DNA from: Haloarcula sp. H-GB4
GTDB taxonomy: Archaea > Halobacteriota > Halobacteria > Halobacteriales > Haloarculaceae
Assembly: GCF_030848575.1 (NCBI RefSeq)
Contig: NZ_JAVDDX010000002.1
Location: forward strand, 1,116,001 to 1,180,000
Direction: 5' to 3'
Length of the DNA: 64,000 bases
The position numbers were made by a program, and so were the translations under genes. The stretch's first letter is position 1. The number at the start of each line of letters is the position of its first letter. A model generated the notes under the pieces. The model was not told where the DNA came from. It ran no database searches and was given only the letters and a program-made list of their open reading frames with translations. Shown here in pieces: positions 1 to 64,000 of the stretch.

Positions 1-119
1 AGGTGACGGGTCTCGAACCTGCTTGAGCAGACAGACCAGTCGCCGAGTGCGGGACAGTGCCACCGACGGCAGACCCGCCGCAAGACGTGACTGACCTTTT
101 GGTTCTGAAGCCCTCAGTG

Positions 120-1142
120 ATGGTAATGTCATCCCAGCGCCCTCCGCGGCAGGGCTCGCGGACCACCAAGCAGTCAGCTGCGCCGAGGGACGGAGCGACG
201 CCCGCGCTCGCCGTCGAGGGGTTGTCAAAGCAGTTCGGCAGCGGTGCCGACGCGGTGACGGCCGTCGACGACGTGTCGTTTCGCATCGAGCAAGGGACGG
301 TCGTCGGCCTGCTGGGGCCTAACGGTGCGGGCAAGACAACGACAATAAAATCAATTCTCGGGCTGGTGTTGCCTGATTCCGGGAGGATTCAGGTTCAGGG
401 TATCGACATGAGCGAGCACCCGCGAGCGGCCTACCGTCACGTCGACGGGATGCTTGAAGGGGCGCGAAACGACTACTGGCGGCTGACCGTCCGGGAGAAC
501 CTGCGCTATTTCTCGACCATCAAGGGCGTCAAGCCGGATGCCGTCGCCGACCGACACGAGCGCCTGCTGGCGAAACTTGACCTTCTGGAGAAGGCCGACG
601 AGCCCGTTCGAGACCTTTCCCGCGGGATGAAACAGAAGGTGTCGCTGGCGAGTGTGCTGGCCAGCGAGTCCGATCTGGTGTTTCTCGACGAGCCGACGCT
701 GGGACTGGATGTAGAAAGCTCGCTGACGCTACGGCGGGAACTGCGCCGCATCGTCGACGAGCGTGACCTCACGGCCGTCGTCAGCAGCCACGACATGGAC
801 GTCATCGAAGATGTCTGTGACCGGGTCATCATCATGAACGAGGGGAAGATTATCGCCGACGATAGCGTGCCGGCCGTGCTCGACCAGTTCACCGCAAACG
901 CGTTCGCCGTCACCAGTCCCGACATCACCGATGGTCTGCTTGCGATCATCCGGGAGCGCTTCGAGGTGGTCGAGGTGACGAGCACCGAGCGGGGCCGGCG
1001 CGTCGAGGTAGCGACCGACAGCGACGGGTTCTATCGCCTGCTGGCCCTGTGCCGGGACCACGACGTGACGCTTTCAGCCGTCGGCACGGTTGAACCGGAC
1101 CTGGAAGACGTGTTCGTCGAAATCACGGGGCAAGGACGATGA
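120..1142 (+). CDS. ABC-2 type transporter ATP-binding protein
   Basis: This is the ATPase of an ABC exporter, working at the inner face of the membrane with the permease encoded just downstream. About 340 residues. Visible motifs are Walker A (GPNGAGKTTT), the ABC signature (LSRGMKQKVSLAS), Walker B with catalytic Glu (LVFLDEPTLGLD) and an H-loop (SSHDMD). The roughly 100-residue C-terminal tail is the accessory region common in CcmA/NatA-like ATPases. ATG codons at 120 and 126 are both plausible starts; the in-frame ATG at 57 would add a low-complexity extension. The permease starts 19 bases after the stop, so the two form an operon. The substrate cannot be read from sequence. Confidence 0.9.
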   Translation: MVMSSQRPPRQGSRTTKQSAAPRDGATPALAVEGLSKQFGSGADAVTAVDDVSFRIEQGTVVGLLGPNGAGKTTTIKSILGLVLPDSGRIQVQGIDMSEHPRAAYRHVDGMLEGARNDYWRLTVRENLRYFSTIKGVKPDAVADRHERLLAKLDLLEKADEPVRDLSRGMKQKVSLASVLASESDLVFLDEPTLGLDVESSLTLRRELRRIVDERDLTAVVSSHDMDVIEDVCDRVIIMNEGKIIADDSVPAVLDQFTANAFAVTSPDITDGLLAIIRERFEVVEVTSTERGRRVEVATDSDGFYRLLALCRDHDVTLSAVGTVEPDLEDVFVEITGQGR

Positions 1143-1161
1143 GGGAGGCGGGGCTAGGACG

Positions 1162-2007
1162 ATGACCGCGAGCGCCGACACGCACGCGGACGACAGTGAC
1201 GGTGCGAGCGGCCAGACCGTCGGGGCCGCCATGCAGGCGGGCTATCTCGACCTCGCGCGAGCGGTGCTGTACCGCGAGTATCTCATCTTCGTCCGCTATC
1301 CGGCCAACGCCGTCGGCGGCATCGTCATCTCGGTGTTCTTTTTCGGCCTGCTGTTCTACGGCGGCCGGATGCTTGCCGGGCAGGCAATAACGGATTCTAT
1401 CGAGGGGATCATCGTCGGTTACTTCCTGTGGTCGCTTTCCGTCGGTGCGTACCAGGCAATCTCGAACGATATCGGGAGCGAGGCCCAGTGGGGAACGCTC
1501 GAACGGCACGTTATGACGCCGTTTGGCTTCGCGCCGGTCGCGTTCTGCAAGGGCGTCGCGAAAGTCGTCCGGACGTTCATTACCTCGACCGTCGTGCTGG
1601 CAGTGATGCTGGCGATTACCGGAACGACGCTCCAGTTGAACGTTCTCACCGTCGTCGTCGTCGCATCCCTGACTATTGCTTCCGTGCTGGGGCTTGGGTT
1701 CGCTGCCGGCGGTGTTGCGGTGCTGTACAAGCGTATCGGGAACTGGCTCAATCTGCTCCAGTTCGGGTTCATTGTCCTCATCTCCGCGCCAGTGTTCGAG
1801 CTCGGCTGGACGCGGGTCCTGCCACTGGCCCACGGAAGCGCGCTCCTCCAGCGGGCGATGGTCGACGGGACCCGGCTCTGGCAGTTCTCCGCTACCGACC
1901 TAGGCCTCCTCGTCGGTGTCCCGTCCGGCTACGTGTTGCTGGGCTACGTCGTGTTTCAGTACACGACCCGACGGGCCAGACGGCTCGGCGTACTCGGTGA
2001 CTACTGA
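1162..2007 (+). CDS. ABC-2 type transporter permease
   Basis: Membrane subunit of the exporter whose ATPase lies immediately upstream. About 281 residues with an acidic cytosolic N-terminus followed by about six hydrophobic segments, the usual plan for ABC-2 permeases of the NodJ/DrrB type. The conserved loop region around SNDIGSEAQWGTLERHVMTP matches the family's stretch between transmembrane segments 2 and 3. The ATG at 1162 is chosen because the in-frame ATG at 1090 lies inside the ATPase gene. The cargo is unknown; relatives export drugs, polysaccharides or lipids. Confidence 0.88.
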   Translation: MTASADTHADDSDGASGQTVGAAMQAGYLDLARAVLYREYLIFVRYPANAVGGIVISVFFFGLLFYGGRMLAGQAITDSIEGIIVGYFLWSLSVGAYQAISNDIGSEAQWGTLERHVMTPFGFAPVAFCKGVAKVVRTFITSTVVLAVMLAITGTTLQLNVLTVVVVASLTIASVLGLGFAAGGVAVLYKRIGNWLNLLQFGFIVLISAPVFELGWTRVLPLAHGSALLQRAMVDGTRLWQFSATDLGLLVGVPSGYVLLGYVVFQYTTRRARRLGVLGDY

Positions 2008-2019
2008 CTGGCGTAGACA

Positions 2020-2068
2020 GGTGCTTTTACTTATGATGCCGATAATTTGATAGATAACACTGTCGCTC
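2020..2068 (+). repeat. Duplicated promoter segment, copy A
   Basis: This stretch just upstream of the gene at 2115 resembles 2917-2966, upstream of the paralogue at 3016. Both share a TTTTACTT element, a TGCCxATxAT-like core and a TGTCGCTC block in the same order. The duplicated unit therefore includes the promoter and not just the coding region. The TTTTAC element (about 2024-2030) is a possible TATA-like box. Confidence 0.6.
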
Positions 2069-2114
2069 GGACTGCACACACAGCGCCGGGCGGTCTCTGC
2101 CCCGTACTCCAGCT

Positions 2115-2954
2115 ATGGTCACTCGACACTTCTCAACGGAGCAACTTGTCCCCGCCGTCGCGACAGTCCTTGTTATTGGTGTTCTAACTATTTCGGCGTG
2201 GTCGCTCGTGGCCACGAGCGGCGGCACCGCCGACCACCCGCAGATCGATGCGGACGTCCAACAACGCTACGAGTCGATAGACGGTGTCAACGCGACCCAG
2301 ACGACAGTCATCTCACGGAACGGGACGGTTGCAAGCCGAACGACCTACCACGCGACGCTCCAGCCGGGGACGGAGAGAAAGCGGCTCGTACCCATCAATA
2401 GTACGGCACAGGCGAGTAACGTGCGGATCTCGGACGGGTCAACGCTATGGCTGTACAACGGCCGTCGTGAAAGTGCGACACGAGTTCCCCTCCCCGAGAC
2501 TGAGTCTGACAGGGGTGAACGGCTACAGCGCCTGTTCACGAAACTCGATGAGTCGAAAACGGACCCGCAGTCGGTTGAACCACTGCCTGTTGTCCCCCAG
2601 AGCGAACGGCGGCCAGTCAACTCGACCGAGGAGATGACCGTCCGCTACCGGGGCACGGAACCAGTTGACGGACGCGAAGCGTACGTCGTCCACGTGACGC
2701 CAAGAAATGAGACAAAAGCATACGAGCAAACAGTCTGGGTCGAAACACAGCGGTTCTTCCCGACAAAAAAGCGGACTGCCTGGACAGCAAATGGAAAGCA
2801 CACAGTTGTGACGACGAGGTACGCGAACATCTCGTACGACACCGATGTGTCCAGTGACGCATTTTCCCCCGACTTCCCGGATGATACAACTGTCAGTGAT
2901 CCGGAACCAGCAGATAGGAGGTTTTACTTGCGCTGCCAATTATGTGCTACATAA
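2115..2954 (+). CDS. Truncated LolA-like envelope protein (tandem copy 1)
   Basis: A 279-residue exported protein anchored by one N-terminal hydrophobic segment (about residues 10-35), with an extracytoplasmic domain like the LolA/LolB lipoprotein-sorting fold that haloarchaea carry widely. It is closely similar to the neighbour at 3016 up to about residue 260, including the Q-P-G-T-E/K-K/R-K-R-L and Q-T-V-W-V segments. It then ends abruptly: the last roughly 15-20 codons read through a copy of the promoter that precedes the second gene. It lacks the C-terminal DUF4367-like domain of its paralogue, so it looks like a truncated duplicate. The true function is unknown; it may still be expressed. 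Confidence 0.7.
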   Translation: MVTRHFSTEQLVPAVATVLVIGVLTISAWSLVATSGGTADHPQIDADVQQRYESIDGVNATQTTVISRNGTVASRTTYHATLQPGTERKRLVPINSTAQASNVRISDGSTLWLYNGRRESATRVPLPETESDRGERLQRLFTKLDESKTDPQSVEPLPVVPQSERRPVNSTEEMTVRYRGTEPVDGREAYVVHVTPRNETKAYEQTVWVETQRFFPTKKRTAWTANGKHTVVTTRYANISYDTDVSSDAFSPDFPDDTTVSDPEPADRRFYLRCQLCAT

Positions 2955-2966
2955 TATTGTCGCTCA
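2917..2966 (+). repeat. Duplicated promoter segment, copy B
   Basis: Second copy of the promoter-like block seen at 2020-2068. Here it overlaps the last codons and the stop of the truncated gene, marking the junction of the tandem duplication. It sits about 50 bases upstream of the full-length paralogue at 3016. Confidence 0.6.
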
Positions 2967-3015
2967 AACAGATCGAACGTAGCCGGACACTCCCCTGCGC
3001 CCGGTAGCCCGAGAG

Positions 3016-4200
3016 ATGGTCACTCGACACCTCACATCGGAACGACTGGTGCTCACGATCGCGACAGTGGTCGTCGTTGGTGTGCTTGCTGTTGCGATAT
3101 GGTCGCTCGCATTCGCGAGTACCGGGACCGCCGATCAGCCACAGATCGATGCGGACGTGCAGCAACGCTACGAGACGATAGACGGCGTCAACGCGACACA
3201 GACGACGACTATCACTCGGAACGGGACGGTCGCGAGTCGGACAACTTACAACGCCGTGCTCCAGCCGGGGACCGAGAAGAAACGGCTGGCAGTCGTCAAC
3301 AGCACCGTCGAGCGATACGGTCTCCGAATATCAAACGGCTCGGCACTGTGGCTGTACGACCAGCGCCGCTCGAGGGCGACACGCATCTCTCTCAGCAGGA
3401 CCGGGTCAGACCAAGGTGAGCGGCTACAGCGTCTCTTTGCGAATCTCAACATGGCCACACCGGGCGACACGACGAGCGACCCACAGTCAGTTGAGCCATT
3501 GCCTGTCGTTCCCCGCGGCGAGCAGCGGCCGACCGGATCGGCCGGTTCGATGACCGTCAGCTACCGCGGTACTGAATCACTCGATGGGCGTGAAGTGTAT
3601 GTCATCCACGTGGCACCGAAAGATGGCACAGCGGCCTACGAGCAGACGGTATGGGTAGACACAGAGCAGTTTTTCCCGGTCAAAAAGCGCACTGCATGGA
3701 CAGCCGACGGTGAGCGCACAGTCGTGACGACGGCGTACACCGACATCACCTACGATACCGGTGTGTCCGAAGACGTGTTTACCCCCAGCTTCCCGGACAA
3801 CATGACTGTCACTGTCCCAGAGACGCCGGAAAGACAGACCTACGAGTCGGTTGGTGCCCTCAAAGCCGACACCGAGATTCAGGTTCCGGAGCCCGACATC
3901 CCGCCGGGATACGAACTGACCTATGCGACACAGACACAGGGACGGGTCCACAGCGTCGGCCTCCGCTACATGAACCGGACCAGTCTGATCACTGTTGCTA
4001 AGTACGACCGGCCGGGTGTCGGGGACAACGCCAGCGAAGGGGTAACAATCGACGGGCAGCCAGCACAGGTCAGCTACGGGCTGACAACATCAGTGTCGTG
4101 GAGTTGTGAACGCTACCGGTACACGATTCGCGGTGAGGGCGTGTCCGCGGACCGACTCATCACAATCGGTCAGTCAGTCGGTTGTCCCAGCGGCAAGTGA
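3016..4200 (+). CDS. LolA-like envelope protein with DUF4367-like C-terminus (tandem copy 2)
   Basis: A 394-residue surface or membrane-anchored protein. It has an N-terminal hydrophobic anchor (about residues 10-35), a LolA-like beta domain to about residue 260, and a C-terminal domain of about 120 residues. The end of that domain (SWSCERYRYTIRGEG, then a Ser-Ala-Asp-Arg-Leu-Ile stretch) resembles DUF4367, a domain found next to LolA-like folds and anti-sigma-like proteins. The start codon context is the same as in the truncated copy (Met-Val-Thr-Arg-His). Role inferred: handling of lipids, lipoproteins or envelope stress; not demonstrated. Confidence 0.75.
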   Translation: MVTRHLTSERLVLTIATVVVVGVLAVAIWSLAFASTGTADQPQIDADVQQRYETIDGVNATQTTTITRNGTVASRTTYNAVLQPGTEKKRLAVVNSTVERYGLRISNGSALWLYDQRRSRATRISLSRTGSDQGERLQRLFANLNMATPGDTTSDPQSVEPLPVVPRGEQRPTGSAGSMTVSYRGTESLDGREVYVIHVAPKDGTAAYEQTVWVDTEQFFPVKKRTAWTADGERTVVTTAYTDITYDTGVSEDVFTPSFPDNMTVTVPETPERQTYESVGALKADTEIQVPEPDIPPGYELTYATQTQGRVHSVGLRYMNRTSLITVAKYDRPGVGDNASEGVTIDGQPAQVSYGLTTSVSWSCERYRYTIRGEGVSADRLITIGQSVGCPSGK

Positions 4201-4257
4201 ACAGCCACGCTGGCATATCAAGCCGCCGTTTTCTGGGTCAGAAGTTCGACTGCACGT

Positions 4258-4266
4258 TATATTATG
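4258..4266 (+). promoter_or_regulatory. TATA-like element ahead of candidate RNA
   Basis: TTATATTAT lies 23-31 bases upstream of the first base of a strong stem at 4289. That is the spacing expected between an archaeal TATA box and a transcription start. No credible coding sequence follows. Confidence 0.4.
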
Positions 4267-4286
4267 GAACCCCTCCTTGCTTTGAG

Positions 4287-4430
4287 TGCAGCGGCCCTAA
4301 CAACACCGTGCCACCAACGCCCTCCGGTGATGGCCGCTGTCTGTCCACCACACTGCCCTAGGGTTCCCCGGGCTGCCACCCCGGGAAGGAATGTGGGCCA
4401 GGCCGCCTGCAAACTGGTCCCCCACCGTGC
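4287..4430 (+). ncRNA. Candidate structured non-coding RNA
   Basis: This gene-free interval contains three consecutive potential hairpins. Stem 1 pairs 4289-4296 with 4332-4339 (8 perfect pairs). Stem 2 pairs 4364-4372 with 4379-4387 (8 of 9, loop of 6). Stem 3 pairs 4393-4401 with 4414-4425 (about 9 pairs with bulges). A TATA-like element sits at the right distance upstream. It does not show the conserved cores of RNase P RNA or SRP RNA that I looked for. GC-rich DNA forms stems by chance, so this remains a hypothesis. The 3' end is not defined. Confidence 0.3.
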
Positions 4431-4530
4431 CCCACCTTTGCCCGAAGGCGATGCCCTGACTGCGCCGGTCCCCGCTGACACTGCGCCCTTCTCTACCGCG
4501 ACTGACTTCTGACTCGGAAACTGACAGGAC

Positions 4531-4536
4531 CTTTTA
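4531..4536 (+). promoter_or_regulatory. TATA element for the winged-helix gene
   Basis: CTTTTATT is centred about 30 bases before the GTG start at 4564, typical of leaderless haloarchaeal transcripts. Confidence 0.5.
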
Positions 4537-4563
4537 TTCGGGGACGGGACGTTGGTCCAGTAC

Positions 4564-4935
4564 GTGAGTGAGGACCCGGCCGTGGGCGACATCCTCGACC
4601 TGCTCAGTGACGAGTACGCCCGGGACATCCTCGCAGCAACGAGTGTCAAACCCATGTCCGCGAAACAGCTCGCCGACCAGTGTGAGATGTCACAACCGAC
4701 CGTGTACAGACGGGTCGAGTGGCTTCAGGAGTACGGCCTCATCGAGGAACAGACCCAGATAGAGACGGGCGGCAACGACTACAGCGTGTTCGCTGCCACG
4801 CTCTCGGAGTTCTCACTGGCGCTTGCTGACGGTGATTTCGAAACCGAAATAGAGCGGGCCGAACCGCCGGCGTTCCCGGGACAGGACGAACAGGACACCG
4901 CGGACCGATTCACAAAAATGTGGGAGAATCTCTGA
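4564..4935 (+). CDS. Winged-helix transcriptional regulator (ArsR-like)
   Basis: A 123-residue DNA-binding protein. Residues about 8-75 form a winged helix-turn-helix: ILDLLSDEYARDIL is helix 1, SAKQLADQCEMSQPTVYRRV is the recognition unit, and EYGLIEEQ leads into the wing. An acidic tail follows. This is the haloarchaeal ArsR-like style with no visible metal-binding cysteine cluster. GTG at 4564 is preferred over the upstream TTG because it fits a leaderless start behind the TATA element. Its stop is one base from the next gene's start, so it is probably co-transcribed with, and may act with, the small membrane protein. Confidence 0.82.
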   Translation: MSEDPAVGDILDLLSDEYARDILAATSVKPMSAKQLADQCEMSQPTVYRRVEWLQEYGLIEEQTQIETGGNDYSVFAATLSEFSLALADGDFETEIERAEPPAFPGQDEQDTADRFTKMWENL

Positions 4936-4936
4936 T

Positions 4937-5248
4937 ATGGTCGCCATAGAGACGCTCATGAACTGGCTCATCACCGCCCTGGCGTTTGGCTCGACTGTAC
5001 TGGGTGGGTACGTCGGCTACCAAGCCTATCGGGGGTATCGGCGGCACAACAGCCGCGCGATGCAGTACCTCTCGCTCGGACTGTTCTGTCTCACGGCGGT
5101 AGCCTTCGTTGTCGCGTTCGCCGGCTCAGTCCTCCTTCGCCAGGGCCTGCTCCCCAGTCAGTTCCAGCAACCGCTGACACTCGTCACCCGTGCCTTCCAG
5201 TTCGTCGGCGTCCTCTTTATCGCGTACTCGCTTCACTCGCGGGAGTGA
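4937..5248 (+). CDS. Small three-helix membrane protein
   Basis: A 103-residue protein with three predicted membrane segments (about residues 9-30, 45-70 and 80-98) and a basic loop (YRGYRRHNSR) after the first. It follows the winged-helix gene with one base between stop and start. This regulator-plus-membrane pair recurs in haloarchaea, and the protein resembles the family called DUF7521 (name from memory). A membrane sensor for the regulator is a reasonable guess from the pairing only. Confidence 0.7.
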   Translation: MVAIETLMNWLITALAFGSTVLGGYVGYQAYRGYRRHNSRAMQYLSLGLFCLTAVAFVVAFAGSVLLRQGLLPSQFQQPLTLVTRAFQFVGVLFIAYSLHSRE

Positions 5249-5326
5249 GGTTCCGGGTGGTCTGCCGGGTTGGCCACGCACTTCAACGCCGAACATCTCA
5301 AGTCTATCCGGTCGGAAGCTGTACCT

Positions 5327-5776
5327 ATGGCACAGACGCCGGAGGGACGGCCGACAGTCCGTATCGACGGGGCTGACCCGCTATTGGTTCCATGGGACGT
5401 GGCACCCGAACAGCTCCCGTTCGATGTCGTCCGCGGGCCGGTCGCGTTCGAGTGTGCCTCCGGCGACCGGATTGAACGAAAGTACACCGGCATCAAGGTG
5501 TTCGATCTGCTGGAGGCGGCGTCGATGCCCGGCGATACGACCCACGTCCAGTTCGAATCGGCAAACGGCGACCTGGCGTGTATCCCGCTTGCCGACCTCA
5601 ACGGCGCGGTCCTCGCGCTGGGCGACGGACCCGGGACTGAGCCGGGGCGACCGCGGTTCGTCTCGCCCCACGTGCTCGGCCCGCGAACCGTGAAGAACAT
5701 CTGCCGACTGCGGCCGCGGACGCTCGCCGCCGGCGCTGATCGTGAAGCCTACGAGCGGCTCCCGCTGGACGGCTGA
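5327..5776 (+). CDS. Single-domain molybdopterin-binding oxidoreductase-like protein
   Basis: A 149-residue protein resembling the catalytic domain of the sulfite oxidase family. The order of elements fits: a VPWD segment, F-E-C-A-S-G with Cys43 at the place of the molybdenum ligand, YTGIKVFDLL, a PLADL strand, and RFVSPHVLGPRTVKNI near the end, the family's usual motif. It is shorter than YedY-type enzymes and has no signal peptide, so cofactor binding is uncertain. ATG 5327 is chosen because upstream codons lack the family pattern. Confidence 0.55.
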   Translation: MAQTPEGRPTVRIDGADPLLVPWDVAPEQLPFDVVRGPVAFECASGDRIERKYTGIKVFDLLEAASMPGDTTHVQFESANGDLACIPLADLNGAVLALGDGPGTEPGRPRFVSPHVLGPRTVKNICRLRPRTLAAGADREAYERLPLDG

Positions 5777-5790
5777 CGCTGGACAGCGGG

Positions 5791-5991
5791 CTATTCCAGC
5801 AGGCCGATATCCTTTGCCAGACGGTCGGCGAGTTCTTCCAGTACGTCGGGGTCGACCTCGGCGACCGGGTCGCCGTCGTGAAGTTGCTCGTTGTGGCGCG
5901 CGACGGCGTCCTCGACGTCCTCGAACGCGACCGATGTCCGTGTCCCACAGGCCTCACACACGACCGGAATTTCGGGCTGGTCGGTTGTCAT
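5791..5991 (-). CDS. Small CxxC protein, conserved haloarchaeal type
   Basis: A 66-residue acidic protein with one Cys-x2-Cys knuckle near the N-terminus (VVCEACGTRT) followed by an acidic helical region (DPDVLEELADRLAKDIG). The start at 5991 (MTTDQPE) is preferred over the longer reading, whose extra residues are basic and unlike haloarchaeal protein. It converges with the oxidoreductase-like gene. No function can be assigned; a zinc or redox knuckle is likely. Confidence 0.65.
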   Translation of the reverse strand: MTTDQPEIPVVCEACGTRTSVAFEDVEDAVARHNEQLHDGDPVAEVDPDVLEELADRLAKDIGLLE

Positions 5992-6055
5992 TGGCGGCAG
6001 TTTCGTTCGCTCCCCGATAAACGGACCGGAGCGTTCGCCAGACACGCACCCGTAC

Positions 6056-6562
6056 TCACTCTAGAACGCTTTTCGGCCGTTTAAGATAGAACGCCTGCTC
6101 AGTGACGCGTTCGTACACCGCATACAGCGTCTCGACTGCGGCCGGGTCGGGGTCGAACTGCAGATGCGGGGCCATGTGGTACGCCTTGCAACTGGTCAGG
6201 AAGAAGTACAGCGTCCGGTGGTGGCCCGGCGTCGCGTCGATGACGCCCATCGATTGCTCGCCCAGATCGCCGGAAAAGTCGTTGAGCAGGGCCGCGATGT
6301 CGTCGTTCAGCTGCTCGTCCGGGCGGGTGAGCGGCGCACCGAGGGCCTGCTGGAGGAACTCGCTCGTCGCCCGCAGGAAGGGGTTCGAATCCATACCCGT
6401 CGGGTCCACGGCGCTGAACGCATCGTACAGGTCAAGCAGCGCAGTCAGTTCGTCGTCAGTCAACGCGATGGGTTTGACGGGGTCACCCTGCGGGAGCGAG
6501 TAGTCCGGGAAGGAGTGCGACTGCGGGTCCGGTACCTGCCCGAACACGGTATCGAGACTCAT
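6056..6562 (-). CDS. Conserved hypothetical protein (168 aa)
   Basis: An acidic, soluble, mostly helical protein with no signal peptide or membrane segment. I do not recognise a domain. Notable features are a Phe-Pro-rich N-terminus, a central D-A-T-P-G-H-H-R-T stretch, and one cysteine near Lys-Ala-Tyr-His-Met. Amino-acid composition and codon use match haloarchaeal coding sequence, and the opposite strand gives only basic, arginine-rich translations. It is oriented like the HAD gene behind it, about 95 bases away. Confidence 0.65.
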   Translation of the reverse strand: MSLDTVFGQVPDPQSHSFPDYSLPQGDPVKPIALTDDELTALLDLYDAFSAVDPTGMDSNPFLRATSEFLQQALGAPLTRPDEQLNDDIAALLNDFSGDLGEQSMGVIDATPGHHRTLYFFLTSCKAYHMAPHLQFDPDPAAVETLYAVYERVTEQAFYLKRPKSVLE

Positions 6563-6657
6563 GGGGGCAGTTCGGTCGGCGGCGGCCTAACTGTTGGGTG
6601 GGAAACCCCTCCGATTCAGTCAGCCGAGACCCTCAGAAAACGGGGAATCATAGCTCA

Positions 6658-7923
6658 CTAGCCCTGCTCGTTCAGTTGCTCGACGAGACTGATACCGTAG
6701 GTAGTCCGTAGCACCGTGCTGGCGTCGCCGGCCTCGTACACCAAGTCGTCTCTCGAACTGACGTGGTCGAGCACATCGGGCGAGGAATGCGCGGGGGCGG
6801 CGGCGATACCGGCGTCGTTCTCGTCGACCCAGCGCATCACCCGCAGGTCGCTCTTGCTGTCACCCATCACGAGCGCGAACGGGTCGTCGATGCCCAGCAC
6901 GTCGAAGGCTTCCTCGACGCCGGCTGACTTGTCCAGTTCGAGGCTCACGAGTTCGGCCGCGTCGCCCTCGTAGTAGCCCAGGTCAACGCGTTTGAGGATG
7001 TCGCGGAACGCCTCGGGCGCGTCGTCGATGTCGGCATCGGTCGACAGGTCGCCAGCCTCCAGCACGGCGAGAATCTCCGGGTCACGGCTGAAGTAGGCCC
7101 GTGCGTAGCCTGCAGGGTCGTCGACCGCGGTGTCAACCTGTCCAGCGATGGCGTTGCCGACCAGCCCGCAGAGGTAGCGGAGGGACTCGTCGATGATTTC
7201 GACGGCGTTGTCGCTGCCGACCTCGGCGTTGGGTTTCAGCGTAACGTTGAATTCGTTGCCTTGGAGATGGCAGCGCTTGCCGACGGCGTCGGGGGCTTCC
7301 GAGAGGACCCGCCGGCGGACAGCCTCGAACACGTCCACGACTGCATCGTCGAGGCGTTCATACAGGAGTCGCTTGGTGTTCTGGCCGTGCTTGGGCGTGA
7401 ATACCCCGTTGCCGGACTCGTAGACGATGCTCATCTGCCCGGAAGAGACGAGGTCGTTACCCAGCCCCTGTATCATGAACCCCTTAACGTTCTCCAGGGT
7501 CTGGCCGGTACAGACGACGATAGGGATGCCTGCTTCGTGAAACTGGGTCAGAAGATACAGCGTATCGCGGGGGATTTCGTTGTCGGTGTCGCCGGCCGAC
7601 CGGAGCGTCTCGTCGACATCCAGCACGAGCACATTCACTGATCGGTCGTACTTCGAGTAGAGGTCGAGCGCGGTGAAGGCCTCGTCGCGGGTCAGCCGAG
7701 CTGCGATTTCCGCGTAGGTTTCGCCGGTCCCGGGAAACTCGTCAGCGATATCGGATTTGAGGGCGTCGAGGCGGTCACTGGCGGTTTCCCACTGTTCCAG
7801 CGCAACGGTCGAACTGAGCGGGGGAAACAGGTCGACGAACTCCTGATAGCCGCGCAGCGTCGTCGTGTCTACGCTCTTGTAGAGGCGGTAAAGTTGGTCG
7901 TATTGTTCCATGTCGAGGTCCAC
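6658..7923 (-). CDS. HAD-superfamily hydrolase (Cof-like)
   Basis: A 421-residue predicted phosphatase. HAD motif I is DVDET at about residues 102-106, motif II is VVCTGQT at about 136-142, and motif IV is MGDSKSD near residue 357. The motif I first Asp (nucleophile) and second Asp are present. A large cap lies between motifs II and IV, as in Cof/SPP-type HAD enzymes. The roughly 95 residues before motif I form an extra helical domain not usual in small HADs. Substrate unknown; sugar phosphates are common for this group. Confidence 0.78.
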   Translation of the reverse strand: MDLDMEQYDQLYRLYKSVDTTTLRGYQEFVDLFPPLSSTVALEQWETASDRLDALKSDIADEFPGTGETYAEIAARLTRDEAFTALDLYSKYDRSVNVLVLDVDETLRSAGDTDNEIPRDTLYLLTQFHEAGIPIVVCTGQTLENVKGFMIQGLGNDLVSSGQMSIVYESGNGVFTPKHGQNTKRLLYERLDDAVVDVFEAVRRRVLSEAPDAVGKRCHLQGNEFNVTLKPNAEVGSDNAVEIIDESLRYLCGLVGNAIAGQVDTAVDDPAGYARAYFSRDPEILAVLEAGDLSTDADIDDAPEAFRDILKRVDLGYYEGDAAELVSLELDKSAGVEEAFDVLGIDDPFALVMGDSKSDLRVMRWVDENDAGIAAAPAHSSPDVLDHVSSRDDLVYEAGDASTVLRTTYGISLVEQLNEQG

Positions 7924-8031
7924 AGGATAGTGGCGACTGACGGCGAGCGTACTTTAGCTATCGGGTTTGTGGTCCTCACACACGACAAAAAACAGCTGGT
8001 TTGCCAACACCGTGACGGGGATGCGCCGCTG

Positions 8032-8175
8032 CTACGCCTCGTCGCCGCCGTCGGTCAGCACCTCGGTTTCGGGCGCCTCCTCGTTGAGGAAGGATGGGAG
8101 TTCCTCCTCGTCCTCGTCAGTTGCCTCGTCGTCCGTCGTCGCTTCGGTCCAGGAGCGTTCTCTGTGGTGGCACAT
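8032..8175 (-). CDS. Tiny acidic protein (47 aa) upstream of mutL
   Basis: A minus-strand reading frame of 47 residues beginning Met-Cys-His-His-Arg-Glu and continuing with an acidic stretch, a Pro-Ser-Phe-Leu segment and an Ala-Pro-Glu-Thr-Glu-Val-Leu-Thr-Asp-Gly-Gly tail. The composition is typical of real haloarchaeal microproteins, and the MCH N-terminus recurs in small haloarchaeal families (from memory). A run of six T follows on the minus strand about 45 bases after the stop, a possible terminator. It lies where a longer N-terminus for mutL would otherwise be read, and argues against that longer form. Function unknown. Confidence 0.6.
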   Translation of the reverse strand: MCHHRERSWTEATTDDEATDEDEEELPSFLNEEAPETEVLTDGGDEA

Positions 8176-8310
8176 GGGTCAACACCGTGCGAGGCTCAGG
8201 ACTGTGTTGTGTTAACTATTTTCATGACTGTACTGATAGGCGCAGTCGAGGGCAGACAGTATCAAGTCGCTCCGCCCGTTAGCCGGTGGCAATCACATGC
8301 GGAGGCACGT

Positions 8311-10461
<2,151 letters not shown>

Positions 10462-10541
10462 CGAGGAAGGACGGCCCGTCCCCCGGCACAGCAGTCGATA
10501 CAGCCGATTAAACTAAACCTCCGTCTCCCGATGCACGCGGT

Positions 10542-11486
10542 ATGTCACTCGTAACGTTCGGTGAGACTGCTCTCAGATTTGCTCCTCCAAGCGGACAGCG
10601 GTTCGAAACAGCCCGCGAGGCGTCGATTCGGGTCGACGGGACCGCAAGCGGGGTTGCGGCGACGGCCGGCCGACTCGGGGCTGAGGCACGATGGCTATCG
10701 AAGGTCCCGGACACGCCGCTCGGGCGGCGCGTCGTCGCGGAACTCCACGAGTTTGGTCTGGAAACAGACATTGTTTGGGCAGACCCGGACGCTGGGCGGC
10801 AGGGACTCACGTTCCACGAGGACGCCGACCCACCCCGTACCGAACGGCTGCTACAGGACCGCGGCGACACCGCGATGGCAACGGTGACGCCCGGCGAGCT
10901 GCCGATGGGCGAGATACAGAACGCGGACGTGGTGTTCACGTCAGGCGCAACCCTCTCGCTCTCTGAGACCGCCGCCGACACGACGGGGGCGTTGCTCAGA
11001 GCGGCCGCAGGGATGCGGGCGTTCGACCTCGGTTTCCACCCCGGACTGTGGGACGCCGAAGATGCCCGCGAAGCACTTGCAGACCTGCTACCAGCCGTCG
11101 ACACCCTCTTTGCCGCCGAAGAGCAGGTTTCCGCGGTGTTTGACACGACAGGGAGTCCACGCGAGGTCGTGCACACGCTCGCAACGGAGTACGATCTCAC
11201 CCGCGTGATTCTCACTCGGAGCGAGTACGGCGCGGTGGCCTATCACGACGGCGTCATTCACGAGCAGGATGCCATCGAGACGTCCGCAGTGGACGAAGCA
11301 GGACAGCACGAGGCCTTCATCGGTGCAACGCTCCAGCAACTGGCCGCCGGTGCTGACACGGACGAAGCGCTGCTCCATGGTGTCGCGGCAGCAGCGCTGT
11401 CTCGAACAATGTCCGGACCGTTGACCCCACTCGAACCGTCTGAAGTTGAGCGGCTCGTCGATTCACAGCAGTCCAGACGGCCGTAG
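10542..11486 (+). CDS. PfkB-family sugar kinase-like protein, altered active site
   Basis: A 314-residue ribokinase/PfkB-fold protein, closest in feel to 2-keto-3-deoxygluconate kinases. It has the N-terminal TFGETALRF strand, a glycine-rich substrate region (GTASGVAATAGRLG, about 33-46) and the late nucleotide-binding region. The signature normally reading D-T-x-G-A-G-D-A-F here reads DEAGQHEAF (251-259): the G-A-G anion hole is G-Q-H and the catalytic Asp is Glu257. It may be inactive, or a kinase subfamily with a shifted base. It starts 80 bases after mutL on the same strand. Confidence 0.75.
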   Translation: MSLVTFGETALRFAPPSGQRFETAREASIRVDGTASGVAATAGRLGAEARWLSKVPDTPLGRRVVAELHEFGLETDIVWADPDAGRQGLTFHEDADPPRTERLLQDRGDTAMATVTPGELPMGEIQNADVVFTSGATLSLSETAADTTGALLRAAAGMRAFDLGFHPGLWDAEDAREALADLLPAVDTLFAAEEQVSAVFDTTGSPREVVHTLATEYDLTRVILTRSEYGAVAYHDGVIHEQDAIETSAVDEAGQHEAFIGATLQQLAAGADTDEALLHGVAAAALSRTMSGPLTPLEPSEVERLVDSQQSRRP

Positions 11487-11687
11487 AGGCCAAGACTCGG
11501 ACTGTTTTAACAATTGTAGCGCTGACACTGCTGGTCGGAGTCGGAGTGGTGGGGGAACAACTACTGGGTAGTCACCGGTGATACGCACCGACGTTCTGGC
11601 GATGACTGCGCTGCTCGCGGTGACTCTCCTCGCACACCGACGGCGCTAACGGGACGTTTTTCCCCACGAGGGCCGCATACCCGTACA
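11487..11687. other. Intergenic region with two short hydrophobic reading frames
   Basis: About 200 bases between the kinase-like gene and the YgfZ-like gene. It contains two short overlapping stretches (about 11515-11585 and 11577-11649) that read as hydrophobic peptides ending HRRR in the second. Neither has a convincing start and length. It may be the remnant of a small membrane-protein gene, or chance. Confidence 0.3.
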
Positions 11688-12773
11688 ATGACTGTTCTCG
11701 AGTCCGTTCACGAGGCCCACGAAGCGACGTTCAGGGAGGTCGGTGGTCGGCAGGTCGTCGACAACTACGGGCGACCGGAGCGGACCCACCGCGCGGTTCG
11801 GAACGTCGTCGGCGCGATGGAGTACGGCTACGGCGTCATCGTCGTCACCGGCGAGGACCGCGTCGACTACGTTGACAACGCCGTCTCGAACCGCGTGCCA
11901 GACGAGGACGGCGCAGGCTGTTACGCGCTCTTGCTTGACCCCGATGGTCGCATCGACACGGACATGTATGTGTACAACGCCGGCGAGCGCCTGCTCGTGT
12001 TCACGCCGCCCCAGAAGGCCGAGGAACTGGCCGCGGAGTGGGCGGATAAAACGTTCATTCAGGACGTCGAGTTCGAGGAAGCGACTGACGACTTCGCCGT
12101 CTTCGGCGTCCACGGGCCGAAAGCGACAGAGAAAATCGCCAGCGTCCTCCACCAGACCGGCACCCCGCCGGCACCGCTGACCTTCGAGCGGGGCGAACTC
12201 GGCGACGCAGGCGTCTCCGTCATCCGGACGGACGACCTCACTGGCGAGGAGAGCTACGACGTGGTCTGTAGCGCCGACGACGCCGAGGCTGTCTTTGACA
12301 CGCTGGTCAACCGCGGGCTTAACGCCGTCCCCTTCGGCTACCAGACCTGGGAGACGCTGACCCTTGAGGCCGGGACGCCCCTGTTCGACACCGAAATCGA
12401 GGGCGCGCTCCCGAACGACCTTGGCCTGCGGAACGCCCTGGACTTCGAGAAGGGCTGTTACGTCGGTCAGGAGGTCGTCTCCCGTATCGAGAACCGGGGC
12501 CACCCCACGCAGCGATTGGTCGGTCTCGCCGTCGAGGCGTGCCCGGACCCCGGTGCTGCGGTGTTCGCCGGCGACGAGCACGTCGGCGACGTGACCCGCG
12601 CCGCACAGAGCCCGATGCGGGAAGCCCCGATTGCACTGGCGAACCTCAGCTGGGACCGACCCGACGAAGCGTTGAAAATCCGCATCGACGGTGAGCCGGT
12701 CAGCGCCCAGCAGGTCGACCTGCCCTTTATCGACGGCTCGGCGCAGTCGGCGCGGCTGCCGACCTACGAGTAG
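11688..12773 (+). CDS. YgfZ/GcvT-family folate-binding protein
   Basis: A 361-residue member of the aminomethyltransferase fold. The diagnostic YgfZ signature K-G-C-Y-V-G-Q-E (about residues 255-262), followed by VVSRIENRG, is present. That marks the tetrahydrofolate-dependent iron-sulfur assembly/repair branch (COG0354), although haloarchaeal genomes often label it glycine cleavage T-like. The N-terminal folate-binding domain spans to about 250 and a C-terminal beta-barrel follows. Predicted role: supporting Fe-S enzymes with folate. No gcvH or gcvP lies nearby, which argues against a glycine-cleavage role. Confidence 0.85.
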   Translation: MTVLESVHEAHEATFREVGGRQVVDNYGRPERTHRAVRNVVGAMEYGYGVIVVTGEDRVDYVDNAVSNRVPDEDGAGCYALLLDPDGRIDTDMYVYNAGERLLVFTPPQKAEELAAEWADKTFIQDVEFEEATDDFAVFGVHGPKATEKIASVLHQTGTPPAPLTFERGELGDAGVSVIRTDDLTGEESYDVVCSADDAEAVFDTLVNRGLNAVPFGYQTWETLTLEAGTPLFDTEIEGALPNDLGLRNALDFEKGCYVGQEVVSRIENRGHPTQRLVGLAVEACPDPGAAVFAGDEHVGDVTRAAQSPMREAPIALANLSWDRPDEALKIRIDGEPVSAQQVDLPFIDGSAQSARLPTYE

Positions 12774-12779
12774 CGAGGA

Positions 12780-13382
12780 TTACTCCAGTTCGATAGCGGC
12801 CCGCCCGCTGGTCGCACTCCTTATCCGGTCTCGCAGTTCGCTGCCCTCAACAGTAGGGACTCGAACGTCGAAGACGACCTCGGCTTCGTAGTCAGCCTCG
12901 AATTCCACGCCCGCGGATTCGAGCAGGCTCCGAACACTGCCCGAGTCGTCGTAGGCGACGGTCACAGTGAACTGCTCGTGGGGAACTTCCTCGACGACAC
13001 CAGCGTCGTCAACGCCGTCCTTCACCGCTCGGGAGTACGCACTGGCGAGGCCGCCGACACCGAGGTTCGTCCCGCCGTAGTACCGCGTGACGACGGCGAC
13101 AATGTTCTCAATGTCACGCTGCTGGAGGACGTTCAGCGCGGGGTCGCCGGCGCTGCCGCTTGGTTCGCCATCGTCACTGGAATACTCCCGGAAGGGATCG
13201 GATCGGACGCGGTAGGCGGGGACGTTGTGGGTCGCGTCGGCGTACTCCTCTCCGACGGCGTCGACGAACGCCTCGGCGTCTTCGACGGTTGTCGCTGGGG
13301 CGACGTGGCCGATGAACTCCGAACCCCGCACCTCGAAGCGCGCCTCGCCGCGGCCCGGAACGGTCCGATAGCTGTCCGTCAC
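12780..13382 (-). CDS. IMPACT/YigZ family protein
   Basis: A 200-residue protein with the UPF0029 N-terminal domain. The signature R-Y-Y-G-G-T-N-L-G-V-G-G-L is complete, preceded by SSDDGEPSGSAG and a Asn-Val-Leu-Gln-Gln-Arg-Asp segment. The C-terminal DUF1949-like domain covers about residues 135-200. Relatives include human IMPACT, a regulator of Gcn2, and bacterial YigZ; the biochemical role in archaea is unknown. It is the last gene of a minus-strand run starting with the alpha/beta hydrolase, and its end faces the YgfZ-like gene 6 bases away. Confidence 0.88.
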   Translation of the reverse strand: MTDSYRTVPGRGEARFEVRGSEFIGHVAPATTVEDAEAFVDAVGEEYADATHNVPAYRVRSDPFREYSSDDGEPSGSAGDPALNVLQQRDIENIVAVVTRYYGGTNLGVGGLASAYSRAVKDGVDDAGVVEEVPHEQFTVTVAYDDSGSVRSLLESAGVEFEADYEAEVVFDVRVPTVEGSELRDRIRSATSGRAAIELE

Positions 13383-13445
13383 GGGCCGGCGTACGCCCGG
13401 CGGCGGAATAGCGTTTGTCGTTCGCTCCCTGCGTGTGGCATAAAA

Positions 13446-13781
13446 TCAGTCCGCCTCGTCGCCAGCCTGTCGCGACCCCCAGACCCTTTTTTCCAGCAGT
13501 TTGACCCGCATTCCGTCTCGAACCTGCAGCTGACAGGAGAGCCGGGGGTAGCCAAATCGGTCGGCGAGGTCGTCGTGCCAGTGATCGGGATCAGGCGGTT
13601 CGGCGAGACGGACGCCGCAAGTGGCACAGATGCCGCGGCCGCCGCAGTTGACTCGCTTGGCGTAGCGGCCGTGTGGCGAGAGGTCGGCATCGAGAAGCAC
13701 ATCACGGAGGACAGCCCCACGCTCGGCGGTGAGTTCGTGGGTCTCGCCGGTAGGCGTCTCGACGGTGAGCGTTGCCGGCAT
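13446..13781 (-). CDS. 2Fe-2S ferredoxin, adrenodoxin-like spacing
   Basis: A 111-residue electron carrier with four cluster cysteines at about 46, 52, 55 and 83. The core reads C-G-G-R-G-I-C-A-T-C, spacing C-x5-C-x2-C, which is adrenodoxin-like rather than the x4 spacing of the main halophilic ferredoxin. It lacks the acidic N-terminal insertion of the abundant haloarchaeal ferredoxins, so it is probably a specialised donor. Its start overlaps the stop of the ACT gene by one base (TAATG), so translation is coupled. Confidence 0.9.
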   Translation of the reverse strand: MPATLTVETPTGETHELTAERGAVLRDVLLDADLSPHGRYAKRVNCGGRGICATCGVRLAEPPDPDHWHDDLADRFGYPRLSCQLQVRDGMRVKLLEKRVWGSRQAGDEAD

Positions 13782-14284
13782 TATGCTAGTTCGATAGTCC
13801 GAACGAACGCCAGTCGACGGATTTCGTTGATGAGGTCGCCGGGGAGTTCCTCGTCGGTGATGACGTACAGTTTCGGTTCATCGGTGAACTCAGGGTCTTC
13901 GCTCAGGACCTGCCGGATAGAGATACCGTGGTTGGCAATAGCCGACGTGACAGTCGAAACAATGCCGGACTCGTCGGCGGCCCGGACGGTGACAGTCACC
14001 GCGTGCAAGTCGAGCACCGGCGCGAGGTCAAGCAGGCTCGGCACAGAGGAGATATTTCGGAAGATACGCCGCAGGTCGTCGTCGGCGAGAATCGCGTCCG
14101 TCGTGGCGTTGACTACCCGGCGGTCGACGTCGGCCTCGCGGGCGATACCCGTGTTCGGGATCTCGATGCCGCCGGAGACGACGCGGCCGTCCTCGTTGAC
14201 CGAGAACCCCCGTTCCAGCAACAAGCGGATGACGTCCTGCTGGCCGGGAGAGTCCTCGAATTTCTGCATAATCTCATCGAACAT
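13781..14284 (-). CDS. ACT-domain regulator of amino-acid metabolism
   Basis: A 167-residue cytosolic protein. The N-terminal 80 residues are helical and contain a segment (QQDVIRLLLERGFSVNEDG) resembling a helix-turn-helix. The C-terminal ACT domain starts near LDLHAVTVTVRAADESGIVS, with the usual glycine and the NHGISIRQV strand. This matches COG2150-type predicted regulators of amino-acid metabolism. The start at 14284 (MFDEIMQKFEDSP) is preferred to the upstream ATG at 14308. It lies between hisB and the ferredoxin, both on the same strand. Ligand unknown. Confidence 0.82.
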   Translation of the reverse strand: MFDEIMQKFEDSPGQQDVIRLLLERGFSVNEDGRVVSGGIEIPNTGIAREADVDRRVVNATTDAILADDDLRRIFRNISSVPSLLDLAPVLDLHAVTVTVRAADESGIVSTVTSAIANHGISIRQVLSEDPEFTDEPKLYVITDEELPGDLINEIRRLAFVRTIELA

Positions 14285-14359
14285 ACGGAGTGGTGGACGT
14301 GAGGCCACTAATCGGTGCCGGCAGCAGTTGAAATAGGGGCGGGCCCGCGTTGCAGTCGA

Positions 14360-14947
14360 CTATAGCTCGCCTTTCGTACTCGCCACGTCGGACCGGCGCT
14401 CGTCGATCCGGGTTGCGTCGTCAAGCGCCCGGGCCAGGCCCTTGAACAGCGCCTCTATCTCGTGGTGGGCGTTCTCGCCGTCGACACCGCAGTGCAGCGT
14501 TAGCCCGGCGTTCATCGCCAGCGAGCGACAGAAATGCTGGGCCATGTGGCTGGTCATCCCGCCGACAGAAGCCTGTGAGAACTCGCCGTCGAACGCGAAG
14601 TACGGGCGGCCGGAGATATCGACGACGACGCTCGCAACGGCCTCGTCAAGCGGGACCTTGCAGTCGGCGAATCGGCGGATGCCGCGCTTATCGTCCAGCG
14701 CCTCGGTAAACGCCTCGCCGAGCGTGATGGCGACATCCTCGACGGTGTGGTGGTCGTCGATGTCCAGATCGCCGTCACACTGCACGGTCAGGTCGAACAG
14801 CCCGTGCGTCGAGAACGAGTCGAGCATGTGGTCGAAAAAGCCGATGCCGGTGTCGATGGTGCTGTCGCCGTCGCCGTCAACGTCAAGCGTGACCTCGATG
14901 TCTGTCTCGGCCGTCGTCCGCGTGACGGCTGCCGTCCGGTCAGTCAT
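14360..14947 (-). CDS. hisB: Imidazoleglycerol-phosphate dehydratase
   Basis: A 195-residue enzyme catalysing dehydration of imidazole glycerol phosphate in histidine biosynthesis. The two manganese-binding histidine motifs characteristic of the family are visible: DDHHTVED in the first half and NAHHEIEA in the second. FFDHML near residue 38 and SHMAQHF also match. Length is that of the monofunctional archaeal/fungal enzyme, with no histidinol-phosphatase domain. The other his genes are not in the window, which is usual for haloarchaea with scattered his genes. Confidence 0.96.
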
Positions 14948-14989
14948 ACTTCACACGTATCAGGCCGCGTATTTGTGGATTGCGTCCGG

Positions 14990-15751
14990 TCACTCGGTCT
15001 GTTCGTCGAGCAGCGCCAGCAATCGGTCGGTCACCGCCGGCGCGTGCTCGACGAAACAGCAGTGTCGGCCCTCGACGGCCTCCCCAGTGCCACGGGGGAG
15101 GTCGGCCGAAAGCGACCGTGCGGCCTCCGGCGACACGACGGGGTCGTCCAGCCCATAGTACACCTCGGCAGGCTGGGTGATTTCGTACAGCGGTGGCGCG
15201 TCGAAGGTCGTCATTGCGTTGGCCTGCGCATCGCGGGCCTCTCCGGTCGCATCCTCGTCGGCGCGCCAGTCCGCAATTCGCTCCATGAGGTCCGGGTCGT
15301 GTTCGCGGAACGCCGACGAAAACGCGCCGTCGAGCGACGACGGGGCATCGAGTGCAAGCGCGTCGAGTGCGTCCCGCTCAATCGCATCGCCAGATCCGGC
15401 CGTGCAGTACAGCGTCAGCGAGCGGGCGCGGCTGTACTGGTGGGCATACTGGAGCGCGACCATCCCGCCGAGGCCGGCCCCGACGAGGTGAGCACTCCCG
15501 ACGCCGTGATCGGCCAGCATGGCTTCGAGGTCGGCGGCCAGCGTTTCCACATCGTATGGTCCCGCGGGCGCGTCCGACCGGCCGGTCCCGCGGAGGTCCC
15601 ACACCACCGTCTCGTATGGGCCGGCGATAGCGTCGTAGTGCCAGCCCCAGAGCCACGCGCCGTACCCCACGTCGTTGATGAATACGACGGTCGGGCCGTC
15701 GCCGTCGGCTTCGTAGTAGAGAGACACGTCACGGTTGCGTGCGGTCGGCAT
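14990..15751 (-). CDS. Alpha/beta-hydrolase fold protein lacking the nucleophile serine
   Basis: A 253-residue alpha/beta-hydrolase. The fold markers are clear: the WDLRGTGRSD strand-turn, the nucleophile elbow region, YYGLDDPVVSPE for the acid residue, and EGRHCCFVEHA for the catalytic histidine. The elbow reads G-A-G-L-G-G (residues 91-96), so position 93, normally Ser in G-x-S-x-G, is Gly (codon GGC at 15475-15473). The protein may be non-catalytic or use another residue. The start at 15751 (MPTARNRD) is the only sensible one; a longer frame would run into the divergent antiporter gene. Confidence 0.8.
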   Translation of the reverse strand: MPTARNRDVSLYYEADGDGPTVVFINDVGYGAWLWGWHYDAIAGPYETVVWDLRGTGRSDAPAGPYDVETLAADLEAMLADHGVGSAHLVGAGLGGMVALQYAHQYSRARSLTLYCTAGSGDAIERDALDALALDAPSSLDGAFSSAFREHDPDLMERIADWRADEDATGEARDAQANAMTTFDAPPLYEITQPAEVYYGLDDPVVSPEAARSLSADLPRGTGEAVEGRHCCFVEHAPAVTDRLLALLDEQTE

Positions 15752-15833
15752 TGGCTGTCGGTTCCTTCGCCGATGGTGTGTCTCTTTCGGTGAGTAGGTC
15801 TTTAGCGCTGGCTGTCGAAGGACCGCCAGTCCT

Positions 15834-17696
15834 GTGTCCGGAGCAGAATCACTTATCGGCGCCGTCGTGTTGGTCGTGAGTCTGGGGGTCGCCGCGCAAC
15901 TGGTCGGCGACTGGCTCCAGATCCCGAGCGTCGCGTTCCTGCTAGTCGCCGGTGTCCTCGTCGGCCCGCAGGCGTTCGGGCTGGTCGACCCCGCAATATT
16001 CGGGCAGGCCGGGTTACAGGCTATCGTCGGCCTCAGCGTCGGTATCATCGTCTTCGAGGGGGCGTTCCACCTCACTATCGAGCGAGTCCGTGAAGCGTCC
16101 AGAGAGTCGCTTGGACTGGTGACAATCGGCGCGTTCGTCTCGCTTGTCGGAACCGCCATCGCCGTCAAAATCGTGTTCGAGACGACATGGCCGGTCGCCA
16201 TCCTCGTCGGGAGCCTGCTTATCGCCACCGGGCCGACGGTCATCACGCCAATCATGCAGGTGGTTCCGGTGCGGGACCGGGTCGCCGCGGCGCTTGAGAC
16301 TGAGGGTATCATTAACGATGTGACCGCTGCCATCCTTGCGGTAGCGACGTTCGAGTTCGTCATCGCGAGCCAGTCCTCGCCGGTGGTCGTCATTGAAGCG
16401 TTCGTCGCCCGACTGGCTGTCGGCCACGTCGTCGGCATCGCCGTCGGCGGCGGCACCGCACTACTGCTCCAGCGGTGGCACCTGTCGGCGGACAATGCCC
16501 TCCAGAACGCCCGGGTCGTGGTCCTGACCGCGGCGCTGCTAGCGTACGCGCTCGGGAGTATGTGGCTCTCTGAGGCTGGTATTGCAGCCGCCGCCGTTTC
16601 CGGTATCATACTTGGAAACGCCGATATCCCTCACGAAGAAGCGATCGCTGAATTCAAAGGCGGTATTACGCTGTTTGTGCTCTCGTTCGTGTTCATCGTG
16701 CTCGCGGCGCAGCTCTCACTCGGTGACCTGCGTGCGCTTGGTGTCGGCGGGCTCGTCGTCGTCATCGTCGTCGCTGCGCTCGTCCGCCCGCTTGGCGTGT
16801 TCCTCTCGACACTGGGTGGCCGACTGACCGTTCGAGAGCGGATGTTCGTTGGCGGGATGGGGCCACGCGGTATCGTCCCGGCCAGCGTCGCCACGCTGTT
16901 TGCCATCGAACTGCGTCCCGAGAACCCTGAAGCTGCGACGGTCCTCGTCGGAACTGTCTTTCTCGTTATTTTCGCGACCGTCATGTTTCAAGGCGGGCTG
17001 GCCCGTCACTTCGCGCAAGCGCTTGATATCCTTCCCATGCAAACACTCATTGTCGGTGGCGGTCGTGTCGGCCGGGAACTGGCAGTACGGTATGAGTCAC
17101 GCGGTGAGGAGGTCGTCCTCATCGACAGCCACGAGGACACCGTCGAGCGGACCCGAGCCAACGGCCACCGCGTCGTCCACGGGGACGCGACGAACGCGAA
17201 CGTCCTCGAAGAAGCAGGGGCGAACCGGGCGTCCGTTGTCGTTGCTGCGACCGCGGACGACGACGTGAACTTGCTCGTGGCACAGCTGGCGACAACCCGA
17301 TTCGACGTCGACACCGTGGTCGCCAGAGCGAACCAGCCGGACAACGTCGAGGCCTTCGAGGATCTTGACGTCGAGACGATATCCGCCGGCTTCGCCGTCG
17401 CCGACGCAATCGACGACGCGGTCGAGCGACCGGCGCTGGCCCACTGGCTGTCGGACTCCGGCCGAACGGGGGACGTACTGGAGGTCGAACTCAGGAACAA
17501 GTCGCTGATCGACCGGACGATAGAGGAGACCGCTGACAAACTCCCGGACGGCTGTCTGGTCGCAATGGTGAGCCGCAACGGAACGGATAGAGTCCCCGAC
17601 AGCGATTTCCGACTCGCGAGTGGCGATCACTTGACGCTCGTTTGCGAGACCAACGAGGCGATGCAGGACGCCAGAAGACTATTTCAGGGCGGCTAG
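15834..17696 (+). CDS. CPA-type cation/proton antiporter fused to TrkA domains
   Basis: A 620-residue membrane protein. Residues 1 to about 395 contain about twelve membrane segments in the Na+/H+ exchanger pattern, with GIINDVTAAI carrying the ion-binding acidic residue of CPA1 exchangers. Residues from about 402 (MQTLIVGGGRVGRE) form a TrkA-N NAD-binding domain with G-G-G-R-V-G, and a TrkA-C regulatory domain follows to the end. The start is GTG at 15834, 82 bases from the divergent hydrolase. Predicted job: Na+ or K+ against H+ exchange, gated by a bound nucleotide. Confidence 0.9.
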   Translation: MSGAESLIGAVVLVVSLGVAAQLVGDWLQIPSVAFLLVAGVLVGPQAFGLVDPAIFGQAGLQAIVGLSVGIIVFEGAFHLTIERVREASRESLGLVTIGAFVSLVGTAIAVKIVFETTWPVAILVGSLLIATGPTVITPIMQVVPVRDRVAAALETEGIINDVTAAILAVATFEFVIASQSSPVVVIEAFVARLAVGHVVGIAVGGGTALLLQRWHLSADNALQNARVVVLTAALLAYALGSMWLSEAGIAAAAVSGIILGNADIPHEEAIAEFKGGITLFVLSFVFIVLAAQLSLGDLRALGVGGLVVVIVVAALVRPLGVFLSTLGGRLTVRERMFVGGMGPRGIVPASVATLFAIELRPENPEAATVLVGTVFLVIFATVMFQGGLARHFAQALDILPMQTLIVGGGRVGRELAVRYESRGEEVVLIDSHEDTVERTRANGHRVVHGDATNANVLEEAGANRASVVVAATADDDVNLLVAQLATTRFDVDTVVARANQPDNVEAFEDLDVETISAGFAVADAIDDAVERPALAHWLSDSGRTGDVLEVELRNKSLIDRTIEETADKLPDGCLVAMVSRNGTDRVPDSDFRLASGDHLTLVCETNEAMQDARRLFQGG

Positions 17697-17714
17697 CCGG
17701 ACGGCGCGTACCGC

Positions 17715-17906
17715 TCAGCGCAGTTCGTCGAGCGAGACGGTCGCCGACCGGTCCGCAGTGACCCACTCGGTCACGGACTGCTGGCGATCCGAGGGGAAGA
17801 TCGTCAGCTCTGAGGGGTTCTCAGGGTCGTCGTACAGGTAGTCCAGTTCGAACTCCGGCGTTTCGTTCAGATCAGTGTCCGACAGGGGTGACGTGGTAGC
17901 ACTCAT
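17715..17906 (-). CDS. Small acidic protein (63 aa), DUF7511-like
   Basis: A 63-residue protein with the conserved core LDYLYDDPENPSELTIFP followed by TEWVTADRSATVSLDELR. This core is shared by a small haloarchaeal family I know as DUF7511 (name from memory). There are no cysteines or membrane segments. It lies directly downstream of the zinc-ribbon microprotein at 17910 with 3 bases between them, so they are likely co-expressed. Function unknown. Confidence 0.8.
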   Translation of the reverse strand: MSATTSPLSDTDLNETPEFELDYLYDDPENPSELTIFPSDRQQSVTEWVTADRSATVSLDELR

Positions 17907-17909
17907 TAT

Positions 17910-18065
17910 TCAGGTAGCGTGGGTAGCACTGCAGTTTGTACACAGTTCGTCGGGAGCACGGCCGCTGGCAGCGGGCACACTGGTCCCACACCGCCGACAC
18001 GTCCGTTGTGACCGAATGTACTCGGTATGAGACCGAATGTGTGCGATGTCACGTTCTCCGCGCAT
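17910..18065 (-). CDS. Zinc-ribbon microprotein (51 aa)
   Basis: A 51-residue basic protein with two Cys-x2-Cys knuckles, C-R-R-C and C-T-N-C, separated by about 16 residues, forming a predicted zinc ribbon. The frame begins MRGERDIAHIRSH at 18065. A TATA-like CTAAAAATA element lies 23-31 bases upstream at 18088-18096, fitting a leaderless transcript. It precedes the DUF7511-like gene on the same strand. A nucleic-acid or protein-binding role is plausible but not shown. Confidence 0.65.
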   Translation of the reverse strand: MRGERDIAHIRSHTEYIRSQRTCRRCGTSVPAASGRAPDELCTNCSATHAT

Positions 18066-18256
18066 ATCTGCTATAGATGGGCAGTTACTAAAAATACTTT
18101 TGGAAACTCATCCAGATATACCTAATACAAGTAAATGTAATTGTATCTGTTGGGGGTATTCGGCGCGTTCGGGCAGAATATTGAGTCCCAATCGGACAAC
18201 TGTCCGAAGTAACGGAGCGAGAGACAAAGTCGGCGGCGAGAGAAAACAGGGACGGT
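18066..18256. promoter_or_regulatory. AT-rich control region with inverted repeats
   Basis: This 190-base gap is strikingly AT-rich between 18090 and 18150. It holds a TATA-like element for the leaderless gene ending at 18065 (18088-18096), an inverted repeat ATACAA-N10-TTGTAT (18125-18146) about 60-80 bases upstream of that gene, and CGGACA-AC-TGTCCG (18193-18206). The last could be a terminator stem for alaS or an operator. No gene seen. Confidence 0.45.
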
Positions 18257-21040
18257 TCAGGCGTTCGCGACAGTTCGGAGGATCTCCGGTGCGTCGTCTA
18301 GCGCGTCGTCCAGCGCGTCCGCATCGGGGCCGCCGCCCTGTGCGAAGTCCGGCGGGCCGCCGCCGCCGCCGCCGACGCGACCGGCGAGTTCGCCGACGAC
18401 TTCACCGGCGTCGACATCGACGCCGTCTGGCACTGAGACGACGAACTGCGCACCGTCGAGTCCCGAGCCAAGCACCGCGATGTTACCCTGCTCGACGATA
18501 GCGTTCGCCTGCGCGCGGAGTTCATCCATGTCGGCGTCGATGCGCCCGACGACGGCGGTCGCATCGCCCACGTCGACTTCCTCGTTGTCGCTGCCGCCGC
18601 TGGCACGGGCCTCAGCGAGTTGTTCTTTGAGTTGTTCGATCTCCTTGCCACGGGCTTTCCACTCGTCGAAGAACCGCTCGGCAGTCTCCGGGACAGAATC
18701 GGGCGCGACGTCAAGGATATCCGCGGCTTCGGTGAGCGCGTCCTCGGTGCGCTGGGTGGCCTCGATGGCCGCGTTGCCCGCCGCGAACGTCAGGCGGATG
18801 ACGCCGTCCTGAATCCGCTCGGTGTTCAGGAGCTTGACAGCCCCGATATCGCCCGTTCGGGCGACGTGGGTGCCACCACAGGCCTGTACGTCGTCGCCGA
18901 CGGTGATGAGGCGGATCTGCTCGCCGGCCGGAATTCCACCCTGATAGAGGTCGAAGCCGTACCGTTCCTCGGCATCGTTGCGGTCGGGCCATTCCTGCGA
19001 GACGGTGATGTTGTCCTGAATGATGTCGTTTGCGAGGCGTTCAATCTCCTTGACTTCCTCGCGACTCACCGACTCGTAGTGGCGGATGTCGATGCGGGCT
19101 GAGTCGGTGCCTTTCTGCGCACCGGCCTGTCTGACGTGCTCGCCGAGTACCTGCCGGGCGCTGTGGATGACAATGTGGGTCGCCGTGTGGTGTTGCATCA
19201 GGCGTTGGCGACGGGTCGCGTCGACCTGCCCGCGGACGAACTCGCCCTTGCCGGGGTCGTCGTCGCAGGTGTGGACGATAACGTCGCCGTACTGCTGGAC
19301 ATCGGTCACCTCGGCAGAGACGTCGTCGGTCGACAGCGTCCCCTTGTCCGGCGGCTGGCCACCACCTTCGGGGTAGAACATCGTCTGATCGAGCACCACG
19401 TCGTAGGTGTCCTCATCGCGGTCGAAGACCTCGAGAACGACGGCCTCGAACTCGGTCCGCTGCTGGTCTTCATAGTAGAGTCGGTCGGTCTCCGGCAGTT
19501 CTTCGAGTCGGTCCTCGTAAGGGGTCTGTGACTCGTCGGTGGCGGTGTCGTCGCCGCCGTGGCGCTGGGCGACAACCGCATAGAAGTCGTCGGGCACGTC
19601 GACCGCGACGCCTTTCTCAGCGGCAATCTCTTCGACCATGTCCGGCTGGATGCCGTGGGAGTCGTACAGTTCGACCAGTTCCGACGTCGGAATCGGCTCG
19701 CCCTTTTCCGCGTACTCGTCGGCTAGCTGGCGGACGCGCCGGCCACCGCGGTCCAGCGTCTCGCGATACTTCTCGACCTCAGTGCGGACGATATCGCGGA
19801 TGGTGTCGCGGTTCTCGTAGTCAAGCCGCTCGGCCTGCATGTCGACGAGTTCGTCAAGCGGCGCGTCGACACCGACGCCGTCGACCAGTCGCTTCGTCCG
19901 GCGCAGCACCATCCGGGCCAGATAGCCCGTCCCAACGTTCGACGGGACGATGCCGTCGCCGAGCATATACGCAAGCGTCCGGCAGTGGTCGGCGATGGCG
20001 TAGATGTCCTCAAGCGGGGCCATCAGGTCTCGCATCTCCTCGACCTCAACACCGACCTCGGCGGCGATGGTGTCGCGTTCGGCTTCGATGTCTTCGGCCT
20101 CGTCGATATCCATCCGGCCAGCCAGTTTCGCGGCCTCGTGGACGATGCGCTCTTCCTCGTCGGTGAGTTCGATGCCGGCGTTGTCCTTGAGGAAGGCGAT
20201 CATATCGGGGTAGACGGCCTCGTACACCGTCGGCGTCCCCTGGCTCATCCAGGTCCAGCGTTCGAGCCCGTAGCCGGTGTCGACGATGTAGGTATCCATC
20301 GGCGAGTACCGATTGCCGTCTTTCATCTCGTATTCGCCCTCAGGGTCCTGCTCCATGGACATGAAGACGAGCGTCGCGAGTTCGGCCCCGCGATAGATGA
20401 CCTCGATGGCCGGACCGGCGTTGCCGCCGCCGACCCACGGGTCCTCGATGTAGACGATTTCGTCTAGATTTGCCCCCATTTCCTCGAACAGTTCGTCACA
20501 GTACCGGACAGTTTCGTCTTTCCAGTACACTTCGCCCTCGTAGGCGTACTGCTCGGGGTCTTCGATGTCCTCACGCGCGTTGAACGCGTGGTGGGCCATC
20601 ATTTCGAAGGCCATCGTGTGCCGGCCGGTCTTCCCGACATTGTCGATGTCCTGCATCCGGATACAGGGCTGGCTGATACACAGCGGGTTCGCCGGCGGCG
20701 GCGTCGTTCCCGACGTGACCAGCGGCTGGAAGTCGTAGATAGATGCCTGGGTCAACAACACATCGTCGCGCCAGCGATTCGCTGCCACCGGGTACGGATC
20801 GATGCGGTCGTGGTCACGGTCCTCGAAAAAGGAGAGGAACGCCTCGCGCATCTCCGTCAGCGAGTGGGACTCGTCGAAGCCGGGGTTGTCGATGAAGTCG
20901 TACTCCGCACACGGCGGTTCGCCGCAGGTCTCGCGCTTGACACGGGACCAGAACATATCGCCACAGGAGGCACACTCCTGTCTGTGGAAGCCTTCCTCTT
21001 CGAAGTAGTCGAGTTGGTAGGCCTCATCGAGGTCGCTCAT
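18257..21040 (-). CDS. alaS: Alanyl-tRNA synthetase
   Basis: A 927-residue archaeal-type AlaRS that charges tRNA-Ala. It has the archaeal N-terminal zinc-binding extension (ECASCGDMF and a later CGEPPC), a class II catalytic core, and the editing domain with HHTATH and the CGGTHV metal site. The C-terminal region is glycine-rich ([14 protein letters not shown]), as in the C-Ala domain. Length fits the archaeal family (about 900-930). It lies 190 bases from the zinc-ribbon gene and is followed upstream by the archaellin gene on the same strand. Confidence 0.97.
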
Positions 21041-21104
21041 TGGTGTTCAGTTGGCCCACGTTCGCCTAAAACTGTTCCGAAGGGGCCGGCGGTATCCTTG
21101 GCCG

Positions 21105-21734
21105 TCAGAGCGTGACTGAGGATTCCCCGGAAAGGGTCTTCGGCACGACGACTTCCTCGGTCGTCATCCCGCCCGCTGGCGAGGTAATACGCAGTGTCGC
21201 AGTCTCGCCTTCTGGCAGTTCCTCACCGAATGGCACAGCGCTAACGGAGTTATCGGCACCGAGGTCAAGCGTTATTCTGAACCGGTCTTCAACGTCGTTG
21301 AGCACTGGTTGGGAGCCGTCGTTATCCTGCACGGTCGAAACAGCGAAACGACCATCTGGGTTACCGTCTGCGCCGCCAGCCGCAAGCTGGTAGTACGACC
21401 CGCTCGGGCCAATCCACTGGATCGTTGTCTTGTCTAGATCAACGTTACTTGCTCCTGGCGCTCGCCTGACAACGATATCAACCACGCCGACTTCGCTGTT
21501 ACTGGTGAAGTGATCGCCGGTCATGCCAACGACCTGAATTCGGTTCGTCGTCGAATCGCTAGACTGCTGGCCCGTCGCCTGCGCAGAATTCTGCAGGAAC
21601 CCCGCAGTGTTGATGAGTACGCCCGCTGCGATTGCCGCGACCAGCACCATCGCGATAAACACGATGAGCGTCCCGATCCCGACCTGTCCGCGGTCCTCGC
21701 TCGTCCCCTGCGTAGATGGTCGTAAACGTTGCAT
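21105..21734 (-). CDS. Archaellin (archaeal flagellin), orphan locus
   Basis: A 209-residue structural protein of the archaellum filament. The class III signal is present: a basic leader ending D-R-G at residue 16, then [20 protein letters not shown], the typical polymerising helix, with cleavage predicted between Gly16 and Gln17 by the prepilin-type peptidase. The rest is a Thr/Ser/Gly-rich beta domain. Several N-x-S/T sequons would allow N-glycosylation. It sits alone between alaS and rfcS, with no arl motor or che genes nearby. It is similar to the isolated archaellin known in Haloarcula; that match is from memory. Confidence 0.88.
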
Positions 21735-21826
21735 TTCAGTTGTTGATACTATTAGACTCCTTTCATCATAAAGCTCACCTGCCAGTTATCAGGTGTGAGA
21801 AATTGGAGTGGCGCGGTATGAGACCC

Positions 21827-22804
21827 TTACTCGTCCTGTGCGAGCGAGGCCAGCATCGCTTCGAGTTGCACGCGCTCGTTCGCACCGCGGGTGATCCGAT
21901 AATCGGTTTCGCCGATGCGTTCGAGCACCCGGACGGCTGCCGCATCGTCGATATCGAACTCCCAGATAGAACGGTGCAGTTGGTCGATGATGTCGCCGCC
22001 GGCGATGCCCTCCTCAGTCAGCAGTCTATCGAGGGTTGCCCGGGAGGCGGTAAAGTCGCCGTCTAGCGCCGACTGGACCATCGTGCGTATCTCTTCCGGA
22101 CGGGCTGTCGAAGTGATAGCGTACACCGCCGATTCATCGACTGTGTCGCCGCTGACCGATGCGGCTTGCAAGCCGTTGATAGCTTTCCGCATATCCCCGT
22201 CGGCGGCGTAGATGAGCGCGTCCAGTCCGTCTTCGGTCAGTTCGATGTCCTCTTCGGCAGCGATGTTTCGGATTTCCTCGGCAACGGCATCGTCTGCCAG
22301 CGGCGAGAACCGGAAGACTGCACAGCGGGACTGAATCGGGTCGATGATTTGGCTGGAGTAGTTACACGAGAGAATAAAGCGAACGTTGTTCGAGAACTGC
22401 TCCATCGTCCGGCGCAGCGCCGACTGTGCGTCGCTGGTCAGCGCGTCGGCCTCGTCAAGGAAAATAATACGGTACTCGACGCCGCCGAAGCTCGTCCGAG
22501 CAAAGTTCTTGATGCGGTCCCGGACCACGTCGATACCACGCTCGTCGGAGGCGTTCAGTTCGAGAAAGTGCTCGCGCCAGTCATCGCCGTACAGTTCGCG
22601 GGCGATAGCCGTCGCACACGTGGTCTTCCCTGTCCCCGCGGGGCCCGAAAACAGCATGTGGCTCAGGTCGTTACGCGAGACGTAGCTCTTGAGCCGCCCG
22701 ACGATGTTCTCGTGGCCCATCACGTCGTCGAGCGTCTGCGGGCGGTACTTCTCGATCCAGACCTCCTCGCGTCCCGCCCGCGACTCGGACTCGGCCTCAC
22801 TCAT
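21827..22804 (-). CDS. rfcS: Replication factor C small subunit
   Basis: A 325-residue AAA+ clamp-loader subunit that loads PCNA. Walker A is GPAGTGKTT (about 54-62), Walker B FLDEADAL, and the sensor/arginine finger segment is S-R-C in QSRCAVFRF. The collar domain follows. The start at 22804 (MSEAESES) is chosen; the longer frame crosses the divergent SAMP2 gene. No intein interrupts the usual sites. Divergent from the SAMP2 gene, with 79 bases between starts. Confidence 0.96.
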
Positions 22805-22883
22805 GGACGATTGGAAGCGTGGGCCGGTCTTAAACCCCGCGAGAGTCGACAGTCTCAGGTACGTCGGTGGAGTACGGCCGGGT

Positions 22884-23084
22884 ATGCACGTCACCGTCGA
22901 AATCGCCGGCGAAGACACCCACAAACTGGAGGTGGACGCGGACGCGACATACGGCGATCTGCTCGCACCGGTCGATCTGAGTCCCCACGAGGTATCGGTC
23001 CTCGTCGACGGCGAGCACGTGCCGACGGACCAACCAGTCGAGCACGACCACGTTCGGGTCGTCAGGCTCATCAAAGGCGGATGA
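22884..23084 (+). CDS. samp2: Ubiquitin-like small archaeal modifier protein SAMP2
   Basis: A 66-residue beta-grasp protein ending in Leu-Ile-Lys-Gly-Gly. The C-terminal diglycine and the internal core [17 protein letters not shown] closely match Haloferax volcanii SAMP2. In Haloferax, SAMP2 is activated by the E1 enzyme UbaA, conjugates to lysines and delivers sulfur for tRNA thiolation. The position beside rfcS and before a GNAT gene, as I recall, matches the Haloferax locus. ATG 22884 is the only start giving the family length. E1 and protease partners are not in this window. Confidence 0.88.
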
Positions 23085-23109
23085 GCCGCTGAACAGCGAC
23101 CCCACAGCT

Positions 23110-23490
23110 ATGCACGTCCGAACAGCGACCCCCGACGAAGTGCCAGCGGTGATGAACGTCCTCGACGGGGCGGTCCTCTCGATCGACGTCGAGACCGTCC
23201 GAGCGGGTGCTGAAGACGGGAGCACACTCATCGCAGTGTCCGGTGACAACGAGACGGATGGGCGCGTTCTCGGCGCACTCGTACTCGACGGAACGCACAT
23301 CGAGGCCGTCGCTGTCCGTCGCCGTCGTCGCGGCCAGGGCATCGGGACGGCGCTCGTCGAGGCCGCACTCGACCGGCGAGACCGACTCACCGCCGAGTTT
23401 GACACCGACGTTCAACCGTTCTACGAGGCGCTGGGGTTCGACACCGACCCGCTGGACGAACCAGACCGCTACCGTGGCAAGCGTGAGTAG
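23110..23490 (+). CDS. GNAT-family N-acetyltransferase
   Basis: A 126-residue acetyltransferase. The acetyl-CoA binding motif is IEAVAVRRRRRGQGIGTALV, with the R-R-x-G-x-G phosphate loop, and FYEALGFD forms the later motif B. It is 25 bases downstream of the SAMP2 gene, so likely co-transcribed. The substrate may be a protein N-terminus, lysine or small molecule; nothing in the sequence decides this. Confidence 0.88.
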   Translation: MHVRTATPDEVPAVMNVLDGAVLSIDVETVRAGAEDGSTLIAVSGDNETDGRVLGALVLDGTHIEAVAVRRRRRGQGIGTALVEAALDRRDRLTAEFDTDVQPFYEALGFDTDPLDEPDRYRGKRE

Positions 23491-23534
23491 GAGCGGCAAT
23501 TCCGCAGAACTGTTCCCACAGCGTCGTAACATTT

Positions 23535-23542
23535 TTTATATG
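23535..23542 (+). promoter_or_regulatory. TATA element for the RDD gene
   Basis: TTTATATG in an A/T run lies 24-31 bases before the ATG at 23566, indicating a leaderless transcript. Confidence 0.55.
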
Positions 23543-23565
23543 GTTTCGAGAACGGTTTTAAGACA

Positions 23566-24141
23566 ATGGCAGCAACTGTCCCTGAAAACGCAGTCGAGGC
23601 GAGGAGCGACCGGTTCGTCGCATACCTCATCGATTTCGCCATCCTGAGCGCCGTCGCGTTCGGGTTGTGGCTCGTCACGTTCGTTCTCAACACGGTCCTC
23701 TCAGTAGGCGCGATGGCCGCCACTACTCCTGGGGATCCGGGCGCGATGGGCGGTGGATCGATGCTGGCTGCAGGGCTCTTGGGGATCGTCATCAACTTCG
23801 CCCTGTGGATCGCGATCGGTGCGGTACTCGTCTACTACTTCGGGTACTACGCGATGGACAACGAAACGGTCGGGAAGCGATCACAGGACGTCGCCGTCGT
23901 CGATGAAACTGGTTCGCCGCCGAGCCAGCGTGACCGACTGATCCGAACGGCAGTGCTGCTCGCCCCGTTCCCGATTATGCTCCTTCTTGGCGGAATTCTC
24001 GGTGGGTTCGGGTTCGTCTTCGCACTCGTTCTCATGATCGGCTGGCTCCTCATCGAAGCGGCCGTTATGTTCGTGAGCGACGACGCACAGCGCCTCGGCG
24101 ACCGCGTGGCCGGCACGTACGTCGTCAGCGCAACCAAGTGA
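23566..24141 (+). CDS. RDD-family membrane protein
   Basis: A 191-residue membrane protein of the RDD family. The N-terminal signature R-S-D-R-F-V-A-Y-L-I-D-F is the expected Arg-Asp-Asp-like segment. There are about four hydrophobic segments, and MDNETVGKRSQDVAVVDETG is the conserved loop between segments. Some relatives act in ion homeostasis, but the function of most is unknown. The 3' end is 2 bases from that of the convergent phosphohexomutase. Confidence 0.85.
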   Translation: MAATVPENAVEARSDRFVAYLIDFAILSAVAFGLWLVTFVLNTVLSVGAMAATTPGDPGAMGGGSMLAAGLLGIVINFALWIAIGAVLVYYFGYYAMDNETVGKRSQDVAVVDETGSPPSQRDRLIRTAVLLAPFPIMLLLGGILGGFGFVFALVLMIGWLLIEAAVMFVSDDAQRLGDRVAGTYVVSATK

Positions 24142-24143
24142 AG

Positions 24144-25541
24144 TCAGACCAGCGGTTCGACCAGATTACGACCTGCCTCTAACAGGTCCTCGACGCGTTC
24201 CGCGCTCGATGCTTCGGCGTAGACGCGGAGTTTCGGCTCTGTCCCGGAGGGCCGCACCAGCACCCACGTCCCGTCTTCAAGCCTAATTTTGAACCCATCG
24301 ACCGTGTTGATTCCGTCGACGGCGACCCCCGCCAGTGTGTCGGGAAGTGCGGTTTCGAGGTCGTCGAGGACTGGCTCCTTTCGGTCGTCCGGGCAATCAA
24401 CGCTGATCCGGTTCTGGTGGATTTCGCCGTGTTCGTCCAGCACTCGGTTGACACGGGCATCAAGCGGTTCCTCGCGCTCGGCGGCGGCGGCGACCAGCGC
24501 CACCAGCACGCCGTCCTTGTTCCGCAGGTGGTCCGGCAGGCCGAAGCCGCCCGATTCCTCGCCGCCGAACAGCGCGTCGTGCTCGGCCATCGCCTCGGCG
24601 ACCCACTTGAAGCCGACGGCGACCTCGTGGACATCCTGTCCGTGGGCCTCGGCGACGCGGTCGACGATACTGGAGGTCGAGACCGTTCGGACCACGTCGC
24701 CCGTCCTGTCCTCGAGCAGGAAGTCGTACATCGCGGCGAAAAACAGGTTGGGATCCAGATAGCCCCGCTTGGGTGTGACGACACCGATGCGGTCGGCGTC
24801 GCCGTCGTTGATAATCCCGAGTGCGGCGTCGCCCTCGCTGACTTCGCTGACGAGTCCCTCAGCGTTCTCCGCCGATGGCTCGGGCGACCCGCCGCCGAAC
24901 TCAGGGTCCTGTACGCAGTTGAGACGAGTCACATCGGCCCCGGCCGCTTCAAGCAGGGCGTCGGTGACGCCGCGGCCGCTGCCGTACAGCGCGTCGTACG
25001 CGACTGACAGGCCATCGAGGTCAGTGTCGACGAAGTCCAGCGCGTGGTCATGGAACGGGCTGATGAGGTCTTCTTCCGTTCGCTCGCCCCACTCGTCTTC
25101 GGGGAGTGGGTCGAGGACAGCGAGGTTCTCCTCAAAGGCGGCTGTCCAGTCGGGCAGCGCTGGCGACCCGTCGCCGGGGATGAATTTCACGCCGTTGTAC
25201 TCCGGCGGGTTGTGGCTGGCCGTGATCTGAAGCGCCCCGGCCAGCCCGCGGTCTTTTACAGTCCAGGCGACAATCGGCGTCGGCGTGTCTCGGTCCGGCA
25301 AGAGTACGTCAAAACCGTTCGCACGCAGGACGTGTGCGAGTTCGTCGGCGAACCCGGGCGATGTCTCGCGGGCGTCGTACCCGATTGCGACGGTTCCAGT
25401 CGCCCCGCGCTCGGCGAGCGTCGTGGCGACGGCCTGCCCCACCATCCGAACCCGCGGCTTCGTGAACACGTCCAGCGTCGCCCGCCAGCCGTCCGTCCCG
25501 AAGGCGATTGCACCTGCGTCAGCATCCGCGTTGTTAGCCAT
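24144..25541 (-). CDS. Phosphohexomutase (phosphoglucomutase/phosphomannomutase family)
   Basis: A 465-residue cytosolic enzyme interconverting hexose 1- and 6-phosphates. All four signatures are seen: active-site serine loop TASHNPPEYNG, metal loop D-G-D-A-D-R-I-G, sugar loop GEESGGFG, and phosphate loop RPSGTEPKLRVY. The first and metal loops differ from those of the second mutase at 28472, so the two probably act on different sugars (glucose/mannose here, glucosamine there). It likely supplies nucleotide sugars for glycan synthesis. Confidence 0.92.
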   Translation of the reverse strand: MANNADADAGAIAFGTDGWRATLDVFTKPRVRMVGQAVATTLAERGATGTVAIGYDARETSPGFADELAHVLRANGFDVLLPDRDTPTPIVAWTVKDRGLAGALQITASHNPPEYNGVKFIPGDGSPALPDWTAAFEENLAVLDPLPEDEWGERTEEDLISPFHDHALDFVDTDLDGLSVAYDALYGSGRGVTDALLEAAGADVTRLNCVQDPEFGGGSPEPSAENAEGLVSEVSEGDAALGIINDGDADRIGVVTPKRGYLDPNLFFAAMYDFLLEDRTGDVVRTVSTSSIVDRVAEAHGQDVHEVAVGFKWVAEAMAEHDALFGGEESGGFGLPDHLRNKDGVLVALVAAAAEREEPLDARVNRVLDEHGEIHQNRISVDCPDDRKEPVLDDLETALPDTLAGVAVDGINTVDGFKIRLEDGTWVLVRPSGTEPKLRVYAEASSAERVEDLLEAGRNLVEPLV

Positions 25542-25632
25542 AGCCCGCGGTTCTCAGCCCCCAGACAAAAAGTCACGCCTCATCGATGAACTGTCAGTTC
25601 CCTGGTATCGACAGCGAGGGGAGGGCGGTGGC

Positions 25633-25917
25633 TCAGATATCGAATGCCACTTCGGCGTCGCTGGATTCGACGAGCCGTTCCTTCTCCGCTCTGGAGTACT
25701 GCTTGATCTCGTACTCACGGCTCATCGCATCGGACTGCGAGTCAAACGACTCGACATGGATTAGTTCGACCGGGGTTCGGCCGCGAGTGTACTTCGCGCC
25801 GTCGCCGGCATCGTGCTCGCGGACGCGGCGTTCTACATCGGTCGTGTAGCCAGTGTAAAACGTGTTGTCGCTACAACGGAGGACGTACACGTGGTAAGGG
25901 CTCCGCGCGGTAGTCAT
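25633..25917 (-). CDS. GIY-YIG domain protein (UPF0213)
   Basis: A 94-residue single-domain GIY-YIG protein. The V-Y-V-L-R-C strand, the Y-T-G-Y motif, and the catalytic-type arginine in VERRVREHDAGDGAKYTRG are all visible. This matches the compact UPF0213 group found in many bacteria and archaea. Enzymatic activity of this subgroup is not well established. It follows the zinc-ribbon gene at 25945 on the same strand with a 27-base gap. Confidence 0.85.
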   Translation of the reverse strand: MTTARSPYHVYVLRCSDNTFYTGYTTDVERRVREHDAGDGAKYTRGRTPVELIHVESFDSQSDAMSREYEIKQYSRAEKERLVESSDAEVAFDI

Positions 25918-25944
25918 CGCACGATGCTGGTGGCCCAGTGGGCC

Positions 25945-26094
25945 TCACACTTGTTGGGCGCGCTCTCTCGATACCTCGGCAATGCCAGCGTTTGCCGAGC
26001 AGTTCGGACACGCCCGGATATGTCCACGTTCATCCGCGAACACTCGGGCGAACTGGTCTGAGACGTGCGCGCCGCAATGATCACATTCAGGCAT
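25945..26094 (-). CDS. Zinc-ribbon microprotein (49 aa), DUF7563-like
   Basis: A 49-residue protein with two CxxC pairs, M-P-E-C-D-H-C-G at the N-terminus and C-P-N-C-S in the middle, spaced about 22 residues. The MPECxxCG start, then V-S-D-Q-F-A-R-V-F, matches a haloarchaeal zinc-finger family I know as DUF7563. It is paralogous to the gene at 29978. It is oriented with the GIY-YIG gene and preceded by a palindrome at 26158-26173. Confidence 0.75.
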   Translation of the reverse strand: MPECDHCGAHVSDQFARVFADERGHIRACPNCSANAGIAEVSRERAQQV

Positions 26095-26157
26095 CGTGTT
26101 CGTCGGCGACACCACCGCCGACGTATACGCGTACGCGCGTTGTTCTCATAGCTCTTT

Positions 26158-26173
26158 ACCCAAATACTTGGGT
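26158..26173. promoter_or_regulatory. Palindrome ACCCAA-N4-TTGGGT
   Basis: A perfect 6-bp inverted repeat with a 4-base spacer lies 64-79 bases upstream of the zinc-ribbon gene ending at 26094 and just after the stop of larB. It could be an operator or a terminator stem for larB. No other copy was noticed. Confidence 0.4.
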
Positions 26174-26196
26174 ATACCTGCGGCCGGCGAGGGTGG

Positions 26197-26970
26197 TTAT
26201 TCCCGCGCATTGTCGAGCTGTCTGGCGATTAGGCCGGCCTGCGTTCCGGCAGTGAAGCCAGCGTCGATATTCACGACAGAGAGGGCTGTGCAGGACTGTA
26301 GCAGCCCCGAAAGGGCTGCCTCACCCTCGCCGCCGTGGCCGTAGCCGGTCGAGACGGGCAGACCGATGACCGGCACGTCGACGAGACCGGCGACGACCGT
26401 CGGGAGCGCACCCTCGCGGCCCGCCGCGACGATAAGCACGTCCTGCTCCCGGAGGCCATCAACCGCATCGATCGTCCGAGCGAGGCTCGCAACGCCAACG
26501 TCGTCGATACGGGTCACAGTTGCGCCCATCTCCTCGACAATGAGCGCGGCCTCACCGGCCGGAACTGCATCGGATGTCCCGGCGGTGACGATACCCACTG
26601 ACGCGTCCAGCGACGGACGTTCGAACGCGGGCGTTGTCGCCACCAGCCAGTTCGAGCGGTCGTCCCAGCGAACTGTTGCGTCCGGAGCCGTCTTGTCTAA
26701 TCGCTCCCGAACGGCCGTTGCAGTGGACGTATCGAGTCGTGTCACGATAGCCCGGTCCGTCGTTTCGATAGCTGTCGCCGCCAGGTCCGCCACTTCCGTC
26801 GGTGTCTTCCCATCCGCGAGGACTGCTTCGGGAACGCCCGCACGATCCTCCCGGGCAGCGTCGAACCGGCCGGCCCCGCTGGTCGCGTAGCCCGAAAGCG
26901 CCGCCTCGGCTTCCGTCGGGGAGAGGTCGCCCGCCGCAACCGAATCGAGTATATCGCGCATAGAGTCCAT
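26197..26970 (-). CDS. larB: Nickel-pincer cofactor biosynthesis protein LarB
   Basis: A 257-residue protein of the LarB family, which carboxylates and hydrolyses nicotinic acid adenine dinucleotide in the first step of nickel-pincer nucleotide synthesis. It has the family's N-terminal helical region (M-R-D-I-L...AAGDLSPTEAEAAL) and a PurE-like C-terminal domain with VGIVTAGTSDAVPAGEAA, VAAGREGALPTVVAGLV and GYGHGGEGEAAL. LarA, LarC and LarE are not in the window. It is transcribed alone toward the zinc-ribbon gene. Confidence 0.9.
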   Translation of the reverse strand: MDSMRDILDSVAAGDLSPTEAEAALSGYATSGAGRFDAAREDRAGVPEAVLADGKTPTEVADLAATAIETTDRAIVTRLDTSTATAVRERLDKTAPDATVRWDDRSNWLVATTPAFERPSLDASVGIVTAGTSDAVPAGEAALIVEEMGATVTRIDDVGVASLARTIDAVDGLREQDVLIVAAGREGALPTVVAGLVDVPVIGLPVSTGYGHGGEGEAALSGLLQSCTALSVVNIDAGFTAGTQAGLIARQLDNARE

Positions 26971-27216
26971 TCAGTGGTACGGCCACTCCTATCCGTCGGT
27001 CCGGGACAGGCGTATCGCTCGAATCAGGGTCGGATTTAGTGGGAGCGCGCGTGAGCGACGCTCGGCCGGTGTAACGCGACAGTAGCCATCTGAGTCAGGC
27101 CGAAGGACGTATACTGATGGATTCATTCGGACACAATCACGGATTTATATGGGGTTATGTGTCGTATAACGCCTCAAACTGCCGGTAATAGGGTCGAGAG
27201 CGAACTAATTGGAGAA
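26971..27216. other. Intergenic region ahead of the histone-fold gene
   Basis: About 245 bases without a gene. It contains an extra TATA-like ATTTATATGG at about 27142-27151, with no reading frame longer than about 23 codons after it. It could start a short untranslated RNA or an alternative transcript. Confidence 0.35.
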
Positions 27217-27226
27217 AGTATATAAG
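27217..27226 (+). promoter_or_regulatory. Strong TATA box (AGTATATAAG)
   Basis: A near-consensus archaeal TATA element preceded by purine-rich GGAGAA (BRE-like) ends 26 bases before the ATG at 27252. This suggests a strong, leaderless or nearly leaderless promoter. Confidence 0.7.
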
Positions 27227-27251
27227 TAACCCCCGTCGATACCTCGTCTGT

Positions 27252-27419
27252 ATGGCAGACCTAATCGTCAAAGCCGCCGTTAAGGAAGAGCTCAACGACA
27301 TGAACGTAGCGTCCGACTTCTACGACGCACTCGACGAGGAAGTCGAGGAGCTGCTTCAGGACGCAGCCCGACGAGCTGACGAGAACGACCGGAAGACGGT
27401 CCAGCCGCGCGACCTGTAA
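27252..27419 (+). CDS. Histone-fold microprotein (DUF1931-like, 55 aa)
   Basis: A 55-residue protein: MADLIVKAAVKEEL, then a helical segment through DALDEEVEELLQDAARRADE, ending N-D-R-K-T-V-Q-P-R-D-L. The helix-strand-helix plan and the final K-T-V-Q-P-R-D-L match the DUF1931/CBF-NFY-like histone-fold family common in haloarchaea. It is short and acidic, unlike the fused double histone of halophiles, so DNA compaction is doubtful. The strong promoter suggests abundant expression. Confidence 0.8.
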   Translation: MADLIVKAAVKEELNDMNVASDFYDALDEEVEELLQDAARRADENDRKTVQPRDL

Positions 27420-27466
27420 GGTCGTTTCAAGCAGCGTATTTTTTGACGCAAACCGACCAGCGACAG

Positions 27467-28153
27467 CTATTCCGAAAGCGCTCGGACGGTGACGCCGTCA
27501 GCAGTGCCAACGTGGATCTCGTCAGCCATATCCACGAACAGCCCGTGCTCGACGACCCCGGGGAGCGCAGCGAGGTCGCTGGCGAGCGGGGCGGGGTCGC
27601 CTATAGAATTGAAGTCACAGTCGAGTACGAGGTTTCCGTTGTCGGTGACGACGGGGCCGTCCTTGCGTTCCGCCCGCCGAAGCGACGGGTCACCGCCAAG
27701 GTCTTCGACCGCCGTTGCGACCGTCGATCGGGCCACCGGGAGCACTTCGACGGGGACAGGGTGTGAGAGTACGTCCGCCTCCTTCGTCGGGTCGGCGACG
27801 ACGAGGAAGCGGTCAGCACTCGCGTCGACGATTTTCTCCTGAGCGTGCGCCGCGCCACCGCCTTTGATCAGATTACCGCCGGCTACCTCGTCGGCCCCGT
27901 CGATGGCGAGGTCGACCGACACGTCATCGAGGTCCCCCAGCGGGATGCCACAGTCCTTGGCCAGCTGACGGGATTGAAACGACGTGGGGACGCCGACAAC
28001 ATCAAGTCCGGCGTCGACCGCCCGTCCGATAGCACGGATAGCGTGGGCTGCTGTCGACCCCGTGCCGAGGCCGACAGCCATGCCATCTTCAACTGCCTCG
28101 GCTGCCGATTCCCCCGCTGCCTGTTTCGCCGCGTCGGAGCCGCCCTGTTTCAT
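27467..28153 (-). CDS. rpiA: Ribose-5-phosphate isomerase A
   Basis: A 228-residue enzyme interconverting ribose 5-phosphate and ribulose 5-phosphate. The expected motifs are GLGTGSTAAHAI, D-G-A-D-E-V with catalytic acids, and KGGGAAHAQEKIV. It is full length for the RpiA family. The start at 28153 (MKQGGSDA) is used; the upstream extension overlaps the divergent zinc-protein gene. Haloarchaea lack the classical oxidative pentose pathway, so it probably serves nucleotide synthesis. Confidence 0.95.
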   Translation of the reverse strand: MKQGGSDAAKQAAGESAAEAVEDGMAVGLGTGSTAAHAIRAIGRAVDAGLDVVGVPTSFQSRQLAKDCGIPLGDLDDVSVDLAIDGADEVAGGNLIKGGGAAHAQEKIVDASADRFLVVADPTKEADVLSHPVPVEVLPVARSTVATAVEDLGGDPSLRRAERKDGPVVTDNGNLVLDCDFNSIGDPAPLASDLAALPGVVEHGLFVDMADEIHVGTADGVTVRALSE

Positions 28154-28211
28154 ATGCGGTGGGTCGACAGACGCGGACAAAACGTTTGTTCTCCCAGCCG
28201 CAAGCGCCCGT

Positions 28212-28388
28212 ATGACCGACTGCACGTACTGTGGCTGTCCGGTCGAGGCCCACGACCCGGTGTTCCTCAGCGATTCGCCCGAGGGAGAGCCGACAGCACA
28301 GTTTTGCAACTACGGCTGCCTCTCGGCTCACATCGACGAGGCAGACCTGACGACCGGCACGGCCTGTGAGTGGTCACCGACGCGGTAG
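28212..28388 (+). CDS. Small cysteine-rich zinc protein (58 aa)
   Basis: A 58-residue acidic protein with C-T-Y-C-G-C at the N-terminus and C-N-Y-G-C plus a later single Cys. Spacing suggests one zinc site formed by the two cysteine clusters. It resembles the small haloarchaeal CxxC family I recall as DUF7576; the name is uncertain. It is divergent from rpiA (58 bases) and precedes the glucosamine mutase gene on the same strand. Confidence 0.72.
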   Translation: MTDCTYCGCPVEAHDPVFLSDSPEGEPTAQFCNYGCLSAHIDEADLTTGTACEWSPTR

Positions 28389-28471
28389 CGGCACGGCGTC
28401 GGCACTGCCAGCCCGCAGTACCTGTCCGATGCCGGATGGATTTTAGGGGCGGCCCGACCCAGAGGGCAGTA

Positions 28472-29785
28472 ATGACACAGTTCGGAACGAGCGGGATTCG
28501 GGGTCCCGTCGGCGAGACGGTTACAGCCGAGTTGGCGCTCTCAGTGGGGCGAGCGCTTGGCATCGACTGCGAGCGGGTGGTCGTGGGCCGGGACCCGCGA
28601 GCGAGCGGCGAGTACCTGCAAGCGGCGCTGGTGGCCGGGCTCCGGGAGAGCGGCGTCGACGTGATCGACCTTGGCGGCGCGGCGACACCGACTATCGGAC
28701 GAGCGGTGGCGTGGCAGGACGCCGACGCCGGTGTCACAGTGACGGCGAGTCACAACCCGCCAGAAGACAACGGTATCAAACTCTGGCAGCCCAGCGGGCA
28801 GGCCTTCGACGCGGACCTCCGGGCGACGATTGAACAGCGACTGGACGAAGATGCGTTCCAGCCAGCGGCGTGGGACGAGAGCGGTAGCCTAGCGTCCCGG
28901 GATGTCAGCCAGCGTCACGTCGACACGCTACTCTCGGAAATCGGCGAACAGGACCTCGACAGCCACGTCATTGTCGATCTCGGCAACGGCGCGGGCCGGG
29001 TCAGCGTCGACGCGCTCTCGGCGCTGGGCTGTTCTGTCGAGACGCTCAACGGCCAGCCCGACGGCGCGTTTCCCGGTCGTCCCTCGGAGCCGAAAGCCGA
29101 GAACTGCGAGTCGCTTTCGACGCTAGTGGCTGAATCCGATGCCGACCTCGGCATCGCACACGATGGCGACGCCGACCGGATGCGGGCGGTCGCGGCCGAC
29201 GGGACCTTCCTTTCCGGCGACGTGTTACTGGCCGTGTTCGCCCGTACTGCAGCGTCACCGGGCGAGCGGGTCGCTGTCCCGGTCGATACGAGCCTCGCCG
29301 TCGAGGACCACCTCAACGACATCGACGTGTCTGTCGAGTACACCCCGGTTGGGGATGTGTACGTCGCCGAGGCCGCAAGCGCCGAGGGTGTCGCCTTCGG
29401 CGGCGAGCCAAGCGGTGCGTGGATCTGGCCCGAGCGAACGCTGTGTCCGGACGGTCCGCTAGCGGCCTGTACCGCCGCAGCATTGGACAGCGAGCGCCCG
29501 CTGGGCGACCGCGCCGCCGACGTGCCGGAGTACCCCATCCGCCGGGACAGCGTCGAAACCGACGAGAAGGAGACCGTGATGGACCGCGTTCGAGAGACAG
29601 TGACCGATGCCTACGACGACGTGACGACGCTCGACGGCGTCCGTGTCGACCTCGGCGACGCGTGGTTCCTCCTGCGGGCCAGCGGAACCCAGCCACTCGT
29701 TCGGATCACCGCCGAAGCCCGCGATCCAGACCGTGCTGACGCGGTGTTCGAGGAGGCACAGACACGCCTGACAGACGCGCTATAG
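28472..29785 (+). CDS. glmM: Phosphohexomutase, probable phosphoglucosamine mutase
   Basis: A 437-residue alpha-D-phosphohexomutase. It begins FGTSGIRG, as GlmM does. It has the catalytic serine loop TASHNPPEDNG, metal loop H-D-G-D-A-D-R-M-R, sugar-binding GGEPSGAWIWPE, and phosphate loop RASGTQPLVRI. The sugar-binding loop GEPSG, rather than GEESG, favours glucosamine substrates, but this is an inference. It would then act in UDP-GlcNAc supply for N-glycans. The start at 28472 is the only one giving the FGTSGIRG N-terminus. Confidence 0.85.
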   Translation: MTQFGTSGIRGPVGETVTAELALSVGRALGIDCERVVVGRDPRASGEYLQAALVAGLRESGVDVIDLGGAATPTIGRAVAWQDADAGVTVTASHNPPEDNGIKLWQPSGQAFDADLRATIEQRLDEDAFQPAAWDESGSLASRDVSQRHVDTLLSEIGEQDLDSHVIVDLGNGAGRVSVDALSALGCSVETLNGQPDGAFPGRPSEPKAENCESLSTLVAESDADLGIAHDGDADRMRAVAADGTFLSGDVLLAVFARTAASPGERVAVPVDTSLAVEDHLNDIDVSVEYTPVGDVYVAEAASAEGVAFGGEPSGAWIWPERTLCPDGPLAACTAAALDSERPLGDRAADVPEYPIRRDSVETDEKETVMDRVRETVTDAYDDVTTLDGVRVDLGDAWFLLRASGTQPLVRITAEARDPDRADAVFEEAQTRLTDAL

Positions 29786-29803
29786 TAGCCATTGAAAATC
29801 AAT

Positions 29804-29842
29804 ACACACCCGATCACACGACGGCAGTGCGATCGGTGTGTA
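29804..29842 (+). terminator. Hairpin downstream of the glucosamine mutase gene
   Basis: ACACACC-CGATC pairs with GATCGG-TGTGT across a loop of about 10 bases, starting 19 bases after the stop at 29785. It is followed by A/T-rich DNA. A terminator role is likely but not certain in archaea. Confidence 0.4.
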
Positions 29843-29977
29843 AATCGTTTCAACTGTTACTATAGTATAGAGCCTGAAACAAGGATCACGGCAAAACAGC
29901 GGTTGATAGCGAGTTCGACCGGGGAGGAAAGCGTCCCCGCAACCATCAGGTCACAGGGCGACCGTTCCTGACCGGTT

Positions 29978-30136
29978 CTATCCGCGACGTGTGGACCGGG
30001 CCTCACGGACGTCTGCCCCGTCGCGGATCTTGTCCTCACACTGCGGACAGACCCTGGGCTTTTCGACCCCGTTTGGCGTGAACACACGCGCGTAGTCAGC
30101 CGTTACAAAATTACCGCAGTTCTGGCATTCCGGCAT
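29978..30136 (-). CDS. Zinc-ribbon microprotein (52 aa), DUF7563-like
   Basis: A 52-residue protein beginning MPECQNCGNFVTADYARVF, with a second C-P-Q-C knuckle about 23 residues later and a charged tail ending R-R-G. It is a clear paralogue of the gene at 25945 with the same two-knuckle pattern. A TATA-like element lies 18-28 bases upstream (about 30154-30164). Function unknown; zinc binding is inferred from the cysteines. Confidence 0.75.
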   Translation of the reverse strand: MPECQNCGNFVTADYARVFTPNGVEKPRVCPQCEDKIRDGADVREARSTRRG

Positions 30137-30342
30137 ACAACCCTGTATGTGGGTTATACCCTCTTAATTGTTATTGGTCTGGTAAGTGTTCGCATACGAG
30201 GTGTTGGCGGCGCTACCGGGTCAAAACGCCATTTCGTTCGAAAGAAGGAAACGCCATCGACGGACACGACGGGCAGCTGAATGTCGTTCAGTTACCACAA
30301 ACTCATCGACGGAGCGGCGGATTCGGGACAAAGCGTGTCCGG
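30137..30342. other. Intergenic region between zinc microprotein and KaiC-like gene
   Basis: About 200 bases. The A/T-rich half near 30150-30185 is promoter-like for the gene ending at 30136. The rest shows no convincing gene: the short plus-strand frame from 30281 runs antisense into the KaiC-like gene and looks like a shadow. Confidence 0.4.
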
Positions 30343-30927
30343 TTACGCTTTGAAGCTACTGGTAATGGTTCCGTCTTCGGACAGTTCGATGACACCGTCG
30401 AAGAGGTCCCGGAACGCCGCGACCGTCTCCTCGTCGTGGACCTCGTCGGCGAGGTGGAACATCCCGACAGCGTCGTATTCGTCTAGCAGGTCGAGGATAT
30501 CTTCGACAGCCGACAGCGCGCCGTCCTCGTCGGCGTAGTAGATGAGTTCCGTCAGCGAGTCGAAGGTCACCCGGAGTTTGCCGTCATGCTCCTGCAGGAA
30601 CGTCTCGGCCTCCGAGACAATCCCGGAAAGGTCGTCGGGCGCGGAAACGTATCGGACGCTTTCGGACTGGCGACGGGTGTAGCCGCGCTCGACCGACAGC
30701 GTGTCGAGGATGGTCGCTTTCGACTCATCGACCTCGTAGTACTCCAGTTTCTGTTTGACCTCCCGGGCGGTAGTCCGGGTCGATATGACGAGCATCGAGT
30801 CCGTATCGGTCGCAAGGAAATCCGTGTCCAGTCGGTCCGTCTCACCGGTACTCGGATGCAGGAGCAGTACCCCTGTGCCACCCGGAACGGTCTCCGGCGC
30901 GTTGTCGATAGCCAGCGTATACTCCAT
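30343..30927 (-). CDS. KaiC-like RecA-superfamily protein, degenerate ATP site
   Basis: A 194-residue protein with the RecA/KaiC core: Y-T-L-A-I-D-N, a degenerate P-loop position (VLLLHPSTGETDR, no GK[ST]), strand segments VISTRTTAREV and RVTFDSLTELIYYAD, and an acidic Walker-B-like F-D-S. It resembles the family I recall as DUF7504, which is common in halophile signalling. The start at 30927 (MEYTLAID) follows a promoter-like region. It probably acts as a signalling partner or scaffold and not an ATPase; the protein at 63015 has a similar domain. Confidence 0.72.
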   Translation of the reverse strand: MEYTLAIDNAPETVPGGTGVLLLHPSTGETDRLDTDFLATDTDSMLVISTRTTAREVKQKLEYYEVDESKATILDTLSVERGYTRRQSESVRYVSAPDDLSGIVSEAETFLQEHDGKLRVTFDSLTELIYYADEDGALSAVEDILDLLDEYDAVGMFHLADEVHDEETVAAFRDLFDGVIELSEDGTITSSFKA

Positions 30928-30973
30928 ATGCACATCAAGGAGAGTGGAACCCAATTAAGTGTGCGGGTCCCGG

Positions 30974-31411
30974 TCAAAACACGCTGTCCGCCGTCGCGGC
31001 CCCGACGACGCTGAAAATTGCACCGACAGTGATGGCTTTCAGCGTCGTCAGAAAGACGGCCATCGGCGTCGGGTCCGGCAGAACCCCGCCGTCGACGAGG
31101 AACGTATCCGGGGCAGTCAGCGCCACCGCGAGGATAGCGACCGAGCCGAACGCGACGCCCATCAGTGAGACGAACCGGACCGGAATTCCGGCGACCTCCG
31201 CCTCGGTGTCCACGTCGCGGTCGGCGTCGGCTTTGTACAGCGCCCCGTACCCGATAGCGAACACGATACCGACGACGAGCACCGCGTGATACCAGGACAT
31301 GTTCTCGGCCAGTACCCACACCTCCTCGGTCACGACGAACGGTCCCGCGAGCAGGAACCCGCCGACGAGTTGCTGGGCAGTGTCCGCGACCCGGTATCGG
31401 CGTCGAGCCAT
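30974..31411 (-). CDS. DUF2391-like membrane protein
   Basis: A 145-residue membrane protein with four predicted hydrophobic segments. The N-terminal MARRRYRVADTAQQLVGGFL followed by G-P-F-V-V-T-E-E-V-W is typical of the haloarchaeal DUF2391 group (name from memory). A short acidic loop (YKADADRDVDTEAEVAG) separates segments two and three. The start at 31411 is preferred because upstream codons code for cysteine- and arginine-rich, unlikely protein. Function unknown. Confidence 0.7.
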   Translation of the reverse strand: MARRRYRVADTAQQLVGGFLLAGPFVVTEEVWVLAENMSWYHAVLVVGIVFAIGYGALYKADADRDVDTEAEVAGIPVRFVSLMGVAFGSVAILAVALTAPDTFLVDGGVLPDPTPMAVFLTTLKAITVGAIFSVVGAATADSVF

Positions 31412-31675
31412 ACCGGGTTGCTGTCCCGTCAGCAGGAAAGTCTCCCGGTCCGCCACTGTCCAACAGGAACCACGTCCAACCGCCGCGGGGCGGTTCACGG
31501 CCGTCTTTCTCGTTTCAACTGGACAGAAAATATGCCACCGTCCCTCGGTTTCCAGGTGAAGCAAGGGGGTACAGCGGCTGTGAGTGGACGGAAAATCACG
31601 ACATCATCGGCTGATTCGGGCCGTGAGTAAAAACGTTTCGTCCCACAGCCGACAGGTCGAGCAGGCCAGGACGGC
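31412..31675. other. Gene-free interval before upp
   Basis: About 260 bases separate the DUF2391-like gene from the 3' end of upp. I see no convincing gene, RNA or strong repeat in it. It must hold the promoter of the DUF2391-like gene. Confidence 0.4.
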
Positions 31676-32353
31676 TTACGTCGTCCGGAAGGCGCGGTCG
31701 CCGGCGTCGCCGAGCCCCGGAACGATGAACCCGTCCTCGTCGAGTTCGTCGTCGATAGCGACGCTGATGATGTCAGCGTCCGGCTGCGCCTCCGAAACGC
31801 GGACGATACCCTCCGGTGCGGAGACTGCGGCCAAGACGAGCAGGTTCTCCGGCTCTGTCTTCTCCGAGGTGATGTAATCGAGTACCGTGGCCATCGTTGA
31901 CCCGGTCGCGAGCATCGGGTCCGCGATGATGACGGTGTCGTCCTCGGTGATTTCGGGCAGTTTGACGTATTCGACGGAGATGGGGAACTCGCCGTCGTCG
32001 TTCATCCCAGCTTCCTCATCACGGCTGGCGGAGATGACGCCCTGTCGGGCGCGAGGGAACGCTTTGAGCAGTCCCTCGACAAACGGCGTCGCAGCACGGA
32101 GGACGTTGACGATAACGACGTCTTCGAGTCCTTTGACGCGCTCACCCATCGTCGTGGTTAGTGGCGTCTGGATTTCCGTGTACTCAGTTTCCATCCGCCC
32201 GTCAATGATTTCGTAGCCACAGATACGGCCGAGGCGGACCAGTCCCTTCCGGAAAGCGACCTGTTCGGTCTCGACGTTTCGTATCCGAGTCAGTTCATCT
32301 CGCGCCAGCGCGTGCGTGACGACAGAGGCGTCGCCGCGCTGTTCGATTGGCAT
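31676..32353 (-). CDS. upp: Uracil phosphoribosyltransferase
   Basis: A 225-residue pyrimidine-salvage enzyme making UMP from uracil and PRPP. The PRPP-binding motif [11 protein letters not shown] is complete. The flanking uracil-binding part, [10 protein letters not shown] and the C-terminal [12 protein letters not shown], matches the family. It begins 41 bases after the TRAP permease stop on the same strand, so it may share that transcript. Confidence 0.96.
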
Positions 32354-32393
32354 ATCGTGCCCGTTGACACCCGATGGCTTAAACGGTTCTCAC

Positions 32394-35195
32394 TCAGGCC
32401 GGCTCAGCCGTGCCTGACCGTACCGCAGGGTCACCGCCGCGCTGGCGGTTCTTTGCCATGAGGAAGAGGAACAGCGCGAGACCGACGCCGCGGAGCACAA
32501 CGTCGAGCAAGAGCGTCATCTCGCCGCCGCCGAGGCCAATGAGGCCGAGGATGTCGTACACGCCGGACACTGCGAGGCCGGGGGCCATCAGGAGCAGCGA
32601 ACTGAACGCGAACGCCGCCCGCTCGCCCCGGGAGACCGGCGCGTACGCGAACCCGATAACCGTCGCGGCCAGCGCAACGACGCCGAGGAAGACGCCGATA
32701 ACGGGTATCAGTATCTCAGGGATAGCGTAGCCGACATCCAGCAAGTCCGCAGCCTCGACAACCCGATATTTGTCCCCGACATCAAGATTGGGAGCGTCAG
32801 GGTTGCGCCGAAGCAGAATGATTCCCGGCGTGACGATGAACGCGAACGGCACAATTGCCTTGTTGAGCGAGAGCGAAAACGCCTCGATGCCGGTCTCGAA
32901 GGCATCGGACTTTGCAACACCGGAAGCGGCGTAGGCAGCCACTGCGACCGGCGGCGTGATGTCGGCGATGACGCCGAAATAGAGGATGAACAGATGCGCC
33001 GCGAGCAGCGGGACGCCGAACTCGGTCAGCGCCGGCGCGAGCAGTGAGACGAGGATAATGTAGGTTACCGTCGTCGGCATCCCCATCCCAAGGATAATTG
33101 AGGAGAACGCGGTGACGAGCAACAGCAAGACCAGCGAACCGCCGGCGACGGCCGTGATGAGCGAGACGAGGTTCGGGCCGAGGCCGGAGACGCTGATGAC
33201 GCCTGGGATGATACCGGCAGCGGCGACGGCGATGACGACCGGCACCGCAGTTCTGGCCCCGCTTTCCATCGACTTCCCGAGGAAAACGCCAAGCTTGTAC
33301 AGTCCGTTCGATGCCAGATCTGGGCGACCAGCAGCGTCAGCGGTCGTTTCGGCGGTTTCGTCGACAGCACCGTCGAACGACAGCAGCGGCGAGTCGAGTC
33401 GGGGCCGCGTAATCAACGTGATGACACCGGCGAGAATCATCAGCGTGCCGACGTTACCGAGGGTGGCCGAAAGCGCGGAGCCAAGTGGTTGTGGACCGGG
33501 GAGTGCAAGCGCACCCTCTGTTGTCAGGTCTGCCGCAACAAGTCCATCAATACGGTCGAACAGCGCCGGGAACGCTGTAGTGGTCTGTACAAACCGATTG
33601 AACAGGTACCCGAAGATTCCTTCCCCAGTGAGGAACTGCGTGAGCGTCGTCAGCCCGAAGAGAGACGCAAATATAGCGCCGAGTCGGGCACGCGTCTCAT
33701 CGCTGTAAGCCGCGATAAGTGCGATGAGCGCACCGATAGCGATGAGTGTGAACCACGCCGAGCGGGCAACCGACAGCCGCTCGATGATGAGGTAGTACAG
33801 CAGGAGGCCCAGCGGGACGAGGTAGAACCACCCGCTTTTGAAGTGACTCCGGAGGTTGACCAGTTCGGAGGGGTCGAGACCACCGATGTTCTCCTTGACC
33901 GCCTCGAAGTGGACCATTACCCAGACGCCGAAGAAGAAGACGATAGCGGGAATCGTGGCGACGACGATGACGTCAGCGAACGGCGTTGCCGTGTACTGGA
34001 CAATGAGGAATGCGGCGGCCCCCATCACCGGCGGGAGAATTTGACCACCCGATGAGGCAGAGGCCTCGACACCGCCGGAGAACTCCGGCGAGTAGCCCGA
34101 CCGCTTCATCAGCGGAATCGTGAACGCACCGGTCGTCACCGTGTTGGCGATGGACGAACCCGAGATGGTCCCCATGAAGCCGCTGGCGAGAATGGATGCC
34201 TTCGCGGGGCCGCCCTTCCGCGTCCCCGTCGCGCCGTACGCGAGGTCGATGAACCACTGTCCCGCGCCGGACATCTCGAGGAACGCGCCAAAAAGAATGA
34301 AGATGTAGATGAACTGCACGGAGACGGTGACCGGAATCCCGAACACCCCGTTTTCCGTGTTGTACCAGAGGTTCTGGATGATAGAGGGCCAGGACAGTTC
34401 CGGGATGGAGAGGACGCCGACGTAGGCGGCGTCCTGTGGAATGAGGACTCCGAAGCGGGCGTAGACGACGAAGGCCGCGACGATGACCATCAGCCAGAGG
34501 CTGATCGCCCGGCGGGTCGCTTCGAGGACGAGCAGGACGCCGAGCACGCCCAGCACGAACGCGTAGGAGGTGTCGGCGAGCGGTCCGAGCAGGCCCGCTA
34601 TCGGCTCCAAGAAGGTGAATACTTCCTGAATGGGGCGGCCACGTTGAACACCCAGCGCACGCATGCGCTGGATCTCGTTGAAGTCAGTGATGAAGTACGC
34701 GGCCGACAGCACCGACAGGACAATGAAGGCGAAATCCGAGGGCGTCACGCGGTTCATTTCGGCGTCGAGGAACGCCCAGGCGAGGGCGCTCCCGATAGCG
34801 TGAACGACACGAGAGACCGGGTGCTCCGCACCGAGTTTCTCGTCGACCAGCGATCCGAGCGCGATACAGCGCCGGGAAAGTGGGCCGTCACCGGTACTGC
34901 CGGGATACAGCAAGAACGTCAGAATGAGGCCAAAGGAGACGTGAACGGCGTTGATCTGGAGCAGTTGCAGGGACGCGAACACGACATCACCGACGCCGGG
35001 GAGCGAGAGCGAGAGGACGAAGCCTTTCGCCGCGAGCCACATCTGAAACACTGAAAACGAGATGCCGATGAGCGCAACGAGGACAACTGCCCAGCCTGTG
35101 AGCGAGCGTTTCCGCTCGATCTCCTGCAGTACTTCGTCGACTTCCTCGTCCGATACGGCCTCCCCGCCGTCGTCAGATCGTGTGTTTTCAGTCAT
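32394..35195 (-). CDS. TRAP transporter, fused 4TM/12TM permease
   Basis: A 933-residue membrane protein fusing the small (DctQ-like) and large (DctM-like) TRAP subunits. It has an acidic cytosolic N-terminus, then about 20 hydrophobic segments. Typical DctM features are GATGTRKGGPAKASILASGFMG around residue 320 and a second-half repeat with M-G-M-P-T-T-V-T-Y. It works with the TAXI lipoprotein at 35742 and the DUF1850 protein, whose stop overlaps its start (ATGA). Driven by sodium or proton gradient; substrate probably an organic acid, unknown. Confidence 0.93.
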   Translation of the reverse strand: MTENTRSDDGGEAVSDEEVDEVLQEIERKRSLTGWAVVLVALIGISFSVFQMWLAAKGFVLSLSLPGVGDVVFASLQLLQINAVHVSFGLILTFLLYPGSTGDGPLSRRCIALGSLVDEKLGAEHPVSRVVHAIGSALAWAFLDAEMNRVTPSDFAFIVLSVLSAAYFITDFNEIQRMRALGVQRGRPIQEVFTFLEPIAGLLGPLADTSYAFVLGVLGVLLVLEATRRAISLWLMVIVAAFVVYARFGVLIPQDAAYVGVLSIPELSWPSIIQNLWYNTENGVFGIPVTVSVQFIYIFILFGAFLEMSGAGQWFIDLAYGATGTRKGGPAKASILASGFMGTISGSSIANTVTTGAFTIPLMKRSGYSPEFSGGVEASASSGGQILPPVMGAAAFLIVQYTATPFADVIVVATIPAIVFFFGVWVMVHFEAVKENIGGLDPSELVNLRSHFKSGWFYLVPLGLLLYYLIIERLSVARSAWFTLIAIGALIALIAAYSDETRARLGAIFASLFGLTTLTQFLTGEGIFGYLFNRFVQTTTAFPALFDRIDGLVAADLTTEGALALPGPQPLGSALSATLGNVGTLMILAGVITLITRPRLDSPLLSFDGAVDETAETTADAAGRPDLASNGLYKLGVFLGKSMESGARTAVPVVIAVAAAGIIPGVISVSGLGPNLVSLITAVAGGSLVLLLLVTAFSSIILGMGMPTTVTYIILVSLLAPALTEFGVPLLAAHLFILYFGVIADITPPVAVAAYAASGVAKSDAFETGIEAFSLSLNKAIVPFAFIVTPGIILLRRNPDAPNLDVGDKYRVVEAADLLDVGYAIPEILIPVIGVFLGVVALAATVIGFAYAPVSRGERAAFAFSSLLLMAPGLAVSGVYDILGLIGLGGGEMTLLLDVVLRGVGLALFLFLMAKNRQRGGDPAVRSGTAEPA

Positions 35196-35680
35196 GTGTT
35201 GAGCTGGTCTGTCGCAGCACCGAACGCCGAGCGCTGGGTCACGTAGAGGTGGACCGAGCGGCCGTTGGTGCGGGCTACCAAGTCGTAGGTTTCGGCTCCG
35301 ACGTGAAGTTTATGTCCTGCAACATCACCGGGAGAGACTGTCACCCGCGTGTAGTTGCCCGGCGGGTCGAACACGTACATTCCGTCCTCGCGGGTGACGT
35401 TGGCTCGGCTCGGGAGCCCCCAGCCGAACGATTCGAACTCCATGCGGGTCATCTCGAGGTGGTCACCACGGACCGTGTACTCGTCGTAGACGCGCGTTTT
35501 TTCGACACTATGCATGTATTCCAGCGCCACGGTCGTACCGTCTTCGACCGGGGCCGTTAGATACTGCTCACCGGTCTCGGCGTCTTCAACGACCAGTGCA
35601 CGTCCGCCGGGGAGCGCTGCTACAGTCCCGATGAGGAGGAGGGCAACGAGCACCGCGATAGCGACGTATCGTCGTCTCAT
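35192..35680 (-). CDS. DUF1850 protein of TRAP operon
   Basis: A 162-residue protein with one N-terminal membrane anchor (about residues 6-26) and an extracytoplasmic DUF1850-type domain containing YMHSVEKTRVYDEY and FESFGWGLPS. DUF1850 proteins are typically encoded with fused TRAP permeases and TAXI binding proteins, as here. It overlaps the permease start by 4 bases, implying translational coupling. Likely an accessory subunit facing outward; mechanism unknown. Confidence 0.9.
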   Translation of the reverse strand: MRRRYVAIAVLVALLLIGTVAALPGGRALVVEDAETGEQYLTAPVEDGTTVALEYMHSVEKTRVYDEYTVRGDHLEMTRMEFESFGWGLPSRANVTREDGMYVFDPPGNYTRVTVSPGDVAGHKLHVGAETYDLVARTNGRSVHLYVTQRSAFGAATDQLNT

Positions 35681-35741
35681 TCCAGTTGGTGAGTAATAGA
35701 AGGTGGTTAGTTAACGATACGGATGGCGTCAGCCGGCGACG

Positions 35742-36782
35742 TTATGCGTCGAAGTAGGCCGCTGCGCCAGGGTGGAGTTCGATGGACATCCCGTCCTGTG
35801 CGGAGTCCGCGCTGATGAAGTCTGTCTTGATAGAGAGGTCGTCGACGTTGTCGAAGATAGCGCCGGTGACCGATTCGACCGTCCCTTCGGGCTGTTCGGC
35901 GTTCGTCGCAATCATCGCCTGCACAGCGATTGTTTCGACAGCCTCGTCGACGCCGGTGTAGGTGTCGGCGGGGATGGTGTCGTCAGCGAACCAGGAGGCG
36001 TCCTCCTTCGCTGCGGCACGGTTGTCGCCGGAGATGGGGACGATGACGAGGTCGTTGGTGTTTGCGAGGTCCTCGATTGCGCCAACCGGCCAGCCACCGA
36101 CGACGAACGCAGCGTCGATATCGCCGTTCCGGAGCTGATCGGCGGCCTGAGAGAACGAGGCGTTCTGCTCGTTGTAATCGGAGATACCGACTGACTCCAG
36201 AATCTGGTTCGCGTTGACCTGGGTTCCGCTCCCGAGGTCGCCAGTGTTGATCGTCGCCCCTTCGAGGTCAGAGAGCTGCGTGATGCCCGTGTCCGCGAGG
36301 GTAACGACTGTGATGGTCTCCGGGTACAGGGTCGCAACGCCTTGGAGGTTCTCGACGGCGTTGTCCTGGAACGCATCAATGCCAGTGCCGTTCTTCGCGA
36401 ACGAGGCGATGTCGTTCTGGATGAGCGCGAAGTCGGCGTCGCCGCTGGCGAGACTACCGACATTTTCGACGCTCGCACCGGTCGACTGGACGTTCAGCGT
36501 GAAGTCCGTGTTGTCCTCTACGACCGTCTTGAACTCGTTCGAGAGCGGGAAGTAGGTGCCACCGGTGCCGCCGGCGTGCCACGAGAGGCGGGTTTCCATA
36601 TCGCCTTCGGTCATCTCGCCGTCGGTCATGCCACCGTCACCTTCAGTCATCTCGCCGTCGCCCTCTGTCATTTCGCCGTCGCCGCCATCGCCGCCGTCGC
36701 CGCCGCCACAACCGGCGAGAGCTGCGACACCTGCAACGCCTGCTGTCTTGAGGAACCGCCTGCGCGTGGAGTTGTTAGTCAT
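35742..36782 (-). CDS. TAXI-family TRAP solute-binding lipoprotein
   Basis: A 346-residue binding protein exported by the Tat route: R-R-R-F-L-K at residues 7-12, then a hydrophobic stretch and the lipobox L-A-G-C with Cys25. After the lipobox is an acidic linker with E-M-T-E-G-D-G repeats (about residues 37-62), then the TAXI domain starting L-S-W-H-A-G-G-T-G-G-T-Y-F-P-L. It is the first gene of the TRAP operon. The repeat linker probably spans the surface layer. Confidence 0.94.
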   Translation of the reverse strand: MTNNSTRRRFLKTAGVAGVAALAGCGGGDGGDGGDGEMTEGDGEMTEGDGGMTDGEMTEGDMETRLSWHAGGTGGTYFPLSNEFKTVVEDNTDFTLNVQSTGASVENVGSLASGDADFALIQNDIASFAKNGTGIDAFQDNAVENLQGVATLYPETITVVTLADTGITQLSDLEGATINTGDLGSGTQVNANQILESVGISDYNEQNASFSQAADQLRNGDIDAAFVVGGWPVGAIEDLANTNDLVIVPISGDNRAAAKEDASWFADDTIPADTYTGVDEAVETIAVQAMIATNAEQPEGTVESVTGAIFDNVDDLSIKTDFISADSAQDGMSIELHPGAAAYFDA

Positions 36783-36981
36783 ACGTATGTCTACGTTGCA
36801 CGGGGGCTTCAAGAAGGTTAGCTAGTACACAGTCGTTATTTGACTATATCGTGCGATAGCGTATGCCACTGTATTCTCCGGGACGGCGACTGCGTGGGAA
36901 AACGCACCCAGGCCGGACGTGCTCGCTTCCGAGAAATTCAGCTAAATTGATTGGTTGCGGTGATCGGCGGGCGTCCGGTCG
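36783..36981. other. Intergenic region upstream of the TRAP operon
   Basis: About 200 bases between the TRAP operon start and the stop of the convergently transcribed DJ-1 gene. AT-rich near 36830-36850 (ATTTGACTATATCG), which is promoter-like for the minus strand. No gene seen. Confidence 0.4.
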
Positions 36982-37674
36982 TCACGCCGACGTCTCGATA
37001 CCGAGTTCGTCGAGCAGCGTCCGAGCGGCCGCAGCCGACGACGGCGGGCCACGAGCCGTGATGAGGTCACCGTCGACCGTGACGCTGGTGTCAGCATCGA
37101 GTTCGGCATCCCAGTCCGCACCGATGGCCTTCACTTCGTCTTCGACCCAGTACGGGAGCTTGCGGCCGTCAGGGAGCAGGTCGTTCTCGTCGACGATGCC
37201 TTCTTCCCAGGCGTTCGGGAAGCCGGTGACGGAGCGGCCGTCGGCGAGGAACTCGCCGTCGGTATCGCGGGTGAAGGCCAGAATCCCGACTGTGTGACAG
37301 ACGACGAGGGCCTTCCCGTCGTCGCCGGCGACGCTCTCGCGCAGCAGTTCGCGGGCGTGAACATCCTGCGTGACGTCCCACTCCGCGCCGTGGCCGCCGG
37401 GGAACACGACAGTGTCGTAGTCCTCGGCGTCAGCCTGTGCCAGCGGAATGGGGTTGTTCAGGCGCTCGTCGGTCTCGTGGACCTCTCGAACGTGCTCCGA
37501 GAGGTCTTCGCCGACTTCTTCGGGGTCGACGGAACGTTCGTCAAGCACCGGCGGCTCGCCAGTCGGTGTCGCCACCGTGATATCCAGACCGGCCTCTGTG
37601 AGGGTCGTCAGCGGCTCGATACATTCTTCGCCCCAGTACCCGTGTTCACTTACGACGAATAGTGCGGATGTCAT
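36982..37674 (-). CDS. DJ-1/PfpI superfamily protein (Hsp31-like)
   Basis: A 230-residue type-1 glutamine-amidotransferase-fold protein. The nucleophile elbow A-L-V-V-C-H-T-V-G carries Cys126, preceded by F-P-G-G-H-G-A-E. This matches the Hsp31/glyoxalase-III-like branch rather than true amidotransferases. The start at 37674 is selected because a TATA element lies at 37698-37705. Possible roles are detoxification of methylglyoxal or stress protection; activity is inferred. Confidence 0.88.
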   Translation of the reverse strand: MTSALFVVSEHGYWGEECIEPLTTLTEAGLDITVATPTGEPPVLDERSVDPEEVGEDLSEHVREVHETDERLNNPIPLAQADAEDYDTVVFPGGHGAEWDVTQDVHARELLRESVAGDDGKALVVCHTVGILAFTRDTDGEFLADGRSVTGFPNAWEEGIVDENDLLPDGRKLPYWVEDEVKAIGADWDAELDADTSVTVDGDLITARGPPSSAAAARTLLDELGIETSA

Positions 37675-37697
37675 CAAACTACTATTCGCGTGCAATC

Positions 37698-37705
37698 CTT
37701 ATAAG
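37698..37705 (-). promoter_or_regulatory. TATA element for the DJ-1 family gene
   Basis: CTTATAAG, itself a palindrome, lies 24-31 bases upstream of the minus-strand start at 37674, fitting a leaderless transcript. Confidence 0.6.
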
Positions 37706-37931
37706 CGGCCGTTCGGTGTTGAGCGAAGTGGGGCGAACAAGCAGGCGGTTATCCAGTAGAAATACGTCGTCTACGTGTTGATATCGAGGGCCGGGAGGGG
37801 ACTGGTGGGAGAGTATCACGGCTGCCGTCACGGCGGAAACGTTTAACCCCACTGAGCAGCAATCCGCTGTGTACAGATGGACAGCCCACTGCAGCAGGTC
37901 CCGCGGCTGTCATAGACCGATCTATTATACC

Positions 37932-38630
37932 ATGGCAGACATCGAAGAGAGCGTTTCAGGATTCAAGACGAAAGGCGGCTGGGTCGACATCGTCGAGCAC
38001 GGCGAGCGCATCACACAAGCGCTGAAAGACATCGCTTCGGGCGAAGCCGTCGACGAGGACGCCCTCAGTGAGTTCGACGAGTGGCGACCCAAGAGCCACG
38101 AACGACTGGACGAGGACGTCAACGAAAAAACCGCTGACCAAGCAAGCGTCGACGAGGGCAAGGGGGAACAGGCCGGCAAGGGGCCGGATGAGGACCTCCA
38201 GACCGCTGGCGAGAAACTCAGCGAGTCCTACGAGAACCTCGACGAACCGGACGAGGCGATGGAGCGCTGGAGCGAGTCCGTCGACTACGTGGCCCGCGCG
38301 GCCGACTCCGCCAGCCGGAAGGCCCTGCGAAAGGTCGAGGACACCGTCTATCGCAACGTGATGACACAGATCGCGCCCTACTATTTCGACAACGACCTTA
38401 TCAGCGCGAACCTCCGCCGCGTCGGTGACGGCGACCGTCCCGAGTACGTCTTCGAGGTCAACGTCAACGACGACGACCTGAAGATGCGCGTCTCGAACAA
38501 GCTCGCTGACTTCGAGCAGGCCGTCGACCGCTGGCACGTCGATACCGAGAAGGTCACCGAGGCTGTCGAGGCCGCTGAGGGTGTTGATGCGGTCGAGACG
38601 GGGGACGAGACGGACGCAAAAACGAACTAA
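37932..38630 (+). CDS. Conserved haloarchaeal protein (DUF5828-like)
   Basis: A 232-residue very acidic soluble protein. The N-terminus (ESVSGFKTKGGWVDIVEHGE) and the later RKVEDTVYRNVMTQIAPYYF look conserved, and it resembles a haloarchaeal family I recall as DUF5828. A roughly 60-residue, low-complexity Lys/Glu/Asp region lies between. It starts at 37932 (MADIEESVS). The final codons and the DNA after them are copied downstream in a direct repeat. Function unknown. Confidence 0.75.
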   Translation: MADIEESVSGFKTKGGWVDIVEHGERITQALKDIASGEAVDEDALSEFDEWRPKSHERLDEDVNEKTADQASVDEGKGEQAGKGPDEDLQTAGEKLSESYENLDEPDEAMERWSESVDYVARAADSASRKALRKVEDTVYRNVMTQIAPYYFDNDLISANLRRVGDGDRPEYVFEVNVNDDDLKMRVSNKLADFEQAVDRWHVDTEKVTEAVEAAEGVDAVETGDETDAKTN

Positions 38631-38672
38631 GGCGGCGTTCCTGCCGCCGGCATCGATTTTGTGTCCGAGAGG
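38613..38672 (+). repeat. Direct repeat with hairpin, copy 1
   Basis: A 60-base unit beginning in the last codons of the DUF5828-like gene and running through its stop, a GC hairpin (GGCGGCG/TGCCGCC, 38631-38648) and a T-rich tail. It matches 38727-38786 in all but two positions. Confidence 0.85.
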
Positions 38673-38676
38673 CGAA

Positions 38677-38712
38677 GACGAACTAAGCTCGCCGCTGGGC
38701 GAGCGGCATCGG
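38677..38712 (+). repeat. Partial middle repeat unit
   Basis: Shares GACGAACTAAG and GGCATCGG with the flanking copies but carries a different stem, GCTCGCC-GCTG-GGCGAGC. It lies between the two longer copies. Confidence 0.7.
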
Positions 38713-38726
38713 CTTCCAGCATCGTC

Positions 38727-38786
38727 GACGCAAAAACGAACTAAGGCGGCGTTCCTGCCGCCGGCATCTATTTTGCGTCCGAGAGG
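38727..38786 (+). repeat. Direct repeat with hairpin, copy 2
   Basis: Second copy of the 60-base unit, starting 114 bases after the first, with 58 of 60 positions identical. It includes the copied gene end, the same GC hairpin and T-rich tail. It lies between the DUF5828-like gene and the small minus-strand gene at 38824. Confidence 0.85.
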
Positions 38787-38823
38787 GAAGGCGAACGAAG
38801 CACGAGCATGGCCACACAGACGG

Positions 38824-39105
38824 TTAGATAGCGTCGTCGGGGTCGTGTTTCTCGGCCATCCGTGTCGCCTCAGCCTCGTACTGCGCCTGCAGGTCCGGGT
38901 CGTCGACGGACCCGAGGTTGTCCGGGTCAGCATCGACGGCGGCCGTGGTCTCCCGCACATCAGAGAACGAGGTCAGCGCCCGCTCCTTGCGGAAGTACTG
39001 TTCGCCGTCGGGCGTCGCGTACGTGAGAATGATGAGGTTCTGTTCGTCGTCGGAGTAGGTTCGTTCGACCAGCCAGACGCGGACAGTCTCTTCAGTGGCG
39101 GACAT
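38824..39105 (-). CDS. Conserved haloarchaeal protein (93 aa)
   Basis: A 93-residue acidic protein beginning MSATEETVRVWLVERTYSDD, with the segment LIILTYATPDGEQYFRKERA and a helical C-terminus. I do not recognise a known domain; the beta-rich first half and helical end suggest a small alpha/beta fold. The start at 39105 gives the most natural N-terminus. Its gene faces the repeat-bearing 3' end of the DUF5828-like gene. Confidence 0.7.
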   Translation of the reverse strand: MSATEETVRVWLVERTYSDDEQNLIILTYATPDGEQYFRKERALTSFSDVRETTAAVDADPDNLGSVDDPDLQAQYEAEATRMAEKHDPDDAI

Positions 39106-39231
39106 ACGGGACCGAACCACGCGCTACCACCTGAACGTTTGCCCGTGACGTCCGCGTCAGCGTCGGCAGTCGGCCTCGTAAGGGCGCGCGAACGGTAGGC
39201 TCATTGCAGGGCGGGGCAAACGCCGTGACAG

Positions 39232-40431
39232 ATGGTCGCGACGAGTACGATTGCGACGCTTGTTGTCGCGTCAGCCGCGAGTCTGTTTATGGCCTGGGCC
39301 ATCGGTGCTGGGTCGTCCGGGTCCACGCCGTTCGCACCGGCCGTCGGGGCGAACGCGATTTCGGTGATGCGGGCCGGGTTCTTTGTCGGCATCCTCGGAC
39401 TGGCTGGTGCGGTCCTGCAGGGGGCCAACGTCACAGAGGCCGTCGGGAGCGAACTCGTCCTGTTCCCGAGCGGTGGCGGTCTCTCGGCTATCGCCGCTAT
39501 CGTTGCCCTCCTCACCGCAGCGGTGCTGGTCGCCGTCGGGATTTTCACCGGCTACCCCATCGCGACGGCGTTTACCGTTACCGGCGCGGTCGTCGGCGTC
39601 GGGCTGGCGATGGGCGGCCAGCCGGCGACGGCAAAGTACATCGAAATCGTCTCGCTGTGGGTCCTGACCCCCTTCTTCGGCGGGTCGGTCGCCTTCGTGA
39701 CAGCATGGTCGCTCCGGCACGAAGCCACGACCGAGGAACGGCTCGTGCCACTGCTGGGGGGGCTGGTCGGTGTGATTCTGGCGAATATCGAGTTCGTGCT
39801 GCTGGCACCGGGCAGTGAGCAGGCGTCGGTCGCCCGTGCCATCGCACGGGCTGTTGGGACGCCGATACTCCCCTCGATGGTCGCCGCAACGCTCCTCATC
39901 GGGGTACTCGCGGGGGGACTGCTGTACCTAGATATCAGGGCGGACGCGGCCGCCGGGCAGCGGCACTTCCTGCTGGTGATGGGCGGGCTCGTGGCCTTCT
40001 CCGCCGGCGGGAGCCAGGTCGGCCTGGCGCTGGGACCGCTGGTCCCGCTGCTCGGAGAAGGACCGACAGCCGCCATTCCCATCACCGGTATCCTGTTGTT
40101 CGGCGGCCTCGGCCTCCTCGTTGGGTCCTGGACGGGCGCACCGCGGATGATAAAGGCGCTGGCACAGGACTACTCCTCGCTCGGGCCGCGGCGTTCTATC
40201 GGCGCGTTGATTCCGAGCTTCATCATCGCGCAGGCGGCCGTCTTCTTCGGCATCCCGGTGTCGTTCAACGAGATTATCGTCTCTGCTATCGTCGGCTCTG
40301 GCGCGGCCGCCGGCGGTGGCGAGGTCAGTCGGGAAAAGATGGGGAAAACAGTACTTGCCTGGATCGGCTCGCTAGCGCTGGCGTTCGCGCTGAGCTACGG
40401 ACTCTTCTGGATCATCGACGCGGTGCTCTGA
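39232..40431 (+). CDS. Inorganic phosphate transporter, PiT family
   Basis: A 399-residue membrane transporter with about ten hydrophobic segments. The two signature repeats are present: GANAISVMRAGFF-like in the N-terminal half and the late GGGEVSREKMGKTVLAW segment. It belongs to low-affinity phosphate:cation symporters. Start at 39232 (MVATSTIAT). It converges with the small gene at 40436. No PhoU-like regulator is next to it. Confidence 0.9.
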   Translation: MVATSTIATLVVASAASLFMAWAIGAGSSGSTPFAPAVGANAISVMRAGFFVGILGLAGAVLQGANVTEAVGSELVLFPSGGGLSAIAAIVALLTAAVLVAVGIFTGYPIATAFTVTGAVVGVGLAMGGQPATAKYIEIVSLWVLTPFFGGSVAFVTAWSLRHEATTEERLVPLLGGLVGVILANIEFVLLAPGSEQASVARAIARAVGTPILPSMVAATLLIGVLAGGLLYLDIRADAAAGQRHFLLVMGGLVAFSAGGSQVGLALGPLVPLLGEGPTAAIPITGILLFGGLGLLVGSWTGAPRMIKALAQDYSSLGPRRSIGALIPSFIIAQAAVFFGIPVSFNEIIVSAIVGSGAAAGGGEVSREKMGKTVLAWIGSLALAFALSYGLFWIIDAVL

Positions 40432-40435
40432 TCGG

Positions 40436-40651
40436 TCAGCGACCCCAGACGTAGCGACTGACGACCTCATTCACTCTGGTCGAAAGACGGCCCATCCAGG
40501 CCTCAGGCGAGACGCGCTCGATGTCCCGCTGGTCGACCTCAATTCGATCGTCTCCGAAGGGGTCGTGAGGTTTTTCCCCCGCATTCTCGTCAACGGCGTC
40601 GACAACGACGCTCATCGAGCACCGGCCGCAGGCCTCGGTGTCTTTCGCCAT
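40436..40651 (-). CDS. Small CxxC protein (71 aa)
   Basis: A 71-residue acidic protein starting MAKDTEACGRCSMS, with one Cys-x2-Cys near the N-terminus and a C-terminal helical region with S-T-R-V-N-E-V-V-S-R-Y-V-W-G-R. The start at 40651 is preferred to the longer frame, whose first part is cysteine- and proline-rich, unlike haloarchaeal protein. The gene ends 5 bases from the PiT stop. Function unknown. Confidence 0.6.
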   Translation of the reverse strand: MAKDTEACGRCSMSVVVDAVDENAGEKPHDPFGDDRIEVDQRDIERVSPEAWMGRLSTRVNEVVSRYVWGR

Positions 40652-40827
40652 GATTGTTGGTGAGCAATTGAACGGCCAGCAGCAAAAACCTGCCGCGGCG
40701 GTCGTGTACGGCCAATGGACGACCGTCGGCTGACCGACGCGCTTAAGACCCCGACACGGCATCGCCATGGTATGACCTACCGCGGCAGGGGACCAGTACG
40801 AACTGAACGCCTACGTGACTCACCACG

Positions 40828-41511
40828 ATGAGCGAGGAAGCCGAGTCCGAATCAGGCGAGGAGTCAGCTGACTACGGTGCGGACAACTGGGAGGACCCCA
40901 TGACTGGTGCAGTCCCGAAGTCGGAGCTTCCCGACGAAATCATCGAGGAAGTCCCACACTGGACGGACGATCCCTACTTCGACCGGGTGAGCGACCGCCT
41001 GATGTACAACTATACGCTGGAACGGGACCACCGGCTCCGGGGCGAGCGCTGGGACCTCTACGGCGAGATGCGGGTTCTCAATCAGAAACAGTTCTTCCAC
41101 CCAGCACTGTCCTACGGCGACCACGAGTCCGAGGAGTACCTTTACGCCCGCCGCGTCGAGCGGCCGACAGTCGGCGAACTGAAGCGGCTGGTCGAACTCG
41201 GCCACGACCTGGCCGACAAACGGGTCACGCCGAACGAAGAGCACTACCGAACTGACTTCACGTTCGTCCTCGTCGCCGACGAGCTACCCGACGAGGTTCG
41301 GTCGTTCGTTGAGGGCCAGCGCGAGCGCACGCTACTGAAATACGGCTACTACGGTCACTACGAGGTCAATCTGGGCGTCGTCGTGCCGGACAAGCAGGAG
41401 GCTGTTGCTGGCGAAGCCGCTGACGTGGTCGAAGCGTTCGTCCTCTGGGAAGACGTGACCCAGTCCGAGGAAGGGATGCTGTCGCGACTCGCAAAGCGGT
41501 TCTGGAAATGA
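40828..41511 (+). CDS. Conserved haloarchaeal protein (227 aa)
   Basis: A 227-residue acidic soluble protein with a disordered acidic N-terminus (about 1-40). The remainder shows a mixed fold with a C-terminal pattern such as FTFVLVADELPDEVRSFVEG and G-Y-Y-G-H-Y-E-V-N-L. I do not recognise the family, though it looks well conserved in composition. The last codons overlap the start of the lipoprotein gene (ATGA), indicating coupled translation. Confidence 0.72.
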   Translation: MSEEAESESGEESADYGADNWEDPMTGAVPKSELPDEIIEEVPHWTDDPYFDRVSDRLMYNYTLERDHRLRGERWDLYGEMRVLNQKQFFHPALSYGDHESEEYLYARRVERPTVGELKRLVELGHDLADKRVTPNEEHYRTDFTFVLVADELPDEVRSFVEGQRERTLLKYGYYGHYEVNLGVVVPDKQEAVAGEAADVVEAFVLWEDVTQSEEGMLSRLAKRFWK

Positions 41512-42107
41512 CGCTCCCGACTCGGCGCGGCTTCGTCGTCGGCTGTGTGGCGACGCTGGCCGGCTGTAGCGTCCTGCCGGAGGAGCGCGAGGCTATCGAA
41601 GCCAGCGCGGCCGCGCCGGCAGTGCTCCCCGAGTCCAGCGGCTACTCACTCGTTGCCGAGGATAGCCGCACCATCGAGACGACGGTGACCGTCGATTTCT
41701 CCGGGGACGTGGAGCTAACGTCGCGGCAAGACGTGATTGCGACGGTTTTCCAGCGCGTGTACGAGTCAGCAACCGGAGGTCGGTTTGGCCTCCTGACCGC
41801 CCCGGCCGTGCGAGTCGTCGACCAGCCCGAGGTCGTCCGTGACCCGCTGACAGCGGTGGACAGCGCCCGGATCGTTTCGCTTGCGATGGGTACCGATGTG
41901 GACACCGTTTCGGAGTGGCGCGAACGCGGCGCAGAGACGCTTCTCGGGACCGAAACGACGCGGACGACAGCGACGGCAACGGTCGACGACAGCGAGCGGA
42001 AGCTCGCGCGGGTTCGCGTCCGTGCCGGCGAAGACGCGGTGACGGCGATAGCGACTGTCTCGGACGACGACGCGCCGCCGTTCGGCGTGGTCACACGGGA
42101 CGTGTAA
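41508..42107 (+). CDS. Tat-exported lipoprotein (DUF6517-like)
   Basis: A 199-residue exported lipoprotein: twin arginine R-R-G-F at residues 6-9, a hydrophobic core, and a lipobox L-A-G-C with Cys20. The mature part is beta-rich, with the segment TTVTVDFSGDVELTSRQDV. It resembles a haloarchaeal lipoprotein family I recall as DUF6517 (uncertain). It overlaps the upstream gene by 4 bases. The mature domain may be a small surface module; ligand unknown. Confidence 0.78.
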   Translation: MTLPTRRGFVVGCVATLAGCSVLPEEREAIEASAAAPAVLPESSGYSLVAEDSRTIETTVTVDFSGDVELTSRQDVIATVFQRVYESATGGRFGLLTAPAVRVVDQPEVVRDPLTAVDSARIVSLAMGTDVDTVSEWRERGAETLLGTETTRTTATATVDDSERKLARVRVRAGEDAVTAIATVSDDDAPPFGVVTRDV

Positions 42108-42149
42108 CTGTCGCTATCGACGGTAAAAAACGAAAACGGAGTCGCGGTG

Positions 42150-44015
42150 TCAGTCGTCGCTCGGTTCGACGGCACCGCCGCCGTAGCTCTCGCGGACGGT
42201 GCTGATGTTGTCGTATCCCTTCTTGACCAGCGCCAGAGCGAGGCCGATGAGGGTCAGTGCCAGAAGCGTCTGGATAATCGTTGCGAACAGTTGCACACCG
42301 CTCGCACCGCCCACGATAATCGTCTGGTAGATGTTCTGGTAGAACGCGAGCCAGCCGAGGCCGAGCACGGTTATCGCCACCATGATCGCCATCGGAACTC
42401 CGGTGGAGTACAGCTGTTTGCTCTTGTCCCAGTTAGCCAGCCAGACCGTCCCGGTCAGTAGTGCGAGCGCGGCCAGTAGCTGGTTCGCGCCACCGAACAG
42501 CGCCCACAGGACGACCCACTGGCCGGAGACGACCATCACGTACGCGAGGCCACACTGGATAATCGGGTTCGTGTACCGGCCGCGGCCGAGTTCACCCAGC
42601 GTTGAACGGATGCCACCGCCCACATTGAGCCCGCTCGACGTCTGACCGGCCGGCAGGCCGACGATTTCTTCCATCATGTAGCGGCCGAGTCGGACAGCCG
42701 TGTCAGTAGACGTAAGCAGGAAGCTCACGAGGACGAGTGCCATGAACGGTGCGCCAAAGCTCTGTGGGAGGCCGAGGCTCGTCAGGATAATGCCACCACC
42801 GGTCGCGAAGTTCGGCAGCGCCGCGCCGATACCGCCCGCGGGGTCGGGGAAGCCGGCGACTGCGAGCGTCGACAGCGCGACGGCCGCGAGCAGGCCCTCG
42901 CCCAGCATCCCGCCGTAGCCGATGAGGCGGGCGTCGGTCTCCTTATCGAGTTGCTTCGCCGTCGTCCCGGAGGAGACCAGCGAGTGGAAACCGCTGATGG
43001 TTCCACAGGCGATAGTAATGAACAGCAGTGGGAACAGCGGGTACAGGCCCGCACCTTCGACACCCCAGAAGCCGTTGAACGCACCCAGCGAACTGTCGAT
43101 GACCAGCGGCTGGCTCGACGAGCCGAGGATGGTTCCGACGATAATGGCGAGCAGCGCGCCGCCGACGCCGGTGTACAGCAAGAACGAGGAGAGGTAGTCA
43201 CGCGGCTGGAGCAACACCCACACCGGGAGCGCGCTGGCGACGGCGGCGTAGGCCATGATGACCGGGATCCACGCCGCAGTGTTGCCGCCCAGTGCGCTCG
43301 CGCCAGGCACCCAGGAACCGCTCCCACCCAGCAACACGATGACGGACATCTCCGCGGTCCGTTCGGCCGTCGGCTCGAACAGGGCAATCGGGAACTGAAT
43401 CCCGGCGAAGACGCCGGCGAAAACGCCTGCAACGAACAGGACTGTCCCCGGGATGAACGGGCCGTTGAGCTGGTAGAGGTACACGCCAAACGCCAGCGCG
43501 AGAGCAATGTAGACCATCGACGCCGTCACCACCTCGGGATAGGCGTTGAACACGATCCCGACCACCAGCGCAAACACTGCGACGACGAGGATAATCGTCA
43601 GGAACGCGAACCACAGGAGCATGTTCTTCCCGCCCTCGCCGACATACTCACCGACGATGTAGCCGATGGACTTCCCCTCGTGTCGGAGTGACCCCGACAG
43701 CGAGACGAAGTCGTGGACGCTGCCCATCAGCGGGTTGCCGATGGCGATCCACAGCAGTGCGGGAACCCATCCCCAGATGGCCCCCGCAGTAATCGGTCCG
43801 ACAATTGGTGCCCCACCCGCGATACTGGAGTAGTGGTGACCCAGCAACACCGGTTTCTTCGACGGGACGTATTCCTGCCCGTCTTCGTACTTGTGTGCCG
43901 GTGTCTCGTTGTCGTTATCGAGTTCGAGGAACCGCGCGAGGTACTTCGAATACCCCAGATACCCCACGCTGAACGTCACCAGTACTGCCAGGACGATCCA
44001 GATTACCTGTGTCAT
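42150..44015 (-). CDS. cstA: Carbon starvation protein CstA (pyruvate/peptide transporter family)
   Basis: A 621-residue membrane protein with about 15-18 hydrophobic segments. The N-terminal GYLGYSKYLARFLELD and the following H-K-Y-E-D-G-Q-E-Y-V-P-S segment are diagnostic of CstA. Conserved parts GHHYSSIAGGAPIVGPI and LMGSVHDF are present. Family members import peptides or pyruvate. The start at 44015 (MTQVIWIV) has a TATA-like element upstream. It is transcribed alone. Confidence 0.95.
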   Translation of the reverse strand: MTQVIWIVLAVLVTFSVGYLGYSKYLARFLELDNDNETPAHKYEDGQEYVPSKKPVLLGHHYSSIAGGAPIVGPITAGAIWGWVPALLWIAIGNPLMGSVHDFVSLSGSLRHEGKSIGYIVGEYVGEGGKNMLLWFAFLTIILVVAVFALVVGIVFNAYPEVVTASMVYIALALAFGVYLYQLNGPFIPGTVLFVAGVFAGVFAGIQFPIALFEPTAERTAEMSVIVLLGGSGSWVPGASALGGNTAAWIPVIMAYAAVASALPVWVLLQPRDYLSSFLLYTGVGGALLAIIVGTILGSSSQPLVIDSSLGAFNGFWGVEGAGLYPLFPLLFITIACGTISGFHSLVSSGTTAKQLDKETDARLIGYGGMLGEGLLAAVALSTLAVAGFPDPAGGIGAALPNFATGGGIILTSLGLPQSFGAPFMALVLVSFLLTSTDTAVRLGRYMMEEIVGLPAGQTSSGLNVGGGIRSTLGELGRGRYTNPIIQCGLAYVMVVSGQWVVLWALFGGANQLLAALALLTGTVWLANWDKSKQLYSTGVPMAIMVAITVLGLGWLAFYQNIYQTIIVGGASGVQLFATIIQTLLALTLIGLALALVKKGYDNISTVRESYGGGAVEPSDD

Positions 44016-44057
44016 GGATATGCATGAATGGTAACCAACATCAAGCTATTAATAGTT

Positions 44058-44065
44058 ATTATATA
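44058..44065 (-). promoter_or_regulatory. TATA element for cstA
   Basis: A TATATAAT-type element within an AT-rich run lies about 43-50 bases upstream of the start at 44015, suggesting a leader of about 20 bases. This matches the AT-rich DNA from 44040 to 44080. Confidence 0.5.
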
Positions 44066-44189
44066 TTTCTTATACTTCTCAAGTCCGTCAGAACCCGCTC
44101 GGGCACACAGCTCCGGCTGTCAACGAAAAATCCAATATCCGATTACTTATCGGTTATGCGCGGCCCACACATGAGCGGCGGTCGGTGAT

Positions 44190-45164
44190 TCAGACGAACG
44201 TGGGCACCTCGGCGTCGGTTTCGACATCGAGTTCAGCAGCGACATCATCGAGCAGGTTGCCTTTCACCTCCGCCGTACGGGTCGTGATTTCCGCGACTAA
44301 CGGCGGGTCGAGCGTCTCACGGACCTCCTGTAGCCGCTCGTTCTCGGTGGCGACGCGGTCCTGGAGATACCGGGCCCCACGACCTGCCTCGTCGGGGTCC
44401 GGTTCGGGCGTGAGCTTGTTCGCGACGAGCCCCCGAACCGAGAGGTCACGCTCGCGCATCTCGGCGATGGCGCGCCGCGTCTCGTTGACCGAGAGCTGGT
44501 CGGGGTTGAGCACGAGGAAGAAGGCGGCGTCGGCCTGAAGCGCGCCGCCGGCGAACTCGAAGAACTCCTTACGGTCCTGCAGGCGGGCGAGTACCGGGTC
44601 GCCGTCCATCACGCGCCGTGGCTCGTTGTTGCCGATGGCGGCCTTCTCGAAGAGGTCGATGCTCTTCTCGCGTTTGTGCATCAGTCGGTCGATCCACCCT
44701 TCAAGGAACTCCGGCAGACCGAGCAAGCGGAGCGTGCTGCCGGTCGGCGAGGTGTCGAAGACCACCCGGTCGTACGGGTCGGCGTTGCGCATCACGTCGA
44801 CGAAGCGGTCGAACAGCGCCGACTCGTAGGCCCCTGGCGTCTGGTGGGCCATCTCTAGCTGCTGGTTGATTTCGTTGACCATCGCCGCCGACACCTGCTC
44901 GGAGAGGTCGTTTCGGATGCCGTCGAGGTGGCGCTGCGTCTCGGTTTCGGGGTCGATCTCCATCGCGTCGAGGCCATCAATACCCTCGACGGATTCCGGG
45001 TCGTCGCTGAACTGCTGATCGAACACATCCGAGACGGAGTGGGCCGGATCCGTCGAGACGACGAGCGTATCAAGGCCGACTCGCGCGGATTTCACTCCGT
45101 AGGCACAGGAGACGGTTGTCTTGCCGACCCCGCCCTTGCCGCCGAAGAAGACGAACGGCTCCAT
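44190..45164 (-). CDS. ArsA/Get3-family ATPase
   Basis: A 324-residue single-domain ArsA-type ATPase. The deviant Walker A is G-G-K-G-G-V-G-K-T-T (8-17) with the signature lysine, then STDPAHSVSDVF (switch I), and D-T-S-P-T-G-S-T-L-R-L-L. It resembles Get3, which inserts tail-anchored membrane proteins, more than the arsenic pump, and no arsenical cysteine set is seen. It overlaps the small upstream gene by a TGATG/ATGA joint, so they are coupled. Confidence 0.85.
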   Translation of the reverse strand: MEPFVFFGGKGGVGKTTVSCAYGVKSARVGLDTLVVSTDPAHSVSDVFDQQFSDDPESVEGIDGLDAMEIDPETETQRHLDGIRNDLSEQVSAAMVNEINQQLEMAHQTPGAYESALFDRFVDVMRNADPYDRVVFDTSPTGSTLRLLGLPEFLEGWIDRLMHKREKSIDLFEKAAIGNNEPRRVMDGDPVLARLQDRKEFFEFAGGALQADAAFFLVLNPDQLSVNETRRAIAEMRERDLSVRGLVANKLTPEPDPDEAGRGARYLQDRVATENERLQEVRETLDPPLVAEITTRTAEVKGNLLDDVAAELDVETDAEVPTFV

Positions 45165-45460
45165 CAGAAGTGGTACTGCTGGCCTTTGCGTTCGATGTAC
45201 GAGCCCCGGTCCCACAGCCGCCGCTCCCAGGCCTCGAAGGTGTCTTCGAGGTACGGCAGCAGTTCGGCGGTGTAGTACGACACCGGCGACGGGATGCCGA
45301 AGGCATCGGGGAAACAGGCCAGCATGAACGCGTCTTCGGTGTCCTCGGCCTCCTTCTCGATTTTCTCATAGGCCGGGTGCGTTATCATGCCGTGGTACAG
45401 TCCACGGGCCCACTCCCGTAGCGTCCGGCGAAAGCGCTCGATTCGGTCGGCCAGTTCCAT
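45164..45460 (-). CDS. Small helical protein coupled to the ArsA ATPase
   Basis: A 98-residue protein, mainly helical, with ADRIERFRRTLREWARGLYHGM, two Glu/Lys-rich turns and aromatic-rich C-terminal Y-I-E-R-K-G-Q-Q-Y-H-F. I do not know its family. Its stop overlaps the ATPase start by four bases, so it may be a dedicated partner, for example a substrate or adaptor for the ATPase. It is divergent from the CobW gene (145 bases). Confidence 0.7.
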   Translation of the reverse strand: MELADRIERFRRTLREWARGLYHGMITHPAYEKIEKEAEDTEDAFMLACFPDAFGIPSPVSYYTAELLPYLEDTFEAWERRLWDRGSYIERKGQQYHF

Positions 45461-45605
45461 CGTGGGTCGTGTGTGCGAGAGGCACGGAGTAAAAGCTGTC
45501 GCAGTTCCCCGTCGACAGTGCCCACGCGCTGTAGCGCGACAGCGGTCGTGTTTGACCACCGGAAACAAGGCGCGATTTGAAGGGAGCCTGCCCACAACGG
45601 GAGGT

Positions 45606-46886
45606 ATGCGCGACACCATTCCCGTCACGATTCTCTCCGGCAGCCTCGGGGCCGGGAAGACGACGCTACTGAACCATCTGCTGACTGAGGCCGGTGACCG
45701 CGACATCGCCGTCCTCGTCAACGACATGGGAACCGTCAACGTCGACGCGGAACTCATCGCCGAGGGGTCCGAACTCGATGTGGACGACGGGGTCGCGGAG
45801 CTATCCAACGGCTGTATCTGCTGTGAGCTACAGGACGACCTCGAAACGGCAGTCGTCCGGTTGGCGAACGACCGCGACTTCGACGCGCTCGTCGTCGAGT
45901 CCTCCGGCATCTCTGAGCCGGCGCCCGTCGCGCGGCTGTTCACTACTGAGTCGCGCGTGGCCGCGCTGTATCGGGTCGACACGCTCGTGACGGTGCTGGA
46001 TACGCGATTGTTTCTCGATTCCTTCGCCGGCGAGACGCCCGAGCGCCGGGGGGTCGTGGAAGCGAACGCCGGTGGAGACAGCGACGACACAGCGACCGAC
46101 GACGCCGACCGCCCGCTCTCGGACCTGATGGTCGAACAGGTCGAGCTGTCGAACCTTGTCGTGATGAACAAGACGGACCTCTGTACGGACGGGGAGCTGG
46201 ACGAAGCCGAGGAGCTGGTGCGGGCGCTCCAGCCCGACGCCGAGACTGTCCGAACAACCTTCTCACAGGTGGACCCCGACCGGCTGTTCGACCGCGGCCT
46301 GTTCGACCAGACCGAAATCAACGACTTGCCGGGCTGGAAGCGAGCCCTGGCCGAAGCCAAACACGGCGGCGACAACCACAGCCACGAAACGGATTCCCAT
46401 GAGGGCGACAGCGGTCACGAGCACGACGGCCACCATCATCCCGAGGAGGTGTACGGCGTCACCTCCTTCACGTACCGCCGCCGTCGGCCGTTCCACCCCG
46501 ACCGACTCGCCGACGTGCTGCAGGACCTGCCGCCAGGTGTCGTCCGCTCGAAGGGGACCGTCTGGCTGGCAGGCACTGAGGTACGGGTGGTCATCGGCCA
46601 GGCCGGTCCTTCGATACGGGCGGAAGCGCAGGGGCCCTGGATTGCGAGTCTCCCTGAAATTGAGCAGGATATGTACCGCTCGAACCGGCCGGAACTTGAC
46701 TGGCACGACGAGCACGGCGACCGTCGAACGGAACTGGTGTTCATCGGAACTAACTACGACGAAAACACTCTTCGGACAGCGCTGGACGACGCGCTGGTGA
46801 CAGATGAAGAATGGACCGAGAACGAGGCGCTCACGGGTCCGTTCCCAGCGGAACAGGGCGAGGAGACGGTGATACGGAGCCCCTAA
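45606..46886 (+). CDS. CobW/COG0523-type G3E GTPase with histidine-rich linker
   Basis: A 426-residue metallochaperone-like GTPase. The P-loop is G-S-L-G-A-G-K-T (12-19), followed by N-D-M-G, the signature C-I-C-C (70-73) and S-S-G-I-S-E. A Zn-binding-type linker rich in His/Asp/Glu (about residues 255-280) precedes the C-terminal CobW domain with F-T-Y-R-R-R-R-P-F-H-P and a late SKGTVWL. It likely delivers Zn, Co or Fe. The 3' end overlaps the stop of the convergent zinc-ribbon gene. Confidence 0.9.
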   Translation: MRDTIPVTILSGSLGAGKTTLLNHLLTEAGDRDIAVLVNDMGTVNVDAELIAEGSELDVDDGVAELSNGCICCELQDDLETAVVRLANDRDFDALVVESSGISEPAPVARLFTTESRVAALYRVDTLVTVLDTRLFLDSFAGETPERRGVVEANAGGDSDDTATDDADRPLSDLMVEQVELSNLVVMNKTDLCTDGELDEAEELVRALQPDAETVRTTFSQVDPDRLFDRGLFDQTEINDLPGWKRALAEAKHGGDNHSHETDSHEGDSGHEHDGHHHPEEVYGVTSFTYRRRRPFHPDRLADVLQDLPPGVVRSKGTVWLAGTEVRVVIGQAGPSIRAEAQGPWIASLPEIEQDMYRSNRPELDWHDEHGDRRTELVFIGTNYDENTLRTALDDALVTDEEWTENEALTGPFPAEQGEETVIRSP

Positions 46887-47089
46887 CAGGCGCAGTCACG
46901 ACCAGCCGCGCGCTCGAAGCGCATCTCCTCGCCACAGTCCGGACAGACCGGCTCGCCCTCCAGTTCGACATCTCTGATGCGAACGCCACAGTCGTCACAC
47001 CAGTACGCCCCTTTCGAACCATCGTCGGGGCGGGACTTCGTCTCCGGTTGTGAGGTGAGTGCCTCCTTGACGCTGTCGAGGATGCTCAT
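46883..47089 (-). CDS. Zinc-ribbon protein (68 aa)
   Basis: A 68-residue protein with W-C-D-D-C-G and C-P-D-C-G knuckles about 17 residues apart, a zinc ribbon, and an unusual C-terminus D-C-A-C. The N-terminal part (SILDSVKEALTS) is a short helix. Its stop overlaps the CobW stop by 4 bases on the opposite strand. A role linked to the metallochaperone is speculative. The TTT-rich region after the start is unremarkable. Confidence 0.75.
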   Translation of the reverse strand: MSILDSVKEALTSQPETKSRPDDGSKGAYWCDDCGVRIRDVELEGEPVCPDCGEEMRFERAAGRDCAC

Positions 47090-47188
47090 GGTTGTATGTG
47101 TAGATTAGAGCTACTAAACGTACCGTGGTTGTGCGCAGTCGTCTCACGGGCATCAATAAACCGGCCGGACGGGAGCGGCATCGCCGAT

Positions 47189-47602
47189 TCAGCCCCCGGG
47201 CACATCCGCCGCCAGTTCCTCGATAGCTCGCTCTATTTCGTTGCCACGCTTCCAGGCGGCAATGCGGTCAGCGAAGGGGAGTGGCAGGTTCAGCGAGACG
47301 GTCGACCGCATCGTGACCCGAGAGCCGTTCTCCTCCGGTACGACAGTAATCCGGGTCTCCAGATGGTCGAACGGACCGACCTCGCCCTCAGCGGTGTACC
47401 GGAGTCCGTCGTCCCGCGACTCGAAGCGCAGCGGCACTGACATCCCCGGGCCAGCGGCGGTGACGAGCGTTCCAGTCTCTGTTTCCTCGACAGCCGTCAC
47501 CGTGAACGTCCCCTCCGCTGCGACGACTGCTTCCGGCGAGAGCGTGCGGTGGACAGCCGGCGGCCGTGCCATCACGAACCGAGAGCGTTCGACCTCGCGC
47601 AT
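47189..47602 (-). CDS. SRPBCC/polyketide-cyclase-like protein
   Basis: A 137-residue single-domain START-like protein. The order of strands and the C-terminal helix (RIAAWKRGNEIERAIEELA) matches SRPBCC family members, and the segment VTMRSTVSLNLPLPFADRI is typical. It would bind a small hydrophobic ligand or lipid. The start at 47602 (MREVERSR) is used. It ends near the membrane-protein gene at 47633 on the same strand. Confidence 0.75.
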   Translation of the reverse strand: MREVERSRFVMARPPAVHRTLSPEAVVAAEGTFTVTAVEETETGTLVTAAGPGMSVPLRFESRDDGLRYTAEGEVGPFDHLETRITVVPEENGSRVTMRSTVSLNLPLPFADRIAAWKRGNEIERAIEELAADVPGG

Positions 47603-47632
47603 ACCAGTCCACATGCGTACCGGGGTGGTAAA

Positions 47633-47947
47633 TCACAGGGCCAGCGGAGCCGAGACGCCGACCAGCAACACAGCGAAGCCGACGCCGATGTAGATGAGGC
47701 GCTGAAAGCGAAGCTCCGGGGCGATTTGTACCGAGGGCGGCGGCGCAGTCCAGACCAGTCGGTGATACGAAACGGCGGCGACAGCGACGGTCCCGGCTGT
47801 CGAAACGGTCAGACCGGCCCACACCGGAAGCCCATAGGCGAGGCCGTACAGCGGGCCGACGGAGAACAGCAACATCACCGCCGTCGCGGTGCAGACGAGA
47901 AACGGGACCGGGTCAACCGGATCCCCATGGCGATTTGGAATCTTCAT
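47633..47947 (-). CDS. Small membrane protein (104 aa)
   Basis: A 104-residue protein with three predicted membrane segments: FLVCTATAVMLLFSVGPL, then V-W-A-G-L-T-V-S-T-A-G-T-V-A-V-A-A-V, and LIYIGVGFAVLLVGVSAPL. The N-terminus has a Met-Lys-Ile-Pro-Asn-Arg-His leader. No known domain. It is encoded upstream of the SRPBCC gene on the minus strand, spaced by 30 bases, so likely co-transcribed. Confidence 0.7.
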   Translation of the reverse strand: MKIPNRHGDPVDPVPFLVCTATAVMLLFSVGPLYGLAYGLPVWAGLTVSTAGTVAVAAVSYHRLVWTAPPPSVQIAPELRFQRLIYIGVGFAVLLVGVSAPLAL

Positions 47948-48070
47948 ATGTTGTGTTAGGCTCCGAATGTGTTTAGTTGCGCGACTTGGCCGCGCCCGGC
48001 TAGAGTTAGCGGAGCGAACGCACCGGGGACTGCCAAAGAGCTAAGGGGAGTCCCGTTCGTGTTCGTGGGC

Positions 48071-48283
48071 ATGAGCGACGCGAACGGGTTTGAGGAGGGG
48101 GCGAGCGGGTCACAGGGTGACCCACGGGTACTTATCGCGATGAACATTGTGCTCTCGACGGTGTTTTCGGCCACTCTCGTCTGGGGCCTGAGCGTCATCG
48201 GCGCGGCGGAACTCACGGCGATAAACGTTGCGACCGGCGCGATACTGCTGTTTGCGCTGACCTACGCCATCACCCTCCAATAG
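48071..48283 (+). CDS. Small membrane protein (70 aa)
   Basis: A 70-residue protein with an acidic N-terminus (MSDANGFEEGASGSQGD) and two hydrophobic segments separated by A-A-E-L-T-A-I-N. No recognised domain; composition and the ATG position after a G-rich stretch favour it as a real gene. It is divergent from the membrane-protein gene at 47947. Function unknown. Confidence 0.65.
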   Translation: MSDANGFEEGASGSQGDPRVLIAMNIVLSTVFSATLVWGLSVIGAAELTAINVATGAILLFALTYAITLQ

Positions 48284-48336
48284 CGGTCCGACGTTACGCC
48301 CCAGTAGCGTTCTGCGGTACGACTGTGACCCCCGAC

Positions 48337-48708
48337 TTACTCGGGGTCGTAGGGATGGACATCATCCACCGCGGGTGCACCGACGACGAGCGTCCGCACT
48401 GGTTCGGTCGCCGACTCGGGGTTGTGCGCCCGCTGGGGGCTGTCCGGTTCGACGACGAACGCCTCGTCTTCCTCGACTTCGTAGGTTCCGTCCGGCGTCT
48501 CAACAGCCAGCGTCCCAGAGAGGACGTAGAACAGTTCTTCCTGATTGTCGTGATAGTGGTACGCGAGCGGAATGTCCTCGCCGGGGGAGACCTCGTAAAG
48601 GTTTACGGCCGCATTTTCGAGGCCAGCTGCATCACTTATCGACCGCTGGACACTGGGTCGGTCCGGTGTCGGTTCGATGTCGTCGACCGCGAGGTGATGA
48701 TAACCCAT
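48337..48708 (-). CDS. Cupin-domain protein
   Basis: A 123-residue beta-barrel of the cupin family. The first conserved motif, L-A-Y-H-Y-H-D-N-Q-E-E-L-F-Y-V-L, provides the metal-binding histidines and glutamate, and the second, around V-E-P-D-S-P-Q-R-A-H-N-P, the last histidine. It may bind a metal and act in sugar or acid metabolism; the substrate is not readable. Encoded alone on the minus strand next to the CNNM gene. Confidence 0.85.
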   Translation of the reverse strand: MGYHHLAVDDIEPTPDRPSVQRSISDAAGLENAAVNLYEVSPGEDIPLAYHYHDNQEELFYVLSGTLAVETPDGTYEVEEDEAFVVEPDSPQRAHNPESATEPVRTLVVGAPAVDDVHPYDPE

Positions 48709-48758
48709 GTCATCCCTGTCGGCGGCGACCGACCTAAAACAACTGCTCCCGCAGGTGC

Positions 48759-50147
48759 TCAGTCCGAGGCTTCTTCGGCGTCGACCGGCTCCGTCTCATC
48801 GGTTTCGAGGCGGACGACGCGAGCTTTCATGATGCGCGTGTTCTCGACCTGTTCGACGCGGATTTCGACGCCGTCGTAGGTGATGGTCTCGCCCTCCTCG
48901 ACCAGTCGGCCCGCCCGGTTGAATATGAAGCCGGCGATGGTTTCGAACTCCTCGCCTTCGGGCAGATCCAGGTCCAGCGCTTCGTTGACCTCCTCGATGT
49001 TGACCTCGCCTTTGACCGTGACCGTGTCGTCGTCGACGTACTCGATGGGCTCTTCCTCTTCGCCTTCGAGTATCTCGCCGACGATCTCCTCTGTCAGGTC
49101 CTCCATCGTCACCAGCCCCTCGGTGGTCCCGAACTCGTCGATGACGATGACCATGTGGAGGCGCTCGGCCCGCATCTCGGTCAGGAGGTCGTCGACGTTC
49201 TTTGACTCGGGGACGTGTAGAGTTGGCTCGATGAGGTCCTCAAGCTCCATATCGCGGGCCAGCGCCTCGCCGTAGTTGAGGTCCCGAACGAGGTCGCGGA
49301 TGTGGATGACGCCGATAACGTTGTCCAGACTTCCTTCATAAACGGGGATGCGGGCGTGGCCGCTCTGGATACACGTCTCAAGGGCCTCCTCGACGGATGA
49401 CTCCTTGGCGACGGCGGTCATGTCCAGCCGCGGCGTCATCACTTCCTTGGCGATGGTGTCGTTGAACCGGAGTGTGCGCTGAAGCATCTCCCGTTCGTCC
49501 TCGTCAAGGACGCCCTCGCGCTCACCTGTCTCGATAATGTCCTGGATCTCTTCGCGGGTGACATAGGAGGTCTCGATGGCGGAACGGCCGCCGGTGATCT
49601 TGTTGACGACGCGAGTGAGGTAATCAAACAGCAGAATAAGCGGGAGCAACACCCTCTCGGCGGCCTTGAGCGGCTTGGAAATGCGCAGCGCCCACGACTC
49701 GGTGTTCTCCACCGCGTAGCTCTTTGGCGCGCTCTCACCGAACAGGAGCACGATGGCGGTGACCCCGAACGTCGCGATGGCGACAGCCAGCCCCTGGCTC
49801 TCAACATACATCGCAAGGAGTCCAGTAGCGATGGACGACATCGCGATGTTGACGAGGTTGTTGCCGACGAGAATCGTCACAAGCAGACGGTGGGGGTCTG
49901 ATTTGAGTTGTTTGAGCGTCTTCGAACCCGGAACGGCGTCCTCGACGAGCGCTTCCGTCCGGTGTGCAGGCAGCGAGAACATCGCAATTTCTGAGGACGA
50001 GAAGAACGCTGAGAGGACAACCAGTGCGACGAGCGTGACAATACCAGCGACGAGCACCGCATCTTTTGGTATTGGGACGCCGACGATTTCGACGCCCTGC
50101 AGCATCGCTGTAGACAGCTCAAACGGCGCAGGTGGATCCAGGGCCAT
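48759..50147 (-). CDS. CNNM/CorC-type membrane protein with CBS pair
   Basis: A 462-residue protein with a membrane DUF21 domain (about residues 15-185), where FFSSSEIAMFSLP and NNLVNIAMSSIA are the family's conserved segments, then a CBS pair (motif V-M-T-P-R and V-I-D-E-F-G-T-T-E-G-L-V-T), and a CorC-HlyC domain at the end. Members are linked to Mg2+ or Co2+ export. The start at 50147 (MALDPPAPF) is more natural than 50189. It lies divergent from the glutaredoxin-like gene. Confidence 0.9.
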   Translation of the reverse strand: MALDPPAPFELSTAMLQGVEIVGVPIPKDAVLVAGIVTLVALVVLSAFFSSSEIAMFSLPAHRTEALVEDAVPGSKTLKQLKSDPHRLLVTILVGNNLVNIAMSSIATGLLAMYVESQGLAVAIATFGVTAIVLLFGESAPKSYAVENTESWALRISKPLKAAERVLLPLILLFDYLTRVVNKITGGRSAIETSYVTREEIQDIIETGEREGVLDEDEREMLQRTLRFNDTIAKEVMTPRLDMTAVAKESSVEEALETCIQSGHARIPVYEGSLDNVIGVIHIRDLVRDLNYGEALARDMELEDLIEPTLHVPESKNVDDLLTEMRAERLHMVIVIDEFGTTEGLVTMEDLTEEIVGEILEGEEEEPIEYVDDDTVTVKGEVNIEEVNEALDLDLPEGEEFETIAGFIFNRAGRLVEEGETITYDGVEIRVEQVENTRIMKARVVRLETDETEPVDAEEASD

Positions 50148-50245
50148 CAACGGTCGAAATTGTAATGGGCGGGGATTAAGGCTTGTCATGGAGGGGTTGC
50201 CAGCGAAGCCCTTACACGGCTTTCACGCGTATCGCCGTATAGAGT

Positions 50246-50524
50246 ATGAGCGAGTCCGACATCACGCTGTACCGGTTGCAGGCGTGTCCCTTCTGCGAGC
50301 GCGTCGTTCGGAAGCTGAACGAGTACGGTCTCGATTACCAGTCACGGTTCGTCGAGCCGATGCACGCCGACCGCGACGTGGTCAAGCGACTGTCCGGCAA
50401 GCGAACCGTCCCGGCCATCGTCGACGAGAACACCGGCGTCACGATGTCCGAGAGCGCGAACATCGTCGCGTATCTGGAGCGGACATACGGCGAAGGCGAG
50501 GAGACCGCTGGGGGTGTAGCCTGA
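50246..50524 (+). CDS. Glutaredoxin/GST N-terminal-like thiol protein
   Basis: A 92-residue thioredoxin-fold protein. The redox site is C-P-F-C (14-17), followed by T-V-P-A-I-V as the cis-Pro region and E-S-A-N-I-V-A-Y-L, as in GST N-terminal domains. Haloarchaea use gamma-glutamylcysteine rather than glutathione, so its thiol partner is unclear. The stop overlaps the next gene's start (TGATG), coupling it to the peroxiredoxin-like protein. Confidence 0.86.
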   Translation: MSESDITLYRLQACPFCERVVRKLNEYGLDYQSRFVEPMHADRDVVKRLSGKRTVPAIVDENTGVTMSESANIVAYLERTYGEGEETAGGVA

Positions 50525-51033
50525 TGGACCTCGACTTCGATATCGTCGATCTCGATCCGGTCGATCACCCCGAAGAAGGCGACACTGCGCCGGATTTCAC
50601 ACGCCCGCTCGTCAACGACGAGTTCTGGGAAGACGAATCGCTCGCGTCGGTGTGTGCCGACAGTGACCGGGTCGTGCTCGTGTTCCACGCGATGGATGGG
50701 GCGTTCCCGGCGACGTACATCTGGAACGAGATCCGCGACCGCGCGTGGCACGAGCAGGCCACCGTCATTGGCGTCTCTATCTCAACGCCGTACGAGCACA
50801 AGCAGTTGCTCGAAGAGCGAGAGATCGAGGGAGACTACCGGCTGTTCTCGGACCCGGCTAACGGCGTCGCAGAAAAGTATAACATCGACATGGCCCTCGA
50901 CGGAATGACTGGAATCGAGGAACCACGCCCGTCGGTGTTCGTCCTTGATAGCGACCGGACCATCGAGTACGCGTGGGTGGCCCAGGAATGGCCCGACTTC
51001 CCGGACTACGACGACGTCGAGGCCCAGCTCTAA
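50524..51033 (+). CDS. Peroxiredoxin-fold protein without the peroxidatic cysteine
   Basis: A 169-residue AhpC/TSA-fold protein. The beginning G-D-T-A-P-D-F and V-L-V-F-H-A-M-D match the family, but the position of the catalytic cysteine (D-x4-C) is Ala63 in D-G-A-F-P-A. The only cysteine in the whole protein is Cys44, far from the active site. It is coupled to the glutaredoxin-like gene. It may be a chaperone-like or regulatory relative and not a peroxidase. Confidence 0.8.
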   Translation: MDLDFDIVDLDPVDHPEEGDTAPDFTRPLVNDEFWEDESLASVCADSDRVVLVFHAMDGAFPATYIWNEIRDRAWHEQATVIGVSISTPYEHKQLLEEREIEGDYRLFSDPANGVAEKYNIDMALDGMTGIEEPRPSVFVLDSDRTIEYAWVAQEWPDFPDYDDVEAQL

Positions 51034-51035
51034 CG

Positions 51036-51620
51036 ATGGCGACAGTTGACGACGCCGCGGTAGTGGTTCGCGACGGAGAGCTGGTCGTGTATCCGACGGA
51101 GACAGTGTACGGTCTCGGCGCGGACGCGCTCGACGCTGCTGCCGTCGAACGGGTGTTCGACGCGAAGGGCCGCGAGCGTGACAAGCCAGTGTCGATGGCC
51201 GTCCCCGACATCGAGTCCGCACGCGAGTATACGCGGCTGAGCGAGCGTGAGCGGGCGTTCATGCGGGAATTTCTCCCCGGTCCGGTCACTGTCGTCGTGG
51301 AGCGCCGCGACGTAGTCCCGGACGTGCTGGTCGCTGGCCGTGACCGTGTCGGTGTCCGCATCCCCGACCACGACCTCGCGCTCGAACTGCTCGCCGAGAC
51401 CGGGCCGCTCACGGCCACGAGCGCTAACATCTCCGGGAACCCGAGCGCCCGTTCCGTCGACGACCTCGACGCTATCCGTGAGCGTGCTGCCGTCGTCCTT
51501 GACGCCGGTGAGACCGACGGTGGGACCGGGTCGACGGTCGTGAACGTCGACAGCGAGACGATTCATCGCCGCGGCGCACGCGCCGACGCCGTCGAGTCGT
51601 GGCTCGAAGACCGGGACTGA
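51036..51620 (+). CDS. sua5: Threonylcarbamoyl-AMP synthase (Sua5/YrdC family)
   Basis: A 194-residue YrdC-domain enzyme making threonylcarbamoyl-AMP for the t6A modification of tRNA. Diagnostic parts are PTETVYGLGADA, K-P-V-S-M-A-V, and T-A-T-S-A-N-I-S-G-N-P-S. It lacks the C-terminal Sua5 extension, so it is the short YrdC form. It starts 2 bases after the peroxiredoxin-like gene, in the same operon. Confidence 0.93.
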   Translation: MATVDDAAVVVRDGELVVYPTETVYGLGADALDAAAVERVFDAKGRERDKPVSMAVPDIESAREYTRLSERERAFMREFLPGPVTVVVERRDVVPDVLVAGRDRVGVRIPDHDLALELLAETGPLTATSANISGNPSARSVDDLDAIRERAAVVLDAGETDGGTGSTVVNVDSETIHRRGARADAVESWLEDRD

Positions 51621-51650
51621 CACCCGGCGCTGTCCGGGTGGCTGTCCGCC

Positions 51651-52313
51651 TTAGCGTAGCATTGACCGTAGCGACCGCGTTTTCACCCCGCAGTCGTCGC
51701 TGAACTCACAGGGCTTGCACTTGGCGTCGTTTCGCACCCGCCCCGGCGGCCCGTCGATGCTGTCGGCGGTTCTGACCGCGCGACGGTAGGTCCCTGCTCG
51801 CCGCGCGTTCACCTCGATTCGCCGGATGTCGCCGTAGGCCGGGTACTCGGCGTAGGCGATGTCGACGTCACGCTCGCGCTCCCAGGAGAGTGCCTTCGCG
51901 GCGGCGACCAGCCGCACGGTCTGGGGCTCCCAGACACCGTTCTCTGGCGGCCGACCGGCGAACACGAGCGACGGCGCGGGGCCGTCCTGCCCGGCGACGA
52001 TCTTGTGTGCGATCCCGCGGGCGTCCTTGCCTTCGAGATACGCGTCGGTCCCAGCAGGGGCGACCAGCGCGTCCCAGTCAGCCAGCCGCTCTCGAAGCCC
52101 TCTGAGTCGATCACGGTACTCGTCCGGCCCCACTTCGATGGGGGCTGCCAGCAGGGCGGCGTCGTCGGTCAGCAGCCGCTCGTACTCCCGTGCGAGTCGG
52201 CGAACCGACTCGATTTCGTCGGGAATCTCGCTTGCGCCATCGCGGCGGCGATAATAGAGCTTCCGCGGACAGTAGGCGGCCGTTTCCAGTTCCCTGAACG
52301 TGTGGGTTGACAT
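51651..52313 (-). CDS. Stand-alone Cas4-like iron-sulfur protein, atypical nuclease core
   Basis: A 220-residue protein with the Cas4/DUF83 cysteine pattern: one N-terminal Cys (A-Y-C-P-R-K, Cys15) and a C-terminal trio C-K-P-C-x5-C (199, 202, 208) that would hold a 4Fe-4S cluster. The RecB core is atypical. The usual E-x-K strand appears to read S-L-V-F-A-G, and the QxxxY-like helix is Q-T-V-R-L. No Cas genes or array lie near. Possible roles are DNA repair or nucleic-acid binding. Confidence 0.72.
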   Translation of the reverse strand: MSTHTFRELETAAYCPRKLYYRRRDGASEIPDEIESVRRLAREYERLLTDDAALLAAPIEVGPDEYRDRLRGLRERLADWDALVAPAGTDAYLEGKDARGIAHKIVAGQDGPAPSLVFAGRPPENGVWEPQTVRLVAAAKALSWERERDVDIAYAEYPAYGDIRRIEVNARRAGTYRRAVRTADSIDGPPGRVRNDAKCKPCEFSDDCGVKTRSLRSMLR

Positions 52314-52431
52314 GGGCCGCCATGGTCGTGTTCTCCCACAAGAAGGTTCGGCGCACCGCCGGCTGTTGAAACAACTGTGCAGTTAGCTACCTTTACCGCG
52401 ACTGGAAACAACTACAAAAGGTATCCGAGAG
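52314..52431. other. Short intergenic spacer
   Basis: About 118 bases between the Cas4-like start and the stop of the gene at 52432. It holds the promoter region of the Cas4-like gene. Nothing else noted. Confidence 0.4.
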
Positions 52432-53052
52432 TTACATTGACACGTCAGCGCCGGAGTCAAGCGAATCAATGTCTTCAGTGGCCTCGTCAAGGCCGTCATC
52501 GCGGAGACCGGCGGCGTGCTGTGTCGACAGGCCAGCGTCGGTGAGTACATCTTCGAACTGGCTCTGGAATCGGTGGGAAACGCGACGAGCGGCGTCCTGT
52601 GCGGCGACGACACGCCGGTAGTGGGCGGCCCGGGACTCGCCGATATTGAACTCGGCTGCGAGTTCGGCGACGGACGGGTCGTTGTCGGCGACGCGACGGC
52701 GGAACTCGGCGAGGTCAAACGGTGCCTCTGTGTCCGCATCGCGGAGGAGGTGCAGGTCGAGTCGGCCCTCGACCACGTCAGGCTCGTCCATGCCGATCTC
52801 GGCCGCGATAGCTCCGTCGTCGCTCCCCTCGTAGAACAGTCGGACCACTGTCACCAGGGCCTCGTCAGTGAGTTCGGTTTGGAACTCATATCGCTCGCGC
52901 ATCCGCGCGATGACATCACCGAGTCGATCCGCGACACCGGCCTCGTCGGTATCGGCCAGGGACCCTCTCGACGCCTCCTGAGACTCCGTCACAGCTTCCT
53001 CGCCGGAGACGTCCATGAAGATGTCACGGAGTTCTTCGGTCTTCTCGTCCAT
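52432..53052 (-). CDS. Conserved haloarchaeal protein, conditioned-medium-induced type
   Basis: A 206-residue acidic protein beginning MDEKTEELRDIFMDVSGEE. It contains two helix-turn-helix-like segments, E-G-S-D-D-G-A-I-A-A-E-I-G-M-D and D-P-S-V-A-E-L-A-A-E-F-N-I-G-E-S-R. The start and mid-parts match haloarchaeal proteins annotated as conditioned-medium-induced protein 4 (from memory). It could be a transcription factor. Encoded on the minus strand, divergent from the large iron-sulfur protein gene. Confidence 0.7.
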   Translation of the reverse strand: MDEKTEELRDIFMDVSGEEAVTESQEASRGSLADTDEAGVADRLGDVIARMRERYEFQTELTDEALVTVVRLFYEGSDDGAIAAEIGMDEPDVVEGRLDLHLLRDADTEAPFDLAEFRRRVADNDPSVAELAAEFNIGESRAAHYRRVVAAQDAARRVSHRFQSQFEDVLTDAGLSTQHAAGLRDDGLDEATEDIDSLDSGADVSM

Positions 53053-53196
53053 CGAACATGAAACTACTTCTCAGAAGGCATATATCTGTCGGATGGACAA
53101 CGTAACGCAGCGGAAACTTTCAACGATTTCCTAATTCTCGCAAGACTGCACCGGGGCGTGGCAAGATTTAAGCGGACACAAAGCACGTGTTAGCGT

Positions 53197-55284
53197 ATGT
53201 CATCTATACTCCAGACGACCACGCGCCCGACGTTCTGGCGTATCGGCGGCGTGGGAAAGGCGCTGTTCTACTATCTGGCAGCGCTCGCCGTCATCGTCTT
53301 TCTGTACGGTGTGTACAACCGCGTCACCCGCTATGCCAAGGGCAGCGAGGACCCCTTCGAGCGACTGGACGACCTGCCCCAGCGGACGGTTGCGGCGGCG
53401 CAGTTAGCGCTGTCAAACCGGAAGCAGTTGGACCGCGACACCGTCGCTGGCGTGATGCACGCGTTCGTCGTCTGGGGGTTTCTGACGCTGCTCATCGGAA
53501 CGACGATTCTGGGTATCGATATCGACCTCTATCGGCCGCTGACCGGTGAATCATTCTTCGTCGGCCAGTTCTACCTCTCCTATTCGTTTGTCATGGACGC
53601 GATGGGGCTGTTGTTCGTCGTCGGCGTCGGCGTCGCGCTGTGGCGACGCTACGGCCGCAAGCTGGACCGCCTCCACGACCGCCACACCTCCCGTGAGGAT
53701 GACCTGTTTCTCGGCTCGTTGTTCGTGCTGGGTGTCGGCGGCTACCTCACGGAAGGCATTCGAATTCTCGGCACGTCGACGGTCCGGGACGTTTCTTTCG
53801 AGACGGTGAGCTTCGTCGGCTGGTCAGTCAAAGAAGTACTTGTCATGGCCGGGATGACACCGGAGATGGCAGCGGGCGCGTACCCATTTGTCTGGTGGAG
53901 CCACTCGCTCGTCGCGCTGTGGTTCGTCGCCTGGATCCCCTACGCGAAGCCGTTCCACATGCTCTCGTCGTTTGCCAACCTCGTCGCCCGCGACGAGAAA
54001 GCAGGCGTGCGACTGCCCGGCGTGCCAAGCGATGCAAGTCCCGATGAGATCGGCCCCAGCGACATCGACGACTTCTCCTGGAAACAGTTGCTCGACCACG
54101 ACGCCTGCACCAAGTGTGGCCGGTGTTCGTCCGTCTGTCCGGCAAAAGCCTCCGGGCGGCCGCTGGACCCGCGAAACGTCATTCTGGACCTGAAACGCTA
54201 CCGCGAAGAACGCGACGCCGGCGGCGAGGACGTGCCTATCGTCGCCGACGGCGGCACCTCGGTCATCGACGCCCATACGATGGAGTCCTGCATGTCCTGT
54301 ATGGCCTGTATGGACGCCTGCCCGGTCGACATCGAACACGTCACGCAGTTCACCGAGATGAACCGCCGGCTCACCGAGGCTGGCGAGATGGATGAACACG
54401 TTCAGGACGCGATGATGAACGTGTTCCAGCACGGCAACACCTTCGGCGACCCCGAGCGTGCCCGGCCGGACTGGGCCGACGACCTCGATTTCGAGGTGCC
54501 GGACGCCCGCGACGAGGCGGTCGAATACCTCTGGTACGTCGGCGACTACCCCAGCTACGACGAGCGCAATCAGAAGATAGCGCGCGCGCTGGCTCGCGTC
54601 TTCGAGGCCGCCGGTGTCGATTACGGCATCCTCTACGAGGCCGAGCAGACCGACGGTAACGACGTGCGCCGCGTCGGCGAGGAGGGCCTCTACGAGATGC
54701 TCGTCGAGGACAACGCCGAGGCGATTCTGGACTGTGAGTTCGGGTCCATCGTCACGACGGACCCCCACGCCTACAACACGTTCATGAACGAGTACCCCGA
54801 GTTCGAGGCCTGCGAATGGGGCGAAGACGACGTGTTCCACTACACGCAGGTCGTCGCCGATCTCGCAAGTGGCGGCGCGCTCGGCCTCTCCGGGACCGAA
54901 CTTGACTACACGGTCACGTACCACGACCCGTGCCACCTCGGGCGGTACAACGGCGAATTCGAAGCCCCGCGGGACCTCATCCGCGCGACCGGGGCCGACC
55001 TCCACGAGATGCCGCGCAACAGGGACGACTCCTTCTGCTGTGGCGGTGGCGGTGGCGGCCTCTGGATGGACCTCGAAGAGGAGACGAAACCCAGCGAGGA
55101 ACGCCTCCGCGAGGCCCTCGAAGACACCGAGGCAGGCGCGGCGGTCGAGAAGTTCGTCGTCGCCTGCCCGATGTGCATGACGATGTACGAGGATGGGCGC
55201 AAGACCGGTGGGTACGAGGACGACCTCGAAATCGTCGGCGTGACCGAGTTGCTTGCTGAAGCGGTCGGCGAAGAGAGAGTCTGA
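53197..55284 (+). CDS. Membrane heterodisulfide-reductase-like iron-sulfur oxidoreductase
   Basis: A 695-residue membrane redox protein. The N-terminal half has about five to six membrane helices resembling a NarI-type haem/quinone module. Two 4Fe-4S sites follow at about residue 304 (C-T-K-C-G-R-C) and 364 (C-M-S-C-M-A-C). The C-terminal part has two CCG-type cysteine motifs (D-P-C-H-L-G-R and F-C-C-G-G-G-G-G), as in HdrB/HdrD. It likely passes electrons between quinone and a cytosolic donor. ATTTAAG at about 53167 is the TATA-like element. Confidence 0.87.
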   Translation: MSSILQTTTRPTFWRIGGVGKALFYYLAALAVIVFLYGVYNRVTRYAKGSEDPFERLDDLPQRTVAAAQLALSNRKQLDRDTVAGVMHAFVVWGFLTLLIGTTILGIDIDLYRPLTGESFFVGQFYLSYSFVMDAMGLLFVVGVGVALWRRYGRKLDRLHDRHTSREDDLFLGSLFVLGVGGYLTEGIRILGTSTVRDVSFETVSFVGWSVKEVLVMAGMTPEMAAGAYPFVWWSHSLVALWFVAWIPYAKPFHMLSSFANLVARDEKAGVRLPGVPSDASPDEIGPSDIDDFSWKQLLDHDACTKCGRCSSVCPAKASGRPLDPRNVILDLKRYREERDAGGEDVPIVADGGTSVIDAHTMESCMSCMACMDACPVDIEHVTQFTEMNRRLTEAGEMDEHVQDAMMNVFQHGNTFGDPERARPDWADDLDFEVPDARDEAVEYLWYVGDYPSYDERNQKIARALARVFEAAGVDYGILYEAEQTDGNDVRRVGEEGLYEMLVEDNAEAILDCEFGSIVTTDPHAYNTFMNEYPEFEACEWGEDDVFHYTQVVADLASGGALGLSGTELDYTVTYHDPCHLGRYNGEFEAPRDLIRATGADLHEMPRNRDDSFCCGGGGGGLWMDLEEETKPSEERLREALEDTEAGAAVEKFVVACPMCMTMYEDGRKTGGYEDDLEIVGVTELLAEAVGEERV

Positions 55285-55330
55285 TCGCCCGGATATAAAT
55301 TTCCAAGTAGCTGAAACGAAAAGGACGGCT

Positions 55331-55534
55331 ATGGCCCTCCTTCTAGTGGCAGGATTACCCGGCGCAACGGAACTCATCGTCATGGTGATGGTACTAGCGG
55401 TGTACATCGGACTGCCAGCCGCCGGCATGATACTCATCTATAACTTTCTCGACGGCAAACGCGGCTACGAGAAACGCATTTCCGAACTCGAACGCCAGGT
55501 CGAGACACTCGAATCCGAGCTATCCGATGAGTAA
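55331..55534 (+). CDS. Small membrane protein with coiled-coil tail (67 aa)
   Basis: A 67-residue protein with a hydrophobic N-terminal half (ELIVMVMVLAVYIGLPAAGM) and a charged coiled-coil C-terminus (KRISELERQVETLESELSD). Starts 46 bases after the iron-sulfur oxidoreductase on the same strand, so it may be an accessory subunit. Family not recognised. Confidence 0.65.
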   Translation: MALLLVAGLPGATELIVMVMVLAVYIGLPAAGMILIYNFLDGKRGYEKRISELERQVETLESELSDE

Positions 55535-55644
55535 CGACCGACTCGGTAGCTTCTGTTTGTTGACTTCCTGTCGCAGATGTGAACGCCCCATGATCGCTGT
55601 CGGCGTGACCGAACTGCTGACGTAAGCGGCCAACAGGGCCCGGC
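55535..55644. other. Short gap before the TrkA-N gene
   Basis: About 110 bases between convergent genes. No gene or strong signal seen. Confidence 0.35.
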
Positions 55645-56394
55645 TCACAGCCGTTCGCAGACCTGTTTTCCGCTCACCACCTCCGGGATTATCACCTCGT
55701 CCGCCCCGACGCGGCGGGCCACGGTCTCGTCCTGCTGATCGCCGGCTCGAACGATAAGCCGGACCGTGGGCGCGAGCTGGCTCGCCAGCACCGCTATCTG
55801 GATGTTTGCGTTCGTGTCGTCGATTGCGCCGATGACCGTATCGGCTCGCTTGACACCTGCATCTGTCAGCGCGTCCTCACGGCTCGCGTCGGCCTCCAGC
55901 GCGAGATGCCCGTCGTCAAGTGCCCGTTCGTACTGTTCCGGCTGCTGTTCGATAACGACTACTCGGGAGTCTGTGTCGCCTATCTGCTCCGCGACGGTCT
56001 GTCCGAACGTCCCGTAGCCACAGACGACGACGTGGTCGTCTAGGTCCTCGATTTGCTGTGCGATGTGCATGCGTGTGAGTTCCGTCTGAATCTGGCCACC
56101 GAAGGCCGCCGACAGCGCTGTCTCACCAGTCCACAGACCGGCGACGACGAGACCGGTCAGCACTACGATGGCGTAGCCTTTGACCAGCCTCGCAGGCCCG
56201 TCGTGGCTCTGAAAGTGGAGTTCGATGCTCGTGGGGTCGAGCAGCCAGAACAGCGCGTTGACGACGCCGACGCCGCCGAACGTGACAAAACCGGCCACGC
56301 CAGCGACGACCAGCCCGACGAACGCGAGAACCGGTTTCAAGAGTTGCCGGAGCAACGACCGGTCCGTGTCTGCACTGCTGTCACTGCGTTCCAT
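55645..56394 (-). CDS. TrkA-N membrane protein (KTN domain)
   Basis: A 249-residue protein with about two N-terminal membrane helices and a cytosolic Rossmann TrkA-N domain, V-V-V-C-G-Y-G-T-F-G-Q-T-V. The domain matches RCK/KTN folds that regulate potassium channels and transporters. I see no selectivity-filter sequence in the membrane part, so it is probably a regulatory subunit or a non-channel. It has no ion-channel partner next to it. The short C-terminal TrkA-C domain is missing. Confidence 0.8.
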   Translation of the reverse strand: MERSDSSADTDRSLLRQLLKPVLAFVGLVVAGVAGFVTFGGVGVVNALFWLLDPTSIELHFQSHDGPARLVKGYAIVVLTGLVVAGLWTGETALSAAFGGQIQTELTRMHIAQQIEDLDDHVVVCGYGTFGQTVAEQIGDTDSRVVVIEQQPEQYERALDDGHLALEADASREDALTDAGVKRADTVIGAIDDTNANIQIAVLASQLAPTVRLIVRAGDQQDETVARRVGADEVIIPEVVSGKQVCERL

Positions 56395-56466
56395 TGCTGT
56401 AGCTGTCTACCGAAAGTCGCGGCACAGCGCCGCCGAAAGCGACGCTGACGTGGTTCGCCGCCGAGC

Positions 56467-56613
56467 TCAGTCTGTCGACGTCTCGGCGGGGGATGTCTGT
56501 GGCTCCTCGACGGACGCTACGTCGCCGCGGTCTGTGTCCGGCACACGGCTTCGGTTCGGGTAGACCCGCTTGACACAGTCAGTGCAATTGGTGACAAGTA
56601 CCATGCTTTTCAT
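56467..56613 (-). CDS. Small single-knuckle protein (48 aa)
   Basis: A 48-residue protein with a single N-C-T-D-C knuckle near the N-terminus (MKSMVLVTNCTDCVKRVYPN) and an acidic Ser/Thr/Pro-rich C-terminus. The stop is well placed and composition fits haloarchaeal microproteins. An alternative start is Met4 at 56604. It lies divergent from the CinA-like gene, with a palindrome between them at 56661-56675. Function unknown; the pair of cysteines suggests a metal or redox role. Confidence 0.5.
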   Translation of the reverse strand: MKSMVLVTNCTDCVKRVYPNRSRVPDTDRGDVASVEEPQTSPAETSTD

Positions 56614-56660
56614 TTGCCGGACCGAGTATATGTATGTTGTCGGAATATGGCTAAACGAGA

Positions 56661-56675
56661 TATAATGTCATTATA
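56661..56675. promoter_or_regulatory. Palindrome TATAATG-T-CATTATA
   Basis: A perfect 7-base inverted repeat around one central base, in the 170-base divergent region between the genes starting at 56613 and 56784. It lies about 50-60 bases upstream of the minus-strand gene and about 110 upstream of the plus-strand gene. It may be an operator or overlap a TATA element. Confidence 0.45.
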
Positions 56676-56783
56676 CACCACTGCCAGACAGTCGGCACAG
56701 AGCAGGCTGGCACTATTGGGGCCGATGTCCACGTGCGCGTTCCAGCCAAACCCTTAACGCCGCCAGACTCTCACAGCGAGATA

Positions 56784-57512
56784 ATGGAGGTCGCACTGCT
56801 CACTGTCGGTGACGAACTGCTCGCTGGCGACACGGAGAACACGAACGCGTCGTGGCTGGGCCGCCAGCTCACGGCCGCGGGAGCCACCGTCACCCGCGTC
56901 CTGACTATTCCTGACGACGAAGCGGTCATCGCCGACGCCGTGGCGCGGTATCACGACGCCTTCGACGCGGTCATCGTCACCGGTGGCATCGGCGGGACGC
57001 CCGACGACATCACGAAGGCCGCCGTAGCGCGGGCGTTCGACCGCGACCTCGTCGTTCCCGACGACGTGCGGGCACATCTCGAAGCGAAGGCTGAGCGCTT
57101 TGCCGACGACAACCCCGAGATGGTGGACCGGTACGACATGGATCTTGACCTCGACGCGTGGGCCTCGGTTCCCGAGGGTGGGCAGGCATTGCTGACGGAC
57201 GAGAGCTTCGCCGCCGGCTGTGTTATCGACCGTGTATACGTCCTGCCGGGCATCCCTGAAGAACTGAAAGCGATGTACGAGACCATCGCCGACGAGTTCG
57301 ACGGCGACCGGACGACAGAGACGATTCACACGCCTGCACCCGAGGGCGCATTGGTCACCCACATCACGGCGGCCCGCGAGCAGTTCGAGGTGGCTGTCGG
57401 GAGCTATCCGCGCAAGGACGACACGCCGGGACGGGTGAAGATTACCGGCGACGACCCGGCGACCGTCGCCGACGCGGCGGCCTGGCTCCGCAAGCACATC
57501 GAGACGGAGTAG
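56784..57512 (+). CDS. CinA/MoaB-like molybdopterin-fold protein
   Basis: A 242-residue protein of the competence/damage-inducible CinA N-terminal family (COG1058). It has L-L-T-V-G-D-E-L-L-A-G-D-T and T-G-G-I-G-G-T-P-D-D, the MoCF-fold signatures. Bacterial CinA works on NMN or ADP-ribose; the archaeal role is unknown. The start at 56784 (MEVALLTV) is the first with the family's N-terminus. It precedes hemB on the same strand (46 bases). Confidence 0.88.
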   Translation: MEVALLTVGDELLAGDTENTNASWLGRQLTAAGATVTRVLTIPDDEAVIADAVARYHDAFDAVIVTGGIGGTPDDITKAAVARAFDRDLVVPDDVRAHLEAKAERFADDNPEMVDRYDMDLDLDAWASVPEGGQALLTDESFAAGCVIDRVYVLPGIPEELKAMYETIADEFDGDRTTETIHTPAPEGALVTHITAAREQFEVAVGSYPRKDDTPGRVKITGDDPATVADAAAWLRKHIETE

Positions 57513-57558
57513 GTCGGTAAGCGGTGGGTTCATGCCGGCCACGGACTGAAATGGCGGT

Positions 57559-58539
57559 ATGAACCTGACACAGCGCCCCCGCCGCCTGCGAACCGACGGC
57601 GTACGACCGCTGGTGCGTGAAACGGAGGTCACAGCGTCGGACCTCATCGCCCCGGTGTTCGTCGACGCGACGACCGACGAGCGCGTCCCCATCGAGACGA
57701 TGCCGGGCCACGAGCGCGTCCCCGTTGCGGACGCCGTGGATCGCGTCAAAGAAGTTCTCGAAACCGGCGTCGAAGCAGTGATGCTGTTCGGCGTCCCGGA
57801 GTCAAAAGACGAACGCGGGAGCCGTGCCTGGGCTGAGGACGGCGTCGTGCAAGAGGCGACCCGCCAGATTACCAGCGAAACCGACGCTTACGTCATCACG
57901 GACGTGTGCCTCTGTGAGTACACCGACCATGGCCACTGTGGCGTCCTCGAAGACGACGCGGCCGAGGACCCCCGGCTGACGGTGCGCAACGACGAGACGC
58001 TCGACCTGCTGGGGAAAATCGCCGCGAGCCACGCCGCGGCCGGAGCCGACATGGTCGCGCCGTCGGGGATGATCGACGGCATGGTCGGCGCGATCCGGGA
58101 GGCACTGGACGCACAGGGCGATACCGACGTGCCCATCATGAGCTACGCCGCCAAGTACGAGTCGGCCTTCTACGGCCCGTTCCGGGACGCCGCCGACGGT
58201 GCGCCGGCCTTCGGCGACCGGCGGCACTACCAGATGGACCCCGCAAACGCACGCGAGGCCCGCCGCGAGGTCGACCTCGACGTCGAACAGGGCGCAGACG
58301 TGCTGATGGTCAAGCCCGCTCTGCCGTATCTGGATATCGTCAAGGAGGTCCGGGAGTCCTACGACCACCCCGTTGCCGCCTATAACGTCTCCGGCGAGTA
58401 CGCGATGTTACACGCCGCCGCCGAGAAGGGCTGGCTCGACCTCGAAGCGGTCGCCTACGAGTCGCTGCTGTCCATCAAGCGGGCCGGTGCAGACCTGATT
58501 CTGACTTACTTCGCAGAGGACCTCGCGGACGAACTCTGA
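57559..58539 (+). CDS. hemB: Porphobilinogen synthase (delta-aminolevulinate dehydratase)
   Basis: A 326-residue tetrapyrrole enzyme condensing two 5-aminolevulinate molecules. Both active-site lysine regions are visible: [10 protein letters not shown] and [10 protein letters not shown]. The metal site [14 protein letters not shown] is the cysteine-rich zinc type rather than the Mg-only type. It is directly after the CinA-like gene. Other hem genes are not in this window. Confidence 0.96.
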
Positions 58540-58642
58540 GCGGGACCAGTCCATGGGTGTACCCGTTCGAACCGCGCCCGTGGAGCGTTCCAGCGAGCGA
58601 CAGGTCCCTAACCTATTCATGTGCCAGGGGCGGAGTGGCCGT

Positions 58643-59338
58643 ATGCAGCGACAGTCCCTCCTCGTGGCGGTTGTCGCCGCGATTGCGCTGCTGTCGTTCA
58701 GCGTCGGGGCCGCGAGCCTGGACGCTGCTACCAGGTCCGATCAAGCGGAGATGACCCGGGACGACAGCGAGATTGACAACCCAGACGGACAGGGCCTCAG
58801 CGACCCGCCAGGAAGCATCGATCCGCCCGAAAGCGAGAACGGCGCTCGGGCGCTGCTGCCGAGTGTCCCCGCCCCGGCGGTCGGTGCGCTCGCCGTCGGC
58901 CTTGCGGTCGGGCTCGCGGTCCTGTGGCGACTGGCCGGCCAGAGTCGGACAATCGACGAGGCGGGCGGCGAGACGACGGCCGTCGCAACGGCGGAATCCG
59001 CGAGGAGTCCGTCGCATAACGCTGCTGAGATCGATATCCCGCTCACAAACGACGTGTACCGCGCGTGGGCTGCCCTCGAAAACGCAGTGGCCCCAGAAGG
59101 CAGTTCCTCGACGCCACAGGACATCGAGGCGGACGCGACAGCTGCCGGTGCCGACCCCGACGCCGTGGCCTCGCTACGGTCGGTGTTCGAGCGAGTCCGT
59201 TACGGCCGAGACCAGCCGGACGCAGATCTGGAATCGCAGGCCCGCAAGGCGCTGGAACAAGCGACCGACGATACGGACGACATCGTGACGAATCCTGACG
59301 ATATCGAAGACGAATCGGGAACGGAGGCCGAGACGTGA
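58643..59338 (+). CDS. DUF4129-type envelope protein
   Basis: A 231-residue protein with a signal-like hydrophobic N-terminus (MQRQSLLVAVVAAIALLSFS), a disordered acidic loop, a second membrane segment (P-A-V-G-A-L-A-V-G-L-A-V-G-L-A-V-L), and a C-terminal cytosolic domain with Y-R-A-W-A-A-L-E-N-A-V and SLRSVFERVRYGRD, as in DUF4129. It is the first of four overlapping genes with a DUF58 protein. The start at 58643 is preferred over the in-frame ATG at 58553. Confidence 0.86.
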   Translation: MQRQSLLVAVVAAIALLSFSVGAASLDAATRSDQAEMTRDDSEIDNPDGQGLSDPPGSIDPPESENGARALLPSVPAPAVGALAVGLAVGLAVLWRLAGQSRTIDEAGGETTAVATAESARSPSHNAAEIDIPLTNDVYRAWAALENAVAPEGSSSTPQDIEADATAAGADPDAVASLRSVFERVRYGRDQPDADLESQARKALEQATDDTDDIVTNPDDIEDESGTEAET

Positions 59339-59862
59339 CGCTGCGCCGGGTTCCGCTAGCGCTCGGCCTCGTCGCGACAGCCGTCGGCGTCGGCCTCGCC
59401 GCTCTCGGCGCGCCACTGTTGCCCGCCGGCGCTGTCTCGGACCTCCCAATCCTCGCCGCCGCCGTTTTCGCTGGCGGTGTCGCGCTGCTGGCGCTCCTCG
59501 TCCGCTCCCTCGACAGCGACCGCGGGATGGCGCTCCCGGACACTGACAGCCAGTACGTCACGGTCCCCGGCGACGAAATTGACGAAGCGCTTGATGCTGG
59601 GGCCGGACAAGAAGCCATCCGGCAGCGCGTCGAGGGAGTCGCAGTCACCGTCCTCCAGCGTGACGGCTTCTCGCCCGAGGAGGCAAAGTCGGCGCTGCGC
59701 TCGGGCGCGTGGACGGACAGGGAGCCGGCTCAGGAACTGTTCGACGGCACGCCGATATCGTTCCGGGCGCGGCTGTCCGGGTGGCTCTCGGGTACCCCTC
59801 CGTTCCAACGGCGTGTCGCCCACGCAACGGCCGAACTCCGACGGCGCGACGAGGAGCGATGA
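59335..59862 (+). CDS. Membrane protein of the DUF58 operon (DUF7269-like)
   Basis: A 175-residue protein with two N-terminal membrane segments and a cytosolic part that includes A-V-T-V-L-Q-R-D-G-F-S-P-E-E-A. It starts with GTG at 59335, overlapping the upstream stop (GTGA), and its own stop overlaps the DUF58 start. In haloarchaea this position is held by a family I recall as DUF7269. It probably forms a membrane complex with its neighbours. Confidence 0.8.
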   Translation: MTLRRVPLALGLVATAVGVGLAALGAPLLPAGAVSDLPILAAAVFAGGVALLALLVRSLDSDRGMALPDTDSQYVTVPGDEIDEALDAGAGQEAIRQRVEGVAVTVLQRDGFSPEEAKSALRSGAWTDREPAQELFDGTPISFRARLSGWLSGTPPFQRRVAHATAELRRRDEER

Positions 59863-61115
59863 GCGAGGTCCACCGAACCGGCCGCTGGTTCGGGCTGGCC
59901 GGGGCCGCGCTAGTCGCCGTCGGGGTCGGACTCGTGGGGCAGGTCCCAGCGCTCGTGTTGCTGGGTGGGCTCGGTGTCACGCTGAGCGCGTACGACCGGG
60001 TCGCCGTCCCACCGGCGGCGAACGTGACGATACAGCGGTCGATCACACCGACCGAGCCGGCGCTAGGTGAGCGGGTGACCGTCGCGCTCACCGTCCGAAA
60101 TGACGGATCGCAGACGATTCCGGACCTCCGGCTCGCCGACGGCGTCCCGGATTCCGTCCGCGTCGTCGAGGGGTCGGCGTCGCTGGGGACGGCGCTGCGC
60201 CCCGGCGCGTCGACGACAATTACCTACGAGATCACCGGTGGAACAGACCGGTGCGTGTTCGACCCGGCGACAGTCGTCGTCAGGGACGTGGTCGGCGTCG
60301 TCGCCCGACGAACGTCCGTCACGGCCGAACCCGACACCGTCACCTGGGAGCAGCCGGCCAGTTCAGCCCTGTTGCCGCTGGTCCCGGCGGTTGCCCGCCG
60401 GCCCGGGACGGTTCCCGTCGACGAGGGCGGCGAGGGAGTCTCCTTCTATGCAGTCAGGGAGCACCGCTCGAACGACCCGCTCTCGCGCGTCGACTGGAAC
60501 CAGTACGCCCGCACCGGCGACCTGCGGACCGTCGAGTTTCGCCGCGAACAGTCGGCGACGGTCGTCGTGGTCGTCGACGCCCGATCAGCCGCCGCGCTGG
60601 CCCCGCGACCGGATGCCGAGACGGCAATCGAGCGGTCCACAATGGCCGCCGTCGCGCTCGTCGAGGGGCTCCCGGAGGACGGCCACGAGGTCGGCGTCGC
60701 GGCGTACTCGCCACATGACGCGTGGCTCGCACCGGGTACGAGCGCCGCACACCAGCAACAGGCCCGGGACCTGCTCAGGACCGACCGCGCGTTCGCCGCA
60801 ACGTCAGTCACCCGAACACCGGATACGACGAAACTCATCGCACAGTTGCCGACAGCGGCGAACGTTGTCTTCCTCGGCCCGCTGTGTGACGACGACAGCG
60901 AGGCGCTGGTCCAGCGACTCGCCGCCACCGGCCATCCAGTGACGGTCCTGAGCCCCGACCCGACCGCGACAGATACGGCAGGCCACCGGCTGGCGCGGCT
61001 CGAACGCCGCGAACGCCTCCGTCGGTTGCGAGCCGCTGGCATCGCCGTCCACGACTGGCCCGCGGCGGAGCCGCTGGAACGAGTCACCGAACGGGTCCAG
61101 CGGGGTGGCCAATGA
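59859..61115 (+). CDS. DUF58 protein (MoxR-associated type)
   Basis: A 418-residue protein with two N-terminal membrane segments, a beta-sandwich domain, and the DUF58 core containing YAVREHRSNDPLSRVDWNQY, the family's signature. A vWA-like fold follows in the C-terminal half (VVVVVDARSAAALA). DUF58 proteins are usually encoded with a MoxR AAA+ ATPase. No MoxR is in this window, so the chaperone partner must lie elsewhere. Overlaps both neighbours by 4 bases. Confidence 0.88.
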   Translation: MSEVHRTGRWFGLAGAALVAVGVGLVGQVPALVLLGGLGVTLSAYDRVAVPPAANVTIQRSITPTEPALGERVTVALTVRNDGSQTIPDLRLADGVPDSVRVVEGSASLGTALRPGASTTITYEITGGTDRCVFDPATVVVRDVVGVVARRTSVTAEPDTVTWEQPASSALLPLVPAVARRPGTVPVDEGGEGVSFYAVREHRSNDPLSRVDWNQYARTGDLRTVEFRREQSATVVVVVDARSAAALAPRPDAETAIERSTMAAVALVEGLPEDGHEVGVAAYSPHDAWLAPGTSAAHQQQARDLLRTDRAFAATSVTRTPDTTKLIAQLPTAANVVFLGPLCDDDSEALVQRLAATGHPVTVLSPDPTATDTAGHRLARLERRERLRRLRAAGIAVHDWPAAEPLERVTERVQRGGQ

Positions 61116-61594
61116 TTGCGCGAACTGGAGCCGTCTGCGGCGGTGCGGCGCTGGCGGCGGGCGTTGTGACGCTGTTCGTCGCCGGTATCAGCGCCGTCTC
61201 GACTGCCGCCGCCCTCGTCGGCGTCGTGCTGCTCGCTGGCGGCCAACTGATTCAGTCCGGCCGGCTGGTCGACCTCGCCAGCGCGTCGCTGTTTCTGGCG
61301 CTACTGGTAGCCGCGCTTCAGGGGGCAACGACAACGACAGTGCTGGTCGCCGGCGGCGCAACGGTGCTGGCCTGGACGTTTGCCCATGCAGCTATCGACC
61401 TGTACGCGGACCTCGGAACAGCACCCGGGACGCCCGTCGAACTCACCCACGTCGCGGGGACGACGGGGCTAGTCGGGGGGAGCGTTGTGGTGACGACGCT
61501 GCTCTTCCAGATTGACGTGCCGCCGCTGTCGCCGCTGGCGCTGGCAAGCGTCGTGCTGGGCGCAATCGCACTCACCGCGGCGCTCAGGCGATAG
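61112..61594 (+). CDS. Membrane protein of the DUF58 operon (DUF7519-like)
   Basis: A 160-residue protein with five or six hydrophobic segments and little else; the final one is SPLALASVVLGAIALTAALR. It overlaps the DUF58 gene by four bases and is the last gene of the four. I recall this operon position as DUF7519. No catalytic motif is seen. Confidence 0.75.
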   Translation: MIARTGAVCGGAALAAGVVTLFVAGISAVSTAAALVGVVLLAGGQLIQSGRLVDLASASLFLALLVAALQGATTTTVLVAGGATVLAWTFAHAAIDLYADLGTAPGTPVELTHVAGTTGLVGGSVVVTTLLFQIDVPPLSPLALASVVLGAIALTAALRR

Positions 61595-61665
61595 CGGTCG
61601 AGGCTGTTCCGGTCACGGCCGGCTGTGGCTACTGGGACAGGGTACTTCTGAGAGCGTCGCAATGA

Positions 61666-63015
61666 CTACCGCGTCGGCTCAGCCGCTGATTCCGGGGCAT
61701 CGAGCACCGTAAGCACATCCTCGGTATCGGCGTCGGATAGTGGGAACCGGAGCGAGACAGTCGTCCACCCATCGGTTCGGTCGTACTCGATGCCGCCGCC
61801 AGCCGTCTCGGCGACCCACCGGGCGAGCCAGATACCGAGGCCGCTCCCGTGCTGGAGGTTCGTGATGTCCGCGTCCTCGAACACGACGGCCCGCTCGGCG
61901 GCGGGAATACCGGGGCCGTCGTCGAGAACACGGACGAACGCGTCGCCGTTGGCCTGTTCGGCTGTGATTCGGACGGCCGTACCCGGCAGTGTGTGTTCGA
62001 CTGCGTTCTCGACAAGATTGTCGACGGCGTCGTAGACGGCCGTCCCACCAGTGACAGGGAGTGTGCTCGGGAGTGCCGTTTCGACCGGTGCATCCGGGCG
62101 ATAGCTATCAGCGACAGACCGGGCCAGTGCCGCCGCATCGACCGGCTGGTCGGCGTCCACATCGAGCGCGGTTTCGACGCTCCGGGCCTTCTCGCTGACG
62201 GCGGCGAGGCGGTCAGCCGCGTCGAGGGCGCGGGACGCGGCCAGCGAGACAGACGAATCGGCTGCGTGGGCACGGACGTATTCGGACGTCCCGAACATGA
62301 CAGAAAGCTCGTTCCGGAGATTGTGTCGCAGGACGCGATGGAGAACACGGAGCCGTCGCTTTTGCCGCCGGCTGTCCGTTACATCCGTGTACATCGCGAA
62401 GCCACAGCGGCGGCCGTCGGCCGTGTCGTACGGGACACCGCGGTAGATGAACTCGCGGCAACCGTCGGCTGTTTCCCGGGAGACGACAGCGTAGTTGACT
62501 TCGCCGGCGGCCGTCCGCTGGTCGTAGTTGACCGCCTCTTCAACGCGGTCGCCGGGAACGATGTACTCGTTGAGGGGTTCGCCGACGATTTCCTCGCGGT
62601 CGTATCCGAAAGTCTCGACGAACGCGGGATTGACCGTCCGCACAATCGGGACAAAATTGACGATTTCGAAGCCGACGACCGCGTCTTGGATGAGGTCGAA
62701 CAGGTGCTGAAACGGGTCGGCTGTCTCGGCCGTTTGGCAGAGCGAGCCGACCACGGACCCGTCGTCCGCGGTCGTAAGTTCAAGCGTAACCGGACGAGAG
62801 CGCTCGCTCTGGCGCAGTGTGACCTGGCAGGTCCGTGTCACCTGGTCTGAAGCACTACTGACGGCCTGTCTGGCTGCGGTCAGTGTCTCGCGATCCTCGG
62901 CTGCGACCAGCGCGTCGATGGGTGTGCCGACAAGTTCGGCAGGTGTTCGGTCGAGCAGTGCAGCGAACTCATCCGTCGCAAAGGTGAACCGACCAATGTC
63001 ATCGATACCGAACAT
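61666..63015 (-). CDS. PAS-domain sensor histidine kinase
   Basis: A 449-residue cytosolic kinase. Two PAS-like modules occupy about residues 1-210 (the second has E-T-F-G-Y-D-R-E-E-I-V-G-E-P). The H-box is V-L-H-R-V-L-R-H-N-L-R-N-E-L (about 228), and the ATP-binding part has D-N-L-V-E-N-A-V-E-H-T (N-box), D-D-G-P-G-I-P and G-S-G-L-G-I-W-L. No membrane segment, so it is a soluble sensor. Its start overlaps by one base the stop of the chemoreceptor-like gene. Confidence 0.93.
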   Translation of the reverse strand: MFGIDDIGRFTFATDEFAALLDRTPAELVGTPIDALVAAEDRETLTAARQAVSSASDQVTRTCQVTLRQSERSRPVTLELTTADDGSVVGSLCQTAETADPFQHLFDLIQDAVVGFEIVNFVPIVRTVNPAFVETFGYDREEIVGEPLNEYIVPGDRVEEAVNYDQRTAAGEVNYAVVSRETADGCREFIYRGVPYDTADGRRCGFAMYTDVTDSRRQKRRLRVLHRVLRHNLRNELSVMFGTSEYVRAHAADSSVSLAASRALDAADRLAAVSEKARSVETALDVDADQPVDAAALARSVADSYRPDAPVETALPSTLPVTGGTAVYDAVDNLVENAVEHTLPGTAVRITAEQANGDAFVRVLDDGPGIPAAERAVVFEDADITNLQHGSGLGIWLARWVAETAGGGIEYDRTDGWTTVSLRFPLSDADTEDVLTVLDAPESAAEPTR

Positions 63016-64000
63016 CAGTTGTCTCTGAGCTGGAGGAAGGGTGGGCCCGACAACCGAGAGACCGACTGTTTCGTCCCCACAGTGCCACGCGGCGAGGCCG
63101 TGAGCGTCAGGTACTCGCGACCGTCAGTCTGTGTCAGCGTGAGTTCCTGATCGGCAGCACCCGAGTAGAACGCCGCGAGCGTGGCCGGGACCGCGTCGTC
63201 GTCGATGACGTTGACCACTGTGTCGTGGGGTTCGAAGACACCGTCGTCGTTCTCGTACCGGGCCTCTCTTGCAGCCTGTTCGCCCATCAGCTGTATTTCT
63301 CCCTGAATGTTCCCGACGATAACCAGCGGGGCGTCCCGTCTGGTCGCCGTCGTCTCGTTGGCAGTGGCAAGCGAGGTCCGTTCGAGGTCGAACACGTTGT
63401 ATCGGGCATCCCAGTTGCCGAACATATCGAGGATGAACAGGGCGTCGTCGTCGAGCGCGTCTTCGAGCGAGTGGTCGGTCGCCGCGAACGCGGCGGCCAG
63501 CGTCGACCGGTCCAGTGACGGCGGCGGCGTCAGCGAGACGGCCCGGCCGGCGGCGACAGCCGTCGCGCATAGTTGCGCAACGACCCCGTCGACCTGGGTC
63601 CCGTCAGCGTATCGGAAGACAGCCTGGCCGCCCATGACGAGACCGCCGCCACAGAGGTCGTCAAGGCCGTCGATACCGGTCGAGACTGTCGGCGCGTCCG
63701 CCAGTCGGTTCTGCCGGTCGGCTTCTGCAGCGGCGAGCACGTCGTCGATCTCGTCCAGCATCGCGGTCTGCTCCGAGCGAGCGGCACGTATCTCGGAGAG
63801 GTCGTCTTCGATAGCAGCGGCGCGGTCCGACACCGTCTCACACCGCTGGGCGACCGCTTCGCTCGTCGTCGCCTGCTCGTCGGTCGCCGCCGAGACGGAT
63901 GCGATGCCGTCGGCCGTTTCCGCGACGGTGTCCGCCACGTCGTCGAGGCGAGCCATCGCCGTGCTGACCTGCTCGGCCCCGGTATCGATACCGTCGATAG
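63015..64000 (-). CDS. Chemoreceptor-like/KaiC-like fusion protein, 5' partial
   Basis: At least 328 residues are visible; the frame is open at the window edge, so the N-terminus is missing. The first part is coiled-coil like methyl-accepting chemotaxis proteins (Q-V-S-T-A-M-A-R-L-D-D-V-A-D-T-V-A-E-T). A KaiC/RecA-like domain follows with S-T-G-I-D-G-L-D-D-L-C-G-G-G, but the Walker A position reads F-R-Y-A-D-G-T-Q-V-D and lacks GK[ST]. Such fusion with histidine kinases suggests a soluble signal input. Confidence 0.75.
   Translation of the reverse strand, partial: IDGIDTGAEQVSTAMARLDDVADTVAETADGIASVSAATDEQATTSEAVAQRCETVSDRAAAIEDDLSEIRAARSEQTAMLDEIDDVLAAAEADRQNRLADAPTVSTGIDGLDDLCGGGLVMGGQAVFRYADGTQVDGVVAQLCATAVAAGRAVSLTPPPSLDRSTLAAAFAATDHSLEDALDDDALFILDMFGNWDARYNVFDLERTSLATANETTATRRDAPLVIVGNIQGEIQLMGEQAAREARYENDDGVFEPHDTVVNVIDDDAVPATLAAFYSGAADQELTLTQTDGREYLTLTASPRGTVGTKQSVSRLSGPPFLQLRDN

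Follow-up and report, generated by a model that had tools for sequence, protein, structure and literature searches.

Peroxiredoxins (Prx) are textbook thiol enzymes, and both glutaredoxin (Grx)-dependent Prx and Prx5-Grx hybrid proteins occur in bacteria. Archaeal members of the fold include the Bcp/PrxQ proteins Sulfolobus Bcp4 (3hjp), S. tokodaii PrxQ (4g2e) and an Aeropyrum protein (2cx3). The low-molecular-weight thiol of haloarchaea is gamma-glutamylcysteine (PMC7278568). In Haloferax volcanii, HVO_0251 carries a glutaredoxin annotation, and in cells exposed to hypochlorite the thiol-based regulator OxsR binds its 5' region (PMC9426492, Table 1, a paper silent on the neighbouring Prx-like gene), and HVO_0253 is an essential Sua5/YrdC protein (PMC3017900). 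From the order of the tags and the Haloferax locus L114, HVO_0251-0253 appears to be the operon analysed here, with HVO_0252 as the Prx-fold protein termed PrxPsi; the OxsR target HVO_0251 is thus a presumed orthologue of the Grx described below, assigned by tag order. Literature searches returned no paper on PrxPsi or HVO_0252, and nothing relevant on Cys-less or inactive peroxiredoxins.

The Grx-PrxPsi-Sua5 locus

The window, the whole 64,000-nucleotide stretch of DNA analysed, belongs to a Haloarcula-like genome (G000) of 4.19 Mb and 99.99% completeness, whose nearest named relatives as judged by PrxPsi are Haloarcula japonica and H. sebkhae (95% identity). Between positions 50246 and 51620 it carries, in series and all in the same direction, the genes for a Grx, PrxPsi and Sua5/TsaC. 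The trio is flanked by a divergent CorC/CBS-like gene (48759-50189) and by the gene of a YCPRKLYY protein, PD-(D/E)XK or Cas4-like (51651-52313); both flanking genes are also present in genomes without the Grx-PrxPsi pair. The first gene of the trio (50246..50524, plus strand) encodes a glutaredoxin/GST_N-type dithiol protein of 92 aa, which matches the Pfam families GST_N_3 and Glutaredoxin and contains a CPFC motif at residues 14-17, with Cys14 and Cys17 invariant across the aligned loci, and a cis-Pro in TVP56. The CPF/YC motif, the cis-Pro and the Grx profile are those of a dithiol glutaredoxin, and the protein looks like a working thiol reductase with predicted thiol-disulfide oxidoreductase activity. 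The PrxPsi gene (50524..51033, plus strand, 169 aa) starts with an ATG at 50524 that overlaps the Grx stop codon (50522-50524) by one base, and the resulting TGATG (50522..50526, plus strand) couples the two genes. Such an overlap of stop and start codons recurs at 59 of 80 homologous loci, which bears out the coupling of a CPFC protein to a Prx-fold gene proposed in the earlier note.

A peroxiredoxin fold without its catalytic site

PrxPsi is the name given here to the family of Prx-fold proteins without the cysteine site that the window protein represents. The latter scores 59.2 bits against the AhpC-TSA Pfam profile (cut-off 26), and its AlphaFold2 model, built from an alignment of 54 homologues, has a pLDDT of 92.6 and a pTM of 0.89. 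The best solved structural neighbour is Sulfolobus Bcp4 3hjp (Z 21.8, rmsd 1.7 over 149 residues) and many other Prx give a Z of ~21, placing PrxPsi within the peroxiredoxin fold and the AhpC-TSA superfamily. With the archaeal Bcp/PrxQ proteins PrxPsi shares, besides the fold and ~25% identity, the active-site Arg and a C-terminal YxWV...P.YD motif. In contrast to these proteins, it has neither the peroxidatic Cys nor the other two residues, Thr and Pro, of the PxxxTxxC motif and displays the sequence MDGAFPATYxW instead. Ala63 aligns with the peroxidatic Cys of Cys-bearing Bcp paralogues, encoded in this genome and in other haloarchaea: PrxPsi reads FHAMDGAFPA where the paralogues read FFPGAFTxxC, and the Thr and Pro positions are likewise occupied by alanines (A60 and A56). 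The replacement of the peroxidatic Cys by Ala63, read earlier from this one sequence, is therefore upheld and extends to the whole motif. Among ~130 homologues picked to span the Halobacteriales, position 63 is occupied by Ala in 101, Gly in 12, Thr in 11, Ser in five and Cys in one, so the suggested conservation check leaves a cysteine only in a distant homologue, and position 56 by Pro in 87, Thr in 26, Ala in 11 and Ser in six. The peroxidatic Cys within PxxxT/SxxC that defines a catalytic peroxiredoxin is thus absent from the window protein and, with that single exception, from position 63 of the 130 homologues. The exception (L165/L188; G094:C1:919039-919527) reads MIGSFVCQYVW at this site and possibly represents the regain of a thiol.

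Cysteines elsewhere in the protein show no compensating conservation. Cys44, singled out in the earlier note, is a Cys in only 14 of 81 homologues and was rejected as a functional thiol, and 91 of 131 PrxPsi members contain no Cys anywhere. Since the catalytic Cys is lost and most members are Cys-free, the family does not depend on thiol peroxidase chemistry; similarly, the Cys-free members and the unconserved Cys44 indicate that it does not depend on a mixed disulfide with Grx, contrary to the mixed disulfides that had been envisaged within the pair. The arrangement of a Grx-dependent Prx, in which Grx reduces the catalytic Cys, is therefore not found. Judged from these residues, PrxPsi is almost certainly not a thiol peroxidase. 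A peroxidase acting through a Cys elsewhere in the chain or borrowed from Grx would have general precedents in the bacterial Grx-dependent Prx and Prx5-Grx hybrids and could draw on the Cys63 of L165, but it is extremely unlikely in a family so largely free of cysteine.

The site that lost its catalytic residues retains others. The replacement loop, residues 57-67 (MDGAFPATYIW; 50692..50724, plus strand), holds the invariant M57, G59 and F61 and the nearly invariant Y65 and W67 across 54 homologues, MDGAFPAT having been used as a search pattern for homologues. In the same 54-row alignment H92, Y90, W151, P157, F159, P160 and Y162 are invariant, and Arg135 (50926..50928, plus strand), the counterpart of the conserved Prx active-site Arg, is present in 128 of 130 homologues. 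As judged from the aligned sequences, the former active-site loop is conserved and not eroded. In Haloarcula and its relatives PrxPsi displays a dN/dS of 0.06-0.22, like Sua5, and this low ratio, together with the kept loop, argues that the protein is under selection and not decaying. The PrxPsi of Halorussus species and of genus g47 (L070, L091, L144 and L148) contains insertions, which lie beyond the helix following the former active site.

The conserved pocket bears on two other readings of the family. Firstly, the old peroxide pocket might accommodate a small molecule (a thiol, for example gamma-glutamylcysteine, or a metabolite derived from an oxidant), PrxPsi then acting as a non-covalent sensor or non-thiol enzyme with Grx as its output or partner. 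The retention of Arg135 in spite of the loss of Cys, Thr and Pro, and the invariant residues listed above, point in this direction, but the peroxide-site Thr60 and Pro56 are gone; this reading is considered unlikely. Secondly, some peroxiredoxins have a cysteine-independent chaperone role, and PrxPsi might be a stress chaperone or holdase; within the same stress response, Grx would independently repair proteins that have become oxidised or gamma-glutamylcysteinylated. A fold kept without its catalytic residues, the apparent binding of OxsR to the operon in hypochlorite and a reported archaeal 1-Cys Prx chaperone in the reference list of PMC7278568 are consistent with such a role, which is nevertheless doubtful: the strictly conserved pocket loop and aromatic residues suggest a specific site and not generic holding, and neither the strict pairing with Grx nor the fusion to it, both described below, would be expected.

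Linkage of Grx and PrxPsi across the order

Each of the 80 named loci of GTDB genomes has a Grx match immediately upstream of PrxPsi and in the same orientation. In 78 of these haloarchaeal loci the distance between the Grx stop and the first aligned codon of PrxPsi is -4 to +8 nt, the two exceptions being a fusion (L110) and a Grx fragment (L118). The pairing is also kept in a more divergent set of 49 loci. The spacing and the low dN/dS of PrxPsi together argue that the arrangement is not due to chance. The survey covered 293 genomes of the order, with thresholds of E < 1e-30 for PrxPsi and E <= 1e-36 for the cognate Grx. Among the 255 complete genomes, 249 have both genes, six have neither and none has a single one (Fisher p ~3e-12, phylogeny ignored). 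PrxPsi is missing only from G036, G100, G101, G155, G174 and G197, and the cognate Grx from the same six and from G011. The latter, a candidate for PrxPsi without Grx, was rejected and is counted as having both genes, as its PrxPsi is directly adjoined by a Grx whose N-terminus is disrupted or diverged (L202).

The losses are distributed over five genera (g38, g49, g51, g67 and g71), of which g38, g49 and g71 have sampled members that retain the pair. Inspection of five of the loss loci (G036, G101, G155, G174 and G197) showed the pair to be absent between the CorC-like gene and Sua5, and the region otherwise resembles that of the window, with the divergent CorC/CBS-like gene, Sua5 and then a YCPR(K/A) protein. 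Loss as a mark of anaerobic life was rejected, five of the six loss genomes having COX1. Conversely, the complete genomes G012 and G039 keep the pair with no COX1 match, so that its presence does not just track aerobic respiration. The comparison of gene order across haloarchaea advised in the earlier note thus gives a pairing that is order-wide and far tighter than could be known from one sequence. Combined with the lost catalytic site, it favours the note's view of a functional pair not engaged in peroxide removal, and the Grx-PrxPsi pair is very likely functional.

Sua5 is associated with the pair more loosely. The window gene (51036..51620, plus strand, 194 aa) encodes an L-threonylcarbamoyladenylate synthase, identified as a Sua5/TsaC threonylcarbamoyl-AMP synthase by its scores against Sua5_yciO_yrdC/PF01300 (178.5 bits, cut-off 25) and TIGR00057 (173 bits, cut-off 123), and is the sole match to the family profile in the genome. 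In 66 of the 75 loci where it was found, Sua5 lies downstream at a distance of no more than 200 nt, and this gene order, retained in most haloarchaea, could suggest that Grx, PrxPsi and Sua5 form one functional unit, for instance in redox control of t6A tRNA modification. Such a unit is, however, very unlikely, with Sua5 retained in all six loss genomes (and in place in the five inspected), 0.9-1.6 kb away in seven loci, and distant in G094 and G237, where the pair is intact. Being kept without the pair and sometimes located elsewhere, Sua5 is weak as a third functional member; it is a housekeeping gene and essential, and probably a bystander of the operon. The single operon of three genes suggested earlier stands in that Sua5 directly follows PrxPsi, its linkage being looser than that between Grx and PrxPsi. 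G094 is also the genome of the Cys63-bearing homologue.

Fusions, a second Cys-site-less family and wider relatives

Two natural single-frame Grx-PrxPsi fusions were found, one in G002 (L201; the same contig, from a MAG, is L110, with the fusion at 5710-6513) and one in G189 (L211), where it accompanies a normal pair (L212) as an additional copy. Like the bacterial Grx-dependent Prx and Prx5-Grx hybrids, the haloarchaeal proteins are thus paired and sometimes fused; they differ from the hybrids in the reversed order of the domains (Grx first), the absence of a catalytic Cys and the Prx subfamily involved. A third candidate (L118, 5911-6486; MAG QS_4_69_31), a Grx fragment that lacks CPFC and runs in frame into PrxPsi, was not counted and is probably an assembly artefact or a product of decay. 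The AlphaFold2 model of a natural fusion has a pTM of 0.70, a disordered linker and no confident docking of the domains, the unpaired alignment rows making this a weak test.

A second Prx family without the active-site Cys, PrxPsi2, occurs in 59 of 293 genomes and displays the motif GFxFSAIAxNWWKRF; a conserved Cys is present at another position, in LLCDGE (loci L221-L240). In 17 of 20 loci it is arranged head-to-head (divergently) with a second, CPYC Grx. PrxPsi1, the family of the window, and PrxPsi2 each form a well-supported clade (100/99) and fall with the Cys-bearing protein L241 in one group (97/85); as L241 shares their polytomy, one and two losses of the Cys are indistinguishable. The Grx partners of the two families are distinct groups, the second Grx not being recovered as one clade. 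A TGA inside the PrxPsi2 matches of G007 and G079 was rejected as selenocysteine, the alignment extending upstream of the start.

Across 295 genomes of the phylum, strong PrxPsi matches are confined to the order, and most matches outside it, in ten genomes examined, carry the cysteine (e.g. PGAFTGVC). Unrelated-looking Cys-less AhpC/TSA-like proteins are present in other families of the phylum (L263, L268 and L272; FIGGFDRDAVRNL, FLGGFDLHSMRSL), so that absence of the Cys from a member of the superfamily is not peculiar to haloarchaea. The genome of the window also encodes another AhpC/TSA protein without the peroxidatic Cys (L006, G000:C1:1107681-1108046; FVPGDDPESRTVLNAL). It is the strict pairing with Grx that sets the haloarchaeal PrxPsi apart.

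The favoured explanation, a tentative one, is that PrxPsi may be a Prx-derived pseudoenzyme acting as the obligate non-catalytic partner, an adaptor or regulatory subunit, of its cognate CP[FY]C Grx. The two proteins would associate in a complex, the remodelled former active site (MDGAFPATYxW) no longer performing thiol chemistry and instead docking Grx, a client or a ligand, and PrxPsi would steer the thiol-disulfide exchange of Grx, with gamma-glutamylcysteine probably as the electron source. The binding of OxsR at the HVO_0251 promoter region under hypochlorite suggests that the operon probably takes part in the thiol-stress response. Order-wide conservation, loss of PxxxTxxC with the fold and Arg kept, the stop/start overlap, co-occurrence, joint loss and fusions are established here, and the adaptor role is argued for by the co-occurrence, the joint losses, the invariably upstream Grx, the fusions, the second family, the fold, the dN/dS and the cited OxsR binding. 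Against it, adjacency alone could yield joint loss, L165 has Cys63 and the fusion model shows no confident docking. With greater reserve, haloarchaea could be seen as having evolved a class of thiol reductases made of two proteins, a dead Prx being the obligate subunit that gives a Grx its substrate or thiol specificity. The class would have arisen as, or duplicated into, at least two cognate Grx-PrxPsi systems, co-oriented and head-to-head, with occasional fusion into a single protein.

The locus would provide a clean case of a pseudoenzyme as redox partner, an order-wide, thiol-less Prx under purifying selection and tied to one Grx by gene order, loss and fusions. As Haloferax is genetically tractable and the operon is apparently bound by a thiol-stress regulator, Grx specificity in archaea that use gamma-glutamylcysteine is directly testable.
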